This document shows positions 1 through 64,000 of a DNA stretch of 64,000 nt, one piece after another (position 1 is the first letter of the stretch; each line of letters begins with the position of its first letter). Origin of the DNA: Synechococcus sp. RCC307 (GTDB lineage: Bacteria > Cyanobacteriota > Cyanobacteriia > PCC-6307 > Cyanobiaceae); assembly GCA_000063525.1 (NCBI GenBank), contig CT978603.1, positions 1,979,105 to 2,043,104 on the forward strand, read 5' to 3'. A program made the position numbers and the translations under genes. Under the pieces are notes generated by a model, which was given only the letters and a program-made list of their open reading frames with translations, was not told where the DNA came from and searched no databases.

Positions 1-620
1 TGCTCCATGCCGAGCACACCCTCAACGCCAGCACCTTCAGCGCCCGGGTCACCGCGAGCACCCTCACCGACCCCTACGCCGTGGTGGCATCAGCCGTGGG
101 CACCTTGGCCGGTCCCTTGCATGGCGGAGCCAACGAGGATGTGCTGCTGATGCTCGAGGAGATCGGCAGCGAAGAGCGAGTCGAGGCCTACCTCGATCAA
201 GCCATCGCTTCGAAGAGCAAGATCATGGGCTTCGGCCACCGGGAATACAAGGTCAAAGACCCCCGCGCCACGATCCTGCAGGGGTTAGCCGAAACCCTGT
301 TCAGCCGCTTTGGCCACGACCGCATGTACGACGTGGCGCGCCGACTGGAGAGCCTGGCTGCCGAAAAGCTCGGCCCCAAGGGGATCTACCCCAATGTGGA
401 TTTCTATTCCGGGCTGGTCTATCGCAAGCTCGGCATCCCCACCGACCTGTTCACGCCAGTCTTTGCACTCTCCAGGGCCGCCGGCTGGCTGGCCCACTGG
501 AAAGAGCAGCTGGGTGCCAACCGGATCTACAGGCCAACGCAGATCTATACGGGCCTCGAAACCCGCAGCTGGCTTCCTACTGAGCAGAGAAGCGGGCACA
601 ATGGCGAGCCGACTGGGTAG
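1..620 (+). CDS. gltA: Citrate synthase, 3' part (truncated by window start)
   Basis: The open frame runs in from the left edge, read from base 3, and ends at TAG 618-620, so only the C-terminal ~205 residues are present. It condenses oxaloacetate and acetyl-CoA at the entry to the cyanobacterial TCA branch. Visible family motifs are GPLHGGAN, the MGFGHREYK stretch carrying an active-site His, and NVDFYSG near the C-terminus with its conserved Asp. The methionine at 81 is internal, because homologous sequence continues upstream of it. The gene is followed after 23 bases by ndhA on the same strand. The family assignment is firm; the missing N-terminal half cannot be assessed. Confidence 0.95.
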
Positions 621-643
621 GTTGCCTGCAACGGTCTGCGCTG

Positions 644-1768
644 ATGAGCACCGCGTTCACCCTCGATTTAGAAACTGGCTTCCGGGGCCTGCTGGAAGCT
701 GGCGGCGTTAGCCCTGGGCTCAGCCGGCTGATCTGGCTGCCCCTGCCAATGCTGCTGGTGCTGGTGGCTGCCGTGGTTGGCGTGCTGGTGACGGTGTGGC
801 TGGAGCGCAAGATTTCCGCTGCGGTTCAGCAGCGCATCGGCCCTGAGTACGCCGGTGCCCTTGGCATCCTCCAGCCCCTGGCAGATGGCCTGAAGCTGCT
901 GGTTAAAGAAGACATCGTCCCGGCACGGGCCGATGGCCTGCTGTTCACCCTCGGACCGGTGCTGGTCGTGGTCCCGGTGATCCTGTCCTGGCTGATCGTG
1001 CCTTTTGGCCAGAACCTGCTGATCAGCAATGTGGGGGTTGGAATTTTCCTCTGGGTGGCCCTCAGCAGCATTCAGCCCATTGGCCTGCTGATGAGTGGCT
1101 ACTCGAGCAATAACAAGTATTCGCTGCTGGGCGGCCTGCGGGCTGCAGCCCAATCGATCAGCTACGAAATCCCCCTGGCCCTGGCGGTGCTGGCGGTGGT
1201 GATGATGACCAACTCGCTCAGCACGGTCGACATCGTCGATCAGCAAACCGGTGCTGGAATTTTGAGTTGGAACATCTGGCGCCAACCGGTGGGCTTTTTG
1301 ATCTTCTGGATCTGCGCCCTGGCCGAATGCGAACGCCTCCCCTTCGACTTGCCTGAAGCGGAAGAAGAGCTGGTGGCCGGCTACCAGACCGAGTACGCGG
1401 GCATGAAATTTGCCCTCTTCTACCTGGGCAGCTACATCAACTTGGTGCTCTCAGCCCTGCTGGTGGCTGTGCTCTATCTGGGTGGCTGGGGCTTCCCCCT
1501 GCCGGTGGAAACCCTGGCCGGCTGGCTAAGTCAGCCGATTGATGCCCCCTTGGTGCAAGTCATCACCGGATCGGTGGGCATTGTGATGACGGTGCTGAAG
1601 GCCTACGTCCTGGTCTTCACCGCGATCCTGCTGCGCTGGACCGTGCCCCGCGTGCGCATCGACCAACTGCTGGATTTCGGCTGGAAGTTTCTGCTGCCGA
1701 TCGCCCTGGTCAACCTGCTGGTGACCGCCGCCTTGAAACTTGCTTTTCCTGCCGTCTTTGGCGGCTAA
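644..1768 (+). CDS. ndhA: NAD(P)H-quinone oxidoreductase subunit 1 (NdhA)
   Basis: This 374-residue, highly hydrophobic protein is a membrane-arm subunit of the thylakoid NDH-1 complex, which passes electrons from ferredoxin to plastoquinone and pumps protons. Family motifs include the N-terminal [18 protein letters not shown] block, the quinone-cavity region [11 protein letters not shown], and the acidic loop [16 protein letters not shown] shared with NuoH. Length is normal for cyanobacterial NdhA. It is the first gene of the ndhA-ndhI-ndhG-ndhE cluster and starts at ATG 644. Confidence 0.97.
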
Positions 1769-1839
1769 GCGCCCTCAAGCCTGCCCAAAGCGGGTCATGA
1801 TTGACCCAACGCCTTTCCGCTCCGCCCCTCCACGCCTCC

Positions 1840-2439
1840 ATGTTCGGCTTTCTCAAGCAGGTCGGTGATTACACCAAAGACGCCGTCAGCGCGAGTCAGA
1901 ACATCGCGCGCGGTCTTTCGGTCACCTTTGATCACCTGCGGCGCCGACCGGTCACGGTCCAGTACCCCTACGAGAAGCTGATTCCCTCGGAGCGGTACCG
2001 CGGGCGGATCCACTACGAATTCGACAAGTGCATCGCCTGCGAGGTTTGCGTTCGGGTCTGCCCCATCAACCTGCCCGTGGTGGATTGGGTGATGAACAAG
2101 GCCACCAAGAAAAAGGAGCTTCGCAACTACTCCATCGATTTCGGGGTGTGCATCTTCTGCGGCAACTGCGTGGAGTACTGCCCCACCAACTGCCTCTCCA
2201 TGACAGAGGAATACGAGCTGGCGGCCTTTGATCGCCACAGCCTGAACTTCGACAACGTTGCCTTGGGCCGTTTGCCAACCAACGTCACCACCGACCCTGC
2301 TGTGGTGGCTCTGCGGGAGTTGGCTTACCTGCCGAAAGGCGAGATGGACCCCCATGGTGTGGACCCCAATCGCCCGCGGGCCGGCAAACTGCCTGAGCAA
2401 GTCTTGGCAGACCTACCCAAGTCGGAGGAGACCAACTGA
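1840..2439 (+). CDS. ndhI: NAD(P)H-quinone oxidoreductase subunit I (NdhI), two [4Fe-4S] clusters
   Basis: NdhI is the ferredoxin-like peripheral subunit that carries two [4Fe-4S] clusters to the quinone site of NDH-1. Two CxxCxxCxxxCP-type motifs are visible: [12 protein letters not shown] and [15 protein letters not shown] 1840 ([14 protein letters not shown]) is chosen because it matches the usual NdhI N-terminus. A TTG-initiated extension to 1801 would add 13 residues that look like leader sequence. The product is 199 residues. Its stop codon overlaps the ndhG start by one base (TGATG), which suggests translational coupling. Confidence 0.96.
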
Positions 2440-3038
2440 TGCCCCCCCTTGCTGAAATCACCCAGCTGATCGTGTTCGGCGTGCTGGCCTTGGCCGTGGT
2501 GGTGGGCGCCCTGGGTGTGGTGATGCTGCCCAACATCGTTTACGCCGCCTTCCTTTTGGGAGGGGTGTTCCTCTCGGTGGCAGGGCTCTATTTGATGCTC
2601 AACGCCAGCTTTATTGCTGCAGCCCAGATCCTGATCTACGTGGGAGCGGTCAACGTCTTGATCCTCTTCGCGATCATGCTGGTGAACAAGAAAGAAGCCA
2701 TGGGAGCATCCCCCGGCGTTGGCCTGCGAAGGGTGCTCTCGACTGGGGTTTGCATTGGCTTATTTGCTCTGCTGCTCCGCGTGGCCTTCAGCACCCCCTG
2801 GGCCACACCGGGACCTGCTGCGATCGGCGAGGACGCTGTGATCCGACTGGGTGAGCACTTCTTCAGTGATTACCTACTGCCCTTTGAGCTGGCTTCGGTG
2901 CTGCTGTTGATGGCGATGATCGGCGCCATTGTTCTGGCCCGGCGCGATGTTCTGGCCACCGATATCGGCACCGGTGAAAGCGTTGATCAGGGCCTCATCG
3001 AAAAAGCCCGCACTCCCCTACTGATGGAGAAGCCCTAA
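2439..3038 (+). CDS. ndhG: NAD(P)H-quinone oxidoreductase subunit 6 (NdhG)
   Basis: A 199-residue membrane protein with about five hydrophobic segments, equivalent to NuoJ in the proton-pumping arm. The stretch AAQILIYVGAVNVLILFAIM is the family hallmark in the third membrane segment. The hydrophilic tail after residue ~170 is typical of the cyanobacterial protein. The start overlaps the ndhI stop by one base, and ndhE begins three bases after its stop, so all four ndh genes appear co-transcribed. Confidence 0.96.
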   Translation: MPPLAEITQLIVFGVLALAVVVGALGVVMLPNIVYAAFLLGGVFLSVAGLYLMLNASFIAAAQILIYVGAVNVLILFAIMLVNKKEAMGASPGVGLRRVLSTGVCIGLFALLLRVAFSTPWATPGPAAIGEDAVIRLGEHFFSDYLLPFELASVLLLMAMIGAIVLARRDVLATDIGTGESVDQGLIEKARTPLLMEKP

Positions 3039-3041
3039 GCC

Positions 3042-3362
3042 ATGTCGTCGATTGATATCCCCCTCGAGGCCTATCTCACCATTGCTGCTGCCCTGTTTTG
3101 CATCGGGGTCTGGGGTCTGATCAACAGCCGCAACGCGGTGCGGGTGCTGATGAGCATCGAGCTGATGCTCAATGGCGTGAACATCAACTTGATGGCCTTC
3201 TCCAGCTATCTCGATGGCACTGAAATCCGCGGCCAGGTGTACGCCATTTTTGTGATCACCGTTGCCGCAGCGGAAGCAGCTGTTGGCTTGGCGATCTTGT
3301 TGTCGCTCTACCGCAACCGCGACACAGTGGATATGGAGCGTTTCAACCTGCTGCGCTGGTAG
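3042..3362 (+). CDS. ndhE: NAD(P)H-quinone oxidoreductase subunit 4L (NdhE)
   Basis: A 106-residue protein with three membrane segments, the NuoK-like subunit of the NDH-1 membrane arm. The conserved acidic residues used in proton transfer are present in [13 protein letters not shown] and in the third helix ([12 protein letters not shown]). It closes the ndhAIGE cluster and is followed 10 bases later by NAD kinase, which may be on the same transcript. Confidence 0.97.
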
Positions 3363-3372
3363 CCAGTAACCC

Positions 3373-4320
3373 ATGGACTTGCGGCGGGTATGGGTGATTG
3401 TCCGCAGCGGTAGCCAAACCGCCCAGCGGATTGCCAGCCGCTGCTGCGAGCAGCTGGAAGCCCGCGGATGCGCGGTGATCTGCGCCACCAGTGGGCTCAC
3501 GACCAACCCCTATCCAGGCCTATTGGCTGATGACCGGCTTCCCGATCTGGTGCTGGTGCTGGGGGGCGATGGCACAGTTCTCAGTGCCGCCCGTTATTTG
3601 GCGGCACTGGATGTGCCGATCTTGAGCTTCAACGTGGGGGGCCACCTGGGCTTTCTGACCCACGAATTCGTGCTGCTGGAATCGCTGTTGAGTGGGGATG
3701 GTTCGGGGCTATGGCAGCGCCTGGAAGACCACCATTACGCCCTCACCCAACGGCTGATGCTGCAAGCCAGCATTGACCGCGGCGATGGAATCCCCGATAG
3801 CGGTGATCACCACGACAAGCAGGGCCAGCTCTGCCATTTGGCGCTGAACGACTTCTATCTGCGGCCCGCCCAGGAAGAAGCCACACCCACCTGCCGCTTG
3901 GAGGTGGAGATCGATGGCGAAGTGGTGGGGCAATACCAAGGCGATGGCTTGATCGTGGCCTCACCCACGGGCTCCACCGGCTACGCCATGGCAGCGGGTG
4001 GGCCAATCCTGCACCCAGCCATCGATGCCATCGTTGTCAATCCGATCTGCCCGATGAGCCTCTCCAGCCGGCCGGTGGTGGTGCCGCCCAGGTCGATCCT
4101 GGCGATCTGGCCGGTGGGCGACAGCGCCCGGCGGGTGAAACTGTGGAAAGACGGAGCCCTGGCCGGCGAACTGGAGCCAGGTGATCGCTGCATCGTGCAG
4201 CAGGCCGATCACCATGCCCGGCTGGTGGCCTTGGAACAACAGCCCTCCTACTTCAGCAATTTGAGCCGCAAGCTGCATTGGGCCGGCAGCCTCACCGATG
4301 CCATGCCATCGCAGAACTAA
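3373..4320 (+). CDS. nadK: NAD kinase
   Basis: ATP-NAD kinase converts NAD+ to NADP+, the acceptor of photosynthetic electron flow. The 315-residue product shows the GGDGT motif ([16 protein letters not shown]), the second conserved block [16 protein letters not shown], and [13 protein letters not shown], all diagnostic of the NadK fold. Length fits the ~300-residue cyanobacterial type. It sits just after the ndh genes and three bases ahead of a CYTH-domain gene. Cyanobacteria commonly carry two NAD kinases; this window does not show which paralogue this is. Confidence 0.95.
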
Positions 4321-4323
4321 GCC

Positions 4324-4821
4324 ATGGCCCTTGAGATCGAACGGCGCTTTTTCGTGGTTTCAGAGGCCTGGCAGGAGCTGAGCGTCAAGCACGAACAACT
4401 CGACCAGGGCTACCTCAGCGAAGGCCAAGGGGCGGTAGTGGTGCGGGTGCGGCGCAGCCAACAACACGCCTGGCTGACCTTGAAAGCACCCACCAACAAC
4501 CCGGAAATTCGCCAGGAGTTCGAGTACACGATCCCGGCAGCTGATGCCAAGGCCTTGCTCGCCCTCACCCCCAGGCGGGTGGAGAAAACCCGGCACCATC
4601 TGAACTGCCCAGGCGGTGACTGGGTTGTGGATGTCTTTGCCGGAGCCAATGCGCCGCTCGTGATCGCCGAGGTGGAACGCTCCGACCCCGAAGCCCAGCT
4701 GACGATCCCGTCCTGGTGCGGCGAGGAAATCACCGGTCGCGGCGAGCTCAGCAATGCCGCCTTAGCCATGCGGCCGTGGAGCGAGCTGGAGGCCTATTCA
4801 AGAGGCAACAGATTCTCTTAA
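4324..4821 (+). CDS. CYTH-domain protein (triphosphate tunnel metalloenzyme family)
   Basis: This 165-residue protein belongs to the CYTH superfamily, whose members hydrolyse inorganic triphosphate, thiamine triphosphate or nucleotides in a beta-barrel tunnel. It begins MALEIERRFFV, the position of the ExExK metal-binding signature; the Lys is replaced here by Arg. Further charged strands fit the tunnel: VVRVRRS, WLTLKAP, EFEYTIP and VIAEVERS. It starts three bases after nadK, so the pair is probably translated together. The substrate cannot be deduced from sequence. Confidence 0.85.
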   Translation: MALEIERRFFVVSEAWQELSVKHEQLDQGYLSEGQGAVVVRVRRSQQHAWLTLKAPTNNPEIRQEFEYTIPAADAKALLALTPRRVEKTRHHLNCPGGDWVVDVFAGANAPLVIAEVERSDPEAQLTIPSWCGEEITGRGELSNAALAMRPWSELEAYSRGNRFS

Positions 4822-4824
4822 GAT
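4819..4824 (+). promoter_or_regulatory. Possible -10 element (TAAGAT) upstream of a small gene
   Basis: TAAGAT overlaps the TAA stop of the CYTH gene and lies 35 bases upstream of the GTG of the next small gene. The context cttaagattgt recurs at 33606-33616 in front of the DUF3155 leader. There is no convincing -35 box (TTCAAG at 4797-4802 is weak), so this is tentative. Confidence 0.3.
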
Positions 4825-4858
4825 TGTGTGGTTCCTTACATCTAGCTGAGCAACGGCT

Positions 4859-5029
4859 GTGACCACCGGTCTCTACGACAACCAGGGGGTCCTGCGCTAC
4901 GCCGGCAGCGATGCTTCCGCATGCCTGGCCTACGCCGAGTTGTTTGGCTTCGAGGAAAACGACTTCACCCTGGTCACCCTGGTGGATGAAGCCGATGGCA
5001 ACGGCAGTGGAACGGCTCAGGCCGCCTGA
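4859..5029 (+). CDS. Small hypothetical protein (56 aa)
   Basis: A short frame from GTG 4859 to TGA 5027-5029 encodes MTTGLYDNQGVLRYAGSDAS followed by an acidic C-terminal half (FGFEENDFTLVTLVDEADGN). Codon choice resembles neighbouring genes and the composition is protein-like. I do not recognise a family. The length and style match small conserved picocyanobacterial proteins. No clear Shine-Dalgarno sequence is visible. Its last 13 bases overlap the 3' end of the convergent aminotransferase gene. Confidence 0.6.
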   Translation: MTTGLYDNQGVLRYAGSDASACLAYAELFGFEENDFTLVTLVDEADGNGSGTAQAA

Positions 5030-6243
5030 GCTTCGTCTTCTATTCCACCCAAAGGAATCACACGGCTAACGCCGCCGAGAGCTTGAATCACCTGCTCCTG
5101 CTGGGTTGTGGTGATCTCCGGGAAGATCGGCAGACTCAACACCTCAGCGGCGAGATGTTCGGTGATCGGCAAACTGCCGGGCCCATACCCCAGATCCGCA
5201 TAGGCGGGCTGACGGTGAATGGGAATGGGGTAGTAGATGATCGTGTTGACCCCGCGCTCGCGCAGATCGCTCTGCAGCCAGTTGCGGCAACGGCCTTCCG
5301 GCAAGCCATGCTCAGCGCTCGACGGACATGGCGCACAACTTCCCCCGCAGGCAACGGAGCCGGCATCACACGCTGGTACCCGAACCACAAACTGATTCCA
5401 GCTGTGGCCCTCAGGGCCTGGATCAGGCAGCTGCACGCCCTGCCGGGTTGCAAAGGCGTCTTGGTAACGCGCAGCCACCGCGCGGCGACGCTCGAGCCAA
5501 CCGTTCAAGCGAGGCAATTTGACGGTTAACACCGCCGCCTGCAGAGCGTCCAAGCGGCTGTTGTAGCCAAGGTTGGTGTGGAGATAGCGGCGGGGCATGC
5601 CATGCACAGCCAGCTCGCGAATGCGCTGAGCCAGCTGGGCGTCCTGGCAGGTCACAGCACCACCATCACCAGCGGCACCCAGGTTCTTGGTGGGGAAAAA
5701 GCTGAAGCAACCGGCATCACCCCAGCTGCCCACGGGCCGGCCGGCCCAGCTCGCGCCAGTGGCTTGGGCGCAATCCTCAATCACCAGCAACTGATGGCGC
5801 CGGGCGATGGCGCTGAGCGCCTCCATGTCCACCGGACGACCAAACAAATGCACCGGCAGCAGCGCCTTGGTGGCCGGCGTGATGGCCGCCTCCATCTGCT
5901 CCAGATCGATCAGGTAGGTCTGTGGATCAACATCCACAAACACCGGCTTGGCGCCAACAGCACTGATGGCTTCGGCTGTGGCAAAAAAGCTAAAGGAGGC
6001 GGTGATGACCTCATCGCCTGGGCCCACGCCAAGGCCCCTGAGGGCCAAGATCAGAGCATCGGTGCCGCTGTTGCAGCCAATGGCGTGCTCGCTGCTGCAG
6101 AAATTGGCGAAGGCCTTCTCAAAGCCTTGAATTACTGGACCACCGATGTACTGGCCACTGCGCAGGACATCGAGTACGGCGTGTTCGAGGTCGTCCCCCA
6201 GATCTGACAGCTGGACGCTGAGGTCAAAGGGGGGGACAGTCAT
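5017..6243 (-). CDS. DegT/DnrJ/EryC1-family PLP aminotransferase with a Cys-rich insertion
   Basis: A 408-residue sugar-aminotransferase-type enzyme, typically converting a nucleotide-linked keto-sugar to an amino-sugar for surface glycans. Hallmarks: GSGQYIGG-like N-terminus, GCNSGTDAL, VIEDCAQATGA, and the PLP Lys in SFFPTKNLGA (Lys186). C-terminal YYPIPIHRQPAY is also typical. ATG 6243 is chosen because the methionine at 6366 would overlap the upstream gene and adds sequence unlike the family. Residues ~291-319 form an extra segment with five cysteines (292, 299, 303, 306, 319) where I expect a short strand-helix connection. The sugar substrate is unknown. Confidence 0.9.
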   Translation of the reverse strand: MTVPPFDLSVQLSDLGDDLEHAVLDVLRSGQYIGGPVIQGFEKAFANFCSSEHAIGCNSGTDALILALRGLGVGPGDEVITASFSFFATAEAISAVGAKPVFVDVDPQTYLIDLEQMEAAITPATKALLPVHLFGRPVDMEALSAIARRHQLLVIEDCAQATGASWAGRPVGSWGDAGCFSFFPTKNLGAAGDGGAVTCQDAQLAQRIRELAVHGMPRRYLHTNLGYNSRLDALQAAVLTVKLPRLNGWLERRRAVAARYQDAFATRQGVQLPDPGPEGHSWNQFVVRVPACDAGSVACGGSCAPCPSSAEHGLPEGRCRNWLQSDLRERGVNTIIYYPIPIHRQPAYADLGYGPGSLPITEHLAAEVLSLPIFPEITTTQQEQVIQALGGVSRVIPLGGIEDEAQAA

Positions 6244-6263
6244 GCAGGAAAGCTTAAGCGGCT

Positions 6264-6818
6264 TTAGGGCTGCCACTTGATATTGCAGCCCATGGCTGGA
6301 TGCTGCTGCAGCAACGGCGGCTGTCCAGCCTTCCAGGCTGCCAAAGCGGTCCGCAGATCCGCACAATCGCTGGCCTGGCCCGAACTGGGGCGGCTGGCAT
6401 CCAGCTGCCCGCGATAAATCAAGCGCTGGTCGCCATCGAACAGATAGGGATCAGGGGTGCAGGCGGCCTGGAACAACCGCGCCACCTGCTGATCCACATC
6501 GTGCAAGTAGGGAAAATCCCAGCCGCAGCGCAGCTTTTGAGCCAGCAAATGCTCCGGTGCATCCTGCGGATGGGTGATCACGCTGTTGCTACTGATGGCC
6601 AGCATTTGCAACTCAGCGCTGAAGTCCTGCGCCATTGCGCTGAGGCTGGCTTCCACGTGTTTGACGTAGGGGCAGTGGGCACAGATGAACAGCACCAACA
6701 GCGGCCGGCGATCGAGCTGCTGCGTTGACCAGGTGCCTCCTTCCACCGTGGGAAGACTGAACGGCGGCAACGGCGTTCCCAGCGGCAGCATCATCGAAGC
6801 GGTGAGTGCCACAAGCAA
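6264..6818 (-). CDS. Thioredoxin-like / AhpC-TSA family protein
   Basis: A 184-residue protein with the thioredoxin-fold pattern of AhpC/TSA-family redox proteins: PLPPFSLPTVEGG at the N-terminus, then LLVLFICAHCPYVKHVE holding a CxxC pair at the redox-active position. A later segment (VARLFQAACTPDPYLFDGD) resembles the cis-Pro region. Starts at ATG 6791 or 6794 (MLPLG) are equally plausible. It lies 20 bases upstream of the aminotransferase on the same strand and is divergent from the lipoprotein gene. Partner and substrate are unknown. Confidence 0.8.
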   Translation of the reverse strand: MLVALTASMMLPLGTPLPPFSLPTVEGGTWSTQQLDRRPLLVLFICAHCPYVKHVEASLSAMAQDFSAELQMLAISSNSVITHPQDAPEHLLAQKLRCGWDFPYLHDVDQQVARLFQAACTPDPYLFDGDQRLIYRGQLDASRPSSGQASDCADLRTALAAWKAGQPPLLQQHPAMGCNIKWQP

Positions 6819-6873
6819 AATCGCCAGATCTCGGCAAGCTAGAGGAACCCTCCAGCCGACTGGTCACTCCCGC

Positions 6874-7407
6874 ATGGTTCCCCTGCGGCTGCTCCGCCCG
6901 CTCACCACCACTGGCCTGATGCTCGCGTTGGTGAGCTGCCAAACCAACATCAGCCAAGGGATGCGGGTTTATCCCCTCAGCCGCACGCAGCCCCACGACG
7001 GGCTGGCGGTGGTGAACCAACCGGATGGCTATGGGGTGCACATTTGGCTTGATACCGATACCCGCCAAGCCGGGGTCTGCCAACCGCTCTGGAATGCCGA
7101 CCCAGCTCGCCTGTTCAACGGCAATGGCAGCGCCCCCTTCAGCTCAGGATTGGCCAGTCGAGACGAGTTTTTCGAGGTGGTGAGCAACGGCGAAGTGATG
7201 CGCCAATTGCGCAGCGAAACAGAAGCCCTCTGCAAAACCCGTGCGCCCAAGGCCACCTTCCAGTGGCGTGAGCCGCCCAAGCAAGCCGATCAAGTGGTGG
7301 TCGAGGAACTCCCGCCGCTTGGGGCCAGAGACCTCTGGCCTGACCCCAGCCAGCTGCGCAGCGATGAGCAGCAGATGCTGCAAAACGCGCCGCCAACTAC
7401 CCCCTGA
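6874..7407 (+). CDS. Hypothetical lipoprotein (177 aa)
   Basis: Translation from ATG 6874 gives a basic N-terminus, a hydrophobic core and a lipobox (ALVSC, Cys22), so the protein is probably lipid-anchored after signal peptidase II cleavage. The mature part has no family I recognise. It contains SRTQPHDGLAVV and a Cys (ADPARL preceded by GVCQPLW), and a proline-rich, charged C-terminus. An upstream in-frame methionine at 6685 is rejected because it would run antisense through the thioredoxin-like gene. The end overlaps the split-photolyase gene tail-to-tail by 11 bases. Confidence 0.75.
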   Translation: MVPLRLLRPLTTTGLMLALVSCQTNISQGMRVYPLSRTQPHDGLAVVNQPDGYGVHIWLDTDTRQAGVCQPLWNADPARLFNGNGSAPFSSGLASRDEFFEVVSNGEVMRQLRSETEALCKTRAPKATFQWREPPKQADQVVVEELPPLGARDLWPDPSQLRSDEQQMLQNAPPTTP

Positions 7408-7834
7408 AGCTCTCCCAAACCACGGGCTCTGCCTCACGCCAATAGCGGCTGAAACGGCCCAAGCGGGGCGTGCGTGGCAGCTCCACAAACGGATCCCCAT
7501 CGAGGATCCACAACGGCAGTTCGCGGTTGATCCGGGTGGCATAGCGATTCAATCGCGGGGCCACAGGCGCGCTGGTGACCACCCCGTCGGCCCCGTGGCG
7601 CTGGGCAAACGCCAACACCTCCTGCACCACATCGCCTTTGCGCAAGGTGAGTGGCAACTCCAGCGCGCATTCATACAGAAAGCCAAGACGCTTGCGACTG
7701 ATGTTCTGCGCCCCAATCCAGGCCTGATCAAACACAAACAGGGCCGGGGCTTTGGGGTGGTCCTGCAGGGCGGGGTTGGCCGGGCCAAGGGCCTCCTCGT
7801 GAACCCAAACAATCGGATTGGTGAGATCCATCAT
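7397..7834 (-). CDS. Stand-alone photolyase/cryptochrome N-terminal (antenna) domain
   Basis: The 145-residue product matches only the N-terminal alpha/beta domain of DNA photolyases. It shows NPIVWVHEEALGPANPAL, ALFVFDQAWIG, a Leu-rich helix, LRKGDVVQEVLAFAQRHGAD, the PVAPRLNRYA loop and LDGDPFVELP. In ordinary photolyases this domain binds the antenna chromophore and precedes the FAD domain in one chain. Here it is a separate gene whose ATG overlaps the TGA of the upstream FAD-domain gene (ATGA), which implies coupled translation. Function as an antenna subunit in trans is inferred. Confidence 0.75.
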   Translation of the reverse strand: MMDLTNPIVWVHEEALGPANPALQDHPKAPALFVFDQAWIGAQNISRKRLGFLYECALELPLTLRKGDVVQEVLAFAQRHGADGVVTSAPVAPRLNRYATRINRELPLWILDGDPFVELPRTPRLGRFSRYWREAEPVVWESFRG

Positions 7835-8739
7835 CGTTTCCTCTTGCTTTTGCTCTTGCCGCGGGCGGGCACCGCTCGCACTGGTTGGCTGACAGCAAAC
7901 AACTGCGACTCCAGGGCTTCGTAGCTGCCTTCTAAGGGGCAGCGATCGGCGCAACTGCAAGCTCGGCAGTAGCGGCCATTGCTGTAGCGCTCGAGGTTGT
8001 CGCGATTGAAGAAGTAGGGCTTGTGGCTGAAACAGCTGGCCACCCACTGCCAACTCAAGTGGTTGCTCGCGGGATCACCATCGAGCAGATGCTCGAGGAA
8101 CCAATCGGCTCCAGCCCGCCAATGCACCCGGCGCCAGTGCACCACATAGGCGGCCAGCCACATGCGGGCGTGGTTGTGCAGCCAACCGGTCGTGACCAAC
8201 TGCTCATGAAACCCGTCCATGCAGGCCAGCCCGGTGCAGCCATCGCACAAGTCCTGCGGTAATTCGCGGCTGTAGCTCGACGCCGGATGGCCGGTTTTGT
8301 ACTCCTCTTGGTCTTCAGCAATGGCATCGCCGAGCTCAAGCCACATGCGCTGCCAAAAATCGCGCCAGCCCAATTCATTGATCAACTTGCCGCCCTCATC
8401 GCGGTGACGAATCCGCCGGAACACCGCATCACGCACCTCCGCCAGGCTCAACACCCCATGGCGGATGTAGGGCGAGAGGCCGGTGACCATTCCTTCCAAG
8501 TGGTTGCGGCTGCGGGCATAGCGGGCTGGGTCCACCTTGCTCAGCCGCATCTCCGCAGCTTTACGACCACCACGAATCGGGCTGAGCTGCCCTGAGGCCT
8601 CAGGAAATTCCTGCTGCAGCAGGCTGTTGAGCGCCTCCCGATTGGGCAATTGGCGCGGCAGATCACCAGGATCCAGAGAAGAAGAAGCAGCGGGCACCGG
8701 AGCGAGCTGGTCGACTAAACGCCGATCTTGGCGGGGCAT
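7831..8739 (-). CDS. Photolyase/cryptochrome FAD-binding domain protein without antenna domain
   Basis: A 302-residue protein equivalent to the helical C-terminal half of photolyases. Motifs: TGLSPYIRHGVLS (FAD/DNA region), NELGWRDFWQRMW, TTGWLHNHARMWLA and GDPASNHLSWQWVAS, the last being the classic FAD-cradle sequence. It has eight cysteines, including CDGCTGLAC (165, 168, 173) and CRACSCADRC (268, 271, 273, 277), which could bind a metal or Fe-S cluster. The tail is Lys/Arg-rich. ATG 8739 is used because upstream extension would run into fabI; the two genes are divergent, 40 bases apart. Repair of UV lesions is likely but unproven. Confidence 0.85.
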   Translation of the reverse strand: MPRQDRRLVDQLAPVPAASSSLDPGDLPRQLPNREALNSLLQQEFPEASGQLSPIRGGRKAAEMRLSKVDPARYARSRNHLEGMVTGLSPYIRHGVLSLAEVRDAVFRRIRHRDEGGKLINELGWRDFWQRMWLELGDAIAEDQEEYKTGHPASSYSRELPQDLCDGCTGLACMDGFHEQLVTTGWLHNHARMWLAAYVVHWRRVHWRAGADWFLEHLLDGDPASNHLSWQWVASCFSHKPYFFNRDNLERYSNGRYCRACSCADRCPLEGSYEALESQLFAVSQPVRAVPARGKSKSKRKR

Positions 8740-8779
8740 GGGGGAGAATCGCGCGATTCCGCCCTGCAGGACCGCCCCG

Positions 8780-9562
8780 ATGCTGCTCGATCTCACCGGC
8801 AAGAAGATCCTCGTTACCGGCATCGCCAATAACCGCTCCATCGCTTGGGGCATTGCCCAGCAACTCAAGGCCGCTGGCGCTGAGCTGGGCATCACCTACC
8901 TGCCCGATGACAAGGGCCGCTTTGAGGCCAAGGTGCGTGAACTCACCGAACCCCTAGCGCCCAGCCTGTTTCTGCCACTCAACGTGCAAGACCCCGCCCA
9001 GATGGAGGCGGTGTTCAACGAAATCAAGGAGAAGTGGGGCGTGCTGGATGGCCTGGTGCACTGCCTGGCCTTTGCCGGCAAAGAAGAATTGATTGGCGAC
9101 TACAGCGCCACCACCGCCGCCGGATTTGCCCGGGCCCTGGAGATCAGCGCCTACTCCTTGGCGCCGCTCTGCGCCTACGCCAAGCCGCTCTTCAGCGAAA
9201 AAGCTGGCGTGATCACCCTCTCCTACCTGGGGGCCGAACGGGCGATCCCCAACTACAACGTCATGGGCGTGGCAAAGGCCGCCCTGGAAGCGTCCGTCCG
9301 TTATCTGGCCGCCGAACTGGGCCCTGAAAAGCAGGTGCGCGTCAACGCCATCAGCGCTGGCCCGATCCGCACCCTGGCGAGCTCCGCCATCGGCGGCATC
9401 CTCGACATGATCCACAACGTGGAAGAGAAAGCTCCGCTGCGCCGCACCGTGACCCAGATGGAAGTGGGCGGCACCGCCGCCTTCCTGCTGAGTGATCTGG
9501 CCAGTGGCATCTCCGGGCAAACCATCTATGTGGATGCCGGCTACTGCGTCAACGGCATGTGA
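8780..9562 (+). CDS. fabI: Enoyl-[acyl-carrier-protein] reductase (FabI)
   Basis: A 260-residue short-chain dehydrogenase fold enzyme that carries out the last reduction of the type II fatty-acid elongation cycle with NAD(P)H. It begins MLLDLTGKKILVTGIANNRS, the typical FabI nucleotide-binding start. The catalytic Tyr-(x)6-Lys pair is in YNVMGVAKAALE, and the C-terminus ends GISGQTIYVDAGY. An upstream methionine at 8537 is rejected because family similarity begins exactly at ATG 8780. hisB follows 51 bases downstream. Confidence 0.97.
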   Translation: MLLDLTGKKILVTGIANNRSIAWGIAQQLKAAGAELGITYLPDDKGRFEAKVRELTEPLAPSLFLPLNVQDPAQMEAVFNEIKEKWGVLDGLVHCLAFAGKEELIGDYSATTAAGFARALEISAYSLAPLCAYAKPLFSEKAGVITLSYLGAERAIPNYNVMGVAKAALEASVRYLAAELGPEKQVRVNAISAGPIRTLASSAIGGILDMIHNVEEKAPLRRTVTQMEVGGTAAFLLSDLASGISGQTIYVDAGYCVNGM

Positions 9563-9613
9563 GCCTGGACCGATCGCCCAGGCCTGTCAGCATGGGGTGA
9601 ATGGCGATCGGGC

Positions 9614-10225
9614 ATGGGCCGGCAAGGAAACATCCATCGCGTCACCGGAGAAACCGAGGTCCGTGTGGCCATCGGCCTGGATGGCAGTGGCCAATGCGAG
9701 GTGAGCACCGGCGTGCCCTTCCTCGATCACATGCTCCATCAACTGGCCAGCCATGGGCTGTTTGATCTGACGATCAGCGCCACTGGTGACACCCATATCG
9801 ACGATCACCACACTAATGAGGATGTGGGCATTGCCTTGGGCCAAGCGCTCGGGCAAGCCCTTGCCGATCGCCGCGGCATCCACCGCTTTGGCCACTTTGT
9901 GGCCCCCCTCGATGAGGCCTTGGTGCAGGTGGCGCTCGACTGCTCCGGCCGGCCGCACGTGAGTTATTCCCTGGCCATCCCAGCGCAAAAAATTGGCAGC
10001 TACGACACCGAGCTGGTCAAAGAGTTCTTTGTTGCCGTGGCCAACAACGCTGGGCTGACCCTGCACATCCGCCAACTCGATGGGGTGAATTCACACCACA
10101 TCGTTGAAGCCTGCTTCAAGGCCTTCGCCCGCGCGTTGCGCATGGCCACCGAAATCGATCCGCGCCGCGCCAGCGCAATTCCCAGCAGCAAAGGGGTGCT
10201 CGAGCAGGCCGGCACCACAGGTTGA
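9614..10225 (+). CDS. hisB: Imidazoleglycerol-phosphate dehydratase (HisB)
   Basis: Histidine biosynthesis enzyme converting imidazoleglycerol phosphate to imidazoleacetol phosphate. The 203-residue product is the monofunctional type. Metal-binding signatures are intact: [28 protein letters not shown] and [18 protein letters not shown]. The extreme C-terminus (SSKGVLE) is also the expected family ending. It sits between fabI and a YciI-like gene, not in a his operon, as is normal in cyanobacteria. Confidence 0.97.
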
Positions 10226-10228
10226 GGC

Positions 10229-10549
10229 GTGCGCTGGTTCATCAAGCGGGAAACCTTTCGGCGGCCAGCTGCTGAGCTCAAACAGGCGATCGCAGCCCAC
10301 AGGCGCTGGGTGGCGGACTGCCGCGAGCAGGGAATCGAGATCAGCAGCGGCTTTCTGGTCGATGGCGAGGGGAAGCCTGGCGGAGGGGGTTTGCTGCTGC
10401 TGCAAGCCAGCGACTACGACGCCGCGCTGGCCTTGATCCAGCAGGACCCGATGCTGCTCAGTGGTGGGGTGGAGTGGGAGCTGCAGGAATGGATCAGCAG
10501 CGTGGGGCAATTGGCCACCGACGCACCTTCACAGTCCTTCACGAGATGA
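10229..10549 (+). CDS. YciI-like protein
   Basis: A 106-residue protein starting at GTG 10229, three bases after the hisB stop. The pattern of an N-terminal basic strand, a helix with HRRWVADCREQG, the turn SSGFLVDGEGKPGGGGLLLL and the ASDYDAALALIQQDPM block fits the YciI/YCII alpha-beta fold. Members of this family are small ferredoxin-like proteins; a few are hydrolases or dehydrochlorinase-like and most are uncharacterised. The spacing suggests co-translation with hisB, but no functional link is obvious. Confidence 0.7.
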   Translation: MRWFIKRETFRRPAAELKQAIAAHRRWVADCREQGIEISSGFLVDGEGKPGGGGLLLLQASDYDAALALIQQDPMLLSGGVEWELQEWISSVGQLATDAPSQSFTR

Positions 10550-10571
10550 TGGGGGCCACCGCCGGCCCGAC

Positions 10572-12032
10572 ATGACCGCTGCCCCTGCAGCTCCGAGCTA
10601 CACCCGCAGCGACTGGTCCAGTGCCTTTCGCAATGTGGGGCAAGAGCTCAGCGATGTGATGCTGGAGCCCACGCGCGGCCAGATCCCCGATGCGCTGGCC
10701 GGGGTGCTGTATCGCAATGGCCCTGGCCGGCTGGAACGTGGCGGCCAATGGCTGCATCACCCCTTTGATGGCGACGGCATGATCACTGCGCTGCAACTGG
10801 CCGGTGGCCGGCTGCAGCTGAGCAACCGCTTTGTGCGCACCGAAGGCTGGCTAGCCGAAGAAGCCGCCGGCAAGGTGCTCTACCGCGGCGTATTTGGCAG
10901 CCAAAAGCCTGGCGGGGTGATGGCCAATGCCTTTGATCTGCGCCTGAAAAACATTGCCAACACCGGTGTGGTGCGTTTAGGCGATGACCTGTTGGCCCTC
11001 TGGGAAGCCGCCGAACCCCATGCCCTCGATCCAGACAGCCTGGAAACCCGCGGCCTGAGCCGCCTCAACGGGGTGCTCAAGCCTGGTGAAGCCTTCAGCG
11101 CCCATCCCCGCTTTGATCCCGGCCACCACGGCGATCCGCGCATGGTGACCTTCGGCGTCAAAACCGGACCACGCAGCACGGTGCGGCTGATGGAATTCGC
11201 GGCCGACGGCAGCCTCCTGCATGACCGCCGCGACAGCTTCAACGGCTTTGCCTTCTTGCATGATTTCGCCATCACGCCCAACTGGGCTGTGTTCTGGCAA
11301 AACGCCATCAACTTCAATCCGCTGCCCTTTGTTTTCGGGCAAAAGGGTGCCGCCCAGTGCCTGGAATCCAACCCCAAAGGGCAGGCCAAGTTCTGGTTGG
11401 TTCCGCGCGATAGCGGCGCCTTCGCCGGCCAAAGCGCCAAGGTCATCGACGCGCCGGAAGGTTTTGTCTTCCATCACCTCAATGCCTGGGAAGAGGGCAG
11501 CACGGTGGTGCTCGAAAGCATCGTCTACGACGATTTCCCCTCGATCGGACCGGGGGTCGACTTCCGCGAAGTCGACTTTGAGCAGATCCCCGAAGGCCTG
11601 CTGGAGCGTTGCCGCATCGACACCGAAACGGCGACAGCTCAGCGGGAGCGGCTTAGCGAGCGCTGCTGCGAATTTGCGATGGTCAATCCCAACCGGGTGG
11701 GCCTCCAGGCTCGCTACAGCTGGATGGCCGTGGCCGAGCGCGAGCAGGGCAACGATCCGCTGCAAGCGATTCGCAAGCTGGATTTGGCCAGCGGCGAGAG
11801 CCGTGTGTGGAGCGCCGCCCCTCGGGGCTTCGTCAGTGAACCGGTGATGGTGGCCAACCCTGGCGGGACAGCCGAAGACGATGGCTGGGTGCTGTGTCTG
11901 GTCTGGAATGGGGGCCGCTGCGCCAGCGATCTGGTGATCCTTGATGCCAGCACACTCAACGAGCAGGCCGTCTTCGAGCTGCCCCTAGCGATTCCCCACG
12001 GCCTGCACGGCAGCTGGGTGCAGGCCAGCTGA
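10572..12032 (+). CDS. Carotenoid oxygenase (retinal pigment epithelial membrane protein family)
   Basis: A 486-residue non-haem iron dioxygenase of the carotenoid cleavage family. Four iron-liganding His contexts of the beta-propeller are visible: SAHPRFDP, FLHDFAIT, FVFHHLNAWEEG and the C-terminal IPHGLHGSW. The N-terminal LAGVLYRNGPGR and FDGDGMITAL motifs are also standard. ATG 10572 is preferred over an upstream methionine in the preceding gene. Cyanobacterial members cleave apocarotenals or carotenoids; the exact substrate cannot be read from sequence. The stop abuts that of the convergent BCCT gene. Confidence 0.93.
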   Translation: MTAAPAAPSYTRSDWSSAFRNVGQELSDVMLEPTRGQIPDALAGVLYRNGPGRLERGGQWLHHPFDGDGMITALQLAGGRLQLSNRFVRTEGWLAEEAAGKVLYRGVFGSQKPGGVMANAFDLRLKNIANTGVVRLGDDLLALWEAAEPHALDPDSLETRGLSRLNGVLKPGEAFSAHPRFDPGHHGDPRMVTFGVKTGPRSTVRLMEFAADGSLLHDRRDSFNGFAFLHDFAITPNWAVFWQNAINFNPLPFVFGQKGAAQCLESNPKGQAKFWLVPRDSGAFAGQSAKVIDAPEGFVFHHLNAWEEGSTVVLESIVYDDFPSIGPGVDFREVDFEQIPEGLLERCRIDTETATAQRERLSERCCEFAMVNPNRVGLQARYSWMAVAEREQGNDPLQAIRKLDLASGESRVWSAAPRGFVSEPVMVANPGGTAEDDGWVLCLVWNGGRCASDLVILDASTLNEQAVFELPLAIPHGLHGSWVQAS

Positions 12033-13574
12033 TTAGCCCTGCTGCCGCTGCCATTCCCGCCAAGCCAAGCGCGGTGCTGTCCACAGCGTGGTGAGCACCA
12101 GCGGGGTGACAGGAACCGCCGCAATCACGATGAAAGCCTGCAAGGCATTGATGCTGGTGCTGTCGCCCAGGCTGGTGCCAATGCGGAGCAGAACCAAGGT
12201 GAGGCTGCCGATCATCAGCGCCCAAAACAAGCGCAACACAGCAGGCGGCTGGCTCTGACCGCTGACCACCATCGCAGCGGCATAGCTCATCGAATCAGCG
12301 CTGGTGGCCATGAACAGCACCACCAGCAACAACCCGGCGGGAATCAACAACCAGGCCAGGGGCAACTGGGTGAGGATCGCCAGCAGAGCCGCAGCAGCAC
12401 CGCTCTCCGCCAACGGTCCGGTGATGGAGCCTTGATTGGCCAGCTCCAGGTAGAGGCCGCTCCCCCCCAGCAAGGTGAACCAGATGTTGGTGACCAGCGG
12501 GCACAGAATCGCCACCGCCAGCACCAGCTCGCGCACGCTGCGCCCGCGGCTCACTTGCGCGGTGAACAGCCCCATCAGCGGGGCGTAGCCCAAAAACCAG
12601 CCCCAGTAGAAGACCGTCCAGCCATTGACCCAATTGCTGCTGCCGTCATTGGAAGCCAGCGCCATTTGGGGCAAACGGCTGAGGTACAGCCCAAACGAGC
12701 TGAAGAAGTGCTGAGCCAGCCACACCCCAGGGCCAAGCACCAACAACGCCGCACCCAAACCGAGGGTGAGCCAAACGTTGAGCTCCGAGAGCCATTTGAT
12801 GCCCTTTTGGATGCCGCTCACCGTTGAGGTGGCAAACACTGCCGTCAGCAGCAGCACCACCAGCGACTGCAAACCAGCGCTATCGGCCAAGCCCGGCAAC
12901 TGCCCCGCAGCATTGCTGAGCTGCAGGGAGAGGAAACCGAGGGGGCCGACGGTGCCGGCGATGGCCGCCACAACCGAGAGACCATCGCAGAGATGGCCGA
13001 GGGTCCCATCCACCCAACCGCGAGGCACCAGGGGGACCAGCAAACTGCGGGGCCGCAGGGGCTCACCGCGGCGCTCCAGCACCGAAAAGGTGATCGTGAC
13101 CGTGGTGGCCACCAGCGCCCAGGCCAAAAAGCCCCAGTGCAAAAAGCTCACAGCGAGGGCTGGATCAACGGCGGCTTCGGTGCTGCCGCTCACCCCTTCG
13201 AAATAGGGGGCCGGGGATTGGAAATGGAACAGCGGTTCCGCGGCCGACCAAAACACACCGCCACCAGCCAGCAGCGTGCAGATCAGCACGGCGCACCAAT
13301 CAAACAACTTGAGGCTTGGCTTGGCCTCGGCTCCGCCCAGCTTGAGCCTGCCAACTGGGCTAATGGCCAGAGCTGCTGCAATCAAGAACAGCAGCGCCAC
13401 CATCCATTGCCAGGTGCTGCCCAGCCAATTGCTGATGATGGCCTTACCGCCTTCGGTGAAGGCGGTGGCCAACTTGAGATCCACCGCGGCCATCACCAAA
13501 AACACCAGCAGGGGACCAGCGCCCACCCACAGCGGCGGCTGCTTCAGCCAGTGACGATCAGATTCGGACGGCAT
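12033..13574 (-). CDS. BCCT-family transporter (betaine/carnitine/choline type)
   Basis: A 513-residue protein with about 12 hydrophobic segments. The BCCT signature is clear: AAEPLFHF in the first helical repeat and WTVFYWGWFLGYAPLMGLFTAQ..RGRSVREL around residues 319-350. Family members import trimethylammonium compounds or related zwitterions with Na+ or H+. The substrate-box aromatics differ from the betaine type: Trp326 is kept, but Phe327 and Tyr330 stand where BetP has Trp374 and Trp377. It is the last gene of a four-gene cassette; its ATG lies 17 bases inside the upstream oxidase gene. The substrate is unknown. Confidence 0.9.
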   Translation of the reverse strand: MPSESDRHWLKQPPLWVGAGPLLVFLVMAAVDLKLATAFTEGGKAIISNWLGSTWQWMVALLFLIAAALAISPVGRLKLGGAEAKPSLKLFDWCAVLICTLLAGGGVFWSAAEPLFHFQSPAPYFEGVSGSTEAAVDPALAVSFLHWGFLAWALVATTVTITFSVLERRGEPLRPRSLLVPLVPRGWVDGTLGHLCDGLSVVAAIAGTVGPLGFLSLQLSNAAGQLPGLADSAGLQSLVVLLLTAVFATSTVSGIQKGIKWLSELNVWLTLGLGAALLVLGPGVWLAQHFFSSFGLYLSRLPQMALASNDGSSNWVNGWTVFYWGWFLGYAPLMGLFTAQVSRGRSVRELVLAVAILCPLVTNIWFTLLGGSGLYLELANQGSITGPLAESGAAAALLAILTQLPLAWLLIPAGLLLVVLFMATSADSMSYAAAMVVSGQSQPPAVLRLFWALMIGSLTLVLLRIGTSLGDSTSINALQAFIVIAAVPVTPLVLTTLWTAPRLAWREWQRQQG

Positions 13575-14745
13575 CACGCTCTCGGCTCCAGCAGGACAGA
13601 TCAACGGTGGGGGCCAAGCCCATGGCCAGACGGGCGAGGGAGGTGCCAATCAGAGGCGCGAACTTGAACGCCTGACCGGATCCGCCACTGAACAAACTCA
13701 GCCGCGGCGCCAGACGATCAAGGACGAAATTCACATCGGAAGCCATCGAATAGGGGCTGATCACCGTTTCAACGCGCTCCTGCACACCGCTGAGGTTGTT
13801 GAACAGGAAGTCATCGAGCAGCTGCACCAACCGCGGCGGAGGGTCCTTGCGCATGGCATTGGGTTCGGCCACCCGCAGCTCTTCGGGAGCCCAATCGATG
13901 CCGGCCTTGATCTTGGGGCGGCCGTCCTCGGTGCGGCTCAACGCCGGGAAGCCGTAATACAGGCCTCCGTCATCGCCGTGGGCCTGCTGGAAGCAAAACC
14001 ACTGGGGATAGCGATCCGCCAGGGCAGGGTCAACGGTGTAGTGGGCCCAAAGCATGGGCCACACCTCCAGCTTGGGGGCCAAGCCATGGGGAGCGAGCAG
14101 AAGCTGGCTCCAAATACCGCAGGCCACCACCACCTGGTCAGCCTCGATCTGCTCACCGCTCTGCAGGCTGACCCGCCCTGAGCTGGGATCGACGGCCTGA
14201 ACAGGGCAATGCTCGATCAGCTGGTGTCCTGCGGCGCGCGCTGTCCGCGTCCAGTGGGCAATCACCCGATCACTGCGAACAGCCCCGGCCGTGGGCTCAA
14301 ACAAACCGCTGAAATCAGCCCTGGGCTTGAGCGGGAACCGCTCAGCAATCTGCTGAGCGGTCAGGGCTTCGTAGGGAATGCCCTGGTCATCCATCACCCG
14401 ACGTGCACCCGGGATCGAACCTTCGATCGTCTCCTCATCCCAGCTTTCGCCGTAGAAGAGCAAGCCGTGGGTCTGGCGAAGGATTTCGCCTGAGCGCTGC
14501 TCCTCCTCGCGCCAGAGGCGGTTGGCCTCTTGGGCGAGCCGGCAAAGCACCGGATCGGAATACATCTCCCTGAACATGCGGGATTCGCCGAAACTGCTGG
14601 CTCCGGCGTGGGCCAGGGTTTTGGCCTCTAGCAACACAACATCATTGACCCCCTGCTGGGCCAGGGACGAGGCACAGCTGAGTCCGGCCATGCCACCGCC
14701 AATGATCACCACCGCAGCGCGGCTGGGAAGGGATTGGGTGCTCAT
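13558..14745 (-). CDS. Monomeric sarcosine oxidase / N-methyl amino acid oxidase-like flavoprotein
   Basis: A 395-residue FAD enzyme of the DAO superfamily. The dinucleotide motif VIIGGGMAGL (residues 14-22) and the C-terminal GSGQAFKFAPLIG block, with the Lys corresponding to the oxygen-activating Lys of monomeric sarcosine oxidase, are present. Family members oxidise N-methyl or cyclic secondary amino acids, releasing formaldehyde or an imine and H2O2. The position where MSOX attaches FAD covalently through Cys appears to be Ser330 here. The start overlaps the dehydrogenase stop (ATGA), and the end overlaps the transporter start by 17 bases. Confidence 0.85.
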   Translation of the reverse strand: MSTQSLPSRAAVVIIGGGMAGLSCASSLAQQGVNDVVLLEAKTLAHAGASSFGESRMFREMYSDPVLCRLAQEANRLWREEEQRSGEILRQTHGLLFYGESWDEETIEGSIPGARRVMDDQGIPYEALTAQQIAERFPLKPRADFSGLFEPTAGAVRSDRVIAHWTRTARAAGHQLIEHCPVQAVDPSSGRVSLQSGEQIEADQVVVACGIWSQLLLAPHGLAPKLEVWPMLWAHYTVDPALADRYPQWFCFQQAHGDDGGLYYGFPALSRTEDGRPKIKAGIDWAPEELRVAEPNAMRKDPPPRLVQLLDDFLFNNLSGVQERVETVISPYSMASDVNFVLDRLAPRLSLFSGGSGQAFKFAPLIGTSLARLAMGLAPTVDLSCWSRERDAVRI

Positions 14746-15797
14746 GCGGGCAACACAAAACTGAGGCCAATGGGGTCCTGGCTACTGCCGGCAGCCACAT
14801 GCATCAACGCTTCACCAACACTGAGGCCCCGATCCCGTTGGGCCAGGAAATCGCTGGCGCGATCGCGAACAGCCTGGCGAACAAAGGCATACACCTGCTC
14901 TGGACTGGCCTGTTTCCAAGCCTCCGGGGCAAAGCGCTCAATGGAGTCAGCGATCACCGCTCCGGCATTGACCAAGGGATCCGGCAACACCCGCACTCCC
15001 CGCAGCCGCATCTGCTCGGCCAAGTCCTGATCGGCAAAGGGTGCATTGGCCGCTGGGACCACCGACTTCACCTGCAAGGCAGCACTGATGTCAGCGGTTA
15101 TCAGACCTGAAATCGAGCAAGGGAGCAGCAAGTCGAGCTCCTGGGTCCACCAGGCCGAGCCTGGATCCAAGGGGGTCGCCCCACTGATCTGGGCCCGAGC
15201 CGAGTCCATATCCACCGTGAAGACCTGCCAACCGCTGGCAATGAGGGCCTTTGCCACCGGTCCGCCAACGGCGCCGCAGCCATGCACCAACGCCCGACCA
15301 GCGGGCGCCTGATCCAAGCTGTCCTGAAGCACCGCTTCCACGGCACCAATCGTGCCGAACGCGGTGGCACTACTGGCATCGACGGGGCTGCCAACAGCGG
15401 CTAACACATGAGGCGTCAGAGCGGTCAGCCGCTCCATGTCCTCAAGGCTGGTATTGAGATCGCAGCCGGTGATCATCGCCCCACCGAGCGACTCCAGCAG
15501 CTCAGCGGTCACATTGATCAGCTCGTCTTTCACCGCTGCCGGATTGGCAGCGCGAGCCACCACTTTGCCGCCGGCAAAGCCTGTGCCGTATAAGGAATGC
15601 TTGTTGGTCATCAAGCTGGCCAAGCGATGGCCATCGGCTTTGCAGGTGGCGTCGCTGTCGTAGGAGAGCAGCCTCAGGCCGCCATTGGCCGGACGCTCAG
15701 CATCGGTGTTCTCGGCCACCACAAAAACCGAGAGGTGATCAGAGATGTGCTCCGCCAGCACGCGCACCTGTGGACTGCTGGAATCGGCACTCCTCAT
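14742..15797 (-). CDS. Glu/Leu/Phe/Val-family amino acid dehydrogenase
   Basis: A 351-residue oxidoreductase of the leucine/phenylalanine dehydrogenase branch, which interconverts an L-amino acid and its 2-oxo acid with NAD+. The two catalytic lysines appear in MTNKHS (Lys66) and AGGKVV (Lys78), with Asp113 in GCDLNT. The Rossmann motif GCGAVGG is at 173-179, followed by VDMD, which favours NAD over NADP. DPLVNAGAVI is the usual C-terminal landmark. ATG 15797 overlaps the upstream methyltransferase stop (ATGA). The same family includes tryptophan dehydrogenase ScyB of scytonemin producers; the substrate here is not determined. Confidence 0.88.
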   Translation of the reverse strand: MRSADSSSPQVRVLAEHISDHLSVFVVAENTDAERPANGGLRLLSYDSDATCKADGHRLASLMTNKHSLYGTGFAGGKVVARAANPAAVKDELINVTAELLESLGGAMITGCDLNTSLEDMERLTALTPHVLAAVGSPVDASSATAFGTIGAVEAVLQDSLDQAPAGRALVHGCGAVGGPVAKALIASGWQVFTVDMDSARAQISGATPLDPGSAWWTQELDLLLPCSISGLITADISAALQVKSVVPAANAPFADQDLAEQMRLRGVRVLPDPLVNAGAVIADSIERFAPEAWKQASPEQVYAFVRQAVRDRASDFLAQRDRGLSVGEALMHVAAGSSQDPIGLSFVLPA

Positions 15798-16834
15798 GGG
15801 GCCACCTTTTCCATCATTTGATGGTGCTCGACGTAATCGAGGCTCCATTCATCAGGAGCCGCAGCAATGCGTTTCTCCAGGCGCCCGTAGAGCTCATCAG
15901 CGGCGGCATCGCCAGCGGTTGACGCAAAGCTGTGGCGACTCCAGCTGCGGATGGTGGCCATCAAGCCAGAGGCGAAGGAGGCCGTATCACCGGTCTCCTT
16001 CCAGCGCCGGCGGTAGGGGCACTCCACATACACCGTGCGCTGATCAATGAGGCGCAGACCGTTGCGATAAGCCGCTGAAGTGCTGTCCTTCAGCGGAGCC
16101 ATGAACTCATCGGGTGACTTGTAGAAGTTCATGACCGTGGCCGCGCGGTAGTGATCGGCGCTGATGCGACCTTCATCGGCCATCTCGCGCCAGATCTGAT
16201 GCAACTGGTCGTGCACATTGCGGGTGCGGCCGCCGTTGTGACCCAAGTAGAGACCAGCCTCATCGCGGGAAAGGTTCACCGTCAGCAAACGGCCACCCAC
16301 CTGCAGTTCCTTGGACCGCAGCTCCAGCAGGGCATTCCAGTCGCGCATGGCCTGCGCGGTGAAGCGGCTCAAGGCCTCAGCGTCACCGGAGGCCTGAACG
16401 TGGGTGTGTGCATCAAGGGCACCCGCCGACTGACTCAGCCAGTGCATAGCGGTGGCCGTAAAGCCAAAGCTGACCGAACCGGGCGCCATCAACGGCTCAT
16501 AGAAGCTGCGGCAGCTCACCAGCACCGTTGGGCTGGGAGGGCGCGACAACTGGAGCGCCACATTGGCGGCCAGAGCAAGGTTGTCGTTGCTGGGCAGGTC
16601 GTTGCCCACCAGCGTGTAGTGGGCCTGGGGCTGGCGCTCGTGGAGGCGGTCCAACACGGAGTTCCACAGCCCAACGGCTGTGCCCCCATCGGCCGCGCCG
16701 TAATCAATCAAGGTGTAAGCGCTCTGCTGTGGCAGAGCATCAACGCAAGCTAAGGCCCAGTCCGAAGCGGCTTCGATGCAGCGCAATGCGCCTTCGGTCT
16801 GCGCGCTGTAACCCGTCGTCATGGCGATGGCCAT
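15794..16834 (-). CDS. SABATH-family SAM-dependent methyltransferase (carboxyl methyltransferase type)
   Basis: The 346-residue product resembles the plant SABATH enzymes that methylate salicylate, jasmonate, indole-acetate or xanthine nitrogens. Key blocks are GYSAQTEGALRCIE, the SAM motif DYGAADGGTAVGLW, NDLPSNDN, and SFYEPLMAPGSVSFGFTAT with MHWLS. All of these correspond to SABATH motifs. Starts are ambiguous: ATG 16834, ATG 16822 or TTG 16858. It is the first gene of the overlapping cassette and lies after an inverted repeat that straddles the rdgB stop codon. SABATH genes are uncommon in bacteria; whether the target is a carboxylate or a nitrogen is unknown. Confidence 0.85.
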   Translation of the reverse strand: MAIAMTTGYSAQTEGALRCIEAASDWALACVDALPQQSAYTLIDYGAADGGTAVGLWNSVLDRLHERQPQAHYTLVGNDLPSNDNLALAANVALQLSRPPSPTVLVSCRSFYEPLMAPGSVSFGFTATAMHWLSQSAGALDAHTHVQASGDAEALSRFTAQAMRDWNALLELRSKELQVGGRLLTVNLSRDEAGLYLGHNGGRTRNVHDQLHQIWREMADEGRISADHYRAATVMNFYKSPDEFMAPLKDSTSAAYRNGLRLIDQRTVYVECPYRRRWKETGDTASFASGLMATIRSWSRHSFASTAGDAAADELYGRLEKRIAAAPDEWSLDYVEHHQMMEKVAP

Positions 16835-16902
16835 GATGTCGTCAGCGGCAATTGCCAACCTAAAGATTGGTCCTCAATCCCGCCGCCGACTGTCTTGTTT
16901 TG

Positions 16903-16921
16903 TGATCAGCGCTACTGATCA
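16903..16921. repeat. Perfect inverted repeat at the rdgB stop codon
   Basis: TGATCAG and CTGATCA are separated by CGCTA, giving a seven-base perfect stem with a five-base loop. The rdgB stop codon lies in the loop, at the junction between the housekeeping genes and the methyltransferase cassette. There is no run of T after either arm, so it is a weak intrinsic terminator at best; an operator or mRNA-processing hairpin is equally possible. Confidence 0.6.
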
Positions 16922-17514
16922 TTAAGAAGTTTGTGCAGCTCAGGCTTGAGCAGGGCAAAAGCGCGGCCGCGATGACCCACAGCTCGCTTTCGATCCGGCG
17001 ACATTTCTGCAAAGGTCAACGCGGAGCCCTCAACTTCAAAAATGGGGTCGTAGCCAAAGCCTGAATCACCCCGCGGGGCCGTGGTGATCACACCCGCGCA
17101 GCAACCCTCCACTTCAAGCAGCACCTGCCCGGATGGATCGGCAAGGCAGAGCGCAGCGCGAAATTCGGCGCGCCGATCGTCCTGGTCCCCCAGCTCGCTC
17201 AAGAGCCGTGCAATCCGTTCTGGATCAGTGGCGGCGTAGCGAGCGGAATGCACCCCAGGAGCGCCCCCAAGAGCCATCACGCACAGACCGGAATCATCCG
17301 CCAAAGCCCATGCCCCACTCGCCGCGGCGACTGCTAGCGCTTTGAGCCGAGCATTCTCAGCAAAGGTGAGTCCTGTTTCCTCCACCTCCATCCCATCGGG
17401 TTGGGGCTGCAGCTCCAATGGCAGCTGCTGCAGGAGCTCCCGAAATTCGCTGACCTTGCCGGCATTACCGCTGGCAATCACCAGCGTTCGGCTGCGGCCA
17501 TGAGGAATGCTCAT
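16912..17514 (-). CDS. rdgB: Non-canonical purine NTP pyrophosphatase (RdgB/HAM1)
   Basis: A 200-residue house-cleaning nucleotidase that hydrolyses ITP, dITP and XTP to monophosphates. The N-terminal LVIASGNAGKVSEF and the central ALADDSGLCVMALGG and GVHSARYA motifs are characteristic, as are DSGFGYDPIFEV and MSPDRKRAVGHRGRA. Its start overlaps the stop of the upstream phosphohexomutase gene by four bases. Family identity is secure; nothing is unusual apart from the inverted repeat at its stop codon. Confidence 0.96.
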   Translation of the reverse strand: MSIPHGRSRTLVIASGNAGKVSEFRELLQQLPLELQPQPDGMEVEETGLTFAENARLKALAVAAASGAWALADDSGLCVMALGGAPGVHSARYAATDPERIARLLSELGDQDDRRAEFRAALCLADPSGQVLLEVEGCCAGVITTAPRGDSGFGYDPIFEVEGSALTFAEMSPDRKRAVGHRGRAFALLKPELHKLLNDQ

Positions 17515-18962
17515 GCTGCTTCTGCCAACTCTCTGGCCCAGGCCAAGACTTCGGCCACACGCTCAGCATTGGGGGCTTCGCAGTAGAGGCGAAGCAGTGG
17601 CTCGGTACCGGAAAACCGCAGCATCAGCCAGTGGCTGGGTCCCAACCGCAGCTTGACGCCATCAGTGCGAATCACCTCCTGCACCGCCATGCCAGCAACG
17701 CTGCTGGGCGGTGCGTCAGCCAACTGCTGCTCCAGGCGCTGGCGGCTGTCCATGCCGGCCAAACGCAAATCCAAGCGGTCGTAATGGCTGCCACCGCCGC
17801 AACGCTGCTGCAATGCCTCGAGGCGCGCACCCAAGGGCTGGCCGCCCTCCACCAAGGCCTCCAGCAGCAGCAGCGCTGCAAAAGCAGCATCACGCTCGGG
17901 CAAGTGCATGCCAAAGCCCACACCCCCCGATTCCTCACCACCCACCAGCACCTGGCCGCAGAGCATTTCGCTGGCGATGTATTTGAAACCAACAGGCTTT
18001 TCGACCACCTCACGGCCAAGGTCTTCAGCAACACGCCGCATCAAATCCGAACCGCTCACGGTCTTGATCACCTTGCCGGGCAGATTCCTAGCCCGGGCCA
18101 AATGATCAATGAGCAGCGGCATCAGCAATTGGGTACTGCAGTAACGCCCTTGCTCGTCGATGGCGGCAATGCGATCGCCATCGCCATCAAAAACAATGCC
18201 CACCGCAGGCTGACCAGCGGCTGTGCTGGCTTTCACCTGGGCAATCAACTCGCTGAGGTAAGGAGCAAGCGGCTCCGGTGGATGGCCGCCAAAGAGGGGA
18301 TCCCGCTGCGAGCGGATTTCGCTCACCGCCTCCCCGAGCAGCGCCGGCAGACCACCAGCAGCTGAGCCATGCATCGGATCCACGATCACCTTGAGACCCA
18401 AGCTCTGCAGCCCATGGCGCAGCGCATTGGTGTCCATCGCACCGCGCAGGCCATGGAGGTACTCAGCCCAGCCGTCAAAGCATTCGGTCTCCCCGGGTTC
18501 GGGCACGGTGATTCCGCCGGCCTGTAGGCGCCGCTCAACGCGCTTGGTGAAATCGCCTTCCACCGAGCCGCCGAAGTGGCCCTTGATCTTGAGGCCAAGC
18601 CACTCGGGAGGGTTATGGCTGGCAGTGATCACCAGAGCGCCGAGGGCACGCCGCTCCACCACCACCCAGCTGCAGGCGGGGGTGGGCAATGGCTCTTGCG
18701 CCAACAGTGGTTCCAAGCCAACTCCGCGCACCGCTGCAGCAATGGCGGCTGCCAATTCCGGCGCCAAAAATCGGCGGTCGTAGCCAATCACGACGGTGCG
18801 GCTTTCGAGCTCCGGCGGGGCTGAATGGGCAAGCTCCGCGGCGGCAGCGGCTGCCACCGGCAACAGGCGCTCGATGGTGATGTCGACCCCGAGCACACCA
18901 CGCCAACCATCGGTGCCAAAGGCGATGGCTGCAGGCTCCAAGTGCAGGGGTGAGGACGACAT
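17511..18962 (-). CDS. Phosphoglucomutase/phosphomannomutase family protein
   Basis: A 483-residue alpha-D-phosphohexomutase. It shows the N-terminal FGTDGWRG motif, the catalytic phosphoserine loop VITASHNPPEWLG, the Mg2+ loop FDGDGDR, the sugar-specificity loop GGEESGG and the phosphate-binding RFSGTEPLLRLY. Such enzymes interconvert hexose 1- and 6-phosphates feeding glycogen, nucleotide sugars or cell-wall precursors. Sequence alone does not separate glucose from mannose specificity. It follows the MBL-fold gene with a one-base overlap (TGATG) and overlaps rdgB by four bases. Confidence 0.93.
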   Translation of the reverse strand: MSSSPLHLEPAAIAFGTDGWRGVLGVDITIERLLPVAAAAAAELAHSAPPELESRTVVIGYDRRFLAPELAAAIAAAVRGVGLEPLLAQEPLPTPACSWVVVERRALGALVITASHNPPEWLGLKIKGHFGGSVEGDFTKRVERRLQAGGITVPEPGETECFDGWAEYLHGLRGAMDTNALRHGLQSLGLKVIVDPMHGSAAGGLPALLGEAVSEIRSQRDPLFGGHPPEPLAPYLSELIAQVKASTAAGQPAVGIVFDGDGDRIAAIDEQGRYCSTQLLMPLLIDHLARARNLPGKVIKTVSGSDLMRRVAEDLGREVVEKPVGFKYIASEMLCGQVLVGGEESGGVGFGMHLPERDAAFAALLLLEALVEGGQPLGARLEALQQRCGGGSHYDRLDLRLAGMDSRQRLEQQLADAPPSSVAGMAVQEVIRTDGVKLRLGPSHWLMLRFSGTEPLLRLYCEAPNAERVAEVLAWARELAEAA

Positions 18963-19705
18963 CAGTCAGCGCTGAGCTGATAGCAGTGTCCTGGATCGGG
19001 ATCAATGAAGCGGGTGTGCGGGTGCCGGCCAGCCAGCTGCGCTTGCTCCTGATCACTGTTGGCTTTGGCCTGCAGCACCTGCTGCAACAGTCCGCTGTAG
19101 GCCACATCGCCGCCCGCCGTGCTGGCCAGCAGGTGGGCCGGTGTAAACCGCTCCAGCAGCTGCGGCACCACCGCACGACCCTTCACAAAAGCCCCTGCCA
19201 CAGGCAGGCCTAAATCCATCACCGGTGTGATCACCGCCGTGAGGGGCTCGGCCGGCAAGGCCGGATCCAAGAAGCCATGGGGCTCGACATAGAGGCTTTC
19301 CCCTGAGCCACGCAGCAGATACCCGTTTTCCACCTGCGGCACCGGTGCACCAGCGGTGGCCTGAATCTCAAGCGAACCGCGCTGCAGGCGTTCGCCAGGA
19401 CGCAGGGTTTCGCTCTGGGTGAAACCGAAGCGGCGAGCTTGCTGCACCGCTGCCGCAGATCCCACCACCGGCAGCGCCTTGGGCAAGCGCTCCAAGGTGG
19501 CGGGATGGGCATGGTCTGGCAGGCCCTGGGTCAGCAACAAACAATCGAGATCGCCTGGAATCGGCCACTCGCGGGGCAGAGTGCCTTCAAATAACCAGCC
19601 CGCCCCACCAAAGCGCAGTGGTCCCACCAACCAGGGATCCAGCAACAGGCGCTGGCCAGCGAGCTCAAGCAACCAGCCATTGGCGCCGAAATAGGTGAGC
19701 TGCAT
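18962..19705 (-). CDS. MBL-fold metallo-hydrolase-like protein
   Basis: A 247-residue protein with the metallo-beta-lactamase fold pattern: LTYFGANGWLLEL and LLLDPWLVGPL at the N-terminus. The metal-site loop reads TQGLPDHAH instead of THxHxDH. The first two His are absent while Asp-His is retained, a variant seen in the cyanobacterial/plant branch of this superfamily. A classical two-zinc site is therefore doubtful. It heads the run of overlapping minus-strand genes, 40 bases from the divergent nuclease gene. Substrate unknown. Confidence 0.8.
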   Translation of the reverse strand: MQLTYFGANGWLLELAGQRLLLDPWLVGPLRFGGAGWLFEGTLPREWPIPGDLDCLLLTQGLPDHAHPATLERLPKALPVVGSAAAVQQARRFGFTQSETLRPGERLQRGSLEIQATAGAPVPQVENGYLLRGSGESLYVEPHGFLDPALPAEPLTAVITPVMDLGLPVAGAFVKGRAVVPQLLERFTPAHLLASTAGGDVAYSGLLQQVLQAKANSDQEQAQLAGRHPHTRFIDPDPGHCYQLSAD

Positions 19706-19745
19706 GGCGAGTGGCCCAGGCGGAGCACCCTTCTAGCTTGAATAG

Positions 19746-21185
19746 ATGGTGCATCCGCTCAGTGACCGCTTGCTGCGCAGCTGGCTGCGTTGCCGGCGCA
19801 AAGCCTGGCTGGATCGCCATGGGGATCCAGCCGAGCGGCTTTGGAACCCGCACCGCGCTCTGCAGCTGGCCGATCGCGAGAAGCGCTTGCAGCAATGCAT
19901 TGATCAGCCGCTCGAGCGCTGCACCGGCTTGGGGGCCCTGCAACGGGGCGAACCAGCGGTGCGTTTGTTGCTGCTGCGGCGCGACGGCATCTGCGGCCGG
20001 CCCACCTTGTTGCTGCGCAAACCGCAACCCAGCCAGCTGGGCACCTTCAGCTACCAGCCCGCACTGCTGCAACCGGGTCGCCACGGCACCCGGGAGCACC
20101 GCCTCACCCTGGCGCTCTGGGGCTGGCTGCTGGAGCCGGTGCAAGGCACTGCGGCCAGCCAGGGCTGGCTGATCAATCCCCGCGGACAACGCCAACGGCT
20201 CAATCTCCACAGCGGCCTCAACCACCAAATGCAAACCGCCTTGACGCGGCTGCAGCAGGACCTCAAACGCCGCAACCCGCCGCCACTGACCCACGACCGG
20301 CGCAAATGCACGCTCTGCAGCTGGCGCCGCAGCTGTGATGCGGTGGCCGAAGCACAAGGCGAACTGAGCACCGTGAGCGGCATTGGCGGCAAACGCCAGG
20401 AACTGCTGCAAGAGCTGGGAATCGCGGATCGCCAAGCCCTCGCAGATACCCCAGGCGACTGGTTGCTGCAACAGCTGGAGGAGCGCGGCATCCAACAACC
20501 GGAACTCGCCACCGAGCTGATTGCCCAAGCGATCGTTCAGCAGCGCGGCATCGCCGAGCCGCTAAAGGCGGACAACCCCGACCCCTTACCCGAGCTCCAT
20601 GGGGCACCCGGAGTGTTGCTCTACGACATCGAATCAGATCCCGATGCTCGAGACGATTTCCTGCATGGCTTTCTGCCCTTAAGCCGCGGGGCCGATGGCC
20701 GCTTTGAAGACGCTGCCAGCGCCCCTTACCGGCCGATCCTGGCCTTGCGGGAGCACGGCGAAGATCGCCTCTGGCAGCGGCTGCAACGCCTGCTTGCCGC
20801 ACACCCGGGCTGGCCGGTGCTGCACTACGGCGAAACCGAAGCGATCGCCTTAAAGCGGATGGCCGAGCGCCAAAACAGCGAACCACCTCAAGGCTTGGTG
20901 GATTTGCACCAGCGCGTTCGGCAGCACTGGCGGCTGCCCGTCGACAGCTACGGCCTCAAAGCCGTGGCCAGCTGGCGGGGCTTTCGCTGGAGCCAACCCA
21001 CCGCAGAAGGGGCCCGCTGCGTGTTGTGGTGGCGCCAATGGCGTGAACGCCACCAGCGACACCAACTCGATCAAATCCTTCGCTACAACCGCGACGACTG
21101 CCTTGCCACCTGGGCGGTGGCTCAGTGGCTGTCGAACGCTGCCGCCTCTGGCAACGACAACTTCAGCCCAGCAAGCTCCGATTGA
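19746..21185 (+). CDS. TM0106-family RecB-like putative nuclease
   Basis: A 479-residue protein with two parts. The N-terminal half resembles a RecB/Cas4-type nuclease and carries a cysteine cluster CTLCSWRRSC that could bind Fe-S. A short helix-hairpin-helix-like segment (VSGIGGKRQELLQELGI) follows. The C-terminal half is an RNase H-like exonuclease with acidic residues in LLYDIESDP, VDLHQRV and YNRDDCLATW. This domain order is typical of the TM0106 family, whose role in DNA metabolism is not established. Its last 64 bases overlap the 3' end of ygfZ. Confidence 0.85.
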   Translation: MVHPLSDRLLRSWLRCRRKAWLDRHGDPAERLWNPHRALQLADREKRLQQCIDQPLERCTGLGALQRGEPAVRLLLLRRDGICGRPTLLLRKPQPSQLGTFSYQPALLQPGRHGTREHRLTLALWGWLLEPVQGTAASQGWLINPRGQRQRLNLHSGLNHQMQTALTRLQQDLKRRNPPPLTHDRRKCTLCSWRRSCDAVAEAQGELSTVSGIGGKRQELLQELGIADRQALADTPGDWLLQQLEERGIQQPELATELIAQAIVQQRGIAEPLKADNPDPLPELHGAPGVLLYDIESDPDARDDFLHGFLPLSRGADGRFEDAASAPYRPILALREHGEDRLWQRLQRLLAAHPGWPVLHYGETEAIALKRMAERQNSEPPQGLVDLHQRVRQHWRLPVDSYGLKAVASWRGFRWSQPTAEGARCVLWWRQWRERHQRHQLDQILRYNRDDCLATWAVAQWLSNAAASGNDNFSPASSD

Positions 21186-21961
21186 TCCCAGCAGCGGCGA
21201 TGCAAGAGCAGCAGCCCGCGGCCCCCTCGGACTGAGGTCACCAGAGCGCCGCGCTCCCCGCTGGTGGTGCGCAGCTGCTGACCTGGCTCCGGGGCATCCG
21301 CTCCATCAGCCACCACAAAACGCCGCAGTTGCTGCTTGAGGCCATCGCGTGAGTGCAGCTTGGCCAGGGTTTCCTGGCCCAAATAGCAGCCCTTCTCGAG
21401 GCTGACCCGCTGACGCAATCCCAGCTCAAATGGGTTGAACTCTTCGCGGAGTTCCGCACCTGGGGCGGGGATGCCCTGGTGGATCCGCAGCTGCTCCTGC
21501 TGCTCGAGGCTCAAGGCCGCCGCCGCCATCAGCGGTTCCGGCAAAGCCTCCCCTTCCGCCAGCAGCCAGTGCTGCCCGGGCAACGACCAACCAGCACCGC
21601 CAGGCTCCCCGCCGGGCTGCACCAGCCCATGCCAAAGCAGCGCTTGCGGCTCACCAAGGGCCACGCGATCAGCGGGAAACAACACCCGATCAAGAGACTG
21701 ATGCACCTGAGCCGGTGAGCCAGCGGTGACGAGCAAATCGGCGCCATCGCTGAGCACCGCAACGGCCGCCAAGGCCACCAACCGGGCCGTGGGGGTAACG
21801 CAGCAGGTTTCGATCAGGCTGCCGGGGGCAGCCCCTTCAATGGCCTGGGTGGTTTGGCCGTGTAGCACCCGCAAACTGCCCTCACCGCGCAGGGGGATCC
21901 GGGCAACCGGAAGCGTGAAACGAAAGGGGGACGCCGGCAGCGCCCAAACGCCTGCACTCAT
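21122..21961 (-). CDS. ygfZ: YgfZ/GcvT-like folate-binding protein
   Basis: A 279-residue member of the YgfZ family, tetrahydrofolate-dependent factors that help assemble or repair certain Fe-S enzymes. The diagnostic KGCYLGQE motif with its functional Cys is present, followed by a C-terminal beta-barrel-like domain. The N-terminal [10 protein letters not shown] block is also typical. The start overlaps the pyrE stop by four bases (ATGA), so the two are probably co-translated. The 3' end is antisense to the nuclease gene over 64 bases. Confidence 0.92.
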
Positions 21962-22527
21962 GACTGAGCCGCCTGGCTGCGCTGATGCTCGGCCGCCACA
22001 GCGCTGAGCTGATAGAGAGCTTTGAGCTCCAGCCCTTCAGCGGCTAAAGCCGCCGCACCACCTTCCTCGCGATCAACAATCGCCACCACCCGCTCCAGTT
22101 CGTAGCCAGCAGCGCGCAGTTGCTTGACGGCCTTCAGCGCCGAGCCACCGCTGGTGACCACGTCTTCCAACAGCGTGATCCGCGCACCGGGCTCGGGCAG
22201 CGGACCCTCCAGCCAAGCGCCGGTGCCATGGCCTTTGGCTTCCTTGCGCACGATCAAGGCATCCAACTCGCGGCCACTGAGGGCGGCGGCATGGGCCACC
22301 CAGCTGACCATCGGATCCGCGCCGAGGGTGAGACCCGCCACGGCCGCCGCATTGGGCTCGACCAAGGCCAACAACTTGGGTGCCAGCAGCTGGGCGCCGC
22401 GGCCACTGAGGGTGACTGGCTTGCAGTTGACGTAGTGCTCGCTGCTGCGGCCGGAGGCCAGGGTGAACTGACCGCGCCGGTAGGCCCGCGAGGCCAGCAG
22501 TTCGAGAAGAGGATCGGCAGCGGTCAT
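21958..22527 (-). CDS. pyrE: Orotate phosphoribosyltransferase
   Basis: The 189-residue enzyme transfers ribose-5-phosphate from PRPP to orotate in pyrimidine synthesis. The PRPP-binding motif is visible as [18 protein letters not shown], and the catalytic-loop region as [29 protein letters not shown] is the expected N-terminal orotate-site block. Length is normal. It is the first gene of the pyrE-ygfZ pair and is divergent from a secreted unknown protein. Confidence 0.96.
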
Positions 22528-22586
22528 AAACTCTGGCGCGGAGGCTTCATCGTTTTTACCTTGAGCCCGGACTCCGATACGCCTCC

Positions 22587-23069
22587 ATGGTCCGCCAAGC
22601 CCTCCTCAGCACCTGCGTTGCCTTGCTGGCCGCGCCGGCTGCCGCTGGCCCCATGGTCTGCACCACCACCTTCGAAGCCCCGCTCGGCAGCTACCCCGAT
22701 GAGCAGCCTGGCCAACCCGTGGAGGTGACCCGCTGCGGCGCCATCGAAACCACATCCGAGTTGATCGACCGACGGGCCTTCTCCTACACAGCACCCTTCG
22801 CCCGTGGCATCGACATCACCCACCAGATCACTGACCTGCTGGGGATTTCGATGGGTGGCGGCGATGGCACCAAGGTGATGGGCTTCGGCTTCCCTGACCA
22901 AACCATCGTTTGGGATGGATCAGCGATTGAAAACACCTACCGCTCGCTGCTGGATGAACAGAGCAGCCCCCTGCCACGCCGGGTGGCGGACCTGGAGACC
23001 CCTTACGGCGGGAGCATGCGCAAGATCGAGCCGCTGATCGAGATTGAGCCCGTTCGCGGCCTGTGGTGA
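22587..23069 (+). CDS. Secreted hypothetical protein (160 aa)
   Basis: The N-terminus [20 protein letters not shown] is a clear Sec signal peptide with a cleavage site near residues 20-21. The mature protein contains two Cys, in VCTTTFEAP and [10 protein letters not shown], which could form a disulfide. It also has glycine-rich [21 protein letters not shown] do not recognise a characterised family; the style suggests a conserved periplasmic or thylakoid-lumen protein of picocyanobacteria. The neighbouring tRNA-Met lies 28 bases downstream. Confidence 0.75.
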
Positions 23070-23097
23070 CAGCTGGTTCACAATGGCTGTGCTGGCC

Positions 23098-23170
23098 GGG
23101 GGTCTAGCAATCTGGTGAATGCAGCGAACTCATAATTCGCCTTAGGCGAGTTCGATCCTCGCGACCCCCA
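23098..23170 (+). tRNA. tRNA-Met (CAU)
   Basis: A complete cloverleaf of 73 bases. Acceptor arms GGGGGTC and GACCCCC pair fully with discriminator A. The anticodon stem GCGAA/TTCGC holds loop CTCATAA with anticodon CAT. The T arm is GCGAG-TTCGATC-CTCGC. G1-C72 pairing excludes the initiator type, so this is elongator Met; a lysidine-modified Ile-tRNA cannot be formally excluded but the loop favours Met. CCA is not genome-encoded. The gene ends four bases before the GST start codon. Confidence 0.95.
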
Positions 23171-23174
23171 TTCC

Positions 23175-23753
23175 ATGGCTCTCACCCTTTACGGCGGTGC
23201 CCGCACCCGCGCCTCCATGCCCCGCTGGTACATGGAGGAAAAGGGCATCGCTTACGACTGGCGCATGCTCGACATGCGTGCTGGCGAGCACAGCCGCGAG
23301 CCGTTTTTAAGCATCAACCCCTTCGGCAAGTTGCCGGCCCTGGTGCACGAAGACCCAGCTCTGCCAAGCGGCCGCCTGCAACTGTTCGAGAGCGGCGCGA
23401 TCTTGCTCTATCTGGCGGAGCTCAGCGGTGAATGCGGCAGCAGTGCCGAGCGCAGCCTGGCGGCCCAATGGGTGCTGTTTGCCAACGCCACCTTGGCGAC
23501 GGCGTTGTTTGTTCCCAGCAATCGAGAGAAGGAGTTTCCGCGGCTGATGGGCGTGCTCAACGGCCTCCTCGATGGCGGCAAGTCGCTGATGGGCGGCAGC
23601 TGGGGAGTGGCTGACTGCGCCGTGAACGCCTACCTGGCCTATCTGCCGATGTTTTTCCCCGATCTAGACCTCAGCCCCTATCCAGCCGTTCAGGCCAACA
23701 TTGCCGCCACCCAGGCGCGGCCGGCCTACCGCAAGGTGATGGGACTGGCCTAA
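23175..23753 (+). CDS. Glutathione S-transferase family protein
   Basis: A 192-residue GST. It starts with a thioredoxin-fold domain (MALTLYGGARTRASMPRWYM) that includes the cis-Pro segment NPFGKLPALVHED and the glutathione-contacting FESGAILLYLAEL. A helical C-terminal domain with WGVADCAVNAYLAYL, a GST N-capping-box-like motif, follows. The class and substrate are not clear. The ATG lies only four bases after tRNA-Met, so the mRNA leader either includes the tRNA or begins inside or at the end of it. Confidence 0.9.
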   Translation: MALTLYGGARTRASMPRWYMEEKGIAYDWRMLDMRAGEHSREPFLSINPFGKLPALVHEDPALPSGRLQLFESGAILLYLAELSGECGSSAERSLAAQWVLFANATLATALFVPSNREKEFPRLMGVLNGLLDGGKSLMGGSWGVADCAVNAYLAYLPMFFPDLDLSPYPAVQANIAATQARPAYRKVMGLA

Positions 23754-23763
23754 CGCGGGCCCT

Positions 23764-24012
23764 GTGAATTGTTCAGTGAGGGATGGAAAACAAGTCGTTG
23801 CAGAATGGCAGCCCAAGCCCGGATGGATGCCCTCCCCGTCTGCCGATCGACGTCTTCAGCAGCTTTGGCGCCGCATGAAAGCAGGGGAACGCATTCGCCG
23901 GCGCTGGCCTGATCCTGCGGCAGCTGCGCCCGATTCGATGACGGCCGATCCGTTGGCGCCCCTGCTGCAGCATCTGCACCGCAGCTGGCACAGCGCCACC
24001 GGCGACTCATAA
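23764..24012 (+). CDS. Small hypothetical protein (82 aa)
   Basis: The frame from GTG 23764 to TAA 24010-24012 encodes a basic, Trp- and Arg-rich protein: LQQLWRRMKAGERIRRRWPD, then a Pro/Ala linker and LLQHLHRSWHSATG. It begins 10 bases after the GST stop, and codon use is similar to its neighbours. ATG 23827 is an alternative start. No family is recognised; charge and length would fit a small nucleic-acid- or membrane-associated protein, but that is a guess. Confidence 0.5.
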   Translation: MNCSVRDGKQVVAEWQPKPGWMPSPSADRRLQQLWRRMKAGERIRRRWPDPAAAAPDSMTADPLAPLLQHLHRSWHSATGDS

Positions 24013-24046
24013 TTCAGCCATTCGCCAGCTGGCATCCACAGAGTTC

Positions 24047-25348
24047 ATGGGGCTTTCCCTGCGGTTGCTGACTCTGGTGTTGCTGTTGGCCTTGGTGGCC
24101 TTCTTTGCCGCCAGTGAATTTGCCTTGATGCGGCTGCGGCCCACCCGGGTGCAGGAACTGGCCGAGCGCGGCAATGCGGCGGCACTAGCGATTGCACGCC
24201 TGCAGCGGCATCTGCGCCGGGCTTTGCTGGCCACTCAACTGGGCTTGAGCCTGGCCCTATTGGCCCTCGGCTGGGGCAGCCACAGCCTGCTCACCCTGCT
24301 GCATGGGCCCACACCTCCGGCCTGGCTGCAGCTGGTGGTGTTTGCGCTGCTCGCCCTGCTGGCCACCCTGCTGGGCGGATTGCTGCCCAAAGCCTGGGTG
24401 CTCGATGACCCGGAGAACGCAGCGCTGCGGCTTGGCCCCCTGCTCGAATCGGTCAACCAAGCCCTAGCCCCGCTGCTGAGCGCGATTGAGGCCGTAGCCA
24501 ACGTGCTGCTACGCGCCTTTGGACTACCGCTGCAATGGGACCGGCTGGTGCCATCGCTCTCAGCCAGTGAGCTCGAAAGCTTGATCGAGAACGACGCCGT
24601 CATTGGCCTGGAGCCGGATGAGCGCAACATCCTTGAGGGGGTGTTCTCCCTGAGGGACACCCAGGTGCGCGAGGTGATGGTGCCCCGCTCCGGGATGGTG
24701 ACCTTGCCGCTGGAGGCCTGCCTCAGCGACCTGATGGAGGCGGTGGTCTCCACCCGCCATGCCCGCTTCCCGGTGATTGGCGAATCACTCGATGATGTCC
24801 GCGGCCTACTGGATCTCCGCCTGCTGGCCGCACCGCTCGTCCGTGGTGAACTAACCCTCGACTCTCCCTTGAGCCCGTACATCTGCCCGGTGGCCCGGAT
24901 TCAAGAGAGTGCCTCCCTGGCCGATCTGCTGCCCCAAATCCGCAGCGGGGAACCTGTACTGGTGGTGGTGGATGAACACGGCGGCACCGAAGGGCTGGTG
25001 ACCATCGCTGATCTCACCAGCGAAATCGTGGGCGATGAATTGGAAGATGACGGCGACGAGGCCGATCTGATTCCGCTGGGCGGCAACTGCTGGCGCGTGG
25101 CCGGTGATCTGGAGATTTTTGAGCTCAATCGCCAACTGGGGCTCAAGCTGCCGGAATCCGATGAACACCACACCCTGGCTGGGTTTCTGCTCGAGCGACT
25201 GCAGCACATCCCCGCCGCTGGCGAGGCCCTCAACTGGGAGGGTGACCAATTCACGGTGCTGACGATGGACGGGCCCCGCATCGAGGACGTGAAGATCTGC
25301 CTCGGAGAACGCAGCAATGCGTTGATAATGAGCCCCCAGCAGGACTAG
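24047..25348 (+). CDS. CNNM/CorC-type transporter-associated protein (DUF21-CBS-CorC)
   Basis: A 433-residue membrane protein with the DUF21 transmembrane domain at residues ~1-190, including the N-terminal FFAASEFALMRLRPTRVQEL motif. A CBS pair follows (~200-330; VREVMVPRSGMV and VVDEHGGTEGLVTIADL), then a C-terminal CorC_HlyC domain with WRVAGDLEIFELNRQLG. Family members are associated with Mg2+/Co2+ export and are often mis-named hemolysins. No signal other than the first membrane helix is seen. The gene is independent of its neighbours by spacing of about 34 bases on each side. Confidence 0.92.
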   Translation: MGLSLRLLTLVLLLALVAFFAASEFALMRLRPTRVQELAERGNAAALAIARLQRHLRRALLATQLGLSLALLALGWGSHSLLTLLHGPTPPAWLQLVVFALLALLATLLGGLLPKAWVLDDPENAALRLGPLLESVNQALAPLLSAIEAVANVLLRAFGLPLQWDRLVPSLSASELESLIENDAVIGLEPDERNILEGVFSLRDTQVREVMVPRSGMVTLPLEACLSDLMEAVVSTRHARFPVIGESLDDVRGLLDLRLLAAPLVRGELTLDSPLSPYICPVARIQESASLADLLPQIRSGEPVLVVVDEHGGTEGLVTIADLTSEIVGDELEDDGDEADLIPLGGNCWRVAGDLEIFELNRQLGLKLPESDEHHTLAGFLLERLQHIPAAGEALNWEGDQFTVLTMDGPRIEDVKICLGERSNALIMSPQQD

Positions 25349-25381
25349 TCCCCTGCCTGCAACACCGCCCAGCTCACCAGG

Positions 25382-26377
25382 ATGAAACCAGTCAAGGTGG
25401 GCGTGATCGGCATCGGCAACATGGGCTGGAATCACGCCCGTGTGCTGAGCCTGTTGCGCGATGCCGAGCTGGTGGGCGTTGCTGACCCCGATTCCGCCCG
25501 CGGCGCCTTAGCCACCGAACAGTTCGGTTGCCGCTGGTTTGCTGACTACAACGACCTCATCGAGGAAGTGGAAGCGGTTTGCATTGCCGTGCCGACCCTG
25601 CTGCACCACCCGGTGGGCATGGCCTGCCTCAAGGCCGGCGTGCATGTGCTGATCGAAAAGCCGATCGCGGCCAATGAGCAGGAAGCCGGAGAATTGATCG
25701 CCGCAGCGGAGCAGGCTGGCCGCTTGCTGCAAGTGGGCCACATCGAGCGCTTCAACCCGGCCTTTCGGGAGCTGCTCAACGTGGTGGCCAATGAAGAAGT
25801 GGTGGTGCTAGAAGGCCGGCGCCACAGCCCCCATGCCGATCGCGCCAACGATGTGTCGGTGGTGCTGGATCTGATGATCCACGACATCGACTTGGCGCTG
25901 GAACTGTCAGGAGCTCCCGTGGTGGGATTCGCCGCGGCTGGTGGCCGCAGCAGCGACGGCCCCATCGACTACGTCACCGCCACGTTGAACTTCGCCAATG
26001 GCGTTGCCGCCAGCCTCACCGCCAGCAAGATGAGCCACCGCAAGGAGCGCTGCCTCACGGCCCACTGCCGCGACAGCCTGGTGGAGGCGGACTTCCTCAA
26101 CCGCAACTTGCGCATCCACAGGCGCGCCCATGAGTCCTATTCCGCCACCCGGGGGGAACTGCTCTATCGCCACGACGGTTTCATCGAAGAGGTGAGCATC
26201 TCCCCCACCGAACCGCTCTATGCCGAACTCGAGCATTTTCTGCAGTGCGTGCGTGGTGCGGCCAAACCAGCCGTTGATGGTCTGCAAGCGTCCCGGGCTC
26301 TACGGCTGGCCGACCTGATTGAGCAGGCGGTTGAGCAGCCGCAGCAGAGCTTGCTGCAGCTCGATACACCGCTCTAG
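25382..26377 (+). CDS. Gfo/Idh/MocA-family oxidoreductase
   Basis: A 331-residue NAD(P)-dependent dehydrogenase. The Rossmann motif GVIGIGNMGWNHARVLSLL opens the protein, and the EKPIAANEQEAGELI block contains the catalytic Lys of the family. GHIERFNPAFRELL and the C-terminal alpha/beta domain are typical of the sugar or inositol dehydrogenases acting on UDP-sugars or polyols. The substrate is not identifiable. The stop overlaps the convergent GH15-like gene by four bases. Confidence 0.9.
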   Translation: MKPVKVGVIGIGNMGWNHARVLSLLRDAELVGVADPDSARGALATEQFGCRWFADYNDLIEEVEAVCIAVPTLLHHPVGMACLKAGVHVLIEKPIAANEQEAGELIAAAEQAGRLLQVGHIERFNPAFRELLNVVANEEVVVLEGRRHSPHADRANDVSVVLDLMIHDIDLALELSGAPVVGFAAAGGRSSDGPIDYVTATLNFANGVAASLTASKMSHRKERCLTAHCRDSLVEADFLNRNLRIHRRAHESYSATRGELLYRHDGFIEEVSISPTEPLYAELEHFLQCVRGAAKPAVDGLQASRALRLADLIEQAVEQPQQSLLQLDTPL

Positions 26378-29300
26378 GCCGCAATCGCGCTGTCCACCAA
26401 TTGGTGCAAGGCCCCCACGCAAAGCTCACGGCAGCGGGTTGGTGAGGCCCGGTAGAAGCCGTCCCAAGCAGCGGCCTTGTGGGAGCCGTAGTCGCTGAGC
26501 CGGTGGCTGGGGTCCTGCTCCAACCAACCCAGCCGCACGGCATGGCCAATCACCACATCCAAAGCGATGTGGTCGTCAAAGCAGACATCGGGGTTGGCCT
26601 CAAAAAAGGCCATCAACGACAACAGCGCTTCGATCGAGAGTTGGCGGTACTCCGGCGCTTCGATCTTGCTGAGCAGGTGCTCCACCAACACCGCAAAGTT
26701 CTGCTCATCGGGCGTTTTCTCAGCCAACAAGGCGCTGTCCAAACGATTGCGGCGCTCCAACTTGTCGCCAATCAATAGCCCGCGGCAGTGCTGCAGCAGC
26801 CCCCACACACCGGGATAAAAATTGCGCGGCACCCACTGAAGGGCCCCGCGGCGCACCCGGTGCTGCAGCCAGCAGCCCCCGGTGGGTTTCTCCGCCACTG
26901 GCGCAGGTGCTTGCCACAGCGCTTTGCCGCGCAGATGCAGCTGTTCGCAGCGCTGTAAGGCTGCTCGAGCCCGGGTGAGATCCGCCAGCACCACCCCCAC
27001 ACGCCGGAAAATGCCGTGAGGAGGCAAAGCGCACAGCGCTTCAAACGCTTCGGCTGAACCGAGCTTGCGCTCGGTGGCTAATTCGCTGGTGAGCAGCAGC
27101 AGCAGTTGCCCGAGCTGGAAGGTCAAGGTGCCCTGAAGCAGAGCCGGACGCTGGCGGGCCAAACCCTCGAGGGCCAGCAGCAACTCCTGCTGCAGGATCG
27201 TCTCGCGACTGTCTTCGCCGCTGAATTGACGCATCCGCTGGGCGATGGCAGCGCTATCGAGGGGCTCACTGATGCGCGAGCGACTGGTGTAGTTGCGGCC
27301 CACCACCAGTTGGCGGTTGCGAGCGAGCAAATCATCGAGCGCATCTTCGAGATGGGGGTGCACCAACCCCAGCAACCCAGCGCAGCGGCGCACCGGCTCC
27401 CAATCACCAGCCTCCAGGCTGCGCCGATAGACAGCCTCCACCATCTGGGTCACCGGCACTGGCAAGGCCTGATCAGGCGCCTGCAACTGGGCTGAAGCAC
27501 CCAAGCGCAACTGCAACTGCTCCAGCAATTCCGCCTGCTCCCGCAGGGAGGTGCTGCCCCACAGCTGGGCGGCCAAATCGAGGGGCGTGGTGGATTCCAG
27601 CTCCAGCTCCTGCTCGCGGTCGACCGTGAGCGAGCGGTGACCGCTGGCTTGGGCGAGTTGCAGCGGAACCGCCGGCAGCGGGACAGCTGGGGGGAGAGCT
27701 GGTAGCGCCACCGCCTCACAGGCCGCCGCTGAGATGTGATCAGCCAAGGTGCCCAACTGCACCTCCACACCCCCAAACGATCCAGAGGCCAACGTGCGGG
27801 CCAGCTCCAACACCTGCTCACGGCGGCGCGCAAAAGGGGCCGCAGCGATCGGCACCAACAGCAGCGGCTCACCATCGGCCAGCCAATGGCGTTGCAGCAG
27901 CCGCAGCTCCCCCAACAGGGCATCGGCCAGCTGCTCGGGGTCATCGGCCAGATAGAAGGTGCTCTCCTCGAGCACAGGGGGCAAGAACGCTGTCAGCTGC
28001 TCGCCGCAGCGGTAGAGCCGGGCCACCGCCAAGGTGGCCGTCGCCCCTTCCGGTGGACCGCTGAGCCCCAAGCTCTCGCAACGCCCCAACAGGGCCAAGG
28101 CCTGGGCCAGCCGATGCGATGACTCAATGCCCACATCGCCATCGCCTGGGGTGACGATCGGCAGACCTTCACGACTCAAGCCAGCCGCCACCGCGGCATC
28201 GCCAGGCACCAGCGCCAGCCTCACCCGTTGGCAGCCAGGACGGCTCGGTAAACGCCGGCCGCAGGGATCCAACTCCTGCGGCGTGATCCAGCGGCCGATC
28301 AGCAGCTGACCCAGCAACCACAGGCTCTGACTCCAGAGCAAGGGCACGTTGTCGTTGGGCTCACGCGGCTGGCTGCCGGGCGTTTGGCGCTCAGCCGCCA
28401 CCGCCGACGCCGGCACCCGATACAGCTCAGGCAGCAACAAATCCTCGCCGCGCTGAACGGCCAGTTGCTGCAGCCGCTGATCCAAGTCTTCGGCCTGCTG
28501 CCAACGCTCCTCCATGCAGGCGGTCACCAACTCAAAGGCCAAAAACAGGGGCCATTGGCATTCGATGCCTTCAAAGCAAGCCAGCTCTTCGGGCTCGTAA
28601 TGCAGCCGCGTGCTGTCCTCCACCACGGTCTGATGGCCATCGCGTCGGAAGCGGCTGTAGCCGTAGCGGCCGCCTAGCTCCCGGTGGATGGAGGCTTGGG
28701 TGCGGGCGCGCAACTCCTCACCCTCAACCCCCCAAGAGGGATAGCCAATCACCGCCAGGCAACCGCTATCGACCTCTTTGCTGGCTGATTCCCGCGGCAG
28801 CAGTGCCTCCAAGGCGCGCCTGAGGCGGAGCACCGCATCGGGCGGCACCCACAGGGTGTGGCGGCCATCGCCATGGGGGCCGAAGGGATCCAAGCCGCTG
28901 CTGGCCTCCAGGGACGCTTTCACCAAGCCAATCGAACTGGCATTGCGCTCAGGGGCTCCATTGTTTCCCTTGTCGCCGCGCTCCCAGATGCCGTAGTCCG
29001 CCACCCGGTAGGCGCGACAGAGGTAATAGATCAGGTTTTGCACAAAGGCGGCCTGGGCGGCATTGGCCACCACCACCAGGCCTGAGCGCGTTAGCTGCGC
29101 AAGCTGCAGGACAAACAGGGACGTGGCATCGAGTTGCAGGTGGCCCCAGGCGTTATCAGCCACCACCGGCTGGCCGGTCTCGGTGTCGTACTTGGCATGG
29201 AGGGCATCCAGCAGCTCCTGGCTCGCCTTGAAGCGTTCGACCTTGGCCGCCTGAGCCATCATCGAGCGCATCAAACCGCGCATGAGCGCCAACACGCTCT

Positions 29301-29568
29301 GCTCCAGCGCATAGACGCGCGCAGGCCGTTGCCCTTGACGCCGCCAGGCCAGCGCCAGACCCCAGATCGCCTGAACGGTGTACACGTTGTCGCGCACCCA
29401 GGCATCGCCGTAGTTGCCATGCACCGTGTTGGCGGTGCTGGCCGGCATCAGGCCCGTGATCGGGTGCTGCCTGGCCAGGAAGACGCGGTCCACCTGGGCA
29501 TCGAGGCGTTCCAGTTGTTCCAGTGCCGGGCCAGCACTGGTCTGCGTTGTCAGGCTGGTCATCATCAA
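26374..29568 (-). CDS. GH15 / phosphorylase b kinase regulatory-subunit-like protein (1064 aa)
   Basis: A very large protein whose N-terminal (alpha/alpha)6 domain resembles glucoamylases (GH15) and the regulatory subunits of phosphorylase kinase. The early NTVHGNYGDAWVRDNVYTVQ, GDKGNNGAPERNASSIG and YSRFRRDGHQ segments are typical of that domain. The C-terminal half is rich in Leu/Gln/Ala helices (LLGELRLLQRHWL and similar) and resembles the PHK alpha/beta arrangement, with no second catalytic domain evident. Cyanobacteria carry a gene of this size of unknown role; a link to glycogen turnover is possible but unproven. It is divergent from the WecG-type gene by 30 bases. Confidence 0.85.
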   Translation of the reverse strand: MMMTSLTTQTSAGPALEQLERLDAQVDRVFLARQHPITGLMPASTANTVHGNYGDAWVRDNVYTVQAIWGLALAWRRQGQRPARVYALEQSVLALMRGLMRSMMAQAAKVERFKASQELLDALHAKYDTETGQPVVADNAWGHLQLDATSLFVLQLAQLTRSGLVVVANAAQAAFVQNLIYYLCRAYRVADYGIWERGDKGNNGAPERNASSIGLVKASLEASSGLDPFGPHGDGRHTLWVPPDAVLRLRRALEALLPRESASKEVDSGCLAVIGYPSWGVEGEELRARTQASIHRELGGRYGYSRFRRDGHQTVVEDSTRLHYEPEELACFEGIECQWPLFLAFELVTACMEERWQQAEDLDQRLQQLAVQRGEDLLLPELYRVPASAVAAERQTPGSQPREPNDNVPLLWSQSLWLLGQLLIGRWITPQELDPCGRRLPSRPGCQRVRLALVPGDAAVAAGLSREGLPIVTPGDGDVGIESSHRLAQALALLGRCESLGLSGPPEGATATLAVARLYRCGEQLTAFLPPVLEESTFYLADDPEQLADALLGELRLLQRHWLADGEPLLLVPIAAAPFARRREQVLELARTLASGSFGGVEVQLGTLADHISAAACEAVALPALPPAVPLPAVPLQLAQASGHRSLTVDREQELELESTTPLDLAAQLWGSTSLREQAELLEQLQLRLGASAQLQAPDQALPVPVTQMVEAVYRRSLEAGDWEPVRRCAGLLGLVHPHLEDALDDLLARNRQLVVGRNYTSRSRISEPLDSAAIAQRMRQFSGEDSRETILQQELLLALEGLARQRPALLQGTLTFQLGQLLLLLTSELATERKLGSAEAFEALCALPPHGIFRRVGVVLADLTRARAALQRCEQLHLRGKALWQAPAPVAEKPTGGCWLQHRVRRGALQWVPRNFYPGVWGLLQHCRGLLIGDKLERRNRLDSALLAEKTPDEQNFAVLVEHLLSKIEAPEYRQLSIEALLSLMAFFEANPDVCFDDHIALDVVIGHAVRLGWLEQDPSHRLSDYGSHKAAAWDGFYRASPTRCRELCVGALHQLVDSAIAA

Positions 29569-29598
29569 TCAGATTCTCTCGCGTCAGCGGCTCTGCCC

Positions 29599-30372
29599 AT
29601 GTCCCCAGCCCCTAGTCCCTGTGACCGCCAGCAGGTGCTCGGGATGCCGGTGGACGCCTGCCCCGATGTGCTGGCAGCGGCTGTGGAGCTGCACCGCAGC
29701 GGTGGCGGGCAACTGGTCACCCTCAATGCCGAGATGACGATGACGGCGCTGGCCCAGCCAGAGCTCGGGCAGGCGATTCGGGCCGCTGACCTCGTGATTC
29801 CCGATGGTGCAGGCGTGGTTTGGGCCTTGCGGCGCCAGGGCATTCGGGTGCGCCGCAGCCCTGGCATCGAACTGGCCCATGACCTGCTCGCCCATGCCGC
29901 CCAACACCACTGGCGCGTCGCCCTGGTGGGGGCGAGCCCGGCTGTGATGGAGCAGCTCACTCAGCAGCTCCCCCAACAGCACCCTGGCCTGCAGCTGGTC
30001 ATGGCCGTGCATGGCTTTCAAGCACCCGAGGCATGGCCTGGGCTGGAACAGCAACTGCTGTCCCTCAAGCCTGATCTGGTGCTAGCGGCGTTGGGGGTGC
30101 CGCGGCAGGAAACCTGGATCCAACGTCTGCATCACCACCAAGCAGGTCTATGGATGGGCGTTGGCGGCAGTTTTGATGTGTGGTCAGGGCAAAAGAAAAG
30201 GGCCCCCCAATGGATGGGAGCCCTTCAAATTGAATGGTTGTACCGATTGCTTCAGGAACCGAGCCGCTGGCGCCGCATGCTGGCCTTGCCGCAGTTTGCC
30301 TGGGCTGTAATCAGCGGAAACCCACCGAGGCCTGCCACACAAAGGCCAGAAGCAGGAAAAAGACCGGGATAA
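29599..30372 (+). CDS. WecG/TagA/CpsF-family glycosyltransferase
   Basis: A 257-residue glycosyltransferase (GT26-type) adding an N-acetylmannosamine or related sugar to a lipid-linked acceptor in surface-polysaccharide assembly. It shows [52 protein letters not shown] and [16 protein letters not shown], all family landmarks. The start ATG 29599 is chosen over an upstream frame antisense to the GH15-like gene. Its last 62 bases are antisense to psbK. A WecA/MraY-type phosphosugar transferase at 46166 could supply the acceptor. Confidence 0.92.
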
Positions 30373-30454
30373 GCGGAAGGATGTCCACGAGTGGGCCAAA
30401 GGCGCGGTAAGCCTCGGGAAGCTGGGCCAACAGAGGCAGTGCAGCGTTCACCAT
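30311..30454 (-). CDS. psbK: Photosystem II protein K
   Basis: The 47-residue translation starts [19 protein letters not shown], which is the short presequence plus mature N-terminus of PsbK. It continues [20 protein letters not shown] and ends ASVGFR. PsbK is a single-helix subunit at the periphery of photosystem II near CP43. It lies 30 bases downstream of tgt on the same strand, the usual cyanobacterial arrangement. The 3' 62 bases overlap the convergent glycosyltransferase gene. Confidence 0.96.
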
Positions 30455-30484
30455 CGTGGTCGAAAACCAAGCAGTCGCTGGACG

Positions 30485-31621
30485 TTACCACGTGTGGAAC
30501 GCCGGTGAGTTCAGCTCCCAAGGAGCGAAATGCTCTGAAAAACAACCCTCCTCAATGGCTTGGGCCATCGATTTGGTGTAGCGGATCAACTGCGTGAGGT
30601 TGTGCAGGCTCAGCAGCGTCAACCCGAGGATTTCATCGCTCTTGATCAAGTGATGCAGATAAGCCCGGCTGTGCTGTTGGCAGCAGGCGCAGGGGCAACT
30701 GGGATCCAGGGGGGTGTGATCCTCCCGGAAGCGCGCGTTTTTGAGATTCCAGCGCTCACCATTCACCAACGCCGCACCATGGCGACCCAGGCGCGTTGGC
30801 AGCACGCAGTCAAATAGATCCACCCCATGGGCCACGGCCTGTGCCATCTCCGGCAGGGTGCCCACCCCCATCAGATAGCGGGGCTTGTGTTCCGGCAGCA
30901 GCGGTGTGCACCAGCGCACCACCTCATGCATCGCCGCCGCGGGCTCCCCCACACTGACCCCGCCAATGGCACATCCCGGCAGATCAAAGCTGGCGATCAC
31001 CCGGGCCGATTCCTCGCGCAGGTCTTGGAAGACACCCCCTTGCACGATTCCAAACAGCGCCTGATCCGGGCGCTGATGGGCCGTGACACAGCGCTCTAAC
31101 CAGCGGTGCGTGCGGTCGCAGGCCTCCCGCACATCCTCATGACTGGCGGGATAGGGAGGGCACTGATCAAAGGCCATGGCCACATCAGCCCCAAGCTGCT
31201 CTTGGATCGCCATCGAGCGCTCTGGGGTGAGCTCAACCACCGAGCCATCGCGCGGGGACTGGAAGGTGACACCGCGCTCTTTGATCGCATTGAGGCTCGC
31301 CAGGCTGAACACCTGGAACCCGCCGGAGTCGGTGAGCATCGGCCCAGGCCAACCCATAAAACGGTGCAGCCCGCCAGCGGCCGCCACGATCGACTCCCCC
31401 GGTTGCAGATGCAGATGGAAGGTGTTGGAGAGCACCATCTGCGCGTCGGTGCTGCGCAGTTGCTCAGCACTAATGCCCTTCACCGTGGCCGCGGTGCCCA
31501 CCGGCATGAAGCGTGGGGTCTCCACCACGCCATGGGGGGTGTGAAAGCGACCCGTGCGGGCCTGGGTGTGTGGGCAGCGATGCAGCAGCTCGAATTGGAA
31601 CGGAGCAGCAGTGCTCAACAC
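30485..31621 (-). CDS. tgt: Queuine/preQ1 tRNA-ribosyltransferase
   Basis: The 378-residue enzyme exchanges guanine 34 for preQ1 in tRNAs with GUN anticodons. Present are the nucleophile/binding region [12 protein letters not shown], the catalytic aspartates ([10 protein letters not shown] and [13 protein letters not shown]), and the zinc-binding motif [17 protein letters not shown]. The start is ambiguous: TTG 31636, GTG 31621 or TTG 31618, all in frame; GTG 31621 is chosen because no ATG is available near the conserved N-terminus. It is co-oriented with psbK downstream and divergent from cobS. Confidence 0.93.
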
Positions 31622-31684
31622 CCACAGACAGCGCAACTCTCACCCTATGGCGAGGCGCAGGATGGAGGCAGCACCCAACCGCTG

Positions 31685-32440
31685 ATGCTCAGGTGGTGGC
31701 CGGATCTGGCCGGAAGCTGGATCTTCTACACAACGCTCCCGCTCTGGCCGGGGGTGACCCCGCGCTTTGAGCGGATTGCCCGGTTTGCTCCGGTGATTGG
31801 CGTCTTCATTGGTGGCGCCCAAGCTGGCCTCTGGCTGCTGGGCCGCGAACTGGGGCTGCCCAGCGCCAGCTGCGCCCTACTGGTGCTGGCCCTGGGGCTT
31901 TGGCTCACCGGCGGCTTGCACCTCGATGGGGTGATGGATACCGGAGATGGCTTGGCCGCCGGCCCCCGCTGCCTAGCGGCCATGGCCGACAGCCGCATCG
32001 GCGCCAGCGGCTTGGTGGCTGGCCTGATGGTGCTGCTGCTCAAGTTGGGTGCCCTGCTGGCCCTCGCGGCCTTGGCACCCACCCTGTTGATCTGGAGTGC
32101 GGTGTGGGGCCGCATTGCACCACTGCTGGCCATCGCCTGGTTCCCCTATCTCAGGGCCGAAGGCAGTGGTGGCTTCCACCGGCTCCAGCGTCAACCCCTG
32201 CTGCAAGAACTGCTGCCGGCAGCGGCTGTGCTGGGGCTGCTGATAGGACTCAGCCTCAGCCCCCCCGGCACGCGCACGGTGCTGGCTGGGGTTTGCGGTG
32301 TGATCCCAACGCTGCTGGTGCCTCGGCTGCTGGGCCAACGCCTGGGAGGACACACCGGCGATAGCTACGGCGCCTGCGTGGAATGGACCGAAGCCTGCAC
32401 GCTGTGGAGCGGCTGGCTGATGCTGCGTCTGCTCAGCTGA
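31685..32440 (+). CDS. cobS: Adenosylcobinamide-GDP ribazoletransferase (CobS)
   Basis: A 251-residue membrane enzyme of the last steps of (pseudo)cobalamin assembly, joining the lower ligand to adenosylcobinamide-GDP. It is hydrophobic with the conserved acidic signatures GGLHLDGVMDTGDGL (metal binding), MADSRIGASG, and the C-terminal GGHTGDSYGACVEWTEA. ATG 31685 is chosen because upstream sequence is antisense to tgt. The 3' end overlaps the convergent histidine kinase by eight bases. A CobO-like gene (61403) and a CobD-like aminotransferase (right edge) also relate to corrinoid synthesis. Confidence 0.94.
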   Translation: MLRWWPDLAGSWIFYTTLPLWPGVTPRFERIARFAPVIGVFIGGAQAGLWLLGRELGLPSASCALLVLALGLWLTGGLHLDGVMDTGDGLAAGPRCLAAMADSRIGASGLVAGLMVLLLKLGALLALAALAPTLLIWSAVWGRIAPLLAIAWFPYLRAEGSGGFHRLQRQPLLQELLPAAAVLGLLIGLSLSPPGTRTVLAGVCGVIPTLLVPRLLGQRLGGHTGDSYGACVEWTEACTLWSGWLMLRLLS

Positions 32441-33539
32441 GCGGCAGCGTCAACACAAACGCGTTCCCCGCAGCCGCCAAACCAGGCGCTAAAGCACTGG
32501 CAGGACAGTGCAGCTGCAGACTGCCGCCGCTGGCTTCGGCTTGATCGCGAGCCAAGGCCAAACCCAACCCCGTGCCGCTGAGCTTGGCGCCATGGCGGCC
32601 GCGCTCACCGCGCTGAAAGATCCGTTCACGCTCATCAAGGTCGATCAAGGGACCGCTGTCCCAAACCGCCAATTGCAGTTGATCGGGCCCCGAGGCGATC
32701 CACAGCCCCAAATCACCACCTGGATCGCTGTAGCGAAAGGCGTTTTCCAGCAAATTGGCCAAAATTTCACCCACCGTGGCCGCCGGCACTGAAACCTCCG
32801 GCACAGGTCCTGGGGGATGCCAACGCCGGCCTTGAAGCTTGGCCGTTGCGGCGGCGCGAGCCAGCAGAGGCTCCAAACAATCACTGAGCAAACGCGGCTG
32901 CTCTGGCGCCAACACCGGTGGCAGCAGCAGAGGCGCCTCGCTGCCGCTGGCCTGGGGCAACACCAAGCCGGCCTCCGAGCTGCTCAAGGCATCGAGATAA
33001 CCCGCCAACGACTGCTGCTCATCAAGGAGATGCTCCACCAGTTCGCGGCGTTCATCACTGGCTTCAACCCGGCGCAGCAACAGCTGCGTGAAGGTGCGAA
33101 GGGCTGCCAAAGGGTTGCGCATCTGATGCACCAGCAGATCGCGCTGACGCCGCTCCCGTTGCAACTCGCCTTGCCAGCGCTGCTGCTCCAGGTCCAACAG
33201 CAAGGCCTGAGCCAACACCTGGGCAGCACTATGCAACCGCTGATTGAGCGGCTCAGGCCACTGCCCAAGCGCGCTATCCACCCGCAGCGCACCAATCACG
33301 GCGGCCTCCTGCCGCAACGGCAGCCAGCGGCGCGATTGCCGGGGGGTTAATAACGGTGCCGCCTCAGCGGCGGGCTCCAAACGGGTGGCCGTTCGCGGCC
33401 AGGCCTGCACCAATTGCAGCTGCAGCTCACCGTCTGCCGCTGGCATGGCCACGTACACACCGAGGCCCACCAGCTCTTGACAATCACAGAACTGGTCAAG
33501 CTGCTGAGCGACCAGCTGGCGAAAGCGCTCAGAAATCAT
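32433..33539 (-). CDS. Sensor histidine kinase, soluble, GAF-like sensor (possibly Hik2/CSK type)
   Basis: A 368-residue kinase without a membrane segment. The N-terminal ~130 residues form a GAF-like sensor with CDC at residues 18-20. The dimerisation/phosphotransfer region has LVHQMRNPLAALRTFTQLLLRR, with His at the HxMRNPL box. The ATPase domain shows ANLLENAFRYSDPG (N box), VWDSGPLIDLDERERIF and GTGLGLALARDQAEASGG (G boxes). The HQ(M/L)RNPLxALRTF H-box resembles Hik2/chloroplast sensor kinase, which responds to plastoquinone redox state. That equivalence is an inference. Confidence 0.88.
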   Translation of the reverse strand: MISERFRQLVAQQLDQFCDCQELVGLGVYVAMPAADGELQLQLVQAWPRTATRLEPAAEAAPLLTPRQSRRWLPLRQEAAVIGALRVDSALGQWPEPLNQRLHSAAQVLAQALLLDLEQQRWQGELQRERRQRDLLVHQMRNPLAALRTFTQLLLRRVEASDERRELVEHLLDEQQSLAGYLDALSSSEAGLVLPQASGSEAPLLLPPVLAPEQPRLLSDCLEPLLARAAATAKLQGRRWHPPGPVPEVSVPAATVGEILANLLENAFRYSDPGGDLGLWIASGPDQLQLAVWDSGPLIDLDERERIFQRGERGRHGAKLSGTGLGLALARDQAEASGGSLQLHCPASALAPGLAAAGNAFVLTLPLS

Positions 33540-33585
33540 GGCGCCACAGGGCTGCTAGGGCCTGGACAGGGCAACCACGAGGGAC

Positions 33586-33613
33586 TTGCCAAATTCGGAG
33601 AAAGTCTTAAGAT
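33586..33613 (+). promoter_or_regulatory. Putative sigma70-type promoter of the DUF3155 gene
   Basis: TTGCCA (33586-33591) and TAAGAT (33608-33613) are separated by 16 bases, a good -35/-10 spacing. Transcription from here would start near 33620 and give a leader of roughly 315 bases before the DUF3155 ATG at 33938. No alternative promoter is obvious closer to the gene. Mapping is by eye only. Confidence 0.4.
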
Positions 33614-33937
33614 TGTATCTACGACCACTACTTCCCAGTCCCGGATCACTGGTGCTGAGGAACAGGTCCCATCACACACCGGTACTTTTCTGGCGTTTCC
33701 TTGCCGGAAAGGTTACAGCAGAGGTTGTTCGTACCCCTGCGTCCTTCCCATAGCCGAATGGTGAAGACCGGTGGGGCCATCCCAGCCATGGATCTTTCCC
33801 GATCCCAGTTCCGGTCGACAGACGTATGGGCGCTGCAGGTTTACCTGCGCCTTTAAGAGCCGGCTCCGGTGTCGTTTTGCGACTCCGGTCGACTTGTTTT
33901 GTCCGATCCACAGCCCACCCCGTAAGGGGTTCTTTCC
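33614..33937 (+). ncRNA. Long, structured 5' leader of the DUF3155 gene (candidate cis-regulatory RNA)
   Basis: The 398 bases between the kinase and the DUF3155 ATG hold no gene. Instead they contain a series of hairpins: TTTCC/GGAAA around 33696-33710; GGCGC..AGGT/ACCTGCGCC at 33829-33851; CCGGTGTCG/CGACTCCGG with loop TTTTG at 33866-33888; and ACCCC-GTAA-GGGGT at 33917-33930. The last hairpin covers the only Shine-Dalgarno-like G run (33926-33929), eight bases from the ATG. CCGGTCGAC occurs twice, at 33811 and 33885. This looks like a regulatory leader, but no known riboswitch motif is recognised. Confidence 0.5.
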
Positions 33938-34306
33938 ATGTCGAAAAAGCGCAAGCGCATCAGCCGTCGTCGTCTAGCTGGTCAACGCGTTCTGGCCCAC
34001 GTTCCAACCCACAACCTCGATACCGGCGAGCACAAGCCCGTGACCGCCGCCCGTCGCTACATCGCCAAATCCAATCTGGTGCCGCCGGCTCTGGTGAATG
34101 TGCGCCGCAACGAGCACACCACCGACCGCTTCTTCTGGGGCGAGAAAGGTCTGTTCAGCGCTCAATACGCCGAAGAAAACCACTTCCTCTTCCCGTCCCT
34201 GCGCACGATCGTTGATTCCGTGGGCGAAGACACCATCTTTGCTGGCCTGGAAGCCACCTCCGACGACTGGGAGGAGATGGAGGAGTACGAGTACGCCTTC
34301 GTTTAA
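33938..34306 (+). CDS. DUF3155 protein
   Basis: A 122-residue protein with a strongly basic N-terminus (MSKKRKRISRRRLAGQR), then HKPVTAARRYIAKSNLVPPAL, RRNEHTTDRFFWGEKGLFSA and an acidic C-terminus (EEMEEYEYAF). I recognise this as DUF3155, a small cyanobacterial family of unknown function. The basic N-terminus and acidic tail would suit an RNA- or ribosome-associated factor, but that is conjecture. It is preceded by an unusually long structured leader. Confidence 0.8.
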   Translation: MSKKRKRISRRRLAGQRVLAHVPTHNLDTGEHKPVTAARRYIAKSNLVPPALVNVRRNEHTTDRFFWGEKGLFSAQYAEENHFLFPSLRTIVDSVGEDTIFAGLEATSDDWEEMEEYEYAFV

Positions 34307-34344
34307 GCCACTGGCTTAAAGGGCCGCCAAAAATTGGGCGGCCC
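34302..34344. terminator. Hairpin pair between convergent genes (possible bidirectional terminator)
   Basis: TTTAAGCC-ACT-GGCTTAAA (34302-34320) spans the DUF3155 stop codon and reaches the end of the next gene. GGGCCGCC-N8-GGCGGCCC (34321-34344) follows inside the coding end of the convergent hydrolase. Both are stable hairpins, but neither has a long uridine run, so termination efficiency is uncertain. Confidence 0.45.
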
Positions 34345-34885
34345 GCTCCACGGCGTCAATCGGAATCGTGTGGCCGCCTGTGAAGGTCAACACCTCCACC
34401 TGGCCGCCCACGCGAGCAATTTCAGTGGCAAGTGCGGCTTGAGCCGCCACTGGCACCACGACATCCTCTGAACCGTGCATCAAGAGCGTTGGAGCCTGGG
34501 GCGCTTGCGTCAGGCTCCAATGGGGATGGGGATAACCACTACAAGCAATCACACCGGCGAGGGGCCTGCTGAGTCCCACCTCAATGGCCATGGCGGCTCC
34601 CTGAGAAAACCCAAACAGCACCACGGGTTCTGAGCCAGCCGCCAACAATTCGCCATCCAGCCTGGCCGCCAAATCCTGCACAGCCTGCGGATGCTGCGGC
34701 CAGCCTGGGGTGTTGAGGTCGTACCACTGCCTCGCCCCACCACCGGCTGGATGGGGATCAGGCGCGTCCCACGACTGCACCTGCATCGCTGCGGATCCAG
34801 GGGGCAACTGAGCCTGCAAGGCCCCGCCTAAGGGCAGCAGGTCAGCGGCATTGGCCCCCCAGCCGTGCAGAAAGATCAAGCGCAT
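34316..34885 (-). CDS. Alpha/beta hydrolase (carboxylesterase/phospholipase-like)
   Basis: A 189-residue alpha/beta hydrolase starting MRLIFLHGWGANAADLLPLG. The catalytic triad is readable: Ser in GFSQGAAMA, Asp in MHGSEDVVVPV and His in TGGHTIP. This arrangement matches the small serine carboxylesterase family (PF02230 type). ATG 34885 is preferred to the TTG at 34888. The C-terminus overlaps the hairpin shared with the DUF3155 end. The natural substrate is not known. Confidence 0.85.
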   Translation of the reverse strand: MRLIFLHGWGANAADLLPLGGALQAQLPPGSAAMQVQSWDAPDPHPAGGGARQWYDLNTPGWPQHPQAVQDLAARLDGELLAAGSEPVVLFGFSQGAAMAIEVGLSRPLAGVIACSGYPHPHWSLTQAPQAPTLLMHGSEDVVVPVAAQAALATEIARVGGQVEVLTFTGGHTIPIDAVERAAQFLAAL

Positions 34886-34947
34886 CAACCAGCAACAGCG
34901 TCAGGACCACCCCATACCATCAGAGATTGGCTGTCCCTGCGATCTCC

Positions 34948-36489
34948 ATGGCCCGTCTGGCTCTGCTGAGTGTGTCGAACAAAGAGGGGATTGAACCTCT
35001 GGCCCGGGCCCTGGTGGAACGCCATGGTTTCCAGCTGCTCTCCAGCGGCGGCACCGCGAAATGTCTGGCGGATGCAGGGCTGCCTGTCACCAAGGTGGCA
35101 GAGCACACCGGTGCCCCAGAAATCCTGGGGGGTCGCGTCAAAACCCTGCACCCGCGCATCCATGGCGGCATCTTGGGCCGCCCCAGCGACGCGGCCGACC
35201 AGGCCGACATGGAGGCCCAGAACATCCCCGCGATCGAGCTGGTGGTGGTGAATCTTTACCCGTTTGAAGCCACCATCGCCAAGGCCGATGTGAGCTGGGA
35301 TGAGGCCATCGAGAAGATCGACATCGGCGGACCGGCCATGGTGCGGGCTGCCGCCAAAAACCATGCCCACGTCAGCGTTTTAACCAGCCCGACCCAATAC
35401 GAGCGACTGCTTGGTGCTCTCGACGCCGGGCCCATCCCTGCCGAGCTGCGGCGTCAGCTCGCACTGGAAGCCTTCCAGCACACCGCCGCCTACGACAGCG
35501 CCATCAGCACTTGGCTGGGCACCCAGTTGGAAGCCAATGCCCCAAGCCCCCACACCTTGGCGGTGACGCTGCCGCAGCGGCAAACCTTGCGCTACGGAGA
35601 AAACCCCCATCAAGCGGCGGCTTGGTACAGCAGCTCAGCGGGATGGGGCGGTGCCCAGCAACTGCAGGGCAAAGAGCTCAGCTACAACAACCTGCTCGAT
35701 CTCGATGCGGCCCAAGCCACGGTGGAGCGCTTCCCCGCCAGCGAAGGGGCAGCCGCTGTGGTGATCAAACACACCAACCCCTGCGGCGTCGCCACAGGGC
35801 GCGATGCCAGCGATGCCCTGGCCAGGGCCATTGCCGCTGATCCCGTCTCAGCCTTCGGCGGCATCGTGGCCCTCAATCAACCCCTCGACGGGGCGGCCTG
35901 CGCCAGCCTGCAGGGCCTCTTCCTCGAATGCATCGTGGCGCCGGAGATCAGCGCCGAAGCACGCGAGATCCTCTCCAGCAAAAGCAATCTGCGGCTGCTG
36001 GAACTGCCAGCAGCGGCCTCAGCAGCAGCCACCCGGCAGCAATTGCGCTCGGTCTTAGGCGGCGTGCTGCTGCAAGAACGCGATCAGATCAGCGACGACG
36101 ACAGCGCCTGGCAGGTGGTGAGCCAACGCCAACCCGATGCCGAAGAGATGGCTGATCTGCGCTTTGCTTGGCGTGTGGTGCGCCATGTGCGCTCCAACGC
36201 GATCGTGGTGGCCAAAGCCGGGCAAAGCCTGGGCGTTGGCGCCGGTCAAATGAATCGTGTGGGTTCAGCAGGCATTGCCCTCGATGCCGCCGGTGATCAA
36301 GCCCGTGGCGCCGTTCTCGCCAGCGATGGCTTCTTCCCCTTCGATGACACCGTCAAGCTGGCCGCTGAGCGGGGCATCCGCGCGGTGATCCAACCCGGAG
36401 GCAGCAAGCGCGACAGCGACTCGATTGCCGCCTGTGATGCCGCTGGGCTGGTGATGGTGACCACGGGCCGTCGCCATTTCCTGCACTGA
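34948..36489 (+). CDS. purH: Bifunctional AICAR formyltransferase / IMP cyclohydrolase
   Basis: The 513-residue protein performs the last two steps of IMP synthesis. The N-terminal IMP cyclohydrolase (MGS-like) domain shows ALLSVSNKEGIEPLA, LSSGGTAKCL and GGRVKTLHPRIHGGIL. The C-terminal transformylase domain shows RYGENPHQAAAWY, KHTNPCGVATG and the ending SDSIAACDAAGLVMVTTGRRHF. ATG 34948 is chosen (MARLALLSVSNK); a TTG at 34927 adds only seven residues. It is divergent from the esterase gene by 62 bases. Confidence 0.97.
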   Translation: MARLALLSVSNKEGIEPLARALVERHGFQLLSSGGTAKCLADAGLPVTKVAEHTGAPEILGGRVKTLHPRIHGGILGRPSDAADQADMEAQNIPAIELVVVNLYPFEATIAKADVSWDEAIEKIDIGGPAMVRAAAKNHAHVSVLTSPTQYERLLGALDAGPIPAELRRQLALEAFQHTAAYDSAISTWLGTQLEANAPSPHTLAVTLPQRQTLRYGENPHQAAAWYSSSAGWGGAQQLQGKELSYNNLLDLDAAQATVERFPASEGAAAVVIKHTNPCGVATGRDASDALARAIAADPVSAFGGIVALNQPLDGAACASLQGLFLECIVAPEISAEAREILSSKSNLRLLELPAAASAAATRQQLRSVLGGVLLQERDQISDDDSAWQVVSQRQPDAEEMADLRFAWRVVRHVRSNAIVVAKAGQSLGVGAGQMNRVGSAGIALDAAGDQARGAVLASDGFFPFDDTVKLAAERGIRAVIQPGGSKRDSDSIAACDAAGLVMVTTGRRHFLH

Positions 36490-36538
36490 AGCGGAATCAG
36501 GCGACCCAGTAGCGTCGCTCCCATCGCACGCTGAGCCG

Positions 36539-36997
36539 ATGCCCGAGGCCCTGCTTTTCAATCTGAACTTCCTGCATCCTCTGCTGATGTGGGGTCTGCT
36601 GGCCGGTTCTGGCTACGCCCTGTTCCTTGGCATCAAAGCCAAGAAAACCCGCACCGCCTCCGCGGAAGATCGCAAGGAGCTGATCAAAGGCAAATTTGCC
36701 CAGCGCCACTACCTGATCGGCAGCGGTGTGCTGGCGGTGATGGTGCTCGGCACCTTGGGTGGCATGGCTGTCACTTACCTGAATAACGGCAAACTATTTG
36801 TCAGCCCGCACCTGCTGGTGGGCTTGGGCATGACGGGGCTGATTGCCTTGGCGGCGTCCCTCTCTCCGCTAATGCAGCGCGGCAATCTGATCGCCCGCAA
36901 AGCCCACGTGGGACTGAACATGCTGGTGATGACCCTGTTCCTGTGGCAGGCCGTCAGCGGCCTGCAGATCCTCAACAAGATCTGGACGAACCGCTGA
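36539..36997 (+). CDS. DUF4079 membrane protein
   Basis: A 152-residue protein with about four hydrophobic segments (residues ~8-27, 58-78, 90-108 and 120-142). It matches the cyanobacterial DUF4079 family: NFLHPLLMWGLLAGSGYA, GKFAQRHYLIGS and KAHVGLNMLVMTLFLWQ. Conserved His residues lie near membrane faces and could ligate haem, as in some b-type cytochromes, but this is speculative. It begins 50 bases after purH and ends next to the convergent DUF1997 gene. Confidence 0.82.
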   Translation: MPEALLFNLNFLHPLLMWGLLAGSGYALFLGIKAKKTRTASAEDRKELIKGKFAQRHYLIGSGVLAVMVLGTLGGMAVTYLNNGKLFVSPHLLVGLGMTGLIALAASLSPLMQRGNLIARKAHVGLNMLVMTLFLWQAVSGLQILNKIWTNR

Positions 36998-37000
36998 GGC

Positions 37001-37606
37001 TCAGAACAGAGCCCGGCGGCGCGGCGGGCAGGCCAGCCCGGCATGGGCATGGAAGTCTTCTTGCACCTTCCAGGTCAAGCGACGTGAGATCTGGCGGACG
37101 ATCTGCCGCAGGAGGTGATCGCCACTGGACTGGACCAGGGCCTCAGGCAGCACACCAATAAAAGCGGGCAAACGAATGCCAACGGAAAGATCCAACTCCC
37201 ATTGCACCAGGGTGTGTTGTTCCTGGGGGCAGAGCTTGAGGCTGGCTTGAAAATCAACGTTGTAGCCCTCATCGACAGGCAGGGCGGGAGCCAACGTCTC
37301 GATGCGATAGACCCCTTGTTGCTGGGGCAGGAGCACCAAATCGATCTTGGGCTCGACTTCAAAACCAAAGTTGCCGAACTTCCCGAGCTGCAGCCGATAA
37401 GCGTTCACATCAAGGGGCTGCACCGTCATCGGTGCGGCACAACGGGTGAACCACTCTTGATGCGCATCGAGGTAGTCCGACACCGATGCCACAGGAGCCA
37501 GCATCTCCATCACATCGGAGAACTGGCTGCTGTAAGTCCGTAGGCAGGCCTCATCCACGCGGGGTTGAGACCTCTTGCTTTGGCGCCAAGAAAACGTGGC
37601 CGTCAT
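37001..37606 (-). CDS. DUF1997 protein
   Basis: A 201-residue soluble protein with ASVSDYLDAHQEWFTRCAAPMTVQPLDVNAYRLQ spread over two segments and a C-terminal QISRRLTWKVQEDFHA block. These features match DUF1997, a cyanobacterial and chloroplast family with an SRPBCC-like lipid-binding fold. Function is unknown. It is co-oriented with ispH, ending tail-to-tail with DUF4079, and its start is 41 bases downstream of ispH. Confidence 0.78.
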   Translation of the reverse strand: MTATFSWRQSKRSQPRVDEACLRTYSSQFSDVMEMLAPVASVSDYLDAHQEWFTRCAAPMTVQPLDVNAYRLQLGKFGNFGFEVEPKIDLVLLPQQQGVYRIETLAPALPVDEGYNVDFQASLKLCPQEQHTLVQWELDLSVGIRLPAFIGVLPEALVQSSGDHLLRQIVRQISRRLTWKVQEDFHAHAGLACPPRRRALF

Positions 37607-37647
37607 CCAGCTGAATAGGACCCATCACAGCCCAATGTAACGGAGCA

Positions 37648-38868
37648 TTAAGCAATCTCAGCGGCAATTTGCCCAGCTTCTGCTAATTGCAGCAGGCGGT
37701 CGATCACCCCCTCCACCACACGATCGGGCGTGGAGGCTCCGGAGGTGATGCCAATGCGCAGATCACCCTCGGGCAAGAACGGCTCGAGGCGCTCGAGATC
37801 CTGACCGAGGGGTTTGTGTTCCACTGCGTTGCCGGGGCCGATGCGCTCAGGGGCATCGATATGCACCGAAGGAATGCCCCGGCTGACGGCGATCTCCTGC
37901 AGGTGGGTGGTGTTGGAGGAGTTGTAACCGCCAATCACCACCATCAGATCGAGCGGCTCATCCACCAGGGAGAACATCGCGTCCTGACGCTCTTGGGTGG
38001 CATCGCAAATTGTGTTGAAAGCCAAGAAGTGGTCGTTGAGATCAGTGGGCCCATAGCGGCGCAGCAACGTGCGCTCGAACAGGCGACCGATGTCTTCGGT
38101 TTCGCTTTTCAGCATCGTGGTCTGGTTGGCGACACCAATGCGCGACAGATCCCGATCAGGATCAAAACCGGGTGAGGTGGCCCCAGCGAATCGCTTCAAG
38201 AAGGCCTCGCGATTGCCATTGCCAAGGATGTAGTCACACACCAGCTGGGCCTCCTCCAGGTCCAGCACCACCAAATACGTGCCAGCAAAGGAGCTCGTCG
38301 CCAAGGTCTCCTCGTGCTTCACCTTGCCGTGAATGACCGAGGTGAACGAATTTTTCTTGTGGCGCTCAACGCTGTTCCACACCTTGGACACCCACGGGCA
38401 GGTGGTGTCGACGATGTGGCAGCCACGCTCATTGAGCAGCTGCATCTCCTGAACCGTGGCGCCAAAGGCCGGCAGGATCACCACATCGCCGCTCTCCACG
38501 CCCGAAAAATCCTTGACCCCCTCTTCCACGGGGATGAACAACACGTTCATCTCCACCAAATGGGCATTCACCGAGGGGTTGTGGATGATCTCGTTGGTGA
38601 TCCAGATGCGCTCGGTGGGGTAGTGGCGGCGGGTCTCATAAGCGATCGCTACCGCGCGCTCCACCCCCCAGCAGAACCCAAAGGCTTCCGCCAAGCGAAT
38701 CGTGACGCGCCCCTCGCGCAGCTCATAACCGTTCTCACGGATGCTTTGGATCAGCTCGCTCTGGTAGGCCTGCTCCAGGCTTCCGGCCACCTCTTCGGCA
38801 CGGCCAAAACCGCGGCGGTTGTAGCGCTCGGAATGATGCAGCGATCGCTTGAAGGCGCGAGTGTCCAT
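37648..38868 (-). CDS. ispH: 4-Hydroxy-3-methylbut-2-enyl diphosphate reductase (IspH)
   Basis: The last enzyme of the MEP isoprenoid pathway, a 406-residue [4Fe-4S] protein producing IPP and DMAPP. The three cluster cysteines are in [26 protein letters not shown] and [14 protein letters not shown]. The conserved [16 protein letters not shown] and [14 protein letters not shown] segments follow. ATG 38868 is chosen as the usual start of the long cyanobacterial form ([20 protein letters not shown]). The amt terminator sits upstream of it. Confidence 0.97.
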
Positions 38869-38919
38869 AGCAGGGCGAAAACAGCACCGAGACGCCCAAT
38901 CTATGGGCTGATCCCGGAC

Positions 38920-38948
38920 AAAAAAAAAGCACCCGCCGCAGCGGGTGC
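38920..38948 (-). terminator. Rho-independent terminator of amt
   Basis: On the minus strand a perfect eight-base stem GCACCCGC/GCGGGTGC with a four-base loop is followed by nine T. It lies 21 bases after the amt stop codon and 51 bases before the ispH start, so it ends the amt transcript and separates it from ispH. Confidence 0.9.
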
Positions 38949-38969
38949 GATGCAAAGGAGCTCAGAAGC

Positions 38970-40424
38970 TCACTTGGCCGAGGCGAAATCGGGATAGGCC
39001 TCCATGCCGTGCTCACCGATGTCGAGACCTTCGATCTCTTCGGATTCAGTCACGCGGATGCCACCGAAGATGGCGCCGATGATCTTCCAAACGATCCAGC
39101 AGGTGATGATCGTCCAGATGGCGTAAGCAGCACAACCCACGGCCTGAATGCCGAGTTGGCTGATGCCACCACCGTTGAACAGGCCCAGACCGGCAGCGCC
39201 GGGATCCATGCCATCAACACCCCACAGACCGATCACCAGGGTGCCCCAAACGCCGCACACACCGTGCACGGAGAAGGCGCCAACGGGATCGTCGATACCA
39301 GAGGCATCGAGAGCGGAGACAGCAAAGACAACGATGATGCCGCCAACGGCGCCAGCCACCCAGGAACCGACCAGGGTCATGTTTCCGCAACCTGCTGTGA
39401 TGCTCACCAGGCCGGCCAGGATGCCGTTGATGATCATCGTCAGGTCGGGCTTACCGGAGGTCAGGGTGGAGACGATGGTGGCAGCGATGGCACCACCAGC
39501 AGCAGCCAGGGTCGTGGTCACAGCCACATAAGGCACGTACTGGTCCATGGCCAGCTCGGAACCGGGGTTGAAGCCGTACCAGCCGATCCACAGGATCAGA
39601 GCGCCCAGAGTGGCGATGGCCATGTTGTGGCCGGGGATGGCCTGAGGACGGCCATCAACAAACTTGCCGAGGCGGGGACCAAGAAGCATGGCGCCCACCA
39701 GACCAGCCCATGCACCAACGGAGTGAACGATGGAGGAACCGGCGAAGTCGATGAAGCCGAGCTCGCTGAGCCAGCCACCGTTCCACTGCCAGGAACCGGA
39801 AATGGGGTAGATAAATGCGGTGAGCACAAGGGCGAACACCACAAACTCGCCGAACTTGACGCGCTCAGCCACTAGACCAGAAACGATGGTGGCGGCGGTG
39901 CCGGCGAAAGCAGCCTGGAAGAGGAAATCAACCGTCGGGACGAGGGACGCCTCGGTGATCATTTCCGGAGTGACTGCTGGATCAAAGAACAGACCAGCGA
40001 AGTAGAACCAGCCGTTGTCGCCGTTGCCGTACATCAGCGAATAGCCGATGAACCAGTAGGCCGTTACTGCCAGAGCGAACACGAACAGGTTCTTAGCCAG
40101 GATGTTGACCGCGTTTTTCTGACGGCACATCCCTGCTTCGACCATGGCGAAGCCAGCGTTCATGAAGATCACCAGGATCGTTGCAATGAACAGCCAGAGG
40201 TTGTTGGCCAGAAATGCAGCGTTGAGTTCAGGCATCTCGGCGGCTTTGGCCGAGAGGTTGAACAAGCCCAGGCCAAACAGCGCCACAGGGACGCAAGCCA
40301 GCCAGGTCAAAGAACGGTTGGAGGACAGGCCACGGAACTGATTGAGCATCACCTGGGGTGCTTCAAGCAGGGTCGCCTCCCTCAGGGTCCGCGGTACAGA
40401 CCGCGGCAGAGGAGATGCAGTCAT
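38970..40424 (-). CDS. amt: Ammonium transporter (Amt)
   Basis: A 484-residue Amt/Rh channel. A cleavable leader (LPVALFGLGLFNLSAKA) precedes the mature N-terminus AEMPELNAAFLANN. The family motifs NAGFAMVEAGMCRQKN, DFAGSSIVHSVGAWAGLVGA, GWYGFNPGS and SVHGVCGVWGTL are intact; they include the pore His pair. The C-terminal cytosolic tail (ESEEIEGLDIGEHGMEAYP) is the typical PII-interacting region. Nitrogen control by NtcA is expected; degenerate NtcA-like sites occur upstream. A strong terminator follows. Confidence 0.97.
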   Translation of the reverse strand: MTASPLPRSVPRTLREATLLEAPQVMLNQFRGLSSNRSLTWLACVPVALFGLGLFNLSAKAAEMPELNAAFLANNLWLFIATILVIFMNAGFAMVEAGMCRQKNAVNILAKNLFVFALAVTAYWFIGYSLMYGNGDNGWFYFAGLFFDPAVTPEMITEASLVPTVDFLFQAAFAGTAATIVSGLVAERVKFGEFVVFALVLTAFIYPISGSWQWNGGWLSELGFIDFAGSSIVHSVGAWAGLVGAMLLGPRLGKFVDGRPQAIPGHNMAIATLGALILWIGWYGFNPGSELAMDQYVPYVAVTTTLAAAGGAIAATIVSTLTSGKPDLTMIINGILAGLVSITAGCGNMTLVGSWVAGAVGGIIVVFAVSALDASGIDDPVGAFSVHGVCGVWGTLVIGLWGVDGMDPGAAGLGLFNGGGISQLGIQAVGCAAYAIWTIITCWIVWKIIGAIFGGIRVTESEEIEGLDIGEHGMEAYPDFASAK

Positions 40425-40775
40425 AAAGAACGCAAGCAGTCATAGGGGCGGAAATCCGCCATAAACCAAATGTTGCGGCGCGAACAGTCCACTCACTGTT
40501 TGCATTGATACAAAACAAGATTTTTACAATTCAAGGACCACTGCGCCCGAAGGATTGTCGCCAGCCGAGGTTTATCTAGATACACAAAATCAGGAGCCGA
40601 ACACTCAATCTCTAAAAATGTTCACCATGAACATCGTTTTTGCGATATACATGTAATTGGAAAGACAAAACGTTGGAAGTGCCGGCTCGGGCCGCAGCAC
40701 TTGGAAGTAGCCCCCCGCATGGCGAAGCAACGCTCTTTCCCCTGAAGCGGATACCCCCACTTCGAGGCCCGATCC
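40425..40775. other. Intergenic region upstream of amt and the DUF4278 gene
   Basis: About 350 bases, visibly richer in A/T than the surroundings, separate two divergent genes. No convincing gene is seen on either strand. On the amt strand two copies of the pattern TGTATC-N6-AAC occur, at 40585-40571 and 40512-40498; both resemble GTA-N8-TAC with one mismatch. A perfect palindrome TATCTAGATA lies at 40573-40582. The promoters of both genes must be here, but clear -10/-35 pairs are not obvious. Confidence 0.5.
40498..40511 (-). promoter_or_regulatory. Degenerate NtcA-type site upstream of amt
   Basis: On the minus strand GTA-TCAATGCA-AAC matches the NtcA consensus GTA-N8-TAC at five of six core positions. 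Exactly 22 bases downstream is CAACAT, a weak match to the TA-N3-T -10 box. A second similar site (GTA-TCTAGATA-AAC) lies 73 bases further upstream. Ammonium-transporter genes are well-known NtcA targets, which adds plausibility. Confidence 0.35.
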
Positions 40776-40988
40776 ATGACCAAACTCCAATTCCACGGCG
40801 TCGCTTACGACTCCGCCCGCCACGAGCAACCCTCAACCACCCCTGTTGAGCACACCTACCGCGGCCAGCGCTTCGCAGCACCCCTGCGCCGTGATGCCGC
40901 CAATGTGCAGCCCACCAAGCTCTCCTATCGGGGCCAGGTGTATCAGCGCCGCAGCGCAGAAGCTGCTGCCCAGGTGAACGCCAACTGA
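40776..40988 (+). CDS. DUF4278 protein
   Basis: A 70-residue protein with two copies of the short Tyr-Arg-Gly motif: EHTYRGQRFAAP and KLSYRGQVYQRR. The motif is typical of DUF4278, a small cyanobacterial family of unknown function. It is basic and probably cytosolic. A clear terminator follows 45 bases after the stop codon, so it is likely a single-gene transcript. Confidence 0.75.
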   Translation: MTKLQFHGVAYDSARHEQPSTTPVEHTYRGQRFAAPLRRDAANVQPTKLSYRGQVYQRRSAEAAAQVNAN

Positions 40989-41033
40989 GGCAGCCAATTC
41001 GGCCGTTTGTGCCGGTTGCTACTTCGGATGTCT

Positions 41034-41068
41034 GCTCCTGAGACCTGAATGGATCCAGGAGCTTTTTT
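41034..41068 (+). terminator. Rho-independent terminator after the DUF4278 gene
   Basis: GCTCCTG (41034-41040) pairs with CAGGAGC (41056-41062), followed immediately by six T. The 15-base loop is long, but stem and T-tract are convincing. Its presence argues against a start at ATG 41049 for the following small gene. Confidence 0.75.
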
Positions 41069-41093
41069 GTGCGTGGACCTTCTCCTGGCCCCG

Positions 41094-41327
41094 ATGGAAT
41101 CCACCAATCGCCTGGTTCCAGCATCCGCGATGGGCATGCTTTGGCTGCAAACCCACTTCGATGACGAGCATTGGGATGAGCTCAGCCGAGGCCTGGTGGC
41201 CCTCTCCCCAAGCTGCAGCGAAAGCCTGATTGCCGATGCGCTTGAAGCCGGACTGAAGGTCAACCGGATTCCGTCCTTTGCACAGGCAGCACTCCCTCAA
41301 ATCGAACAGCGTCAGCAGCAAAGCTGA
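41094..41327 (+). CDS. Small hypothetical protein (77 aa)
   Basis: From ATG 41094 the product begins MESTNRLVPASAMGMLWLQT and continues with an acidic helix (HFDDEHWDELSRG) and ESLIADALEAGLKVN. I do not recognise a named family, but it has a protein-like composition. The last 68 bases are antisense to the 3' end of sfsA, so the C-terminal part (QAALPQIEQRQQQS) is constrained by both genes. Confidence 0.6.
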   Translation: MESTNRLVPASAMGMLWLQTHFDDEHWDELSRGLVALSPSCSESLIADALEAGLKVNRIPSFAQAALPQIEQRQQQS

Positions 41328-42009
41328 ACTGACAAGGCACAACCTCCACGCCGGCATCGATGGCTTGGCGGAACAGTTCGCCATAACGCGGATCAGCGCT
41401 ATCGCCGGGCGCAAAACGCTTCACATCAGATCGACTGACGCAGGGAATCAATACCGCTCTGGCATCAGGCAAAACATGCATTAATTCCTCGAGATGTTTC
41501 TGACCGCGCTCGGTCACCGTGTCGGGGAATAGGGCCAGATCAGCGGCACTCCAAGTGGTGTTTTTGATCTCCACATAGATGGGGCGTTGGTCATCAGCCT
41601 CTGGAGCTGGCTGCAGCAACAGATCAATGCGGCTGCGCCGCTCGCGGCCGTAAGTGACCTCAGCGCGGACACCAGCAATGGGCCCCAGCCACGGCTCCAA
41701 CAGCCCGGCTTCAATCGTGGCGCGCAACAGACGGTTGGGCAGGGCCGTGTTAACGCCAACCCAACCACCATCTCCAGGCATCTCAGCCTGCTCCCAGGTG
41801 TAAGCCAACTTGCGCTTGGGGGAGGGGTCATGCCGCACCCGCACCCGGCCGCCGGGATGCAGCACCCCTGTCATGGGACCGGTGTTGGCGCAATGGGCGG
41901 TGACCAGCTCCCCTCCAGCGAGCTCAACCTCTGAAAGGAATCGCTTCCAGCGACGCTGCAGCACCCCTTCAAGCAAGGGCTCAAAGCGCAAGACCTCGAC
42001 AGATGGCAT
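41260..42009 (-). CDS. sfsA: DNA/RNA nuclease SfsA
   Basis: The 249-residue product matches SfsA (sugar fermentation stimulation protein), a nuclease-like protein. Landmarks are LLEGVLQRRWKRFLSEVEL, VTAHCANTGPMTGVLHPG, YVEIKNTTW with the acidic/Lys active-site-like cluster, FPDTVTERGQKHLEEL and the C-terminal SDVKRFAPGDSADPRYGELFRQA. ATG 42009 (MPSVEVLRFEPLL) is used; sequence upstream is antisense to murJ. The 3' end overlaps a small plus-strand gene by 68 bases. Confidence 0.92.
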   Translation of the reverse strand: MPSVEVLRFEPLLEGVLQRRWKRFLSEVELAGGELVTAHCANTGPMTGVLHPGGRVRVRHDPSPKRKLAYTWEQAEMPGDGGWVGVNTALPNRLLRATIEAGLLEPWLGPIAGVRAEVTYGRERRSRIDLLLQPAPEADDQRPIYVEIKNTTWSAADLALFPDTVTERGQKHLEELMHVLPDARAVLIPCVSRSDVKRFAPGDSADPRYGELFRQAIDAGVEVVPCQFSFAADAVRFEGVLPVQRTESG

Positions 42010-42078
42010 CAGGGCAGGCAAGCGACCGGGCCATGGTGACTGATCAACAGCGGCGAGTTCCCCCACAATCAGCTCTGC

Positions 42079-43728
42079 ATGCCGCAACCATCGATGGCTG
42101 AAGCCTCCCGCGGCAGCGGCGGCAATCTGCGCCGCATCGCCATGCTGGTGGCGATCGCCACGGCCCTGAGCAAGTTGGCGGGACTGTTTCGTCAGCAGGC
42201 CATTGCGGCGGCGTTTGGCGTTGGCGCCGCCTACGACGCGTTCAATTACGCCTATGTGTTGCCAGGGTTTTTGCTGATCCTGCTGGGCGGCATTAATGGC
42301 CCGTTCCACAGCGCCATGGTCAGCGTCATGGCCAAACGTGAGCGGCAGGACAGCGCGCAGCTGTTGGCTGCCATCAACACCTTGGTGGGCCTTGGACTGC
42401 TGGTGGTCACGCTGCTGTTGGTGCTGCTGGCCAATCCGTTGATCACCCTGGTGGGCCCAGGTCTCGATCCTGAATTGCATGCCTTGGCCGTGCTGCAGCT
42501 GCGGCTGATGGCCCCCATGGCCCTACTAGCCGGCCTGATTGGTCTGGGCTTCGGTGCCCTCAATGCAGCCGATGTCTACTGGCTGCCAGCGATCAGCCCA
42601 CTGCTCTCCAGCCTGGCGGTGCTGATTGGCTTGGGTCTGCTGTGGCTGCAGGCAGGCGCGGCCATCGGCACAGCCACCTGGGCATGGGCGGGGGCGGCCG
42701 TGCTGGCGATCAGCACCCTGGCGGGCGCCCTGCTGCAGTGGCTGGTGCAACTGCCGGCCCTTGCGAAGCAGGGCTTAGGGCAGCTGCGGCTGAACTTCCA
42801 CTGGCGGCAGGCTGGCGTCCGCGAGGTGCTGCAGGTGATGTGGCCCGCCACGCTCTCCTCGGGGATGCTGCAAATCAATGTTTATACCGACCTGTTTTTC
42901 GCCAGTGGCATCGCTGGCGCCGCAGCTGGTTTGGGGTATGCCGGGCTGCTGGTGCAAACCCCTCTCGGGATTCTCTCCAACATGCTTTTGGTGCCCTTGC
43001 TGCCGGTCTTCGCGCGGCTGAGCGCACCGGAGCAGCGCAACGAGCTGATTGCTCGCATCCGCCAGGGGGTGATGCTCAGCAATGCCAGCATGCTGCCGCT
43101 GGGGGCGCTGATGGTCGCGCTGGCGGCTCCGATCGTGGCGCTGATTTATGAGCGCGGCAGCTTTGATGCCGCTGCAGCCCAATTGGTCGTCGGGATCCTG
43201 ATGGCCTACGGCCTGGGCATGCCGGCCTATTTGGCGCGTGATGTGTTGGTGCGGGTGTTTTACGCGCTGGGTGACGGGCAAACCCCCTTCCGCATCTCCG
43301 TGGCCGGGATTGGTCTGAATGTGGGTTTCGACTGGTTGTTGGTGGGGGGACCCAGCCCCAGCGGGCTGATGGTGCCCTCTTTGAACGCAGGAGCACCAGG
43401 ACTGGTGCTGGCCACCGTTGCCGTCAATGTGATCACCTGCCTGGTGCTGCTGCTGGCCCTGCAACGCAAGCTGGGGCGGCTGCCCCTCCAGATCTGGGGC
43501 CGCGACAGCCTGCTGCTCAGCCTCGCCGCCCTAGCCGCCGGCGTGATCGCCTGGGCCATGGCGCAATGGATTCAGTGGCCAAGCGATCTGCTGGGTTTGG
43601 TACTGCAGGTGGCGATCTGCGGTGGTGTGGGCGCTGGTCTCTATGGACTGCTGGCCAGCAGTTTTGGGGTTCCAGAAGCGCGCCAACTCAGCCGTCAGCT
43701 CTTAGCCAAGCTGCCAGGAGTCAGTTGA
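42079..43728 (+). CDS. murJ: Lipid II flippase MurJ
   Basis: A 549-residue MOP-superfamily membrane protein with about 14 hydrophobic segments, which moves lipid II across the plasma membrane for peptidoglycan synthesis. It shows the N-terminal ATALSKLAGLFRQQAIAAAFG and AFNYAYVLPGFLLILLGG blocks, the functional Arg in RQQAIAAAFG, and LVRVFYALGDGQTPF in the C-terminal half. The start could be ATG 42094 (MAEASRG). It is divergent from sfsA; its 3' end overlaps the next minus-strand gene by eight bases. Confidence 0.93.
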   Translation: MPQPSMAEASRGSGGNLRRIAMLVAIATALSKLAGLFRQQAIAAAFGVGAAYDAFNYAYVLPGFLLILLGGINGPFHSAMVSVMAKRERQDSAQLLAAINTLVGLGLLVVTLLLVLLANPLITLVGPGLDPELHALAVLQLRLMAPMALLAGLIGLGFGALNAADVYWLPAISPLLSSLAVLIGLGLLWLQAGAAIGTATWAWAGAAVLAISTLAGALLQWLVQLPALAKQGLGQLRLNFHWRQAGVREVLQVMWPATLSSGMLQINVYTDLFFASGIAGAAAGLGYAGLLVQTPLGILSNMLLVPLLPVFARLSAPEQRNELIARIRQGVMLSNASMLPLGALMVALAAPIVALIYERGSFDAAAAQLVVGILMAYGLGMPAYLARDVLVRVFYALGDGQTPFRISVAGIGLNVGFDWLLVGGPSPSGLMVPSLNAGAPGLVLATVAVNVITCLVLLLALQRKLGRLPLQIWGRDSLLLSLAALAAGVIAWAMAQWIQWPSDLLGLVLQVAICGGVGAGLYGLLASSFGVPEARQLSRQLLAKLPGVS

Positions 43729-43972
43729 CGGTGCGTTGATCACGCACGTGCACCGGCACCTCCACATGGCTACGCCCCACCATCGCTGGACCATCCACTG
43801 AAAAGATCCGCGCCTCAATTCCGAACTCGCGGAAGTTTTTTTCCAGCTCTTGCAGCAGAGCTTTCTCCACTTGGGCCTCGGCGTCCACCACGGTGCCAAT
43901 CAGTCGCTCACCAAGACGACCCACCCGTTGACGCACGACCTCGCGCGAGTTGGTGACCTCAATCACGATCAT
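43721..43972 (-). CDS. Conserved hypothetical protein (83 aa)
   Basis: From ATG 43972 the product is MIVIEVTNSREVVRQRVGRL, then a helix-rich region (VVDAEAQVEKALLQELEKNF) and a C-terminal strand block with VDGPAMVGRSHVEVPVHVRD. The composition fits a small alpha/beta protein. I recall similar short proteins across cyanobacteria but cannot name a family. It starts 49 bases downstream of the DUF3181 gene's stop codon, and its end overlaps murJ by eight bases. Confidence 0.7.
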   Translation of the reverse strand: MIVIEVTNSREVVRQRVGRLGERLIGTVVDAEAQVEKALLQELEKNFREFGIEARIFSVDGPAMVGRSHVEVPVHVRDQRTVN

Positions 43973-44021
43973 CCGAGGCCAGCGCAGCGGTGCCCCAGTA
44001 TCGCCTGTCCCTGCAGCGGAT

Positions 44022-44312
44022 TCAGGAACTGAAAGATTCGAGGATCTCCTCCAGGTCAACCAGTTGGCCCGGAGGAATCAACCGAGAGAGCGGCAACTTG
44101 GTGCTGCCTCCGCCCAGCGGCACCTGCAACCGCTCCAAACCCTGACGCGCGGCCACCGCGGGCCCTTGATCCAGCAGGCCGGCCAGCTCTTCGGCCAAGG
44201 GGCGCGCCAACTTGGCATCACCGAGGTAGAGATGCCAGCCAGCCACTTGCACATACAGCCGATCAGCCAGGGCTTGGCTCAACTCATTTAGCTGCGCCGA
44301 TGACAACGACAT
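44022..44312 (-). CDS. DUF3181 protein
   Basis: A 96-residue cyanobacterial protein with LADRLYVQVAGWHLYLGDAKL, PLAEELAGLL and the C-terminal VPLGGGSTKLPLSRLIPPGQLVDLEEILE in separate segments; the pattern matches DUF3181. Function is unknown. It lies 24 bases downstream of the 2TM-domain gene, and a small unknown gene follows after a gap of 49 bases, so the three may form one transcript. Confidence 0.78.
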   Translation of the reverse strand: MSLSSAQLNELSQALADRLYVQVAGWHLYLGDAKLARPLAEELAGLLDQGPAVAARQGLERLQVPLGGGSTKLPLSRLIPPGQLVDLEEILESFSS

Positions 44313-44336
44313 CAGGAAACTCGCTCTGATGGTGTT

Positions 44337-44567
44337 TTAGCGGCGCTGGGCCAACACCCAAACCACATGCACCGCTAGGGCCACAGCCCACAGCCCAGTC
44401 AGCCAAGGGAGCTGGGGGAAAAAGCTTGGTTTCAGCCCATGCCACACCCAAAGGCCGCTATTGAACGCCGCAAAGGCGGCCGTATGCACAGCCAAGTTGA
44501 TCAGCTGCTCAAGCTTCTGGTAGTCCGGATCGTTTGGATCCGGCGGCCGCGTGATCACCAGGGGCAT
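44337..44567 (-). CDS. 2TM-domain protein
   Basis: A 76-residue protein with a hydrophilic N-terminus (PPDPNDPDYQKLEQLINLAV) and two membrane helices. Aromatic NSGLWVWHGLKPSFFPQLP lies between them. The second helix ends in WVLAQRR. It matches the small 2TM domain family of uncertain role. It is co-oriented with the DUF3181 gene 24 bases downstream. Confidence 0.75.
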   Translation of the reverse strand: MPLVITRPPDPNDPDYQKLEQLINLAVHTAAFAAFNSGLWVWHGLKPSFFPQLPWLTGLWAVALAVHVVWVLAQRR

Positions 44568-44613
44568 GAGCCCTTCATCGCAGAACCATCATTCTGTGGC
44601 TCGGTCGGCAGGC

Positions 44614-44644
44614 TTGACGGATGCCCAGTTGAGCTGGGCAGAAT
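44614..44644 (+). promoter_or_regulatory. Putative tRNA-Arg promoter
   Basis: TTGACG (44614-44619) and CAGAAT (44639-44644) are 19 bases apart, with the tRNA starting 12 bases downstream. Spacing is long and the -10 is weak, so confidence is modest. The spacer contains the inverted repeat GCCCAG-TTGAG-CTGGGC. Confidence 0.4.
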
Positions 44645-44655
44645 GGGTGGCTCAA

Positions 44656-44729
44656 GCGCTTGTAGCTCAGCGGATTAGAGCATCTGACTACGGATCAGAG
44701 GGTCGGGAGTTCGAATCTCTCCAGGCGCG
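44656..44729 (+). tRNA. tRNA-Arg (ACG)
   Basis: A 74-base cloverleaf. Acceptor GCGCTTG pairs with CAGGCGC (one G-U pair), discriminator G. The D arm contains GTAGCTCAGCGGATTAGAGC. The anticodon stem TCTGA/TCAGA holds loop CTACGGA with anticodon ACG, and the T arm is CGGGAG-TTCGAATCTCTCC-like. A34 would be deaminated to inosine to read CGU/CGC/CGA. CCA is not encoded. An intrinsic terminator follows 18 bases downstream. Confidence 0.95.
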
Positions 44730-44747
44730 CCTTCATCAGAAACCAAG

Positions 44748-44772
44748 AACCGCCCCCGGGCGGTTTTTTTTT
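44748..44772 (+). terminator. Rho-independent terminator after tRNA-Arg
   Basis: AACCGCCC (44748-44755) pairs with GGGCGGTT (44758-44765), followed by a run of T to 44772. Outer bases AACCAA and TTGGTT extend the stem. It closes the tRNA transcript before glyA. Confidence 0.9.
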
Positions 44773-44843
44773 GGTTCCATCAACTGGAACCCCCGGTTCT
44801 TACGATTCAAGGACCGTCCACGTCCCCTTTTTCTGCATCGCCA

Positions 44844-46130
44844 GTGACTGAGCCGACCATGCGATCCCCCCAAGCACTTCTGCAGGGCGATCCAGAGATT
44901 GCCGGACTGATCAACAAAGAATTGGAACGGCAACAGAGCCACTTGGAGCTGATTGCCAGTGAAAACTTCGCCTCACCAGCGGTGATGGCCGCCCAGGGCT
45001 CCGTACTCACCAACAAGTACGCCGAAGGCTTGCCGAACCGCCGCTATTACGGCGGCTGTGAGCACGTCGATGCCATTGAGGAGCTGGCGATTGAGCGCGC
45101 CAAGCAACTCTTTGGTGCCGCCTGGGCCAACGTGCAGCCCCACAGCGGCGCTCAAGCCAACTTCGCTGTGTTTCTGGCCCTGCTGAAACCGGGCGACACG
45201 ATCCTGGGCATGGATCTCTCCCACGGCGGCCACCTCACCCACGGCTCACCGGTGAATGTGAGCGGTAAGTGGTTCAAGGCCGTCCACTACGGCGTGGACC
45301 CTGAGACCCAACAGCTCAATTTGGAGAGCATTCGCCAGCTAGCCCTTGAGCACAAGCCCAAACTGATCGTTTGCGGCTACTCGGCTTATCCGCGCAGCAT
45401 CGATTTCGCTGGCTTCCGCGCGATCGCTGATGAGGTGGGCGCTTACCTGCTGGCCGACATGGCCCACATCGCTGGCCTGGTGGCCGCTGGCGTGCATCCC
45501 AGCCCCGTGCCCCATTGCCACGTGGTGACCACCACCACCCACAAAACCCTGCGGGGTCCACGCGGTGGCCTGATCCTCTGCAACGACGCCGACTTCGCTA
45601 AGCAGTTCGACAAAGCCGTGTTTCCTGGAACCCAGGGCGGACCGCTTGAGCACGTTGTTGCCGCCAAAGCCGTGGCCTTCGGTGAGGCGCTCCAACCCAG
45701 CTTCAAGCAGTACAGCCAACAGGTGGTGGCCAATGCTCAGGCCCTGGCCGAGCGTTTGCAGGAGCGGGGCATTGCCGTGGTCAGCGGCGGCACCGACAAC
45801 CATGTGGTGCTGCTGGATCTGCGCGGCATTGGCATGACCGGCAAGGTGGCTGATCTGCTGGTGAGCGAGGTGAACATCACCGCCAACAAAAACACCGTTC
45901 CCTTTGATCCGGAGTCACCGTTTGTGACCAGCGGCCTACGCCTCGGCACCGCAGCACTCACCACCCGTGGCTTCGACGAGGCGGCCTTCAGCGAGGTGGC
46001 TGATGTGATTGCTGACCGGCTTCTGAATCCCGAAGACGCCGCCATCGAACAGCGCTGCCGTGATCGCGTGGCCAGCCTCTGCCAGCGGCACCCGCTTTAT
46101 GGGCCTGCATCACCTGTGCTGGCGGCCTAG
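44844..46130 (+). CDS. glyA: Serine hydroxymethyltransferase
   Basis: A 428-residue PLP enzyme interconverting serine and glycine while charging tetrahydrofolate with one carbon. It shows [49 protein letters not shown], and the PLP-lysine segment [15 protein letters not shown]. The start is GTG 44844 or ATG 44859 (MRSPQ). Length is normal. The mRNA leader lies just after the tRNA-Arg terminator; no glycine riboswitch is recognised there. Confidence 0.97.
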
Positions 46131-46165
46131 CTCAACTAGACTCGTGGAGAAGGCTTATTCGCCCC

Positions 46166-47311
46166 GTGGACTCCAGCCCGCTGATTCCTGCGCTGGCCAC
46201 CTTGGGTGGGGCCTGTTTCTTGACGGCTGCGATCGTTCCGCAGGTTCGATCCATCGGTTTGAGGCTGGGCCTCACCGATCAACCGGATCCCCGTAAGCAG
46301 CACCTCACCCCGATGGTGCGCTTGGGGGGCATTGGCATTGTCTTGGGCTTCAGCTTGGCCCTGCTGATCACCTGGCTGGCTGGGGGCTTTGGAGTGCTGC
46401 CCGCCAGCCGCGATCAACTGGTGTGGGCCACCTTGATTGGGGCCATTGGCTATTTCCTCATTGGCCTCAGCGACGATTTGCTGCAGCTGCCGCCCCTGCC
46501 CAGGCTCGCCCTCCAGATCGGCGTGGCGATGGGGGTATGGAGCCAAGGGGTCAAGATCGGCACCATCACCCTTCCGTTTGACAGCAGCCTTTCGCTGACC
46601 TTTCCCGATTGGCTGAGCTTGATCGCCACTGTGATTTGGCTGGTCGGCATCACCAATGCCATCAACTGGCTTGATGGCCTCGATGGGCTAGCTGCTGGGG
46701 TCAGTGCCATTGCAGCCATGGCCTTGTTATCGGTCAGTTTCAGCCTGCATCAGCCTGGAGCTGGGCTGCTGGCTGCCGCCTTGGCTGGCTCCTGCATTGG
46801 CTTTTTGCGAGACAACTTCAATCCAGCCCGGATCTTCATGGGCGATGGAGGCTCCTATTTCCTGGGCTTTTCGCTGGCGGCAATCAGCGTGATTGGCCCG
46901 GCCAAAGAGCTCACCACCGTCAGCTTGTTGTTGCCGCTGCTGATCTTGTCGCTGCCTCTTGCCGACATGTCGGCCGTGATCATGGGCCGCGTTAGCGATG
47001 GCCGCTCGCCCTTCTATCCCGATCGCCGCCATCTCCACCACCGCCTGCTGCGCGCTGGCTACAGCCACCGCCGCACGGTGCTGTTGATCTATGCCTTTAC
47101 CCAGTGGCTGGCGGCCTTGGCCCTGGTGGCGGCCAACGCCGAGATGCGCTTCCTCTGGCTTGGCCTGGCCACAGCTGTTCTGGTGTGGGTGGTATTGCGC
47201 AGCCGCCGCTACCCCAGCCGCGATGCCCAGCGCTTGACCGATACACCCGATCAACAGCAGGAGCCTGAGATCAAGCCAGTGCTGCAAAACAGCTCCAACG
47301 ATCGATCTTGA
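46166..47311 (+). CDS. MraY/WecA-like undecaprenyl-phosphate sugar-1-phosphate transferase
   Basis: A 381-residue polytopic membrane protein of the glycosyltransferase-4 family, transferring a sugar-1-phosphate from a UDP-sugar to undecaprenyl phosphate. Key motifs: [18 protein letters not shown] near the N-terminus, [12 protein letters not shown], the acidic [34 protein letters not shown] and the cytosolic His-rich [19 protein letters not shown]. The last favours WecA-type over true MraY. The start is GTG 46166. Its stop overlaps the TTG start of cinA (TTGA). Confidence 0.9.
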
Positions 47312-48561
47312 GCACACCCCGCAGCGGCTGCGAAATCCTCTGCATCGGGACCGAACTGCTGCTTGGCAACATCCTCAACGGCAATGCCCGCTGGCTGGCT
47401 GAATCGCTGGCATCGCTGGGCATTCCCCATTTCCGCCAAGGCGTGGTGGGCGATAACCCCGAGCGTTTGGGCGAGGCCGTGCTCGAAGCAGCCAGCCGCA
47501 GCCGGCTGCTGATCTGCACTGGTGGCTTGGGTCCCACCCCCGACGACCTCACCACCGAAACCTTGGCCGCCTGCTTTGGCGTTGCCTTGGAAGAGCGCGC
47601 TGATGTGCTCGCAGACCTGGAGGCCAAACTGCGAGCGCGCGGCCGCAGCCTGGGGAGCAGCAACCGCAAGCAAGCCCTGCTGCCGCAGGGGGCTGAGGTG
47701 TTGCCCAACCCCACTGGCACAGCGCCAGGAATCATTTGGACACCGCAACCGGGCTTCACCGTGTTGACCTTCCCTGGCGTGCCCAGCGAAATGCGGGCCA
47801 TGTGGCAGCAAACGGCCGTGCCTTGGCTGCAAGCACAGCATCTGGTGGCCGGCACCTTCCGCAGCCGGCTGCTGCATTTCTGGGGGCTTTCGGAATCCAG
47901 CCTGGCCGAGTCGGTGGCCCCGCTGCTGGAGTTGCAAAACCCCACCGTGGCCCCCTATGCCTGCCAAGGCGAGGTGAAGCTCAGGATCACAGCCCACGGA
48001 GCAACAGCCAGCAAGGCCGAAGCCGCCATCGCCCCGGTGGAGCAGGAGCTGCGGCGCATCGGCGGCGAGCACTGTTTTGGCGCTGACGACGACAGCCTCG
48101 CCTCGGTGGTGCTGCAGCAGTTGCGCTCGCGCAACCAAACCCTGGCCGTTGCCGAGAGCTGCACCGGCGGTGGAGTTGGCAGTGCCCTCACAGCGATCAG
48201 CGGCAGCTCCGATGTGTTTCTCGGCGGCGTGATTGCTTACGCCAACCGCATCAAACAAGACCTGCTGCAGGTGCCCAGCAAGCTGCTCGAACGCGAAGGC
48301 GCCGTCAGCGCTGCCGTGGCGACAGCCATGGCGGAAGGCGCCAGGCGCCAGCTTGGGAGCGACTGGGGTGTTGCCGTCACAGGCGTAGCCGGCCCAGGCG
48401 GCGGCAGCGACAGCAAACCGGTTGGCCTGGTGCACTTTGCGGTGGCCGGCCCCGATGGCTGTAGCCATTTGGAGCGTCGCTATGGCGACCGCCGCGGCCG
48501 CGATTGGATCCGCGGGCTCAGCGTGGGGGACGCGTTGAATCTGTTGCGGCTGCAGCTTTAG
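47308..48561 (+). CDS. cinA: CinA-like competence/damage-inducible protein
   Basis: A 417-residue two-domain protein. The N-terminal MoaB/CinA-type domain begins [20 protein letters not shown] with [16 protein letters not shown]. The C-terminal NMN amidohydrolase-like domain has [23 protein letters not shown] and [11 protein letters not shown]. CinA is linked to pyridine-nucleotide salvage and to RecA/competence in some bacteria. It starts at TTG 47308, overlapping the upstream stop codon by three bases, which supports coupled translation. Confidence 0.94.
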
Positions 48562-48590
48562 GCTGCTCTGTTTGGCGAAGGTAAAAGCGC

Positions 48591-50000
48591 TTGAGCACAG
48601 CCACCCTCTACGACAAGGTCTGGGCCCTGCATCAGGTGGCTGAGCTGCCCAGCGGGTCGACCCAGCTGTTCATTGGCCTGCACCTGATCCATGAGGTCAC
48701 CAGTCCGCAAGCCTTTGCTGCCCTGAAGGATCTGGGGCTGAGTGTCCGCCACCCCGAACGCACGGTGGCCACGGTGGACCACATCGTGCCAACCACAAGC
48801 CAAGCGCGGCCCTTCGCCGATGGACTGGCCGAAGAAATGCTCAGCACCCTGGAGCGCAACTGCCATGAGAACGGCATCCATCTCAATGGCCTTGGCAGTG
48901 GCCGCCAAGGAATCGTCCATGTGATGGCCCCAGAGCTGGGCTTGACCCAACCGGGCATGACCGTGGCCTGCGGTGATTCGCACACCTCCACCCACGGCGC
49001 CTTTGGTGCCATTGCCTTTGGCATTGGCACCAGCCAAGTGCGCGATGTCTTGGCCAGCCAAAGCTTGACGATGAACAAGCTCAAGGTGCGCCGCATCTGG
49101 GTGGATGGAGCGCTGCAACCCGGCGTCTTTGCCAAAGATCTGGTGCTGCACATCATCCGCACCCTTGGCGTTAAAGGCGGTGTGGGCTACGCCTATGAAT
49201 TCGCCGGGCCTGCGATCGAAGCCCTCTCGATGGAGGAGCGCATGACCCTCTGCAACATGGCGATCGAAGGCGGCGCCCGCTGCGGCTATGTCAATCCCGA
49301 TCAAACCACGTTTGACTACCTCAAGGGCCGCCCCCATGCGCCCAGCGGTGATGCCTGGGATCACGCTGTGAGCTGGTGGAAGAGTTTGGCCAGCGGAGCG
49401 GACGCCTGCTTCGACGATGAGGTGAAGTTCGATGCCGCCGTCATCGCCCCCACCATCACCTGGGGAATCACCCCAGGCCAGGGCATTGGCGTGGATGAGG
49501 CGGTACCCACCTTGGAGCAAACCCCCGAGGAAGACCGCCCCCTGGCACAAGAGGCTTACCGCTACATGGATTTGCAGCCGGGCCAAGCGATTGCCGGGCT
49601 GCCTGTGGATGTCTGTTTCATTGGCAGCTGCACCAATGGCCGCCTCAGCGACCTGCGCGCGGCAGCCGCTGTTGCCGCTGGCCGCCAGGTGGCCTCAGGC
49701 ATCAAGGCATTTGTCGTGCCGGGATCGGAGCAAGTGGCCGCCGCCGCCGAAGCCGAAGGCCTGGATGCTGTGTTCCGCCAAGCGGGCTTCGAATGGCGCG
49801 AGCCGGGCTGCTCGATGTGCCTAGCGATGAACCCCGATCGCCTCGAAGGCCGCCAGATCAGCGCCAGCTCCAGCAACCGCAACTTCAAAGGCCGGCAAGG
49901 CTCAGCCAGCGGCCGCACGCTGCTGATGAGCCCGGCGATGGTGGCTGCCGCTGCCATTGCGGGCCGTGTCACCGACGTTCGCTCCCTGCCGCCTGCTTAA
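48591..50000 (+). CDS. leuC: 3-Isopropylmalate dehydratase large subunit
   Basis: The 469-residue aconitase-family subunit for leucine synthesis. Landmarks: [46 protein letters not shown] and [15 protein letters not shown], containing the three cluster cysteines. The start is TTG 48591 ([20 protein letters not shown]), supported by a GAAGG sequence about 12 bases upstream and by the usual family N-terminus. leuD follows after six bases. Confidence 0.97.
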
Positions 50001-50006
50001 ACACCC

Positions 50007-50630
50007 ATGACATCAACTCCTTTTCCCAGCGGCGCAATCAGCCAAGTCAGCGGACGCACCGTGGTGCTGCGCGGCAACGACATCGACACCGACCGAATCA
50101 TCCCGGCGCGCTTTCTCAAATGCGTGACCTTCGATGGCCTTGGCGCCCAGGTGTTCGCCGACGATCGCAGCGAGCAAAACGGTGAACACCCCTTTGATCG
50201 ACCTGAGCACCAAGGGGCAGCTGTCTTGATCGTGAACCGCAACTTCGGCTGCGGCTCCAGCCGTGAACATGCCCCCCAAGCGCTATTGCGTTGGGGGATC
50301 CGCGGCGTGGTGGGCGAAAGTTTCGCCGAAATCTTCTATGGAAACTGCCTGGCTTTAGGCATTCCCTGCCTGCAGGCCAGCAGCAAGGAGATCGAGGCTC
50401 TGCAAACGGCTGCTGAAGCCGCTCCGCAAAGCAGCGCCAGCATCAGCTTGGAGCCTGCTGCGATCAAGATCGATGGCCGTAACTGGGATCTGAGCATGGC
50501 GGCGGATGCCAAAAATCGACTGCTGAACGGCCAGTGGGATGCCACCAGCCAGCTGCTGCAACAGGAGCAAGCACTCCAAGACACAGCGGCGCGCTTGCCC
50601 TACATGCAGGGGTTCGTGGCCAGCCGCTGA
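50007..50630 (+). CDS. leuD: 3-Isopropylmalate dehydratase small subunit
   Basis: A 207-residue swivelling domain partner of LeuC. It shows LRGNDIDTDRIIPARFLK near the N-terminus and the NFGCGSSREHAPQAL signature, followed by FAEIFYGNCLALGIP. With leuC it isomerises 2- to 3-isopropylmalate. It lies six bases after leuC and 39 bases before the pentapeptide gene. Confidence 0.97.
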   Translation: MTSTPFPSGAISQVSGRTVVLRGNDIDTDRIIPARFLKCVTFDGLGAQVFADDRSEQNGEHPFDRPEHQGAAVLIVNRNFGCGSSREHAPQALLRWGIRGVVGESFAEIFYGNCLALGIPCLQASSKEIEALQTAAEAAPQSSASISLEPAAIKIDGRNWDLSMAADAKNRLLNGQWDATSQLLQQEQALQDTAARLPYMQGFVASR

Positions 50631-50669
50631 TTATTTGTCTACAAAAGAGATAGCGATGAGACGGATGCG

Positions 50670-51143
50670 ATGGACCCAGTGCCTGCCCCCCGCCATCGCT
50701 CCCGCTGGAGCTTGTTGAGCCTGCTGGTGTTGGCGGCCCCGCTGGCCATCCTCAATCCCAGCCTGGCGGATCCGCTCAAACAATTGGAGACAGGCTTTTG
50801 CTCGGGCTGCGCCCTCAGCGGCGCTGATCTGCGCGGCCGTGATCTGCGCGGCTTCTACCTCATTGGCGCGGATCTCCGCGGCGCCGACCTGATCGGCGCG
50901 GATCTCAGCGGCGCCAACCTGGAAGGCGCTGATCTCAGCGGCGCCAACTTGGAAGGAGCTCAGCTGCAGGGCAGCCGGCTCAGCAATGCCGATCTGCGCG
51001 GCGCCAATCTGCGCTTCGCCGATCTCACCGATGCCATCGCCATCCAAGCGATCACCGAAGGAGCCCAAGTCGAGGGACTGGAGTTCAGCGGCGCTGAGCT
51101 CTACCGCAGCAACCTGATCGTCGGCGGAGACGACAACCAGTAG
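50670..51143 (+). CDS. Exported pentapeptide-repeat protein
   Basis: The 157-residue product has a Sec-type signal (residues ~11-33: RSRWSLLSLLVLAAPLAI, then LNPSLA). A short Cys pair (FCSGCALSGA) follows. From about residue 50 there is a run of A(D/N)LxG pentapeptides such as GADLRGADLIGADLSGANL and NLEGADLSGANLEGAQL, folding as a right-handed beta-helix. Pentapeptide proteins in cyanobacteria are often lumenal or periplasmic; the precise role is unknown. It lies 39 bases downstream of leuD. Confidence 0.85.
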   Translation: MDPVPAPRHRSRWSLLSLLVLAAPLAILNPSLADPLKQLETGFCSGCALSGADLRGRDLRGFYLIGADLRGADLIGADLSGANLEGADLSGANLEGAQLQGSRLSNADLRGANLRFADLTDAIAIQAITEGAQVEGLEFSGAELYRSNLIVGGDDNQ

Positions 51144-51148
51144 GCGAC

Positions 51149-54100
51149 CTACCAGGGTTGGTCCTCAGCCCCAGGTCCCTGCACGACACCAGTGCGGGCT
51201 TCATAGGGAACAAACGGCAGACCTGGCCCTTGGAAACGGAAGTCGTTCAACTTCAGGCGCAGACCGCCGATGCCTGTGTAAGGGCTATAGAAAACACCGA
51301 ATTGATAAGCGCGGCGCTGCCAACGGATCTCGAAGTAGTTGTTGGTTACATCGCCGTAAAAATCGGAATCACCGGCGACGTTGTAACTGATCGCGCCATC
51401 CAGCACGAGGGGACCGATCAACTGCTGGGTTAAACCAACCCCCAACGTTGCTGTGTCGACATAACGATCAAAGGCAAATGGGCTATTGCCCGCTTTGGCC
51501 GTGGCACTGCCAAATAGCGAGAGCTTGGTGTAATCAAACAGGGGGCGATTGAAATGCCCCAGCGTCAACACTGGGCCACCGGATAGACCCAGCAGGCTCT
51601 GGCCCTGGCCGCCGCCATAGGCCGCTGCATTCACAAACGGCACCAGCGTGAGTTGCAGGCCCGGAATGATCGGCACTGGCGAGTAGCGATAGGCCCCCTC
51701 AGGCGTCAACGGCAACGACTTACCAGTCCAAAGGGGCCAGTTCATCTGCAGTGTGCCGTAGGCATTGGCCCGCCAGAGATCAGCGAAATTGTTGCTCTCG
51801 GTGTTACCTGCAATGAAGCCATTGCTCTGGTAGTTCCCCACACCCGCACGCCAATACGACGACACCTGGAAGGGGCCCACTTGCCGTGGGGAATCACTCT
51901 GGTTTTGCAACGAAACGCCGTAGGCGGAGTAGACGTCTTGCATGCCCAGCGAACCATTCCAAACCCGGTAGCGATACGCGCCAAAAGCGCGAGCTAGAGG
52001 GTTGCCCAGCGCAGCCCACTGCAAGGGCTGGTTCCACTGCGCTGACGAGCGGGTGGCATTGGAGAGATTCGACGGGGCAAAGCTGCTGATGTCTGCTTCA
52101 AGGTTGAAATTGGCGTCGCCAACTGGACCGCTCCAGAGCGCCTTGACGCCAAACAGATCGCCGGTTGTGTTGTCTTGAACCACATCACCGGAACCCGCTG
52201 AGGCAGTGGGCGCGGGGTAGGTGTTGGTGGTGCCATCGAAGGCACGCTCAAGCATGAACTGAGGGCGCACCGACAACCGAGTGCTGCCAAACAGCGTCTG
52301 CTCCGGGAGCTGGTATTGCAAAAAGATGCCATCACGATCCTGCGTATCCGCCAACACCGACCAGCGGTTGGAGACTTCCTGCTCCTCCTCAGGACTGAAG
52401 CGGAACGTCTTCGGCAACGGCAGCGGCAATTTGTTCTCAAGCAGCAAGCGATTGCTCTTGGAGCGAACCACTGTGGTGCCATCGCTCTCCTGCTCAGAGC
52501 GCACATCGCGCATATCCACCCAAGACTGGGCAGGCGTGAACGGATCATTGGTGAAGCTGATGCGCGGTGCGCTCCAGCCCTCGGGCGTCAGCAGCAGCTG
52601 CGGCGATTGGAAGCGCCAATGGGTAATTTCGCCGCGAATCAACCCTTCGTTTTTGGTGGCAGCCAAGGTGTTGAGCTGATCAGGCGTGGCCCGGCCGAAC
52701 TGAGCTTCGGCATTACCAAGTCCTGCCAAGTCGCCCGAGGTAACCCGGCGTTCAAAGATCAAGCCTGAACGGGGCTGAACATCAACGACCCGTTGATCCA
52801 AGGCTGCGATGGCATTGCGGCGCTGTTGCAGCTGCTGCGTTGGCGTGAGTGTGGACTCTTCGGAGACAGCTGCCTGCGCCTTAGCCGCTTGCTGAGCTGA
52901 TGGCCCGTCAAAAACAACCGACTCAAGCTGTTGCTCGAGTGGCAAGAAACGATCACGATCTATGGCTTCAGCCCCTGGGCAACCCAGTGGTGGCGGATCC
53001 GTTTCACCCTGCAGCGGCGGCTGGGCTGTAGCGCCGAAGTTGTAACGAAGGCCGATGAGATAGCCGTTGCTGCCTTCCTCAGCGCCGCTGTAGGTGCCAT
53101 AGGCACCGGAGCGGTGGTGGATGCGCCCCACGGCCGACCATTGATGGCTGAACTGGATGGCGATTTCAGCAGCTAGATAGTTCAAAAATTGGGCTGAGTT
53201 TTCCCACGACGCCGCCTCGTAATTGCTGAGTGCGCTGTTGAGGCTCACACCCTCAATGGCCGCAAAGCTCAGCCACGGCTGAATCCACCAACGGATTCCA
53301 ATGCCCAAAGTGCCTTCCCAAAAGTTTTGAGCCTCGGTGACCGCACGATCTTTTTGCGAATCAGGAATGCCGCCGGTGTAGCGAAGGCGGCGGTTCAAGG
53401 TGGCCGAGTGATAAAGCACGTTGCCATCGAGCTCGATGGCAAAGGGATCGGCATCCACCAAACGGCGCGTCACCCCGAGGCCAAAGAGGGTTTCAGGCCG
53501 CGGCGTCCCACTAAAAACAAACGTTTCGCCAAAGGTGGCATCGGTCATCTGTCCGCCCCAGGCCGTCAGAGCCCACGGTCCAGGCAAACGAGAACGCAAT
53601 GGAGGGATTTCAGGCGGGCAGGCCATGGGTTCAGCTGCCGGCAGCGGAGCGACCGAGGCTGGAGGCACGAGCGTTCCTGGCTTGGGGGGATTCGCCCGCA
53701 ACTGCAGCCGCTGCTGCTGCTCGGCTGCATTGCCTTGCGGGGTTCCGCTCAGCGGCGCATCCAGATTCAAATCCGTTGGGCTGGTGGCCAAATCAATGAC
53801 GCCGTAAACGTCTTGGATTTCACCCTCGCCCTGCCGAAGGTTGTAGCGAAGCAGGCTGGCTTGAAGGTATTGATTGCCGCGTTGAAAGCGAACGGCGCCC
53901 CTGGCCCAAATCACACGATTGGCCGGGCTGTACTCAAAGCGATCAGCCTGAAGACGCCCGCCGGCCAGGCGCAAGGTCACATCACCTGTGGCCACGAAGC
54001 GTTGCAAGCCGGATTCAAACCATTGGCGGTTGGCTTGCAGCTCGAGATCCCACGGAGGCAACAGCTCCTCCGAGATCAGAGCCGGCGGCACAGGAGTATT

Positions 54101-54280
54101 TACAGAGTTCTCGGGCGCTGCTGATTCATTGTCAAAAGGACTGGTGCTGTCCACCCCAGCTTCCAGGGGCGGTTCATCAACACCAAGAGGGAAAACAGCT
54201 TCTTGGGCCGCAACCGCAATGGGCTGAAGCAATACAGCAAGTGCTGCCGCCAAGACTGGAGACGTGGAGCTGGAGCTCAA
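51149..54280 (-). CDS. DUF3769 outer-membrane protein (LptD/OstA-like)
   Basis: A 1043-residue protein with an N-terminal signal (LAAALAVLLQPIAVAAQE). Then comes an OstA/LptA-type beta-jellyroll region (LELQANRQWFESGLQRFVATGDVTL, GRLQADRFEYSP). The very long C-terminal part alternates short aromatic strands, consistent with a beta-barrel. The pattern corresponds to cyanobacterial DUF3769, a counterpart of LptD in lipopolysaccharide delivery to the outer membrane. Strand predictions are by eye. It is convergent with the pentapeptide gene and lies just downstream of psbI. Confidence 0.85.
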   Translation of the reverse strand: MSSSSTSPVLAAALAVLLQPIAVAAQEAVFPLGVDEPPLEAGVDSTSPFDNESAAPENSVNTPVPPALISEELLPPWDLELQANRQWFESGLQRFVATGDVTLRLAGGRLQADRFEYSPANRVIWARGAVRFQRGNQYLQASLLRYNLRQGEGEIQDVYGVIDLATSPTDLNLDAPLSGTPQGNAAEQQQRLQLRANPPKPGTLVPPASVAPLPAAEPMACPPEIPPLRSRLPGPWALTAWGGQMTDATFGETFVFSGTPRPETLFGLGVTRRLVDADPFAIELDGNVLYHSATLNRRLRYTGGIPDSQKDRAVTEAQNFWEGTLGIGIRWWIQPWLSFAAIEGVSLNSALSNYEAASWENSAQFLNYLAAEIAIQFSHQWSAVGRIHHRSGAYGTYSGAEEGSNGYLIGLRYNFGATAQPPLQGETDPPPLGCPGAEAIDRDRFLPLEQQLESVVFDGPSAQQAAKAQAAVSEESTLTPTQQLQQRRNAIAALDQRVVDVQPRSGLIFERRVTSGDLAGLGNAEAQFGRATPDQLNTLAATKNEGLIRGEITHWRFQSPQLLLTPEGWSAPRISFTNDPFTPAQSWVDMRDVRSEQESDGTTVVRSKSNRLLLENKLPLPLPKTFRFSPEEEQEVSNRWSVLADTQDRDGIFLQYQLPEQTLFGSTRLSVRPQFMLERAFDGTTNTYPAPTASAGSGDVVQDNTTGDLFGVKALWSGPVGDANFNLEADISSFAPSNLSNATRSSAQWNQPLQWAALGNPLARAFGAYRYRVWNGSLGMQDVYSAYGVSLQNQSDSPRQVGPFQVSSYWRAGVGNYQSNGFIAGNTESNNFADLWRANAYGTLQMNWPLWTGKSLPLTPEGAYRYSPVPIIPGLQLTLVPFVNAAAYGGGQGQSLLGLSGGPVLTLGHFNRPLFDYTKLSLFGSATAKAGNSPFAFDRYVDTATLGVGLTQQLIGPLVLDGAISYNVAGDSDFYGDVTNNYFEIRWQRRAYQFGVFYSPYTGIGGLRLKLNDFRFQGPGLPFVPYEARTGVVQGPGAEDQPW

Positions 54281-54329
54281 GCCTGGCGGTGTTCAGGAGC
54301 GGCGATACTGCCACGCCCAATCGGTCAAA

Positions 54330-54449
54330 TCACTCCTCGAGGTCCTTTCTGCTAGGCGTCCTGCTGGGGTCACTGGCCAGGAAGCCGAACATGAAGATCC
54401 CAATGAAGAAGAAGACGACCGAATAAACGGAAATCTTGAGAGCGAGCAT
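54330..54449 (-). CDS. psbI: Photosystem II reaction centre protein I
   Basis: The 39-residue protein is Psb[20 protein letters not shown], then [19 protein letters not shown]. It is a single-helix subunit next to the D1 protein and is found very early in photosystem II assembly. ATG 54449 is the only sensible start. It lies 49 bases upstream of the DUF3769 start, on the same strand. Confidence 0.96.
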
Positions 54450-54526
54450 GGTCAAGCCGTGGGTCGGGGGTTGGCGCCGCACCCGTAGCGGCGCGACCAT
54501 CCTATGGGGCACCTGGACGTCGCGGG

Positions 54527-57442
54527 ATGAAAGCGGGCCTAGATCGACAGCTTCTGGGGTGGATTGAAACGTTTTCCTGCCGCCAGCAGCACGATCTGCT
54601 GCCGCAGCTGAAGCGCCCCGATGGCTCACCAGCCCTGCACCACCAGTGGGGTCAACGCAACCGCCCCGACTGGGATGCCCGCGGATTGGTGATCTGGCCC
54701 CGGGGCGGCCAACGCCTGCATCTGACCCATTCGCTGCACTGGCCGCAGGCCTGGGGTCAGCGCAAAAGCGGCGAAACCATCCGCCTGGCCTTGCGCTGGT
54801 GGGCCGAAGCCGCTGAGTGCCGCATCAACGGACGCACTGTTCACCGAGGCGATCTGTTTGACACCGCCTGCCGCTGGCCACTTCCTGAATGGTTCGGCCC
54901 TGGAGAGGTGCTGGAGGTGGAGTTGCTGCTGCAAAGCCCTCGCCATGACGACGGCGCTCTGTTGCTGGCGCAGCTGGAACGGGAACCCAACGAGCCCAAC
55001 GACCCGGATGGCTTCTTACTCGCCAGCCAGCTGAAGTTGCTGCAGCAGGACCTGCCCGCAGCAGACGAGGAATTGGAGGCCCTGCTGCAAGGCGATCCCA
55101 ACAACAGTGCCGCGGTGGCCAACCTGCGCCACTGGCTGAGGCAGCAGCAGCGCGCGCCTGGGCTCACGCTGCTGAGCCATGCCCATCTCGATCTGGCCTG
55201 GCTGTGGCCCGTGGCGGACACCTGGCAAGCCGCCGAACGCACGTTCCGCTCGGTCTTGGGCTTGATGCAGCGGCACCCAGAGCTTCACTTCGGCCATTCC
55301 ACCCCGGCGCTCTACGCCTGGCTGCAGCAACACCGCCCAGCCCTATTCGCTGAGATCAAAGCAGCGATGCAGCAGGGGCGCTGGGAGCCACTCAATGGAC
55401 CTTGGGTGGAGAGCGATTGCACCTTGGTGGCCAGCGCCTCGCTGCTGCGGCAATTCCAAGAAGGGCAGGCCTACAGCCAGCAGCACTTGCCGGGCTGGGA
55501 GCACGCCCTGGCCTGGCTACCGGACAGCTTTGGTTTCAGCAGCGGAGTGCCGGCGATCTGCCGCGCCAGCGGCGTGAAGTGGTTTTGCACCCACAAGCTG
55601 TTTTGGAACAGCACCAACCCCTTCCCCCACCGCGTCTTTCGCTGGCGGCACTGCAGTGGGGATGAAGTCTTGGCGCTGATGAGCGCCCCGATTGGCACCA
55701 GTGGTGACCCACTGGCCATGGCGGCCTACAGCCAGCAATGGCAGCAATCCACCGGCATCCCCCAAGGCCTATGGCTGCCTGGTGTGGGTGATCACGGCGG
55801 CGGACCCAGCCAAGAAATGCTGGAGCAGCTGCAGCTGTGGCAAGAGCAGCCCCTCAGCGCACCAACTGAATTTGGAACCGTGCGCAGCTATCTAAACCAA
55901 CTCGAAGCGCACCAGGGGCAGCTGCCGCTGTGGCGCGACGAGCTCTATTTGGAGCTGCATCGCGGGTGCGCCACCAGCCGCCCAGACCAAAAGCGCCACA
56001 ACCGCACTTTGGAGCGGTTGCTGCTGGAGGCCGATCTGGCGCAAGCCCTCAGCGGCCAGCTGCCCAGCGGGCAAGAGCAATGGCGCACGCTGCTGTTCCA
56101 GCAGTTTCACGACATCCTCCCGGGCACCTCCGTGCCCGAGGTGTTTGAACAAGCCGAGCCGCAGTGGCGCCAAGCGCGCAGGCTCAGCCGCCAGCGGCGC
56201 GATCAGGCACTAGCGGCCTTGCTCCCCTTGAAATCCCAACAGCAACAGCAGTGGTGGGTGGCCAACCTGCTGCCAACGATTCAAGGGTCGGCCGTGGTGC
56301 GCCTACCCAGCCCGCCGGACGGTCAGACCTGGTGTGACCACGCGGGCGCTGTACCAGTCCAACCGGCCCGCAGCGGTGGATGCTGGCTGCAGATCCAGAG
56401 CTCTGAAGATGTTGGTGCCCAGCGCCTGGTGCTGGGCTCAGCCGCCGAGACATCAGCCAAGGCCCAAGGTGAGGTGAGCCTCGATCGCGATGACAACGGC
56501 GAGCTTTGGCTCAGCAACGGTCACCTCCAAGCCAAGCTCGGCCCCAAGGGGGTGGAGCAACTGCAGCAACGCCGCGGCGACGGCTGGGGAGAGCCGCTGC
56601 TAGCTGAAGCGATGGCCCTGCATCGCTACGGCGATCGCGGTGAGTTCTGGGATGCCTGGGACATCGCCAGTGACTACACAAGCCATGCGTTGCCGATGCG
56701 CTGGGAGGCCGAAGAGGAGCAGCTGGAGTCGGGGCCTCTGTGCACGCAGCTGCGCTGGCGCGGCCACTGCGGGCAGAGCCCGCTGCAACTCTCGGTGCGC
56801 CTACAAGCGGGTAGTCCCTGGCTTGAGCTGATCATCACGGCGCAATGGCGCCAGCTGCATGAGCTGCTGCGCTGCGAATGGGCGCTGAACCAACCAGGGC
56901 ACTTTTGGTCTGCAGACACACCCGGTGGCGTCCAAGAGCGCAGCAGCAGACCCCGAACCCCAAGAGAGCAGGCCCGCTGGGAAGCCACCGCCATCAGCTG
57001 GCTGTGGGGCGGCACCAACCAAGCCGGCCTGGCCGTGCTGCTCGATGGGCCGCAAGGCGTCAGCGGCAACAACAACGGGCTGGGCGTGTCGTTACTACGA
57101 GGGCCCACTTGGCCCGATCCCAGCGCCGATCAGGGCTGGCATCGCTTGCGGATGGCTCTAATGCCAACCACAGGCAGCTGGCATCACGCTGCCGTTGCCG
57201 CGCAAGCGCGCCGCTTCCGCCAACCGCTTTGGCGCCATCCAGCCGCTGCGGGGCCAGCGGAACGCCGCTCTTGGCTGGCTTGGCCTAACCCGCATCAGCA
57301 CTGGCTCGGCTTTGACAGTGCCGCCGATGGCGGCTTGCAGTGGCAAACCCAAAACCTCAGCCCCTGCCGCAGCCAGTGGCCAGCAGCCTCCGGTCCTTGG
57401 CAAATCAAACACTGGCCCTGGGGGATGGCTCAGTCGTCGTGA
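54527..57442 (+). CDS. Alpha-mannosidase (GH38 family)
   Basis: A 971-residue glycosidase. The catalytic domain (~210-500) shows the Zn-binding [14 protein letters not shown] and the nucleophile motif [15 protein letters not shown]. Further along come [24 protein letters not shown] and [13 protein letters not shown]. The C-terminal half resembles the beta-sandwich domains of GH38. No signal peptide is seen, so it probably acts in the cytosol, for example on mannose-containing oligosaccharides or glycoconjugates; the substrate is unknown. Its last 13 bases overlap psbN. Confidence 0.92.
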
Positions 57443-57570
57443 TCATCAAACGGATCATCCAGCTGGCGCGATGGCGGCCCAAAGGCGGTGTAGATGCCAA
57501 AGCCGGTTAAACCCAGCAGAGCTGTCAGCACCGCAATCGACACAGAAAGGGCTGGCGAGGTGCTTTCCAT
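57430..57570 (-). CDS. psbN: PsbN protein
   Basis: The 46-residue translation begins MESTSPALSVSIAVLTALLG and ends [15 protein letters not shown], the PsbN pattern: one membrane helix and a charged C-terminus. PsbN is an assembly factor for photosystem II and is not part of the mature complex. It is divergent from psbH, the near-universal cyanobacterial arrangement. The 3' 13 bases overlap the GH38 gene. Confidence 0.95.
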   Translation of the reverse strand: MESTSPALSVSIAVLTALLGLTGFGIYTAFGPPSRQLDDPFDDHDD

Positions 57571-57654
57571 CAAGACTCCCAACAGGGGCCGCCGTCACAG
57601 CGGTCAGGGCCATTAGAGTAACGGCCCAAATCTTTGCAGGAGAGATTGCACCCC

Positions 57655-57855
57655 ATGGCCCAACGCACCCGCCTGGGAGACCTGCTGCGTCCTCTGAATT
57701 CTGAGTACGGCAAGGTCGTGCCTGGCTGGGGAACCACCCCTGTGATGGGCATCTTCATGGCCCTGTTCCTGGTCTTTCTGCTTGTGATCCTGCAGCTCTA
57801 CAACCGTTCGCTGCTGCTGGATGGCATCACCGTCAACTGGAACGGCCTCGGCTGA
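57655..57855 (+). CDS. psbH: Photosystem II 10 kDa phosphoprotein-like subunit (PsbH)
   Basis: The 66-residue product, [20 protein letters not shown] then [21 protein letters not shown], is PsbH, a single-helix subunit near CP47. It starts at ATG 57655 behind a strong Shine-Dalgarno (AGGAGAG at 57638-57644). An in-frame upstream methionine at 57634 would precede the SD. tatA begins five bases after the stop. Confidence 0.97.
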
Positions 57856-57860
57856 AGCCA

Positions 57861-58130
57861 ATGAACGTTTTTGGGGTTGGTCTTCCAGAGATGGCGGTGA
57901 TCGCCGTCATCGGTTTGCTGGTGTTCGGCCCCAAAAAACTTCCTGAATTGGGACGCAGCCTTGGCAAAACCTTGAAGGGTTTTCAGGCCGCCTCCTCTGA
58001 ATTTGAGCAGGAGTTCCGCAAGGCCGTTGATTCGGTCGAACTCCCCGCAGGTCAAACTGACGCCACTTCCAGCCAGGACGCCACCACGCCTGCCGATGAC
58101 GCCAATGATGCTGCTGGTCGGCCTGGGTAA
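57861..58130 (+). CDS. tatA: Sec-independent translocase subunit TatA
   Basis: An 89-residue protein of the twin-arginine translocase. It has one membrane helix (GLPEMAVIAVIGLLVFG), the FGPKKLPELGRSLGKTLKGF amphipathic helix and an acidic, disordered C-terminus. It forms the protein-conducting element with TatC, which is not in this window. The 3' end overlaps the pth start by 35 bases. Confidence 0.94.
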   Translation: MNVFGVGLPEMAVIAVIGLLVFGPKKLPELGRSLGKTLKGFQAASSEFEQEFRKAVDSVELPAGQTDATSSQDATTPADDANDAAGRPG

Positions 58131-58701
58131 TCCCGGATCCAAATACGACGGCACGCGACACAACGTGGGCTTCATGGCGCTCGATCGTCTCGCCGCCGCA
58201 GGGAGCGGCAGCTTTCGTGCCAACACCAAATTGCATGGCGATCTTGCTGATATCGGCCAAGGCGACCGCCGCCTGCGGCTACTCAAACCTCAGACCTATA
58301 TGAACGACAGCGGCCGGGCGATCCGGGCCAGCCTGGATTGGTTTGGTTGGACGCCCGAGCAACTGCTGGTGATCGTTGATGACATGGATCTTCCCCTCGG
58401 CCGGCTGCGGCTGAGGCTCAACGGTGGAGCCGGAGGGCACAACGGCCTGCGGAGCACGATTGCCCACCTGGGGGGCGAGGCCTTTGCCCGCCTGCGGATT
58501 GGCATCGGCGCTCCCGGCACCAGCAGCGAAGAGCGCAAGGAAGGCACGGTGGGGCACGTGCTTGGCAACTTCCACCCTGCGGAACGTCCCTTGTTGGATG
58601 AGGTGCTGCAGGAGGTGGAGCACGGCATCGGCCTGATTCAACGCCAAGGCTTTGAGCGCGCTGGCAACCGGATCAACAGCTTTCGGCCAGACGCCGCCTG
58701 A
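58096..58701 (+). CDS. pth: Peptidyl-tRNA hydrolase
   Basis: The 201-residue enzyme recycles peptidyl-tRNA released from stalled ribosomes. Motifs: LLVGLGNPGSKYDGTRHNVG with the catalytic His, LKPQTYMNDSGRA, VIVDDMDLPLGRLRLRL, GGAGGHNGLRS and GHVLGNF. Starts MTPMM at 58096 or MLLVG at 58108 are both possible; the first overlaps tatA by 35 bases. It is followed two bases later by the DUF3146 gene. Confidence 0.95.
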   Translation: MTPMMLLVGLGNPGSKYDGTRHNVGFMALDRLAAAGSGSFRANTKLHGDLADIGQGDRRLRLLKPQTYMNDSGRAIRASLDWFGWTPEQLLVIVDDMDLPLGRLRLRLNGGAGGHNGLRSTIAHLGGEAFARLRIGIGAPGTSSEERKEGTVGHVLGNFHPAERPLLDEVLQEVEHGIGLIQRQGFERAGNRINSFRPDAA

Positions 58702-58703
58702 CC

Positions 58704-58961
58704 ATGGCACGCCTGCCCAGCACCACAGCCCACTTGCGGGTTCTGCAGCAGAGCTTCAGCGAGCAGATGGTGGAAGGAGAAGTGGCCGCTGGTGGTTTTC
58801 GCTGGGAATTTCGCTGGCACTTCGACCGCGGCGAACTGGTGGTGGAGCCATCACTGGGGCGAGCGCTGATTCAAGACGCCCTGCTCAGGTTTTTGGTCAA
58901 AAGCGACTACGCGCTGGAAGCCGGCGGTGATTACTGCTTCACGGTGCGGGCAGCCTTTTAA
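58704..58961 (+). CDS. DUF3146 protein
   Basis: An 85-residue protein, TTAHLRVLQQSFSEQMVEGE, then GGFRWEFRWHFDRGELVVEP and a C-terminal AGGDYCFTVRAAF. It fits DUF3146, a small cyanobacterial family of unknown function. It starts two bases after pth and overlaps the convergent YqgF-like gene by 23 bases. Confidence 0.75.
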   Translation: MARLPSTTAHLRVLQQSFSEQMVEGEVAAGGFRWEFRWHFDRGELVVEPSLGRALIQDALLRFLVKSDYALEAGGDYCFTVRAAF

Positions 58962-59364
58962 AGCGCGCCCCCAGGTGGGCCTCGAGCAACACCATGGCCG
59001 CCAAATCATCCACGGGCCTGGGCGGCAACCGCAGGCCGCGGGGCAGTAGCCGCTGCCAGCCCCGGGCAGGCAACAACTGCCAATAACGCTCACGCGCCGC
59101 CAAGGTGCTGCCCGCCTCCGGCTGCAACACCACCGGCACAGCCGGCTCAAGCTCAGCCAAGGCCTGCTGCCATGGGCCACTGGCGGTGCCATCGCCGAGC
59201 ACCACACCTTGCAAGGGGGCTTGGTGTTGCCAGTGCTGCAACCAATCCCAGGCCTCCCTAGGGGAACAGATCAACAGATCAACCAGCTCAGCTCCACTGG
59301 CATCGGTGCGCACCAAGCCACACTTCTGACGTCCAGGATCCAGCGCTGCCCAGCCGCCGCTCAT
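58939..59364 (-). CDS. YqgF/RuvX-like RNase H-fold protein
   Basis: A 141-residue protein with an RNase H fold pattern: WAALDPGRQKCGLVRTD carrying the first Asp, GVVLGDGTASGPW and a C-terminal RPVDDLAAMVLLEAHLGA with the last acid pair. This resembles the YqgF/RuvX family of pre-16S rRNA processing nucleases. Whether it replaces or accompanies a canonical YqgF in this genome is unknown. Its start overlaps the DUF3084 gene stop by four bases. Confidence 0.75.
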   Translation of the reverse strand: MSGGWAALDPGRQKCGLVRTDASGAELVDLLICSPREAWDWLQHWQHQAPLQGVVLGDGTASGPWQQALAELEPAVPVVLQPEAGSTLAARERYWQLLPARGWQRLLPRGLRLPPRPVDDLAAMVLLEAHLGARFKRLPAP

Positions 59365-60485
59365 GGAGGAGCCAAACCCTTGGCGCGCACTGTTACGGCA
59401 ATGGGATCGAGGCTGTCGCTATCGCGCGCAGCCACCACCTCCAAGCGCACCGGTTGATTGCCTTCGCGCTCCACCAACTGGGCGGCCAAAGCGTTGAGGG
59501 CGTCTTGATCCACCTGCAGCCGTGGGTTCAGCGCACCATTGCGCTGGCTTTCATTACGGGCCGCAGCCAAGAGCAGATTGAGCCGCGCAAACACTTGTTT
59601 TTGAGAGCTTTGCTCAGGGTCCAAGCTGAGGCTGGCCAGCACTTGACCGGCTTCCAGCACCTGCCGGCTGCGGCGCACATCAGCAAAAGCCAGCACCTGC
59701 TTCTCACCACGCAGCACATTGCCAGCCGAGTGAATGCTGATCACCCAGGGGCCACCGCTGCGCAAGGCCTTCTCCACCTTGATCACCTCACTGCGGGGGA
59801 TCAACAGCAGTTGCTGCTCAGGCTTTTGGCCAGGGAGAACCCGCTGATAAGCCTGCACATTGGCCTGACGCAAGACATCTTCAGTGGCTTGGCGCGCCAA
59901 CTCAGGCTTGGGGATCGCCACCTTGGCCATGGTGAGCGGCTGCCCGGTGCTGAGCACCACATCACCGCTGCGCAAATCCAAAACGTTGCGCTCCAGCTGG
60001 CGCAATTCCTGCTGGCTGCGGCGGGTGCGTTGCTGCAACTGGCGCAGCTCCTCATCGCGGGCCGCCACGTCTTGGCCCAGCCGGTCGCGCTCAGCCTCTA
60101 GCTCCTGGCGCTGCTTTTTTAAAGGAGCCAGCTGTTGCTCGGCCGCAGCCCGATCCGAGCGCGCCTGGGCCAGTTCCGCTTGATTTTGATCGAGCTGTTT
60201 GAGGCTCAGCTGCAGCGACTTGCGTGATGAACGCAAACGCGTTTCCAGCTCATCAAGCTGAAAAAGACCCACGCGCAGACGTTCACTAACGGCCACCATC
60301 AACCCGAGGGTGAGGGCACTAATCAAGCTGCCTGTGAGCACCGTGATCACCACAGCCGTGCGGCGTGGCCTCATCTGAAACAAGCTCAGCCGCGCTTTCC
60401 CGATGCGGCTACCAAGGCGGTCGCCAAGAGTCGACAGCACTCCTCCGAGCACCAGAACGGCCAGGATCAGCAGCCAGCCGCTCAC
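59361..60485 (-). CDS. DUF3084 membrane-anchored coiled-coil protein
   Basis: A 374-residue protein with two N-terminal membrane helices (SGWLLILAVLVLGGVLSTL and TAVVITVLTGSLISALTLGL). A long coiled coil follows at residues ~75-175 (LDELETRLRSSRKSLQLSLK and onward), then a C-terminal alpha/beta domain. It matches cyanobacterial DUF3084, of unknown function. It overlaps the YqgF-like gene by four bases and is 62 bases downstream of ntcA. Confidence 0.8.
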   Translation of the reverse strand: MSGWLLILAVLVLGGVLSTLGDRLGSRIGKARLSLFQMRPRRTAVVITVLTGSLISALTLGLMVAVSERLRVGLFQLDELETRLRSSRKSLQLSLKQLDQNQAELAQARSDRAAAEQQLAPLKKQRQELEAERDRLGQDVAARDEELRQLQQRTRRSQQELRQLERNVLDLRSGDVVLSTGQPLTMAKVAIPKPELARQATEDVLRQANVQAYQRVLPGQKPEQQLLLIPRSEVIKVEKALRSGGPWVISIHSAGNVLRGEKQVLAFADVRRSRQVLEAGQVLASLSLDPEQSSQKQVFARLNLLLAAARNESQRNGALNPRLQVDQDALNALAAQLVEREGNQPVRLEVVAARDSDSLDPIAVTVRAKGLAPP

Positions 60486-60547
60486 AGCGCCAGAAGAACA
60501 GTGGGGTCAGTATCGCCGAGGCCTGAGGCGAGCGTTTCAAGCAACGG

Positions 60548-61222
60548 TCAGCTGAACCGTTTGGCCAACGCAATGGGGTCAAACACGGTGATGCGCTTGC
60601 GCTCAATTTCCAGCAAACCAGCGGAGCGCAAATCACCCAGCAAACGGGTGATCGTGACCCGCGTGGAGCCAATCGCTTCAGCGATCGCCTGATGCGAGAG
60701 CTTCAAATCAATGGTGATGCCCTGACTCGAAGGCACTCCAAAGTCGCGGCAGAGCACCAGCAAAAAACTCACCAAGCGCGATGACATGTCGCGGTGAGTG
60801 AGCGTTTCGATCATGGTTTCGGTCTGCAGGATTCGCGAGGACAGACCCTGCAAGAGCAGCAGACCAACCCGCGCGTCCTGCTCAATGGCCCGGCGAACGC
60901 TGCTTGCCGGAGCGCTGAGCATCTCAACGCGCGTGAAGGCAACCGAGTGATAGAAGCGATCGGACTTTTGCCCGGTTAGCAGAGACAGCACGCCAAAAAT
61001 GCTGTTCTCCCGCAACAGCGCCACGGTGATCTCTTCACCAGATTCATAGACGCGGGAAAGGCGCACAGCCCCGCGGCGCAGCAGATACATGCGCTCGGCG
61101 GGATCGCCTGGGAAAAAGATTGTCTTGCCACGTTCAACCGACTCAGCAGCACTGCCAGCAAGCGAGCGCATCACCTCTTGCAAGGTGGGCTGGGGATTGG
61201 GCGCTGGCGAAACGCTGACCAT
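60548..61222 (-). CDS. ntcA: Global nitrogen regulator NtcA (CRP family)
   Basis: The 224-residue CRP/FNR-type activator of cyanobacterial nitrogen assimilation genes, activated by 2-oxoglutarate and PipX. The N-terminal cyclic-nucleotide-like domain has [20 protein letters not shown] and [20 protein letters not shown]. The C-terminal helix-turn-helix contains [20 protein letters not shown], the NtcA signature. An NtcA-type site at 61272-61285 sits at the right distance from a -10 box, suggesting autoregulation. Confidence 0.97.
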
Positions 61223-61243
61223 GAAGCGCGTACCGGTTCAAGG

Positions 61244-61285
61244 AAGGTAAAGAGCCGGCTTGACAGTGCTTGTAGCAATGAACAC
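61244..61285 (-). promoter_or_regulatory. NtcA-activated promoter of ntcA
   Basis: On the ntcA strand GTG-TTCATTGC-TAC (61285-61272) matches NtcA consensus GTA-N8-TAC in five of six positions. It is followed after exactly 22 bases by TACCTT (61249-61244), a good TA-N3-T -10 box. The spacing is the class II layout typical of NtcA-activated promoters. Transcription would start about 15 bases before the ATG. No -35 box is needed. Confidence 0.6.
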
Positions 61286-61402
61286 CGTCCGGCCTGGTCG
61301 CGATCAGCAGTAGTACAGACATTCACACTACTGGTGGTGCCAGTCACTTGATTCGTGATTTTTCGCCGCTACATTCAGGAGCACCCCCGCTTTGGACGGC
61401 CC

Positions 61403-61945
61403 ATGCTCAGCCGCGTTGCTGAACGCCACCACAGGCCGTCCACAGCACCCTTGCGGCTGGTGGTTCGCGAGCCCGAAGGCCTGCTGCAGGTCCACACCGC
61501 CAGCTTTCGCGGCAGTTTTGCCAGCGTGTTCAGCGAAGCCCTGCGCTCCGCGGGCCTCGGCAGCCGCGTGCTGATCTGCCAATTCCTGCGCGGCGGCGTT
61601 GATCAAGGCCCCCACCAACCTGTGCAGATGTGTGGGCGCCTCACTTGGCTGCGCCCTGCTGTGACGAGCTGCCTGCAGGCCGAGCACAGCGCCGATGACC
61701 AGCAAGCCGTGCAGGAGCTATGGCAAGAGACCCAGCGCCAAATCCTGGAAGAAGCGCCTGATCTCGTGGTTCTTGATGAACTCGGGCTCGCGTTGGACTA
61801 CGGCTTACTGGATGCCAATGCTGTGATCAGCACCCTGCAGACCCGCCCGGGGCGAATGGATGTGATCCTGACCGGACCTGCCGTGCCGGAGCCTGTGATG
61901 GCAATGGCCGATCAAGTCACCGAACTGCGCCGCGACCGATGCTGA
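61403..61945 (+). CDS. CobO-like P-loop NTPase family protein
   Basis: From ATG 61403 the product has 180 residues. It resembles corrinoid adenosyltransferases of the CobO/BtuR type (LQVHTASFRGSFASVFSEAL, GSRVLICQFLRGGVDQGP and ILEEAPDLVVLDELGLALDYG). The P-loop that should read GKGKTT is replaced by SFRGSFA, so nucleotide binding is doubtful. Upstream GTG 61355 would add 16 residues. It stands between ntcA (divergent) and dcd, an arrangement I know from other picocyanobacteria. The 3' end overlaps dcd by seven bases. Confidence 0.75.
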   Translation: MLSRVAERHHRPSTAPLRLVVREPEGLLQVHTASFRGSFASVFSEALRSAGLGSRVLICQFLRGGVDQGPHQPVQMCGRLTWLRPAVTSCLQAEHSADDQQAVQELWQETQRQILEEAPDLVVLDELGLALDYGLLDANAVISTLQTRPGRMDVILTGPAVPEPVMAMADQVTELRRDRC

Positions 61946-62532
61946 AGAACGATCGCTGGATCAACGAACAAGCTGAGCATGGGCTCCTGGAACCCTTCCA
62001 GCCCACCTTGGTGCGCCATCTCGATCCTGAGAACCGCAGCGGCGCAGTGCTCAGCTTTGGTTGTTCGTCTTATGGCTACGACCTGCGCCTGTCACCCCAG
62101 GAATTCCTGATCTTCCGCCATGTGCCTGGCACGGTGATGAACCCCAAGCGGTTTAACCCCGCCAACCTTGAGCCCGCTCCCATGCAGAGCGACGAGGACG
62201 GCAGCTACTTCATCCTCCCGGCCCATTCCTATGGACTCGGTGTTGCTCTGGAGAAGATGAAGGTGCCCGAGAACATCACCGTGATCTGCCTGGGCAAGAG
62301 CACCTATGCCCGCCTCGGCATCATCGTGAACACCACCCCGGCTGAAGCCGGCTGGGAAGGGCACCTCACCTTGGAATTCAGCAACAGCTCAGGTGCTGAC
62401 TGCCGCATCTATGCCAATGAAGGCATCTGCCAGCTGCTGTTTTTTGAAGGTGATCCCTGCGACACCACCTACAAAGATCGCTCCGGCAAATACCAGCACC
62501 AACCCGAGCGCGTCACCTTGGCTCGGATCTGA
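61939..62532 (+). CDS. dcd: dCTP deaminase
   Basis: The 197-residue enzyme deaminates dCTP to dUTP, feeding dTMP synthesis together with ThyX. It shows SSYGYDLRLSPQEFLIF, the HSYGLGVALEKMKVPENIT block and GKSTYARLGIIVNTTPAEAGWEG, including the catalytic Glu. The bacterial dCTP deaminase fold (trimeric beta-jellyroll) is expected. It is adjacent to the convergent thyX, and the start overlaps the CobO-like gene by seven bases. Confidence 0.95.
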   Translation: MLKNDRWINEQAEHGLLEPFQPTLVRHLDPENRSGAVLSFGCSSYGYDLRLSPQEFLIFRHVPGTVMNPKRFNPANLEPAPMQSDEDGSYFILPAHSYGLGVALEKMKVPENITVICLGKSTYARLGIIVNTTPAEAGWEGHLTLEFSNSSGADCRIYANEGICQLLFFEGDPCDTTYKDRSGKYQHQPERVTLARI

Positions 62533-62535
62533 TTC

Positions 62536-63258
62536 TCAGGGCGCCAAGCGCGCCTTATGAAGACGACTTTTCTCATACCAAGCGGCGATCTCAGGGGCCC
62601 ACTGCACCATGTGGGGCCACATCAGATCGCACATCTGGCGAATCTCTTCTTGGGCGTCGAGCTTGGCGCGTAGATCCATGAAATGCAGGAACGCCCTGAG
62701 CGTGAAGCTCACCACAAAGTGCTGGCGGTAGTCGAACGGCAAGATGCCGCGGGCATGCTCTTCGGCAAAGCCCGCTTCCAGCATTTCGGCATACCGCTCC
62801 GCTGATCGGCGGCAGTGCTCAAGGTCTTTGCCCCGTTCCTCCTCGGTGTATTGGTACTTCTTGCCCTGGCGATCGCTGTAGCTGCCAACGGGACGCAGAT
62901 AGAACACCTCTTCGAGATCCAGCTCACCTTTGGCGGCACGGCAGATCCGATCGCCGGTGTAGCGCATCGATTGCACATCAAAGCTGACGCCAACCCGGTG
63001 GGTGCGGGCCTGTTGCATCACCGAATGGGGGAACCAACCCACGTTCAAAACGATCTGCGCATGCTCCAGCGGTCCGTAATGGCCGCGCTCGCCAGAGAGC
63101 AGGCGCTTGACGCAAACCTCACCAGCCCTTGCCTCATCAGGCCACTGGGCTTGATCGGCCACCACATAGCCCTCGGAATAGTCCTGGTGCATCGCCGCGT
63201 AAATGCAGCGCTGAGGATTCGGAGTGGCAGCGATTAAATCAACCCGAAAGCGGTCCAT
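62536..63258 (-). CDS. thyX: FAD-dependent thymidylate synthase
   Basis: A 240-residue flavin-dependent thymidylate synthase using NADPH and methylene-tetrahydrofolate. The ThyX signature RTHRVGVSFDVQSMRYTG is present, with further conserved GPLEHAQIVLNVGWFPHSVM and FVVSFTLRAFLHFMDLR blocks. ATG 63258 is chosen because the region upstream is antisense to the next gene. It works with the adjacent dcd in thymidylate supply. Confidence 0.95.
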   Translation of the reverse strand: MDRFRVDLIAATPNPQRCIYAAMHQDYSEGYVVADQAQWPDEARAGEVCVKRLLSGERGHYGPLEHAQIVLNVGWFPHSVMQQARTHRVGVSFDVQSMRYTGDRICRAAKGELDLEEVFYLRPVGSYSDRQGKKYQYTEEERGKDLEHCRRSAERYAEMLEAGFAEEHARGILPFDYRQHFVVSFTLRAFLHFMDLRAKLDAQEEIRQMCDLMWPHMVQWAPEIAAWYEKSRLHKARLAP

Positions 63259-63283
63259 GCCATGGCACGTTCTGGCAGGGACC

Positions 63284-64000
63284 TTAAGCGCGATCGGTCG
63301 CTTGCACCTGATCAAGAGCGCGCAGCAATCGCCGGTTCCGGCGCCGGTCCAGCAGGGCCAGACGCCACCAACGCTCATCGAGGCCAGTAAAGCTGCGGCA
63401 ATCGCGCACCAAGATGCGGTGCTGCTGCTCGAGCCTTTGGCGCCAGTTCTCCAACGCGTGGCCGCGCTGCACCAACAGGAAATTGCAACTGCTGGGGCTC
63501 ACCTGCCAACCACGCCGCACCAATTGATCAACCAACCAGGGCCGTTCTGTCGCGACCCAGGCCTGCACCTTTTTGGTCCAAGCGGCATCGGCCATCAACC
63601 GTTCACCGGCGGCGGCGGCCAAGCCATTGACGGGCCAAGGATCGCGCCACTGGCTCCAGCGCTGCAGACGCTGGGGCTCAGCAATGGCGTAGCCCAGGCG
63701 CAGCCCAGCGATTCCAAACAGCTTGGTGAGGCTGCGAATCACCACAAGGCGAGGGTGCTGGCTAGCCAGCTGCACTAAGGAGTGCTGCTCACCACCAGGC
63801 ACCAGAGGCAAAAAAGCCTCATCAACGACCAAGAGCGGCACGCGCTCCAACAACGCCAGCAACGACTCCTGGCTCCAGAGCTGACCGGTTGGGTTATGGG
63901 GATTGGTGAGCCACAGGGGCCCCTGCAAGTGGGCCAACTGCGATCGGAACGCCTCGGGTAGCTCTTGTGGGCCTGCTTGTTGATGGGGGAGCTGCAGATG
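63284..64000 (-). CDS. PLP aminotransferase of the CobD/HisC type (5' part missing)
   Basis: The open frame runs off the right edge of the window, so the N-terminus is absent. The visible ~238 residues belong to class I/II aminotransferases: WLTNPHNPTGQLW and the PLP-Lys motif IRSLTKLFGIAGLRLGYAIA. The sequence suggests threonine-phosphate decarboxylase (CobD) or a histidinol-phosphate aminotransferase; CobD fits the other corrinoid genes in the window. It ends 25 bases upstream of thyX, on the same strand. Confidence 0.75.
   Translation of the reverse strand, partial: HLQLPHQQAGPQELPEAFRSQLAHLQGPLWLTNPHNPTGQLWSQESLLALLERVPLLVVDEAFLPLVPGGEQHSLVQLASQHPRLVVIRSLTKLFGIAGLRLGYAIAEPQRLQRWSQWRDPWPVNGLAAAAGERLMADAAWTKKVQAWVATERPWLVDQLVRRGWQVSPSSCNFLLVQRGHALENWRQRLEQQHRILVRDCRSFTGLDERWWRLALLDRRRNRRLLRALDQVQATDRA

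Follow-up and report, generated by a model that had tools for sequence, protein, structure and literature searches.

Picolinate is made from lysine-derived piperideine-2-carboxylate (P2C) by enzymes of the NikD type (PMC4021061; PMC11446937), and a CoA ligase then activates it in the nikkomycin pathway (PMC4021061). Nicotinate, an isomer of picolinate, is N-methylated in coffee by the trigonelline synthases CTgS1/2, which are SABATH enzymes (PMC8877179). From Prochlorococcus, a gene group "leuDH-soxA-CK_00001744", designated Pro-eCAG_009, has been described and read as a source of leucine-derived ammonium (PMC10119275, 2023). This trio and a glycine betaine cluster of Synechococcus were both reported from HNLC waters (PMC10119275), as would be expected for nitrogen-rich osmolytes.

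The window, which is the whole 64,000-nucleotide stretch of Synechococcus sp. RCC307 that was analysed, contains four contiguous genes, all on the minus strand:

15794..16834, minus strand: SABATH-family SAM-dependent methyltransferase, 346 aa (ATG at 16834; PF03492)
14742..15797, minus strand: ELFV-type amino acid dehydrogenase, 351 aa (PF00208/PF02812)
13558..14745, minus strand: NikD-like flavoenzyme of the monomeric sarcosine oxidase family, 395 aa (best PDB match NikD)
12033..13574, minus strand: BCCT-family transporter, 513 aa (PF02028)

The SABATH gene overlaps the dehydrogenase gene, and the dehydrogenase gene the flavoenzyme gene, by the 4 bases ATGA, while flavoenzyme and BCCT genes overlap by 17 bases. 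These overlaps confirm the tight operon described in the first-pass annotation, whose gene families and positions are likewise borne out by Pfam matches above cut-off. A convergent RPE65-family gene ends at 12032, its stop abutting that of the BCCT gene.

The three enzyme genes occur jointly in 70 of 400 sampled genomes of the family, and as they co-occur in the same genomes, the cassette is a real observation and not a chance product. One further genome has a relative of the dehydrogenase only, and two have only a SABATH relative, at a level of about 24% identity. In one strain the SABATH gene carries a 4-base deletion, provided that the genome sequence is correct. In all marine Synechococcus-type loci long enough to show it, which come from several genera, the order SABATH, dehydrogenase, oxidase, BCCT is intact; the genes are thus neighbours in related genomes, and the conservation among picocyanobacteria that had been claimed holds. 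Prochlorococcus, HNLC lineages included, carries the enzyme trio (for example in MIT9515, MIT9215, MIT9201 and MIT9401, while other strains lack it) without a BCCT gene at the trio loci, as do three marine Microbulbifer, which indicates that uptake is not at the core of the pathway; the core unit of the cassette is the enzyme trio. Two Streptomyces (L116 and L118) have dehydrogenase and oxidase genes followed by an AMP-binding (acyl-CoA/AMP) ligase gene and no SABATH gene, an order that matches the nikkomycin logic of picolinate activation. A class-wide search of 340 genomes recovered the oxidase from the picocyanobacterial family only, although a contig scan did turn up a single broken relative, which lies in a MAG of the Microcoleaceae.

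We consider it likely that the cassette converts lysine to homarine (N-methylpicolinate), a betaine. The dehydrogenase would strip the α-amino group from L-lysine, and the resulting 2-oxo-6-aminohexanoate would cyclize spontaneously to P2C. The NikD-like flavoenzyme would then convert P2C to picolinate in two two-electron oxidations with O2 as acceptor, and the SABATH enzyme would methylate the ring nitrogen with SAM as donor, yielding homarine. The BCCT protein would move the finished betaine, probably recovering homarine that has leaked or is present in seawater. The gene families, operon structure, co-inheritance and types of active-site residues were observed here; every substrate of this route we infer.

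The dehydrogenase exceeds the profile cut-offs of its family (ELFV_dehydrog 53.8 bits, ELFV_N 31.2 bits), retains the catalytic Lys/Lys/Asp (K66, K78 and D113) and has the fold of an ELFV amino acid dehydrogenase, its model (pLDDT 92.5) finding phenylalanine, leucine and tryptophan dehydrogenases as top Foldseek matches. The hydrophobic pocket of leucine dehydrogenase, Leu40/Val294, is absent. Instead, N38 and D284 occupy these positions and do not vary across 17 sequences, the most distant of which share 34-38% identity; the alignment register of D284 depends on a gapless helix, and the confident model supports it by placing D284 within the continuous helix 279-289. Because invariant Asn and Asp replace Leu40 and Val294, the sequence suggests a basic substrate such as lysine, and the enzyme is a proposed lysine 2-dehydrogenase giving P2C. 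Deamination of leucine was rejected on these pocket residues, and that of tryptophan on the missed cut-off of the ScyB tryptophan dehydrogenase family (NF035922, 88.1 versus 600 bits). The indole-type substrate favored earlier is thus not retained, the Asn/Asp pocket being neither hydrophobic nor aromatic. An acidic pocket residue suits any cationic side chain, so that ornithine or another basic substrate could be converted by the dehydrogenase to pyrroline-2-carboxylate and by the oxidase to pyrrole-2-carboxylate, followed by methylation. We regard this as very improbable, as the known NikD substrate is the six-membered P2C, and a pyrrole betaine or ester from these strains is reported in none of the papers found.

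For the flavoenzyme, a DAO Pfam match (160 bits) is found, and its best PDB sequence match is NikD (2oln, E=2e-31), although in overall identity it is about equally similar to sarcosine oxidase 7exs (34%) and NikD (31%). Among the residues of a NikD-type P2C oxidase, Arg53, Glu101, Tyr258, Asp276 and Lys358 are present in the alignment as R59, E108, Y264, D284 and K361; Trp355 near the flavin is not, its position being taken by Gln358 in Synechococcus and Microbulbifer and by His in Streptomyces. The numbering of these NikD residues was reproduced by alignment. Glu101 and Asp276 are kept in every cassette flavoenzyme and also in the Microbulbifer, Streptomyces and Microcoleaceae relatives; in MSOX, SOX and MTOX these two positions are a gap and a His, and Asp284 replaces MSOX His269. 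The covalent-flavin Cys of MSOX (Cys315) corresponds to Ser330, and is Ser in Synechococcus and Streptomyces. NikD clusters with the cassette enzymes and away from SOX, MSOX and MTOX, a grouping subject to a long-branch warning. These residues mark the flavoenzyme as NikD-like and not as an N-demethylase, but it is not a plain NikD orthologue, because Trp355 and the covalent-flavin Cys are replaced. It is a proposed P2C oxidase giving picolinate. N-Demethylation of sarcosine or N-methyltryptophan was rejected, since the NCBIfam cut-offs for N-methyltryptophan oxidase (181 versus 257 bits) and SoxA (soxA_mon, 136 versus 480 bits) are missed and the active-site His is replaced.

These results bear on two other readings. 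The first-pass annotation proposed that the BCCT protein imports an N-methylated indole-type amino acid, which the flavoenzyme demethylates and the dehydrogenase deaminates before the SABATH enzyme methylates a product. The family names are compatible with such a route, and the top NCBIfam scores, though sub-threshold, are indeed those of N-methyltryptophan oxidase and ScyB. However, every relevant equivalog cut-off is missed, NikD-type residues stand in place of the His of MSOX and MTOX, the dehydrogenase has a polar, acidic pocket, the trio lacks BCCT in Prochlorococcus and Microbulbifer, and in Streptomyces dehydrogenase and oxidase occur without SABATH, so that we give this route hardly any probability. 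The direction of uptake and demethylation is not supported in view of Glu101/Asp276, the oxidase scores and the trio loci without BCCT, while the idea of one pathway tied to an N-methylated zwitterion was right. The published view that a leucine dehydrogenase and a sarcosine oxidase free ammonium from amino acids in HNLC waters (PMC10119275) agrees with the automatic annotation as leuDH and soxA and with the HNLC distribution. It is equally remote in our opinion, as the cassette enzyme lacks the hydrophobic residues that set the specificity of leucine dehydrogenase, the soxA_mon cut-off is not reached and the methyltransferase as invariant third member finds no explanation.

The SABATH protein belongs to its family with 72.3 bits to Methyltransf_7 (PF03492; cut-off 29.8). 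Its AlphaFold2 model (pLDDT 79.5) matches the mycobacterial fatty acid O-methyltransferase 5f2k, the tea N9-methyltransferase 6lyh, caffeine-type N-methyltransferases and SAMT, and SABATH structures account for every one of the first 29 Foldseek chains, a list ending with SAMT 1m6e. Given the neighboring genes and the SABATH identity of the coffee trigonelline synthases, picolinate is the likely substrate and the enzyme a proposed picolinate N-methyltransferase (homarine synthase). The sequence fits N- and O-methylation alike, and it is from the coffee precedent that we infer N-methylation. Alternatively, methylation of the picolinate carboxyl group could give methyl picolinate ester or another picolinate derivative. 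Characterized SABATH enzymes are mostly carboxyl methyltransferases, and among solved structures the closest to the cassette protein, its best PDB match, is that of a fatty acid O-methyltransferase; but a neutral ester needs no BCCT carrier, and the known metabolite of these strains is homarine, not an ester. Moreover, Ala16, invariant or near-invariant in the cassette enzymes, replaces the Gln that lies close to the substrate carboxylate in plant carboxyl methyltransferases (Q in 8wwq, Gln25 in SAMT), which is weak evidence. On balance we think that carboxyl methylation is unlikely, and prefer homarine as product.

The BCCT protein scores 432.9 bits against PF02028 (cut-off 27) and 299.6 bits, below the cut-off of 650, against the glycine betaine BCCT equivalog. 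Its best PDB match is the trimethylamine transporter 8zw8, followed by DddT and BetP; the Pfam and PDB comparisons were run on a frame that starts at 13571, one codon after the ATG. The aromatic box is altered to LHWGFLAWALVA / FYWGWFLGYAPL, identical in 33 and 34 of 34 orthologues, respectively. The ProX/glycine betaine paper does not mention this BCCT protein. We propose it as a betaine (homarine) carrier, with both cargo and direction predicted.

Homarine is an abundant nitrogen-containing metabolite of the sea. It was measured in both cultured Synechococcus strains tested, up to 18 mM in WH8102 and about 0.2 mM after correction in WH7803. WH7803 (CT971583) has the full cassette; the match between cassette and homarine in this strain is only a correlation. 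Counted against the homarine reading are that WH7803 carries the cassette yet contains little homarine, WH8102 being the strong producer, and that diatoms produce homarine too. A 2021 paper named the absence of known homarine genes as a limit; none of the literature searched names genes for homarine synthesis, and that on SABATH and cyanobacteria holds nothing about the cassette gene. In our estimate these are probably the first homarine biosynthesis genes. A new ELFV lysine 2-dehydrogenase, an oxidase resembling NikD and a bacterial pyridine N-methyltransferase of the SABATH family would then form a three-enzyme route from lysine, both in abundant marine phototrophs and in marine Microbulbifer. 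The cassette makes the gene question, open in print, directly testable; as a marker set it could be used to map homarine producers in metagenomes, and deletion would be a test of the flux. If the homarine reading is true, an HNLC Prochlorococcus cluster cited as a nitrogen-scavenging adaptation would become the source of a nitrogen-costing osmolyte.

Compared with known systems, the cassette would share with the nikkomycin branch (the lysine 2-aminotransferase NikC, NikD and picolinate-CoA ligase) the C2 deamination of lysine, the spontaneous closure to P2C and an aromatization that gives picolinate and is catalysed by a flavoenzyme of the MSOX family, one that has residues of the Glu101, Tyr258, Asp276, Arg53 and Lys358 type. 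It differs in that an NAD-type ELFV dehydrogenase replaces the PLP aminotransferase NikC, the CoA ligase gives way to a SABATH methyltransferase, a BCCT carrier is added, and Trp355 and the covalent-flavin Cys are lost. ScyB and leucine dehydrogenase have the fold and the catalytic Lys/Lys/Asp in common with the cassette dehydrogenase, which departs from them by Asn38/Asp284 for Leu40/Val294 and by its ScyB score. CTgS1 and CTgS2 are alike in SABATH fold and in the proposed chemistry, in which a pyridine carboxylate becomes a betaine by N-methylation, but they are plant enzymes acting on nicotinate, while the cassette enzyme is bacterial, with low identity and picolinate as proposed substrate. 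We know of no bacterial SABATH enzyme with trigonelline-synthase-like activity. Pro-eCAG_009 comprises the same genes in Prochlorococcus, with CK_00001744 probably, by elimination, the SABATH gene, and its presence in most Synechococcus genomes agrees with our analysis; its description is without a methyltransferase, BCCT or homarine role. The gene set, for which the first-pass annotation knew of no described pathway, had thus been described in part, as Pro-eCAG_009 (PMC10119275).

The pathway that we propose starts from lysine, which the dehydrogenase would convert to piperideine-2-carboxylate (P2C); the NikD-like flavoenzyme would oxidize this to picolinate, and the SABATH methyltransferase would convert picolinate to homarine (N-methylpicolinate). 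We regard this lysine-to-homarine assignment as probable, and it replaces the uptake, N-demethylation and deamination of an N-methylated amino acid or betaine, perhaps of indole type, suggested by the first-pass annotation. The gene calls of that annotation were confirmed in coordinates and overlaps (4, 4 and 17 bases between successive genes), and all four products score above the Pfam cut-offs:

15794-16834, minus strand, SABATH methyltransferase
14742-15797, minus strand, dehydrogenase
13558-14745, minus strand, flavoenzyme
12033-13574, minus strand, BCCT transporter

A convergent gene for an RPE65-family carotenoid oxygenase (10461-12032, plus strand) has a stop codon that abuts the BCCT stop; such a gene adjoins the cassette in most Synechococcus loci, but on the opposite strand.

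The closest PDB relatives of the dehydrogenase are leucine, phenylalanine and tryptophan dehydrogenases (about 25% identity), and the catalytic Lys66, Lys78 and Asp113 are retained. In the pocket, Leu40 and Val294 of leucine dehydrogenase are replaced by Asn38 and Asp284, both invariant in 17 sequences including those from Microbulbifer and Streptomyces; glutamate dehydrogenase has Lys89 and Ser380 at these positions. Residue ranges given for PDB entry 3vpx served to verify how Leu40, Val291 and Val294 are numbered. When the protein is aligned with leucine dehydrogenase, MAFFT places a two-residue gap immediately before Ala283-Asp284, but because helix 279-289 is uninterrupted in the model (pLDDT 92.5), the gapless register is preferred. 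The acid at position 284 would predict a cationic side chain in the substrate, that is lysine or ornithine, and an ornithine-derived product is therefore a main rival of the homarine proposal.

Among solved structures, NikD (2oln, E=2e-31) is closest to the flavoenzyme in sequence, with sarcosine oxidases ranking lower. The alignment reproduces the NikD numbering and matches Arg53, Glu101, Tyr258, Asp276 and Lys358, which we take to line the active site, with Arg59, Glu108, Tyr264, Asp284 and Lys361. The stretch holding NikD Glu101 is missing from MSOX, SOX and E. coli SolA, and these have a histidine where NikD and all cassette oxidases have an aspartate. In the tree, NikD groups with the cassette oxidases and MSOX, SOX and SolA fall apart from them, but the branch leading to NikD is very long. 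Real differences from NikD are that Trp355 is Gln or His in cassette-type oxidases and that the covalent-flavin cysteine of MSOX is Ser in the Synechococcus and Streptomyces oxidases, although Microbulbifer has Cys there. NikD-type enzymes oxidize lysine-derived P2C to picolinate (PMC4021061), and NikC/NikD homologues are also described in PMC11446937.

The SABATH protein METHYLTRANSFERASE (model pLDDT 79.5) matches both O- and N-methylating SABATH structures, and methyl picolinate is the other main rival product. A glutamine close to the substrate in a plant carboxyl methyltransferase (8wwq) is Ala16 here, and coffee trigonelline synthases, members of the same family, N-methylate nicotinate (PMC8877179); the cassette enzyme may thus be N-methylating. 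Homarine itself occurs in cultured Synechococcus, at 18 mM in WH8102 and 0.2 mM in WH7803 after a published correction (PMC8269262, PMC10134881), and the cassette is present in WH7803, the one of the two strains whose genome was examined.

The nearest solved relatives of the BCCT protein are a trimethylamine transporter, DddT and BetP. Its ligand-box motifs, FYWGWFLGY and HWGFLAWALV, differ from those of PDB entry 8zw8 (FYWAWWIAW and HWGLHAWGIY) and are identical in 33/34 and 34/34 orthologues, so that its ligand is probably something other than glycine betaine. That it is a betaine carrier, and in which direction it transports, we infer.

When 400 family genomes were searched, SABATH, dehydrogenase and oxidase each matched the same 70. 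Beyond these, a dehydrogenase relative occurs alone in G030, and a remote SABATH alone in G102 and G193. All 36 Synechococcus-type loci with the genes in the first set have the order SABATH-dehydrogenase-oxidase-BCCT, mostly flanked by pgm/ham1 on one side and an RPE65/hisB pair on the other. A second, named genome collection gives the same picture and includes WH7803 (CT971583, L088). Prochlorococcus MIT 9201, MIT 9401, HNLC1, HNLC2, single-cell genomes and two further complete genomes have the enzyme trio arranged as in Synechococcus, with BCCT absent at those loci. The lone dehydrogenase relative of G030 (L036:6549-7673, about 60%) retains the pocket Asn and Asp and lies near a spermidine-synthase-domain gene, with neither oxidase nor SABATH. 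The large picocyanobacterial genomes G102, G193, G221, G276 and G294 encode distant second SABATH proteins at about 24% identity, and one of these genes contains an internal TAG. Some copies are broken: in L066 (G241:C1:260000-272500) a 4-base deletion relative to L054 disrupts the SABATH frame and leaves dehydrogenase, oxidase and BCCT intact, which predicts a strain making no homarine; the SABATH gene of L065 (G238) and the oxidase gene of L045 (G112) are each split over two frames, by natural loss or sequencing error.

No oxidase was found outside the picocyanobacterial family in a class-wide sample of 340 genomes; a contig scan gave relatives in Microbulbifer, Streptomyces and one Microcoleaceae MAG. 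In the last (L117:2882-4096), the gene for a NikD-like oxidase is interrupted by an in-frame stop and sits amid ABC transporter genes for branched-chain amino acids. Three of 48 Microbulbifer genomes have SABATH-dehydrogenase-oxidase in cassette order, preceded by an MFS transporter gene in the two with upstream sequence. In Streptomyces mashuensis (L116) and S. griseocarneus (L118), where SABATH was not found, an AMP-binding ligase gene comes after dehydrogenase and oxidase, and genes for a BioF-like acyltransferase and a glutamine-synthetase-like protein lie close by, in an apparent natural-product cluster whose product is possibly a picolinyl compound; L118 also has an epimerase/SDR gene. 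As the pair accompanies SABATH in Microbulbifer and the ligase in Streptomyces, it is a movable module, with a carboxylic acid as predicted product that can be either methylated or activated.

Part of the cassette is already published as the Prochlorococcus cluster Pro-eCAG_009, 'leuDH-soxA-CK_00001744', where it is interpreted as supplying ammonium by breakdown of branched-chain amino acids in HNLC waters (PMC10119275). According to the same study, Synechococcus from HNLC areas carries a glycine betaine cluster that is nearly absent from low-N areas, a distribution that fits an osmolyte reading better than nitrogen scavenging. Genetic information on homarine synthesis was said to be lacking in 2021 (PMC8269247), and the open-access journal literature searched names no genes for it. 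The enzyme families of the cassette are known and their combination is new; if the proposal is confirmed, two of the enzyme activities would be new as well.
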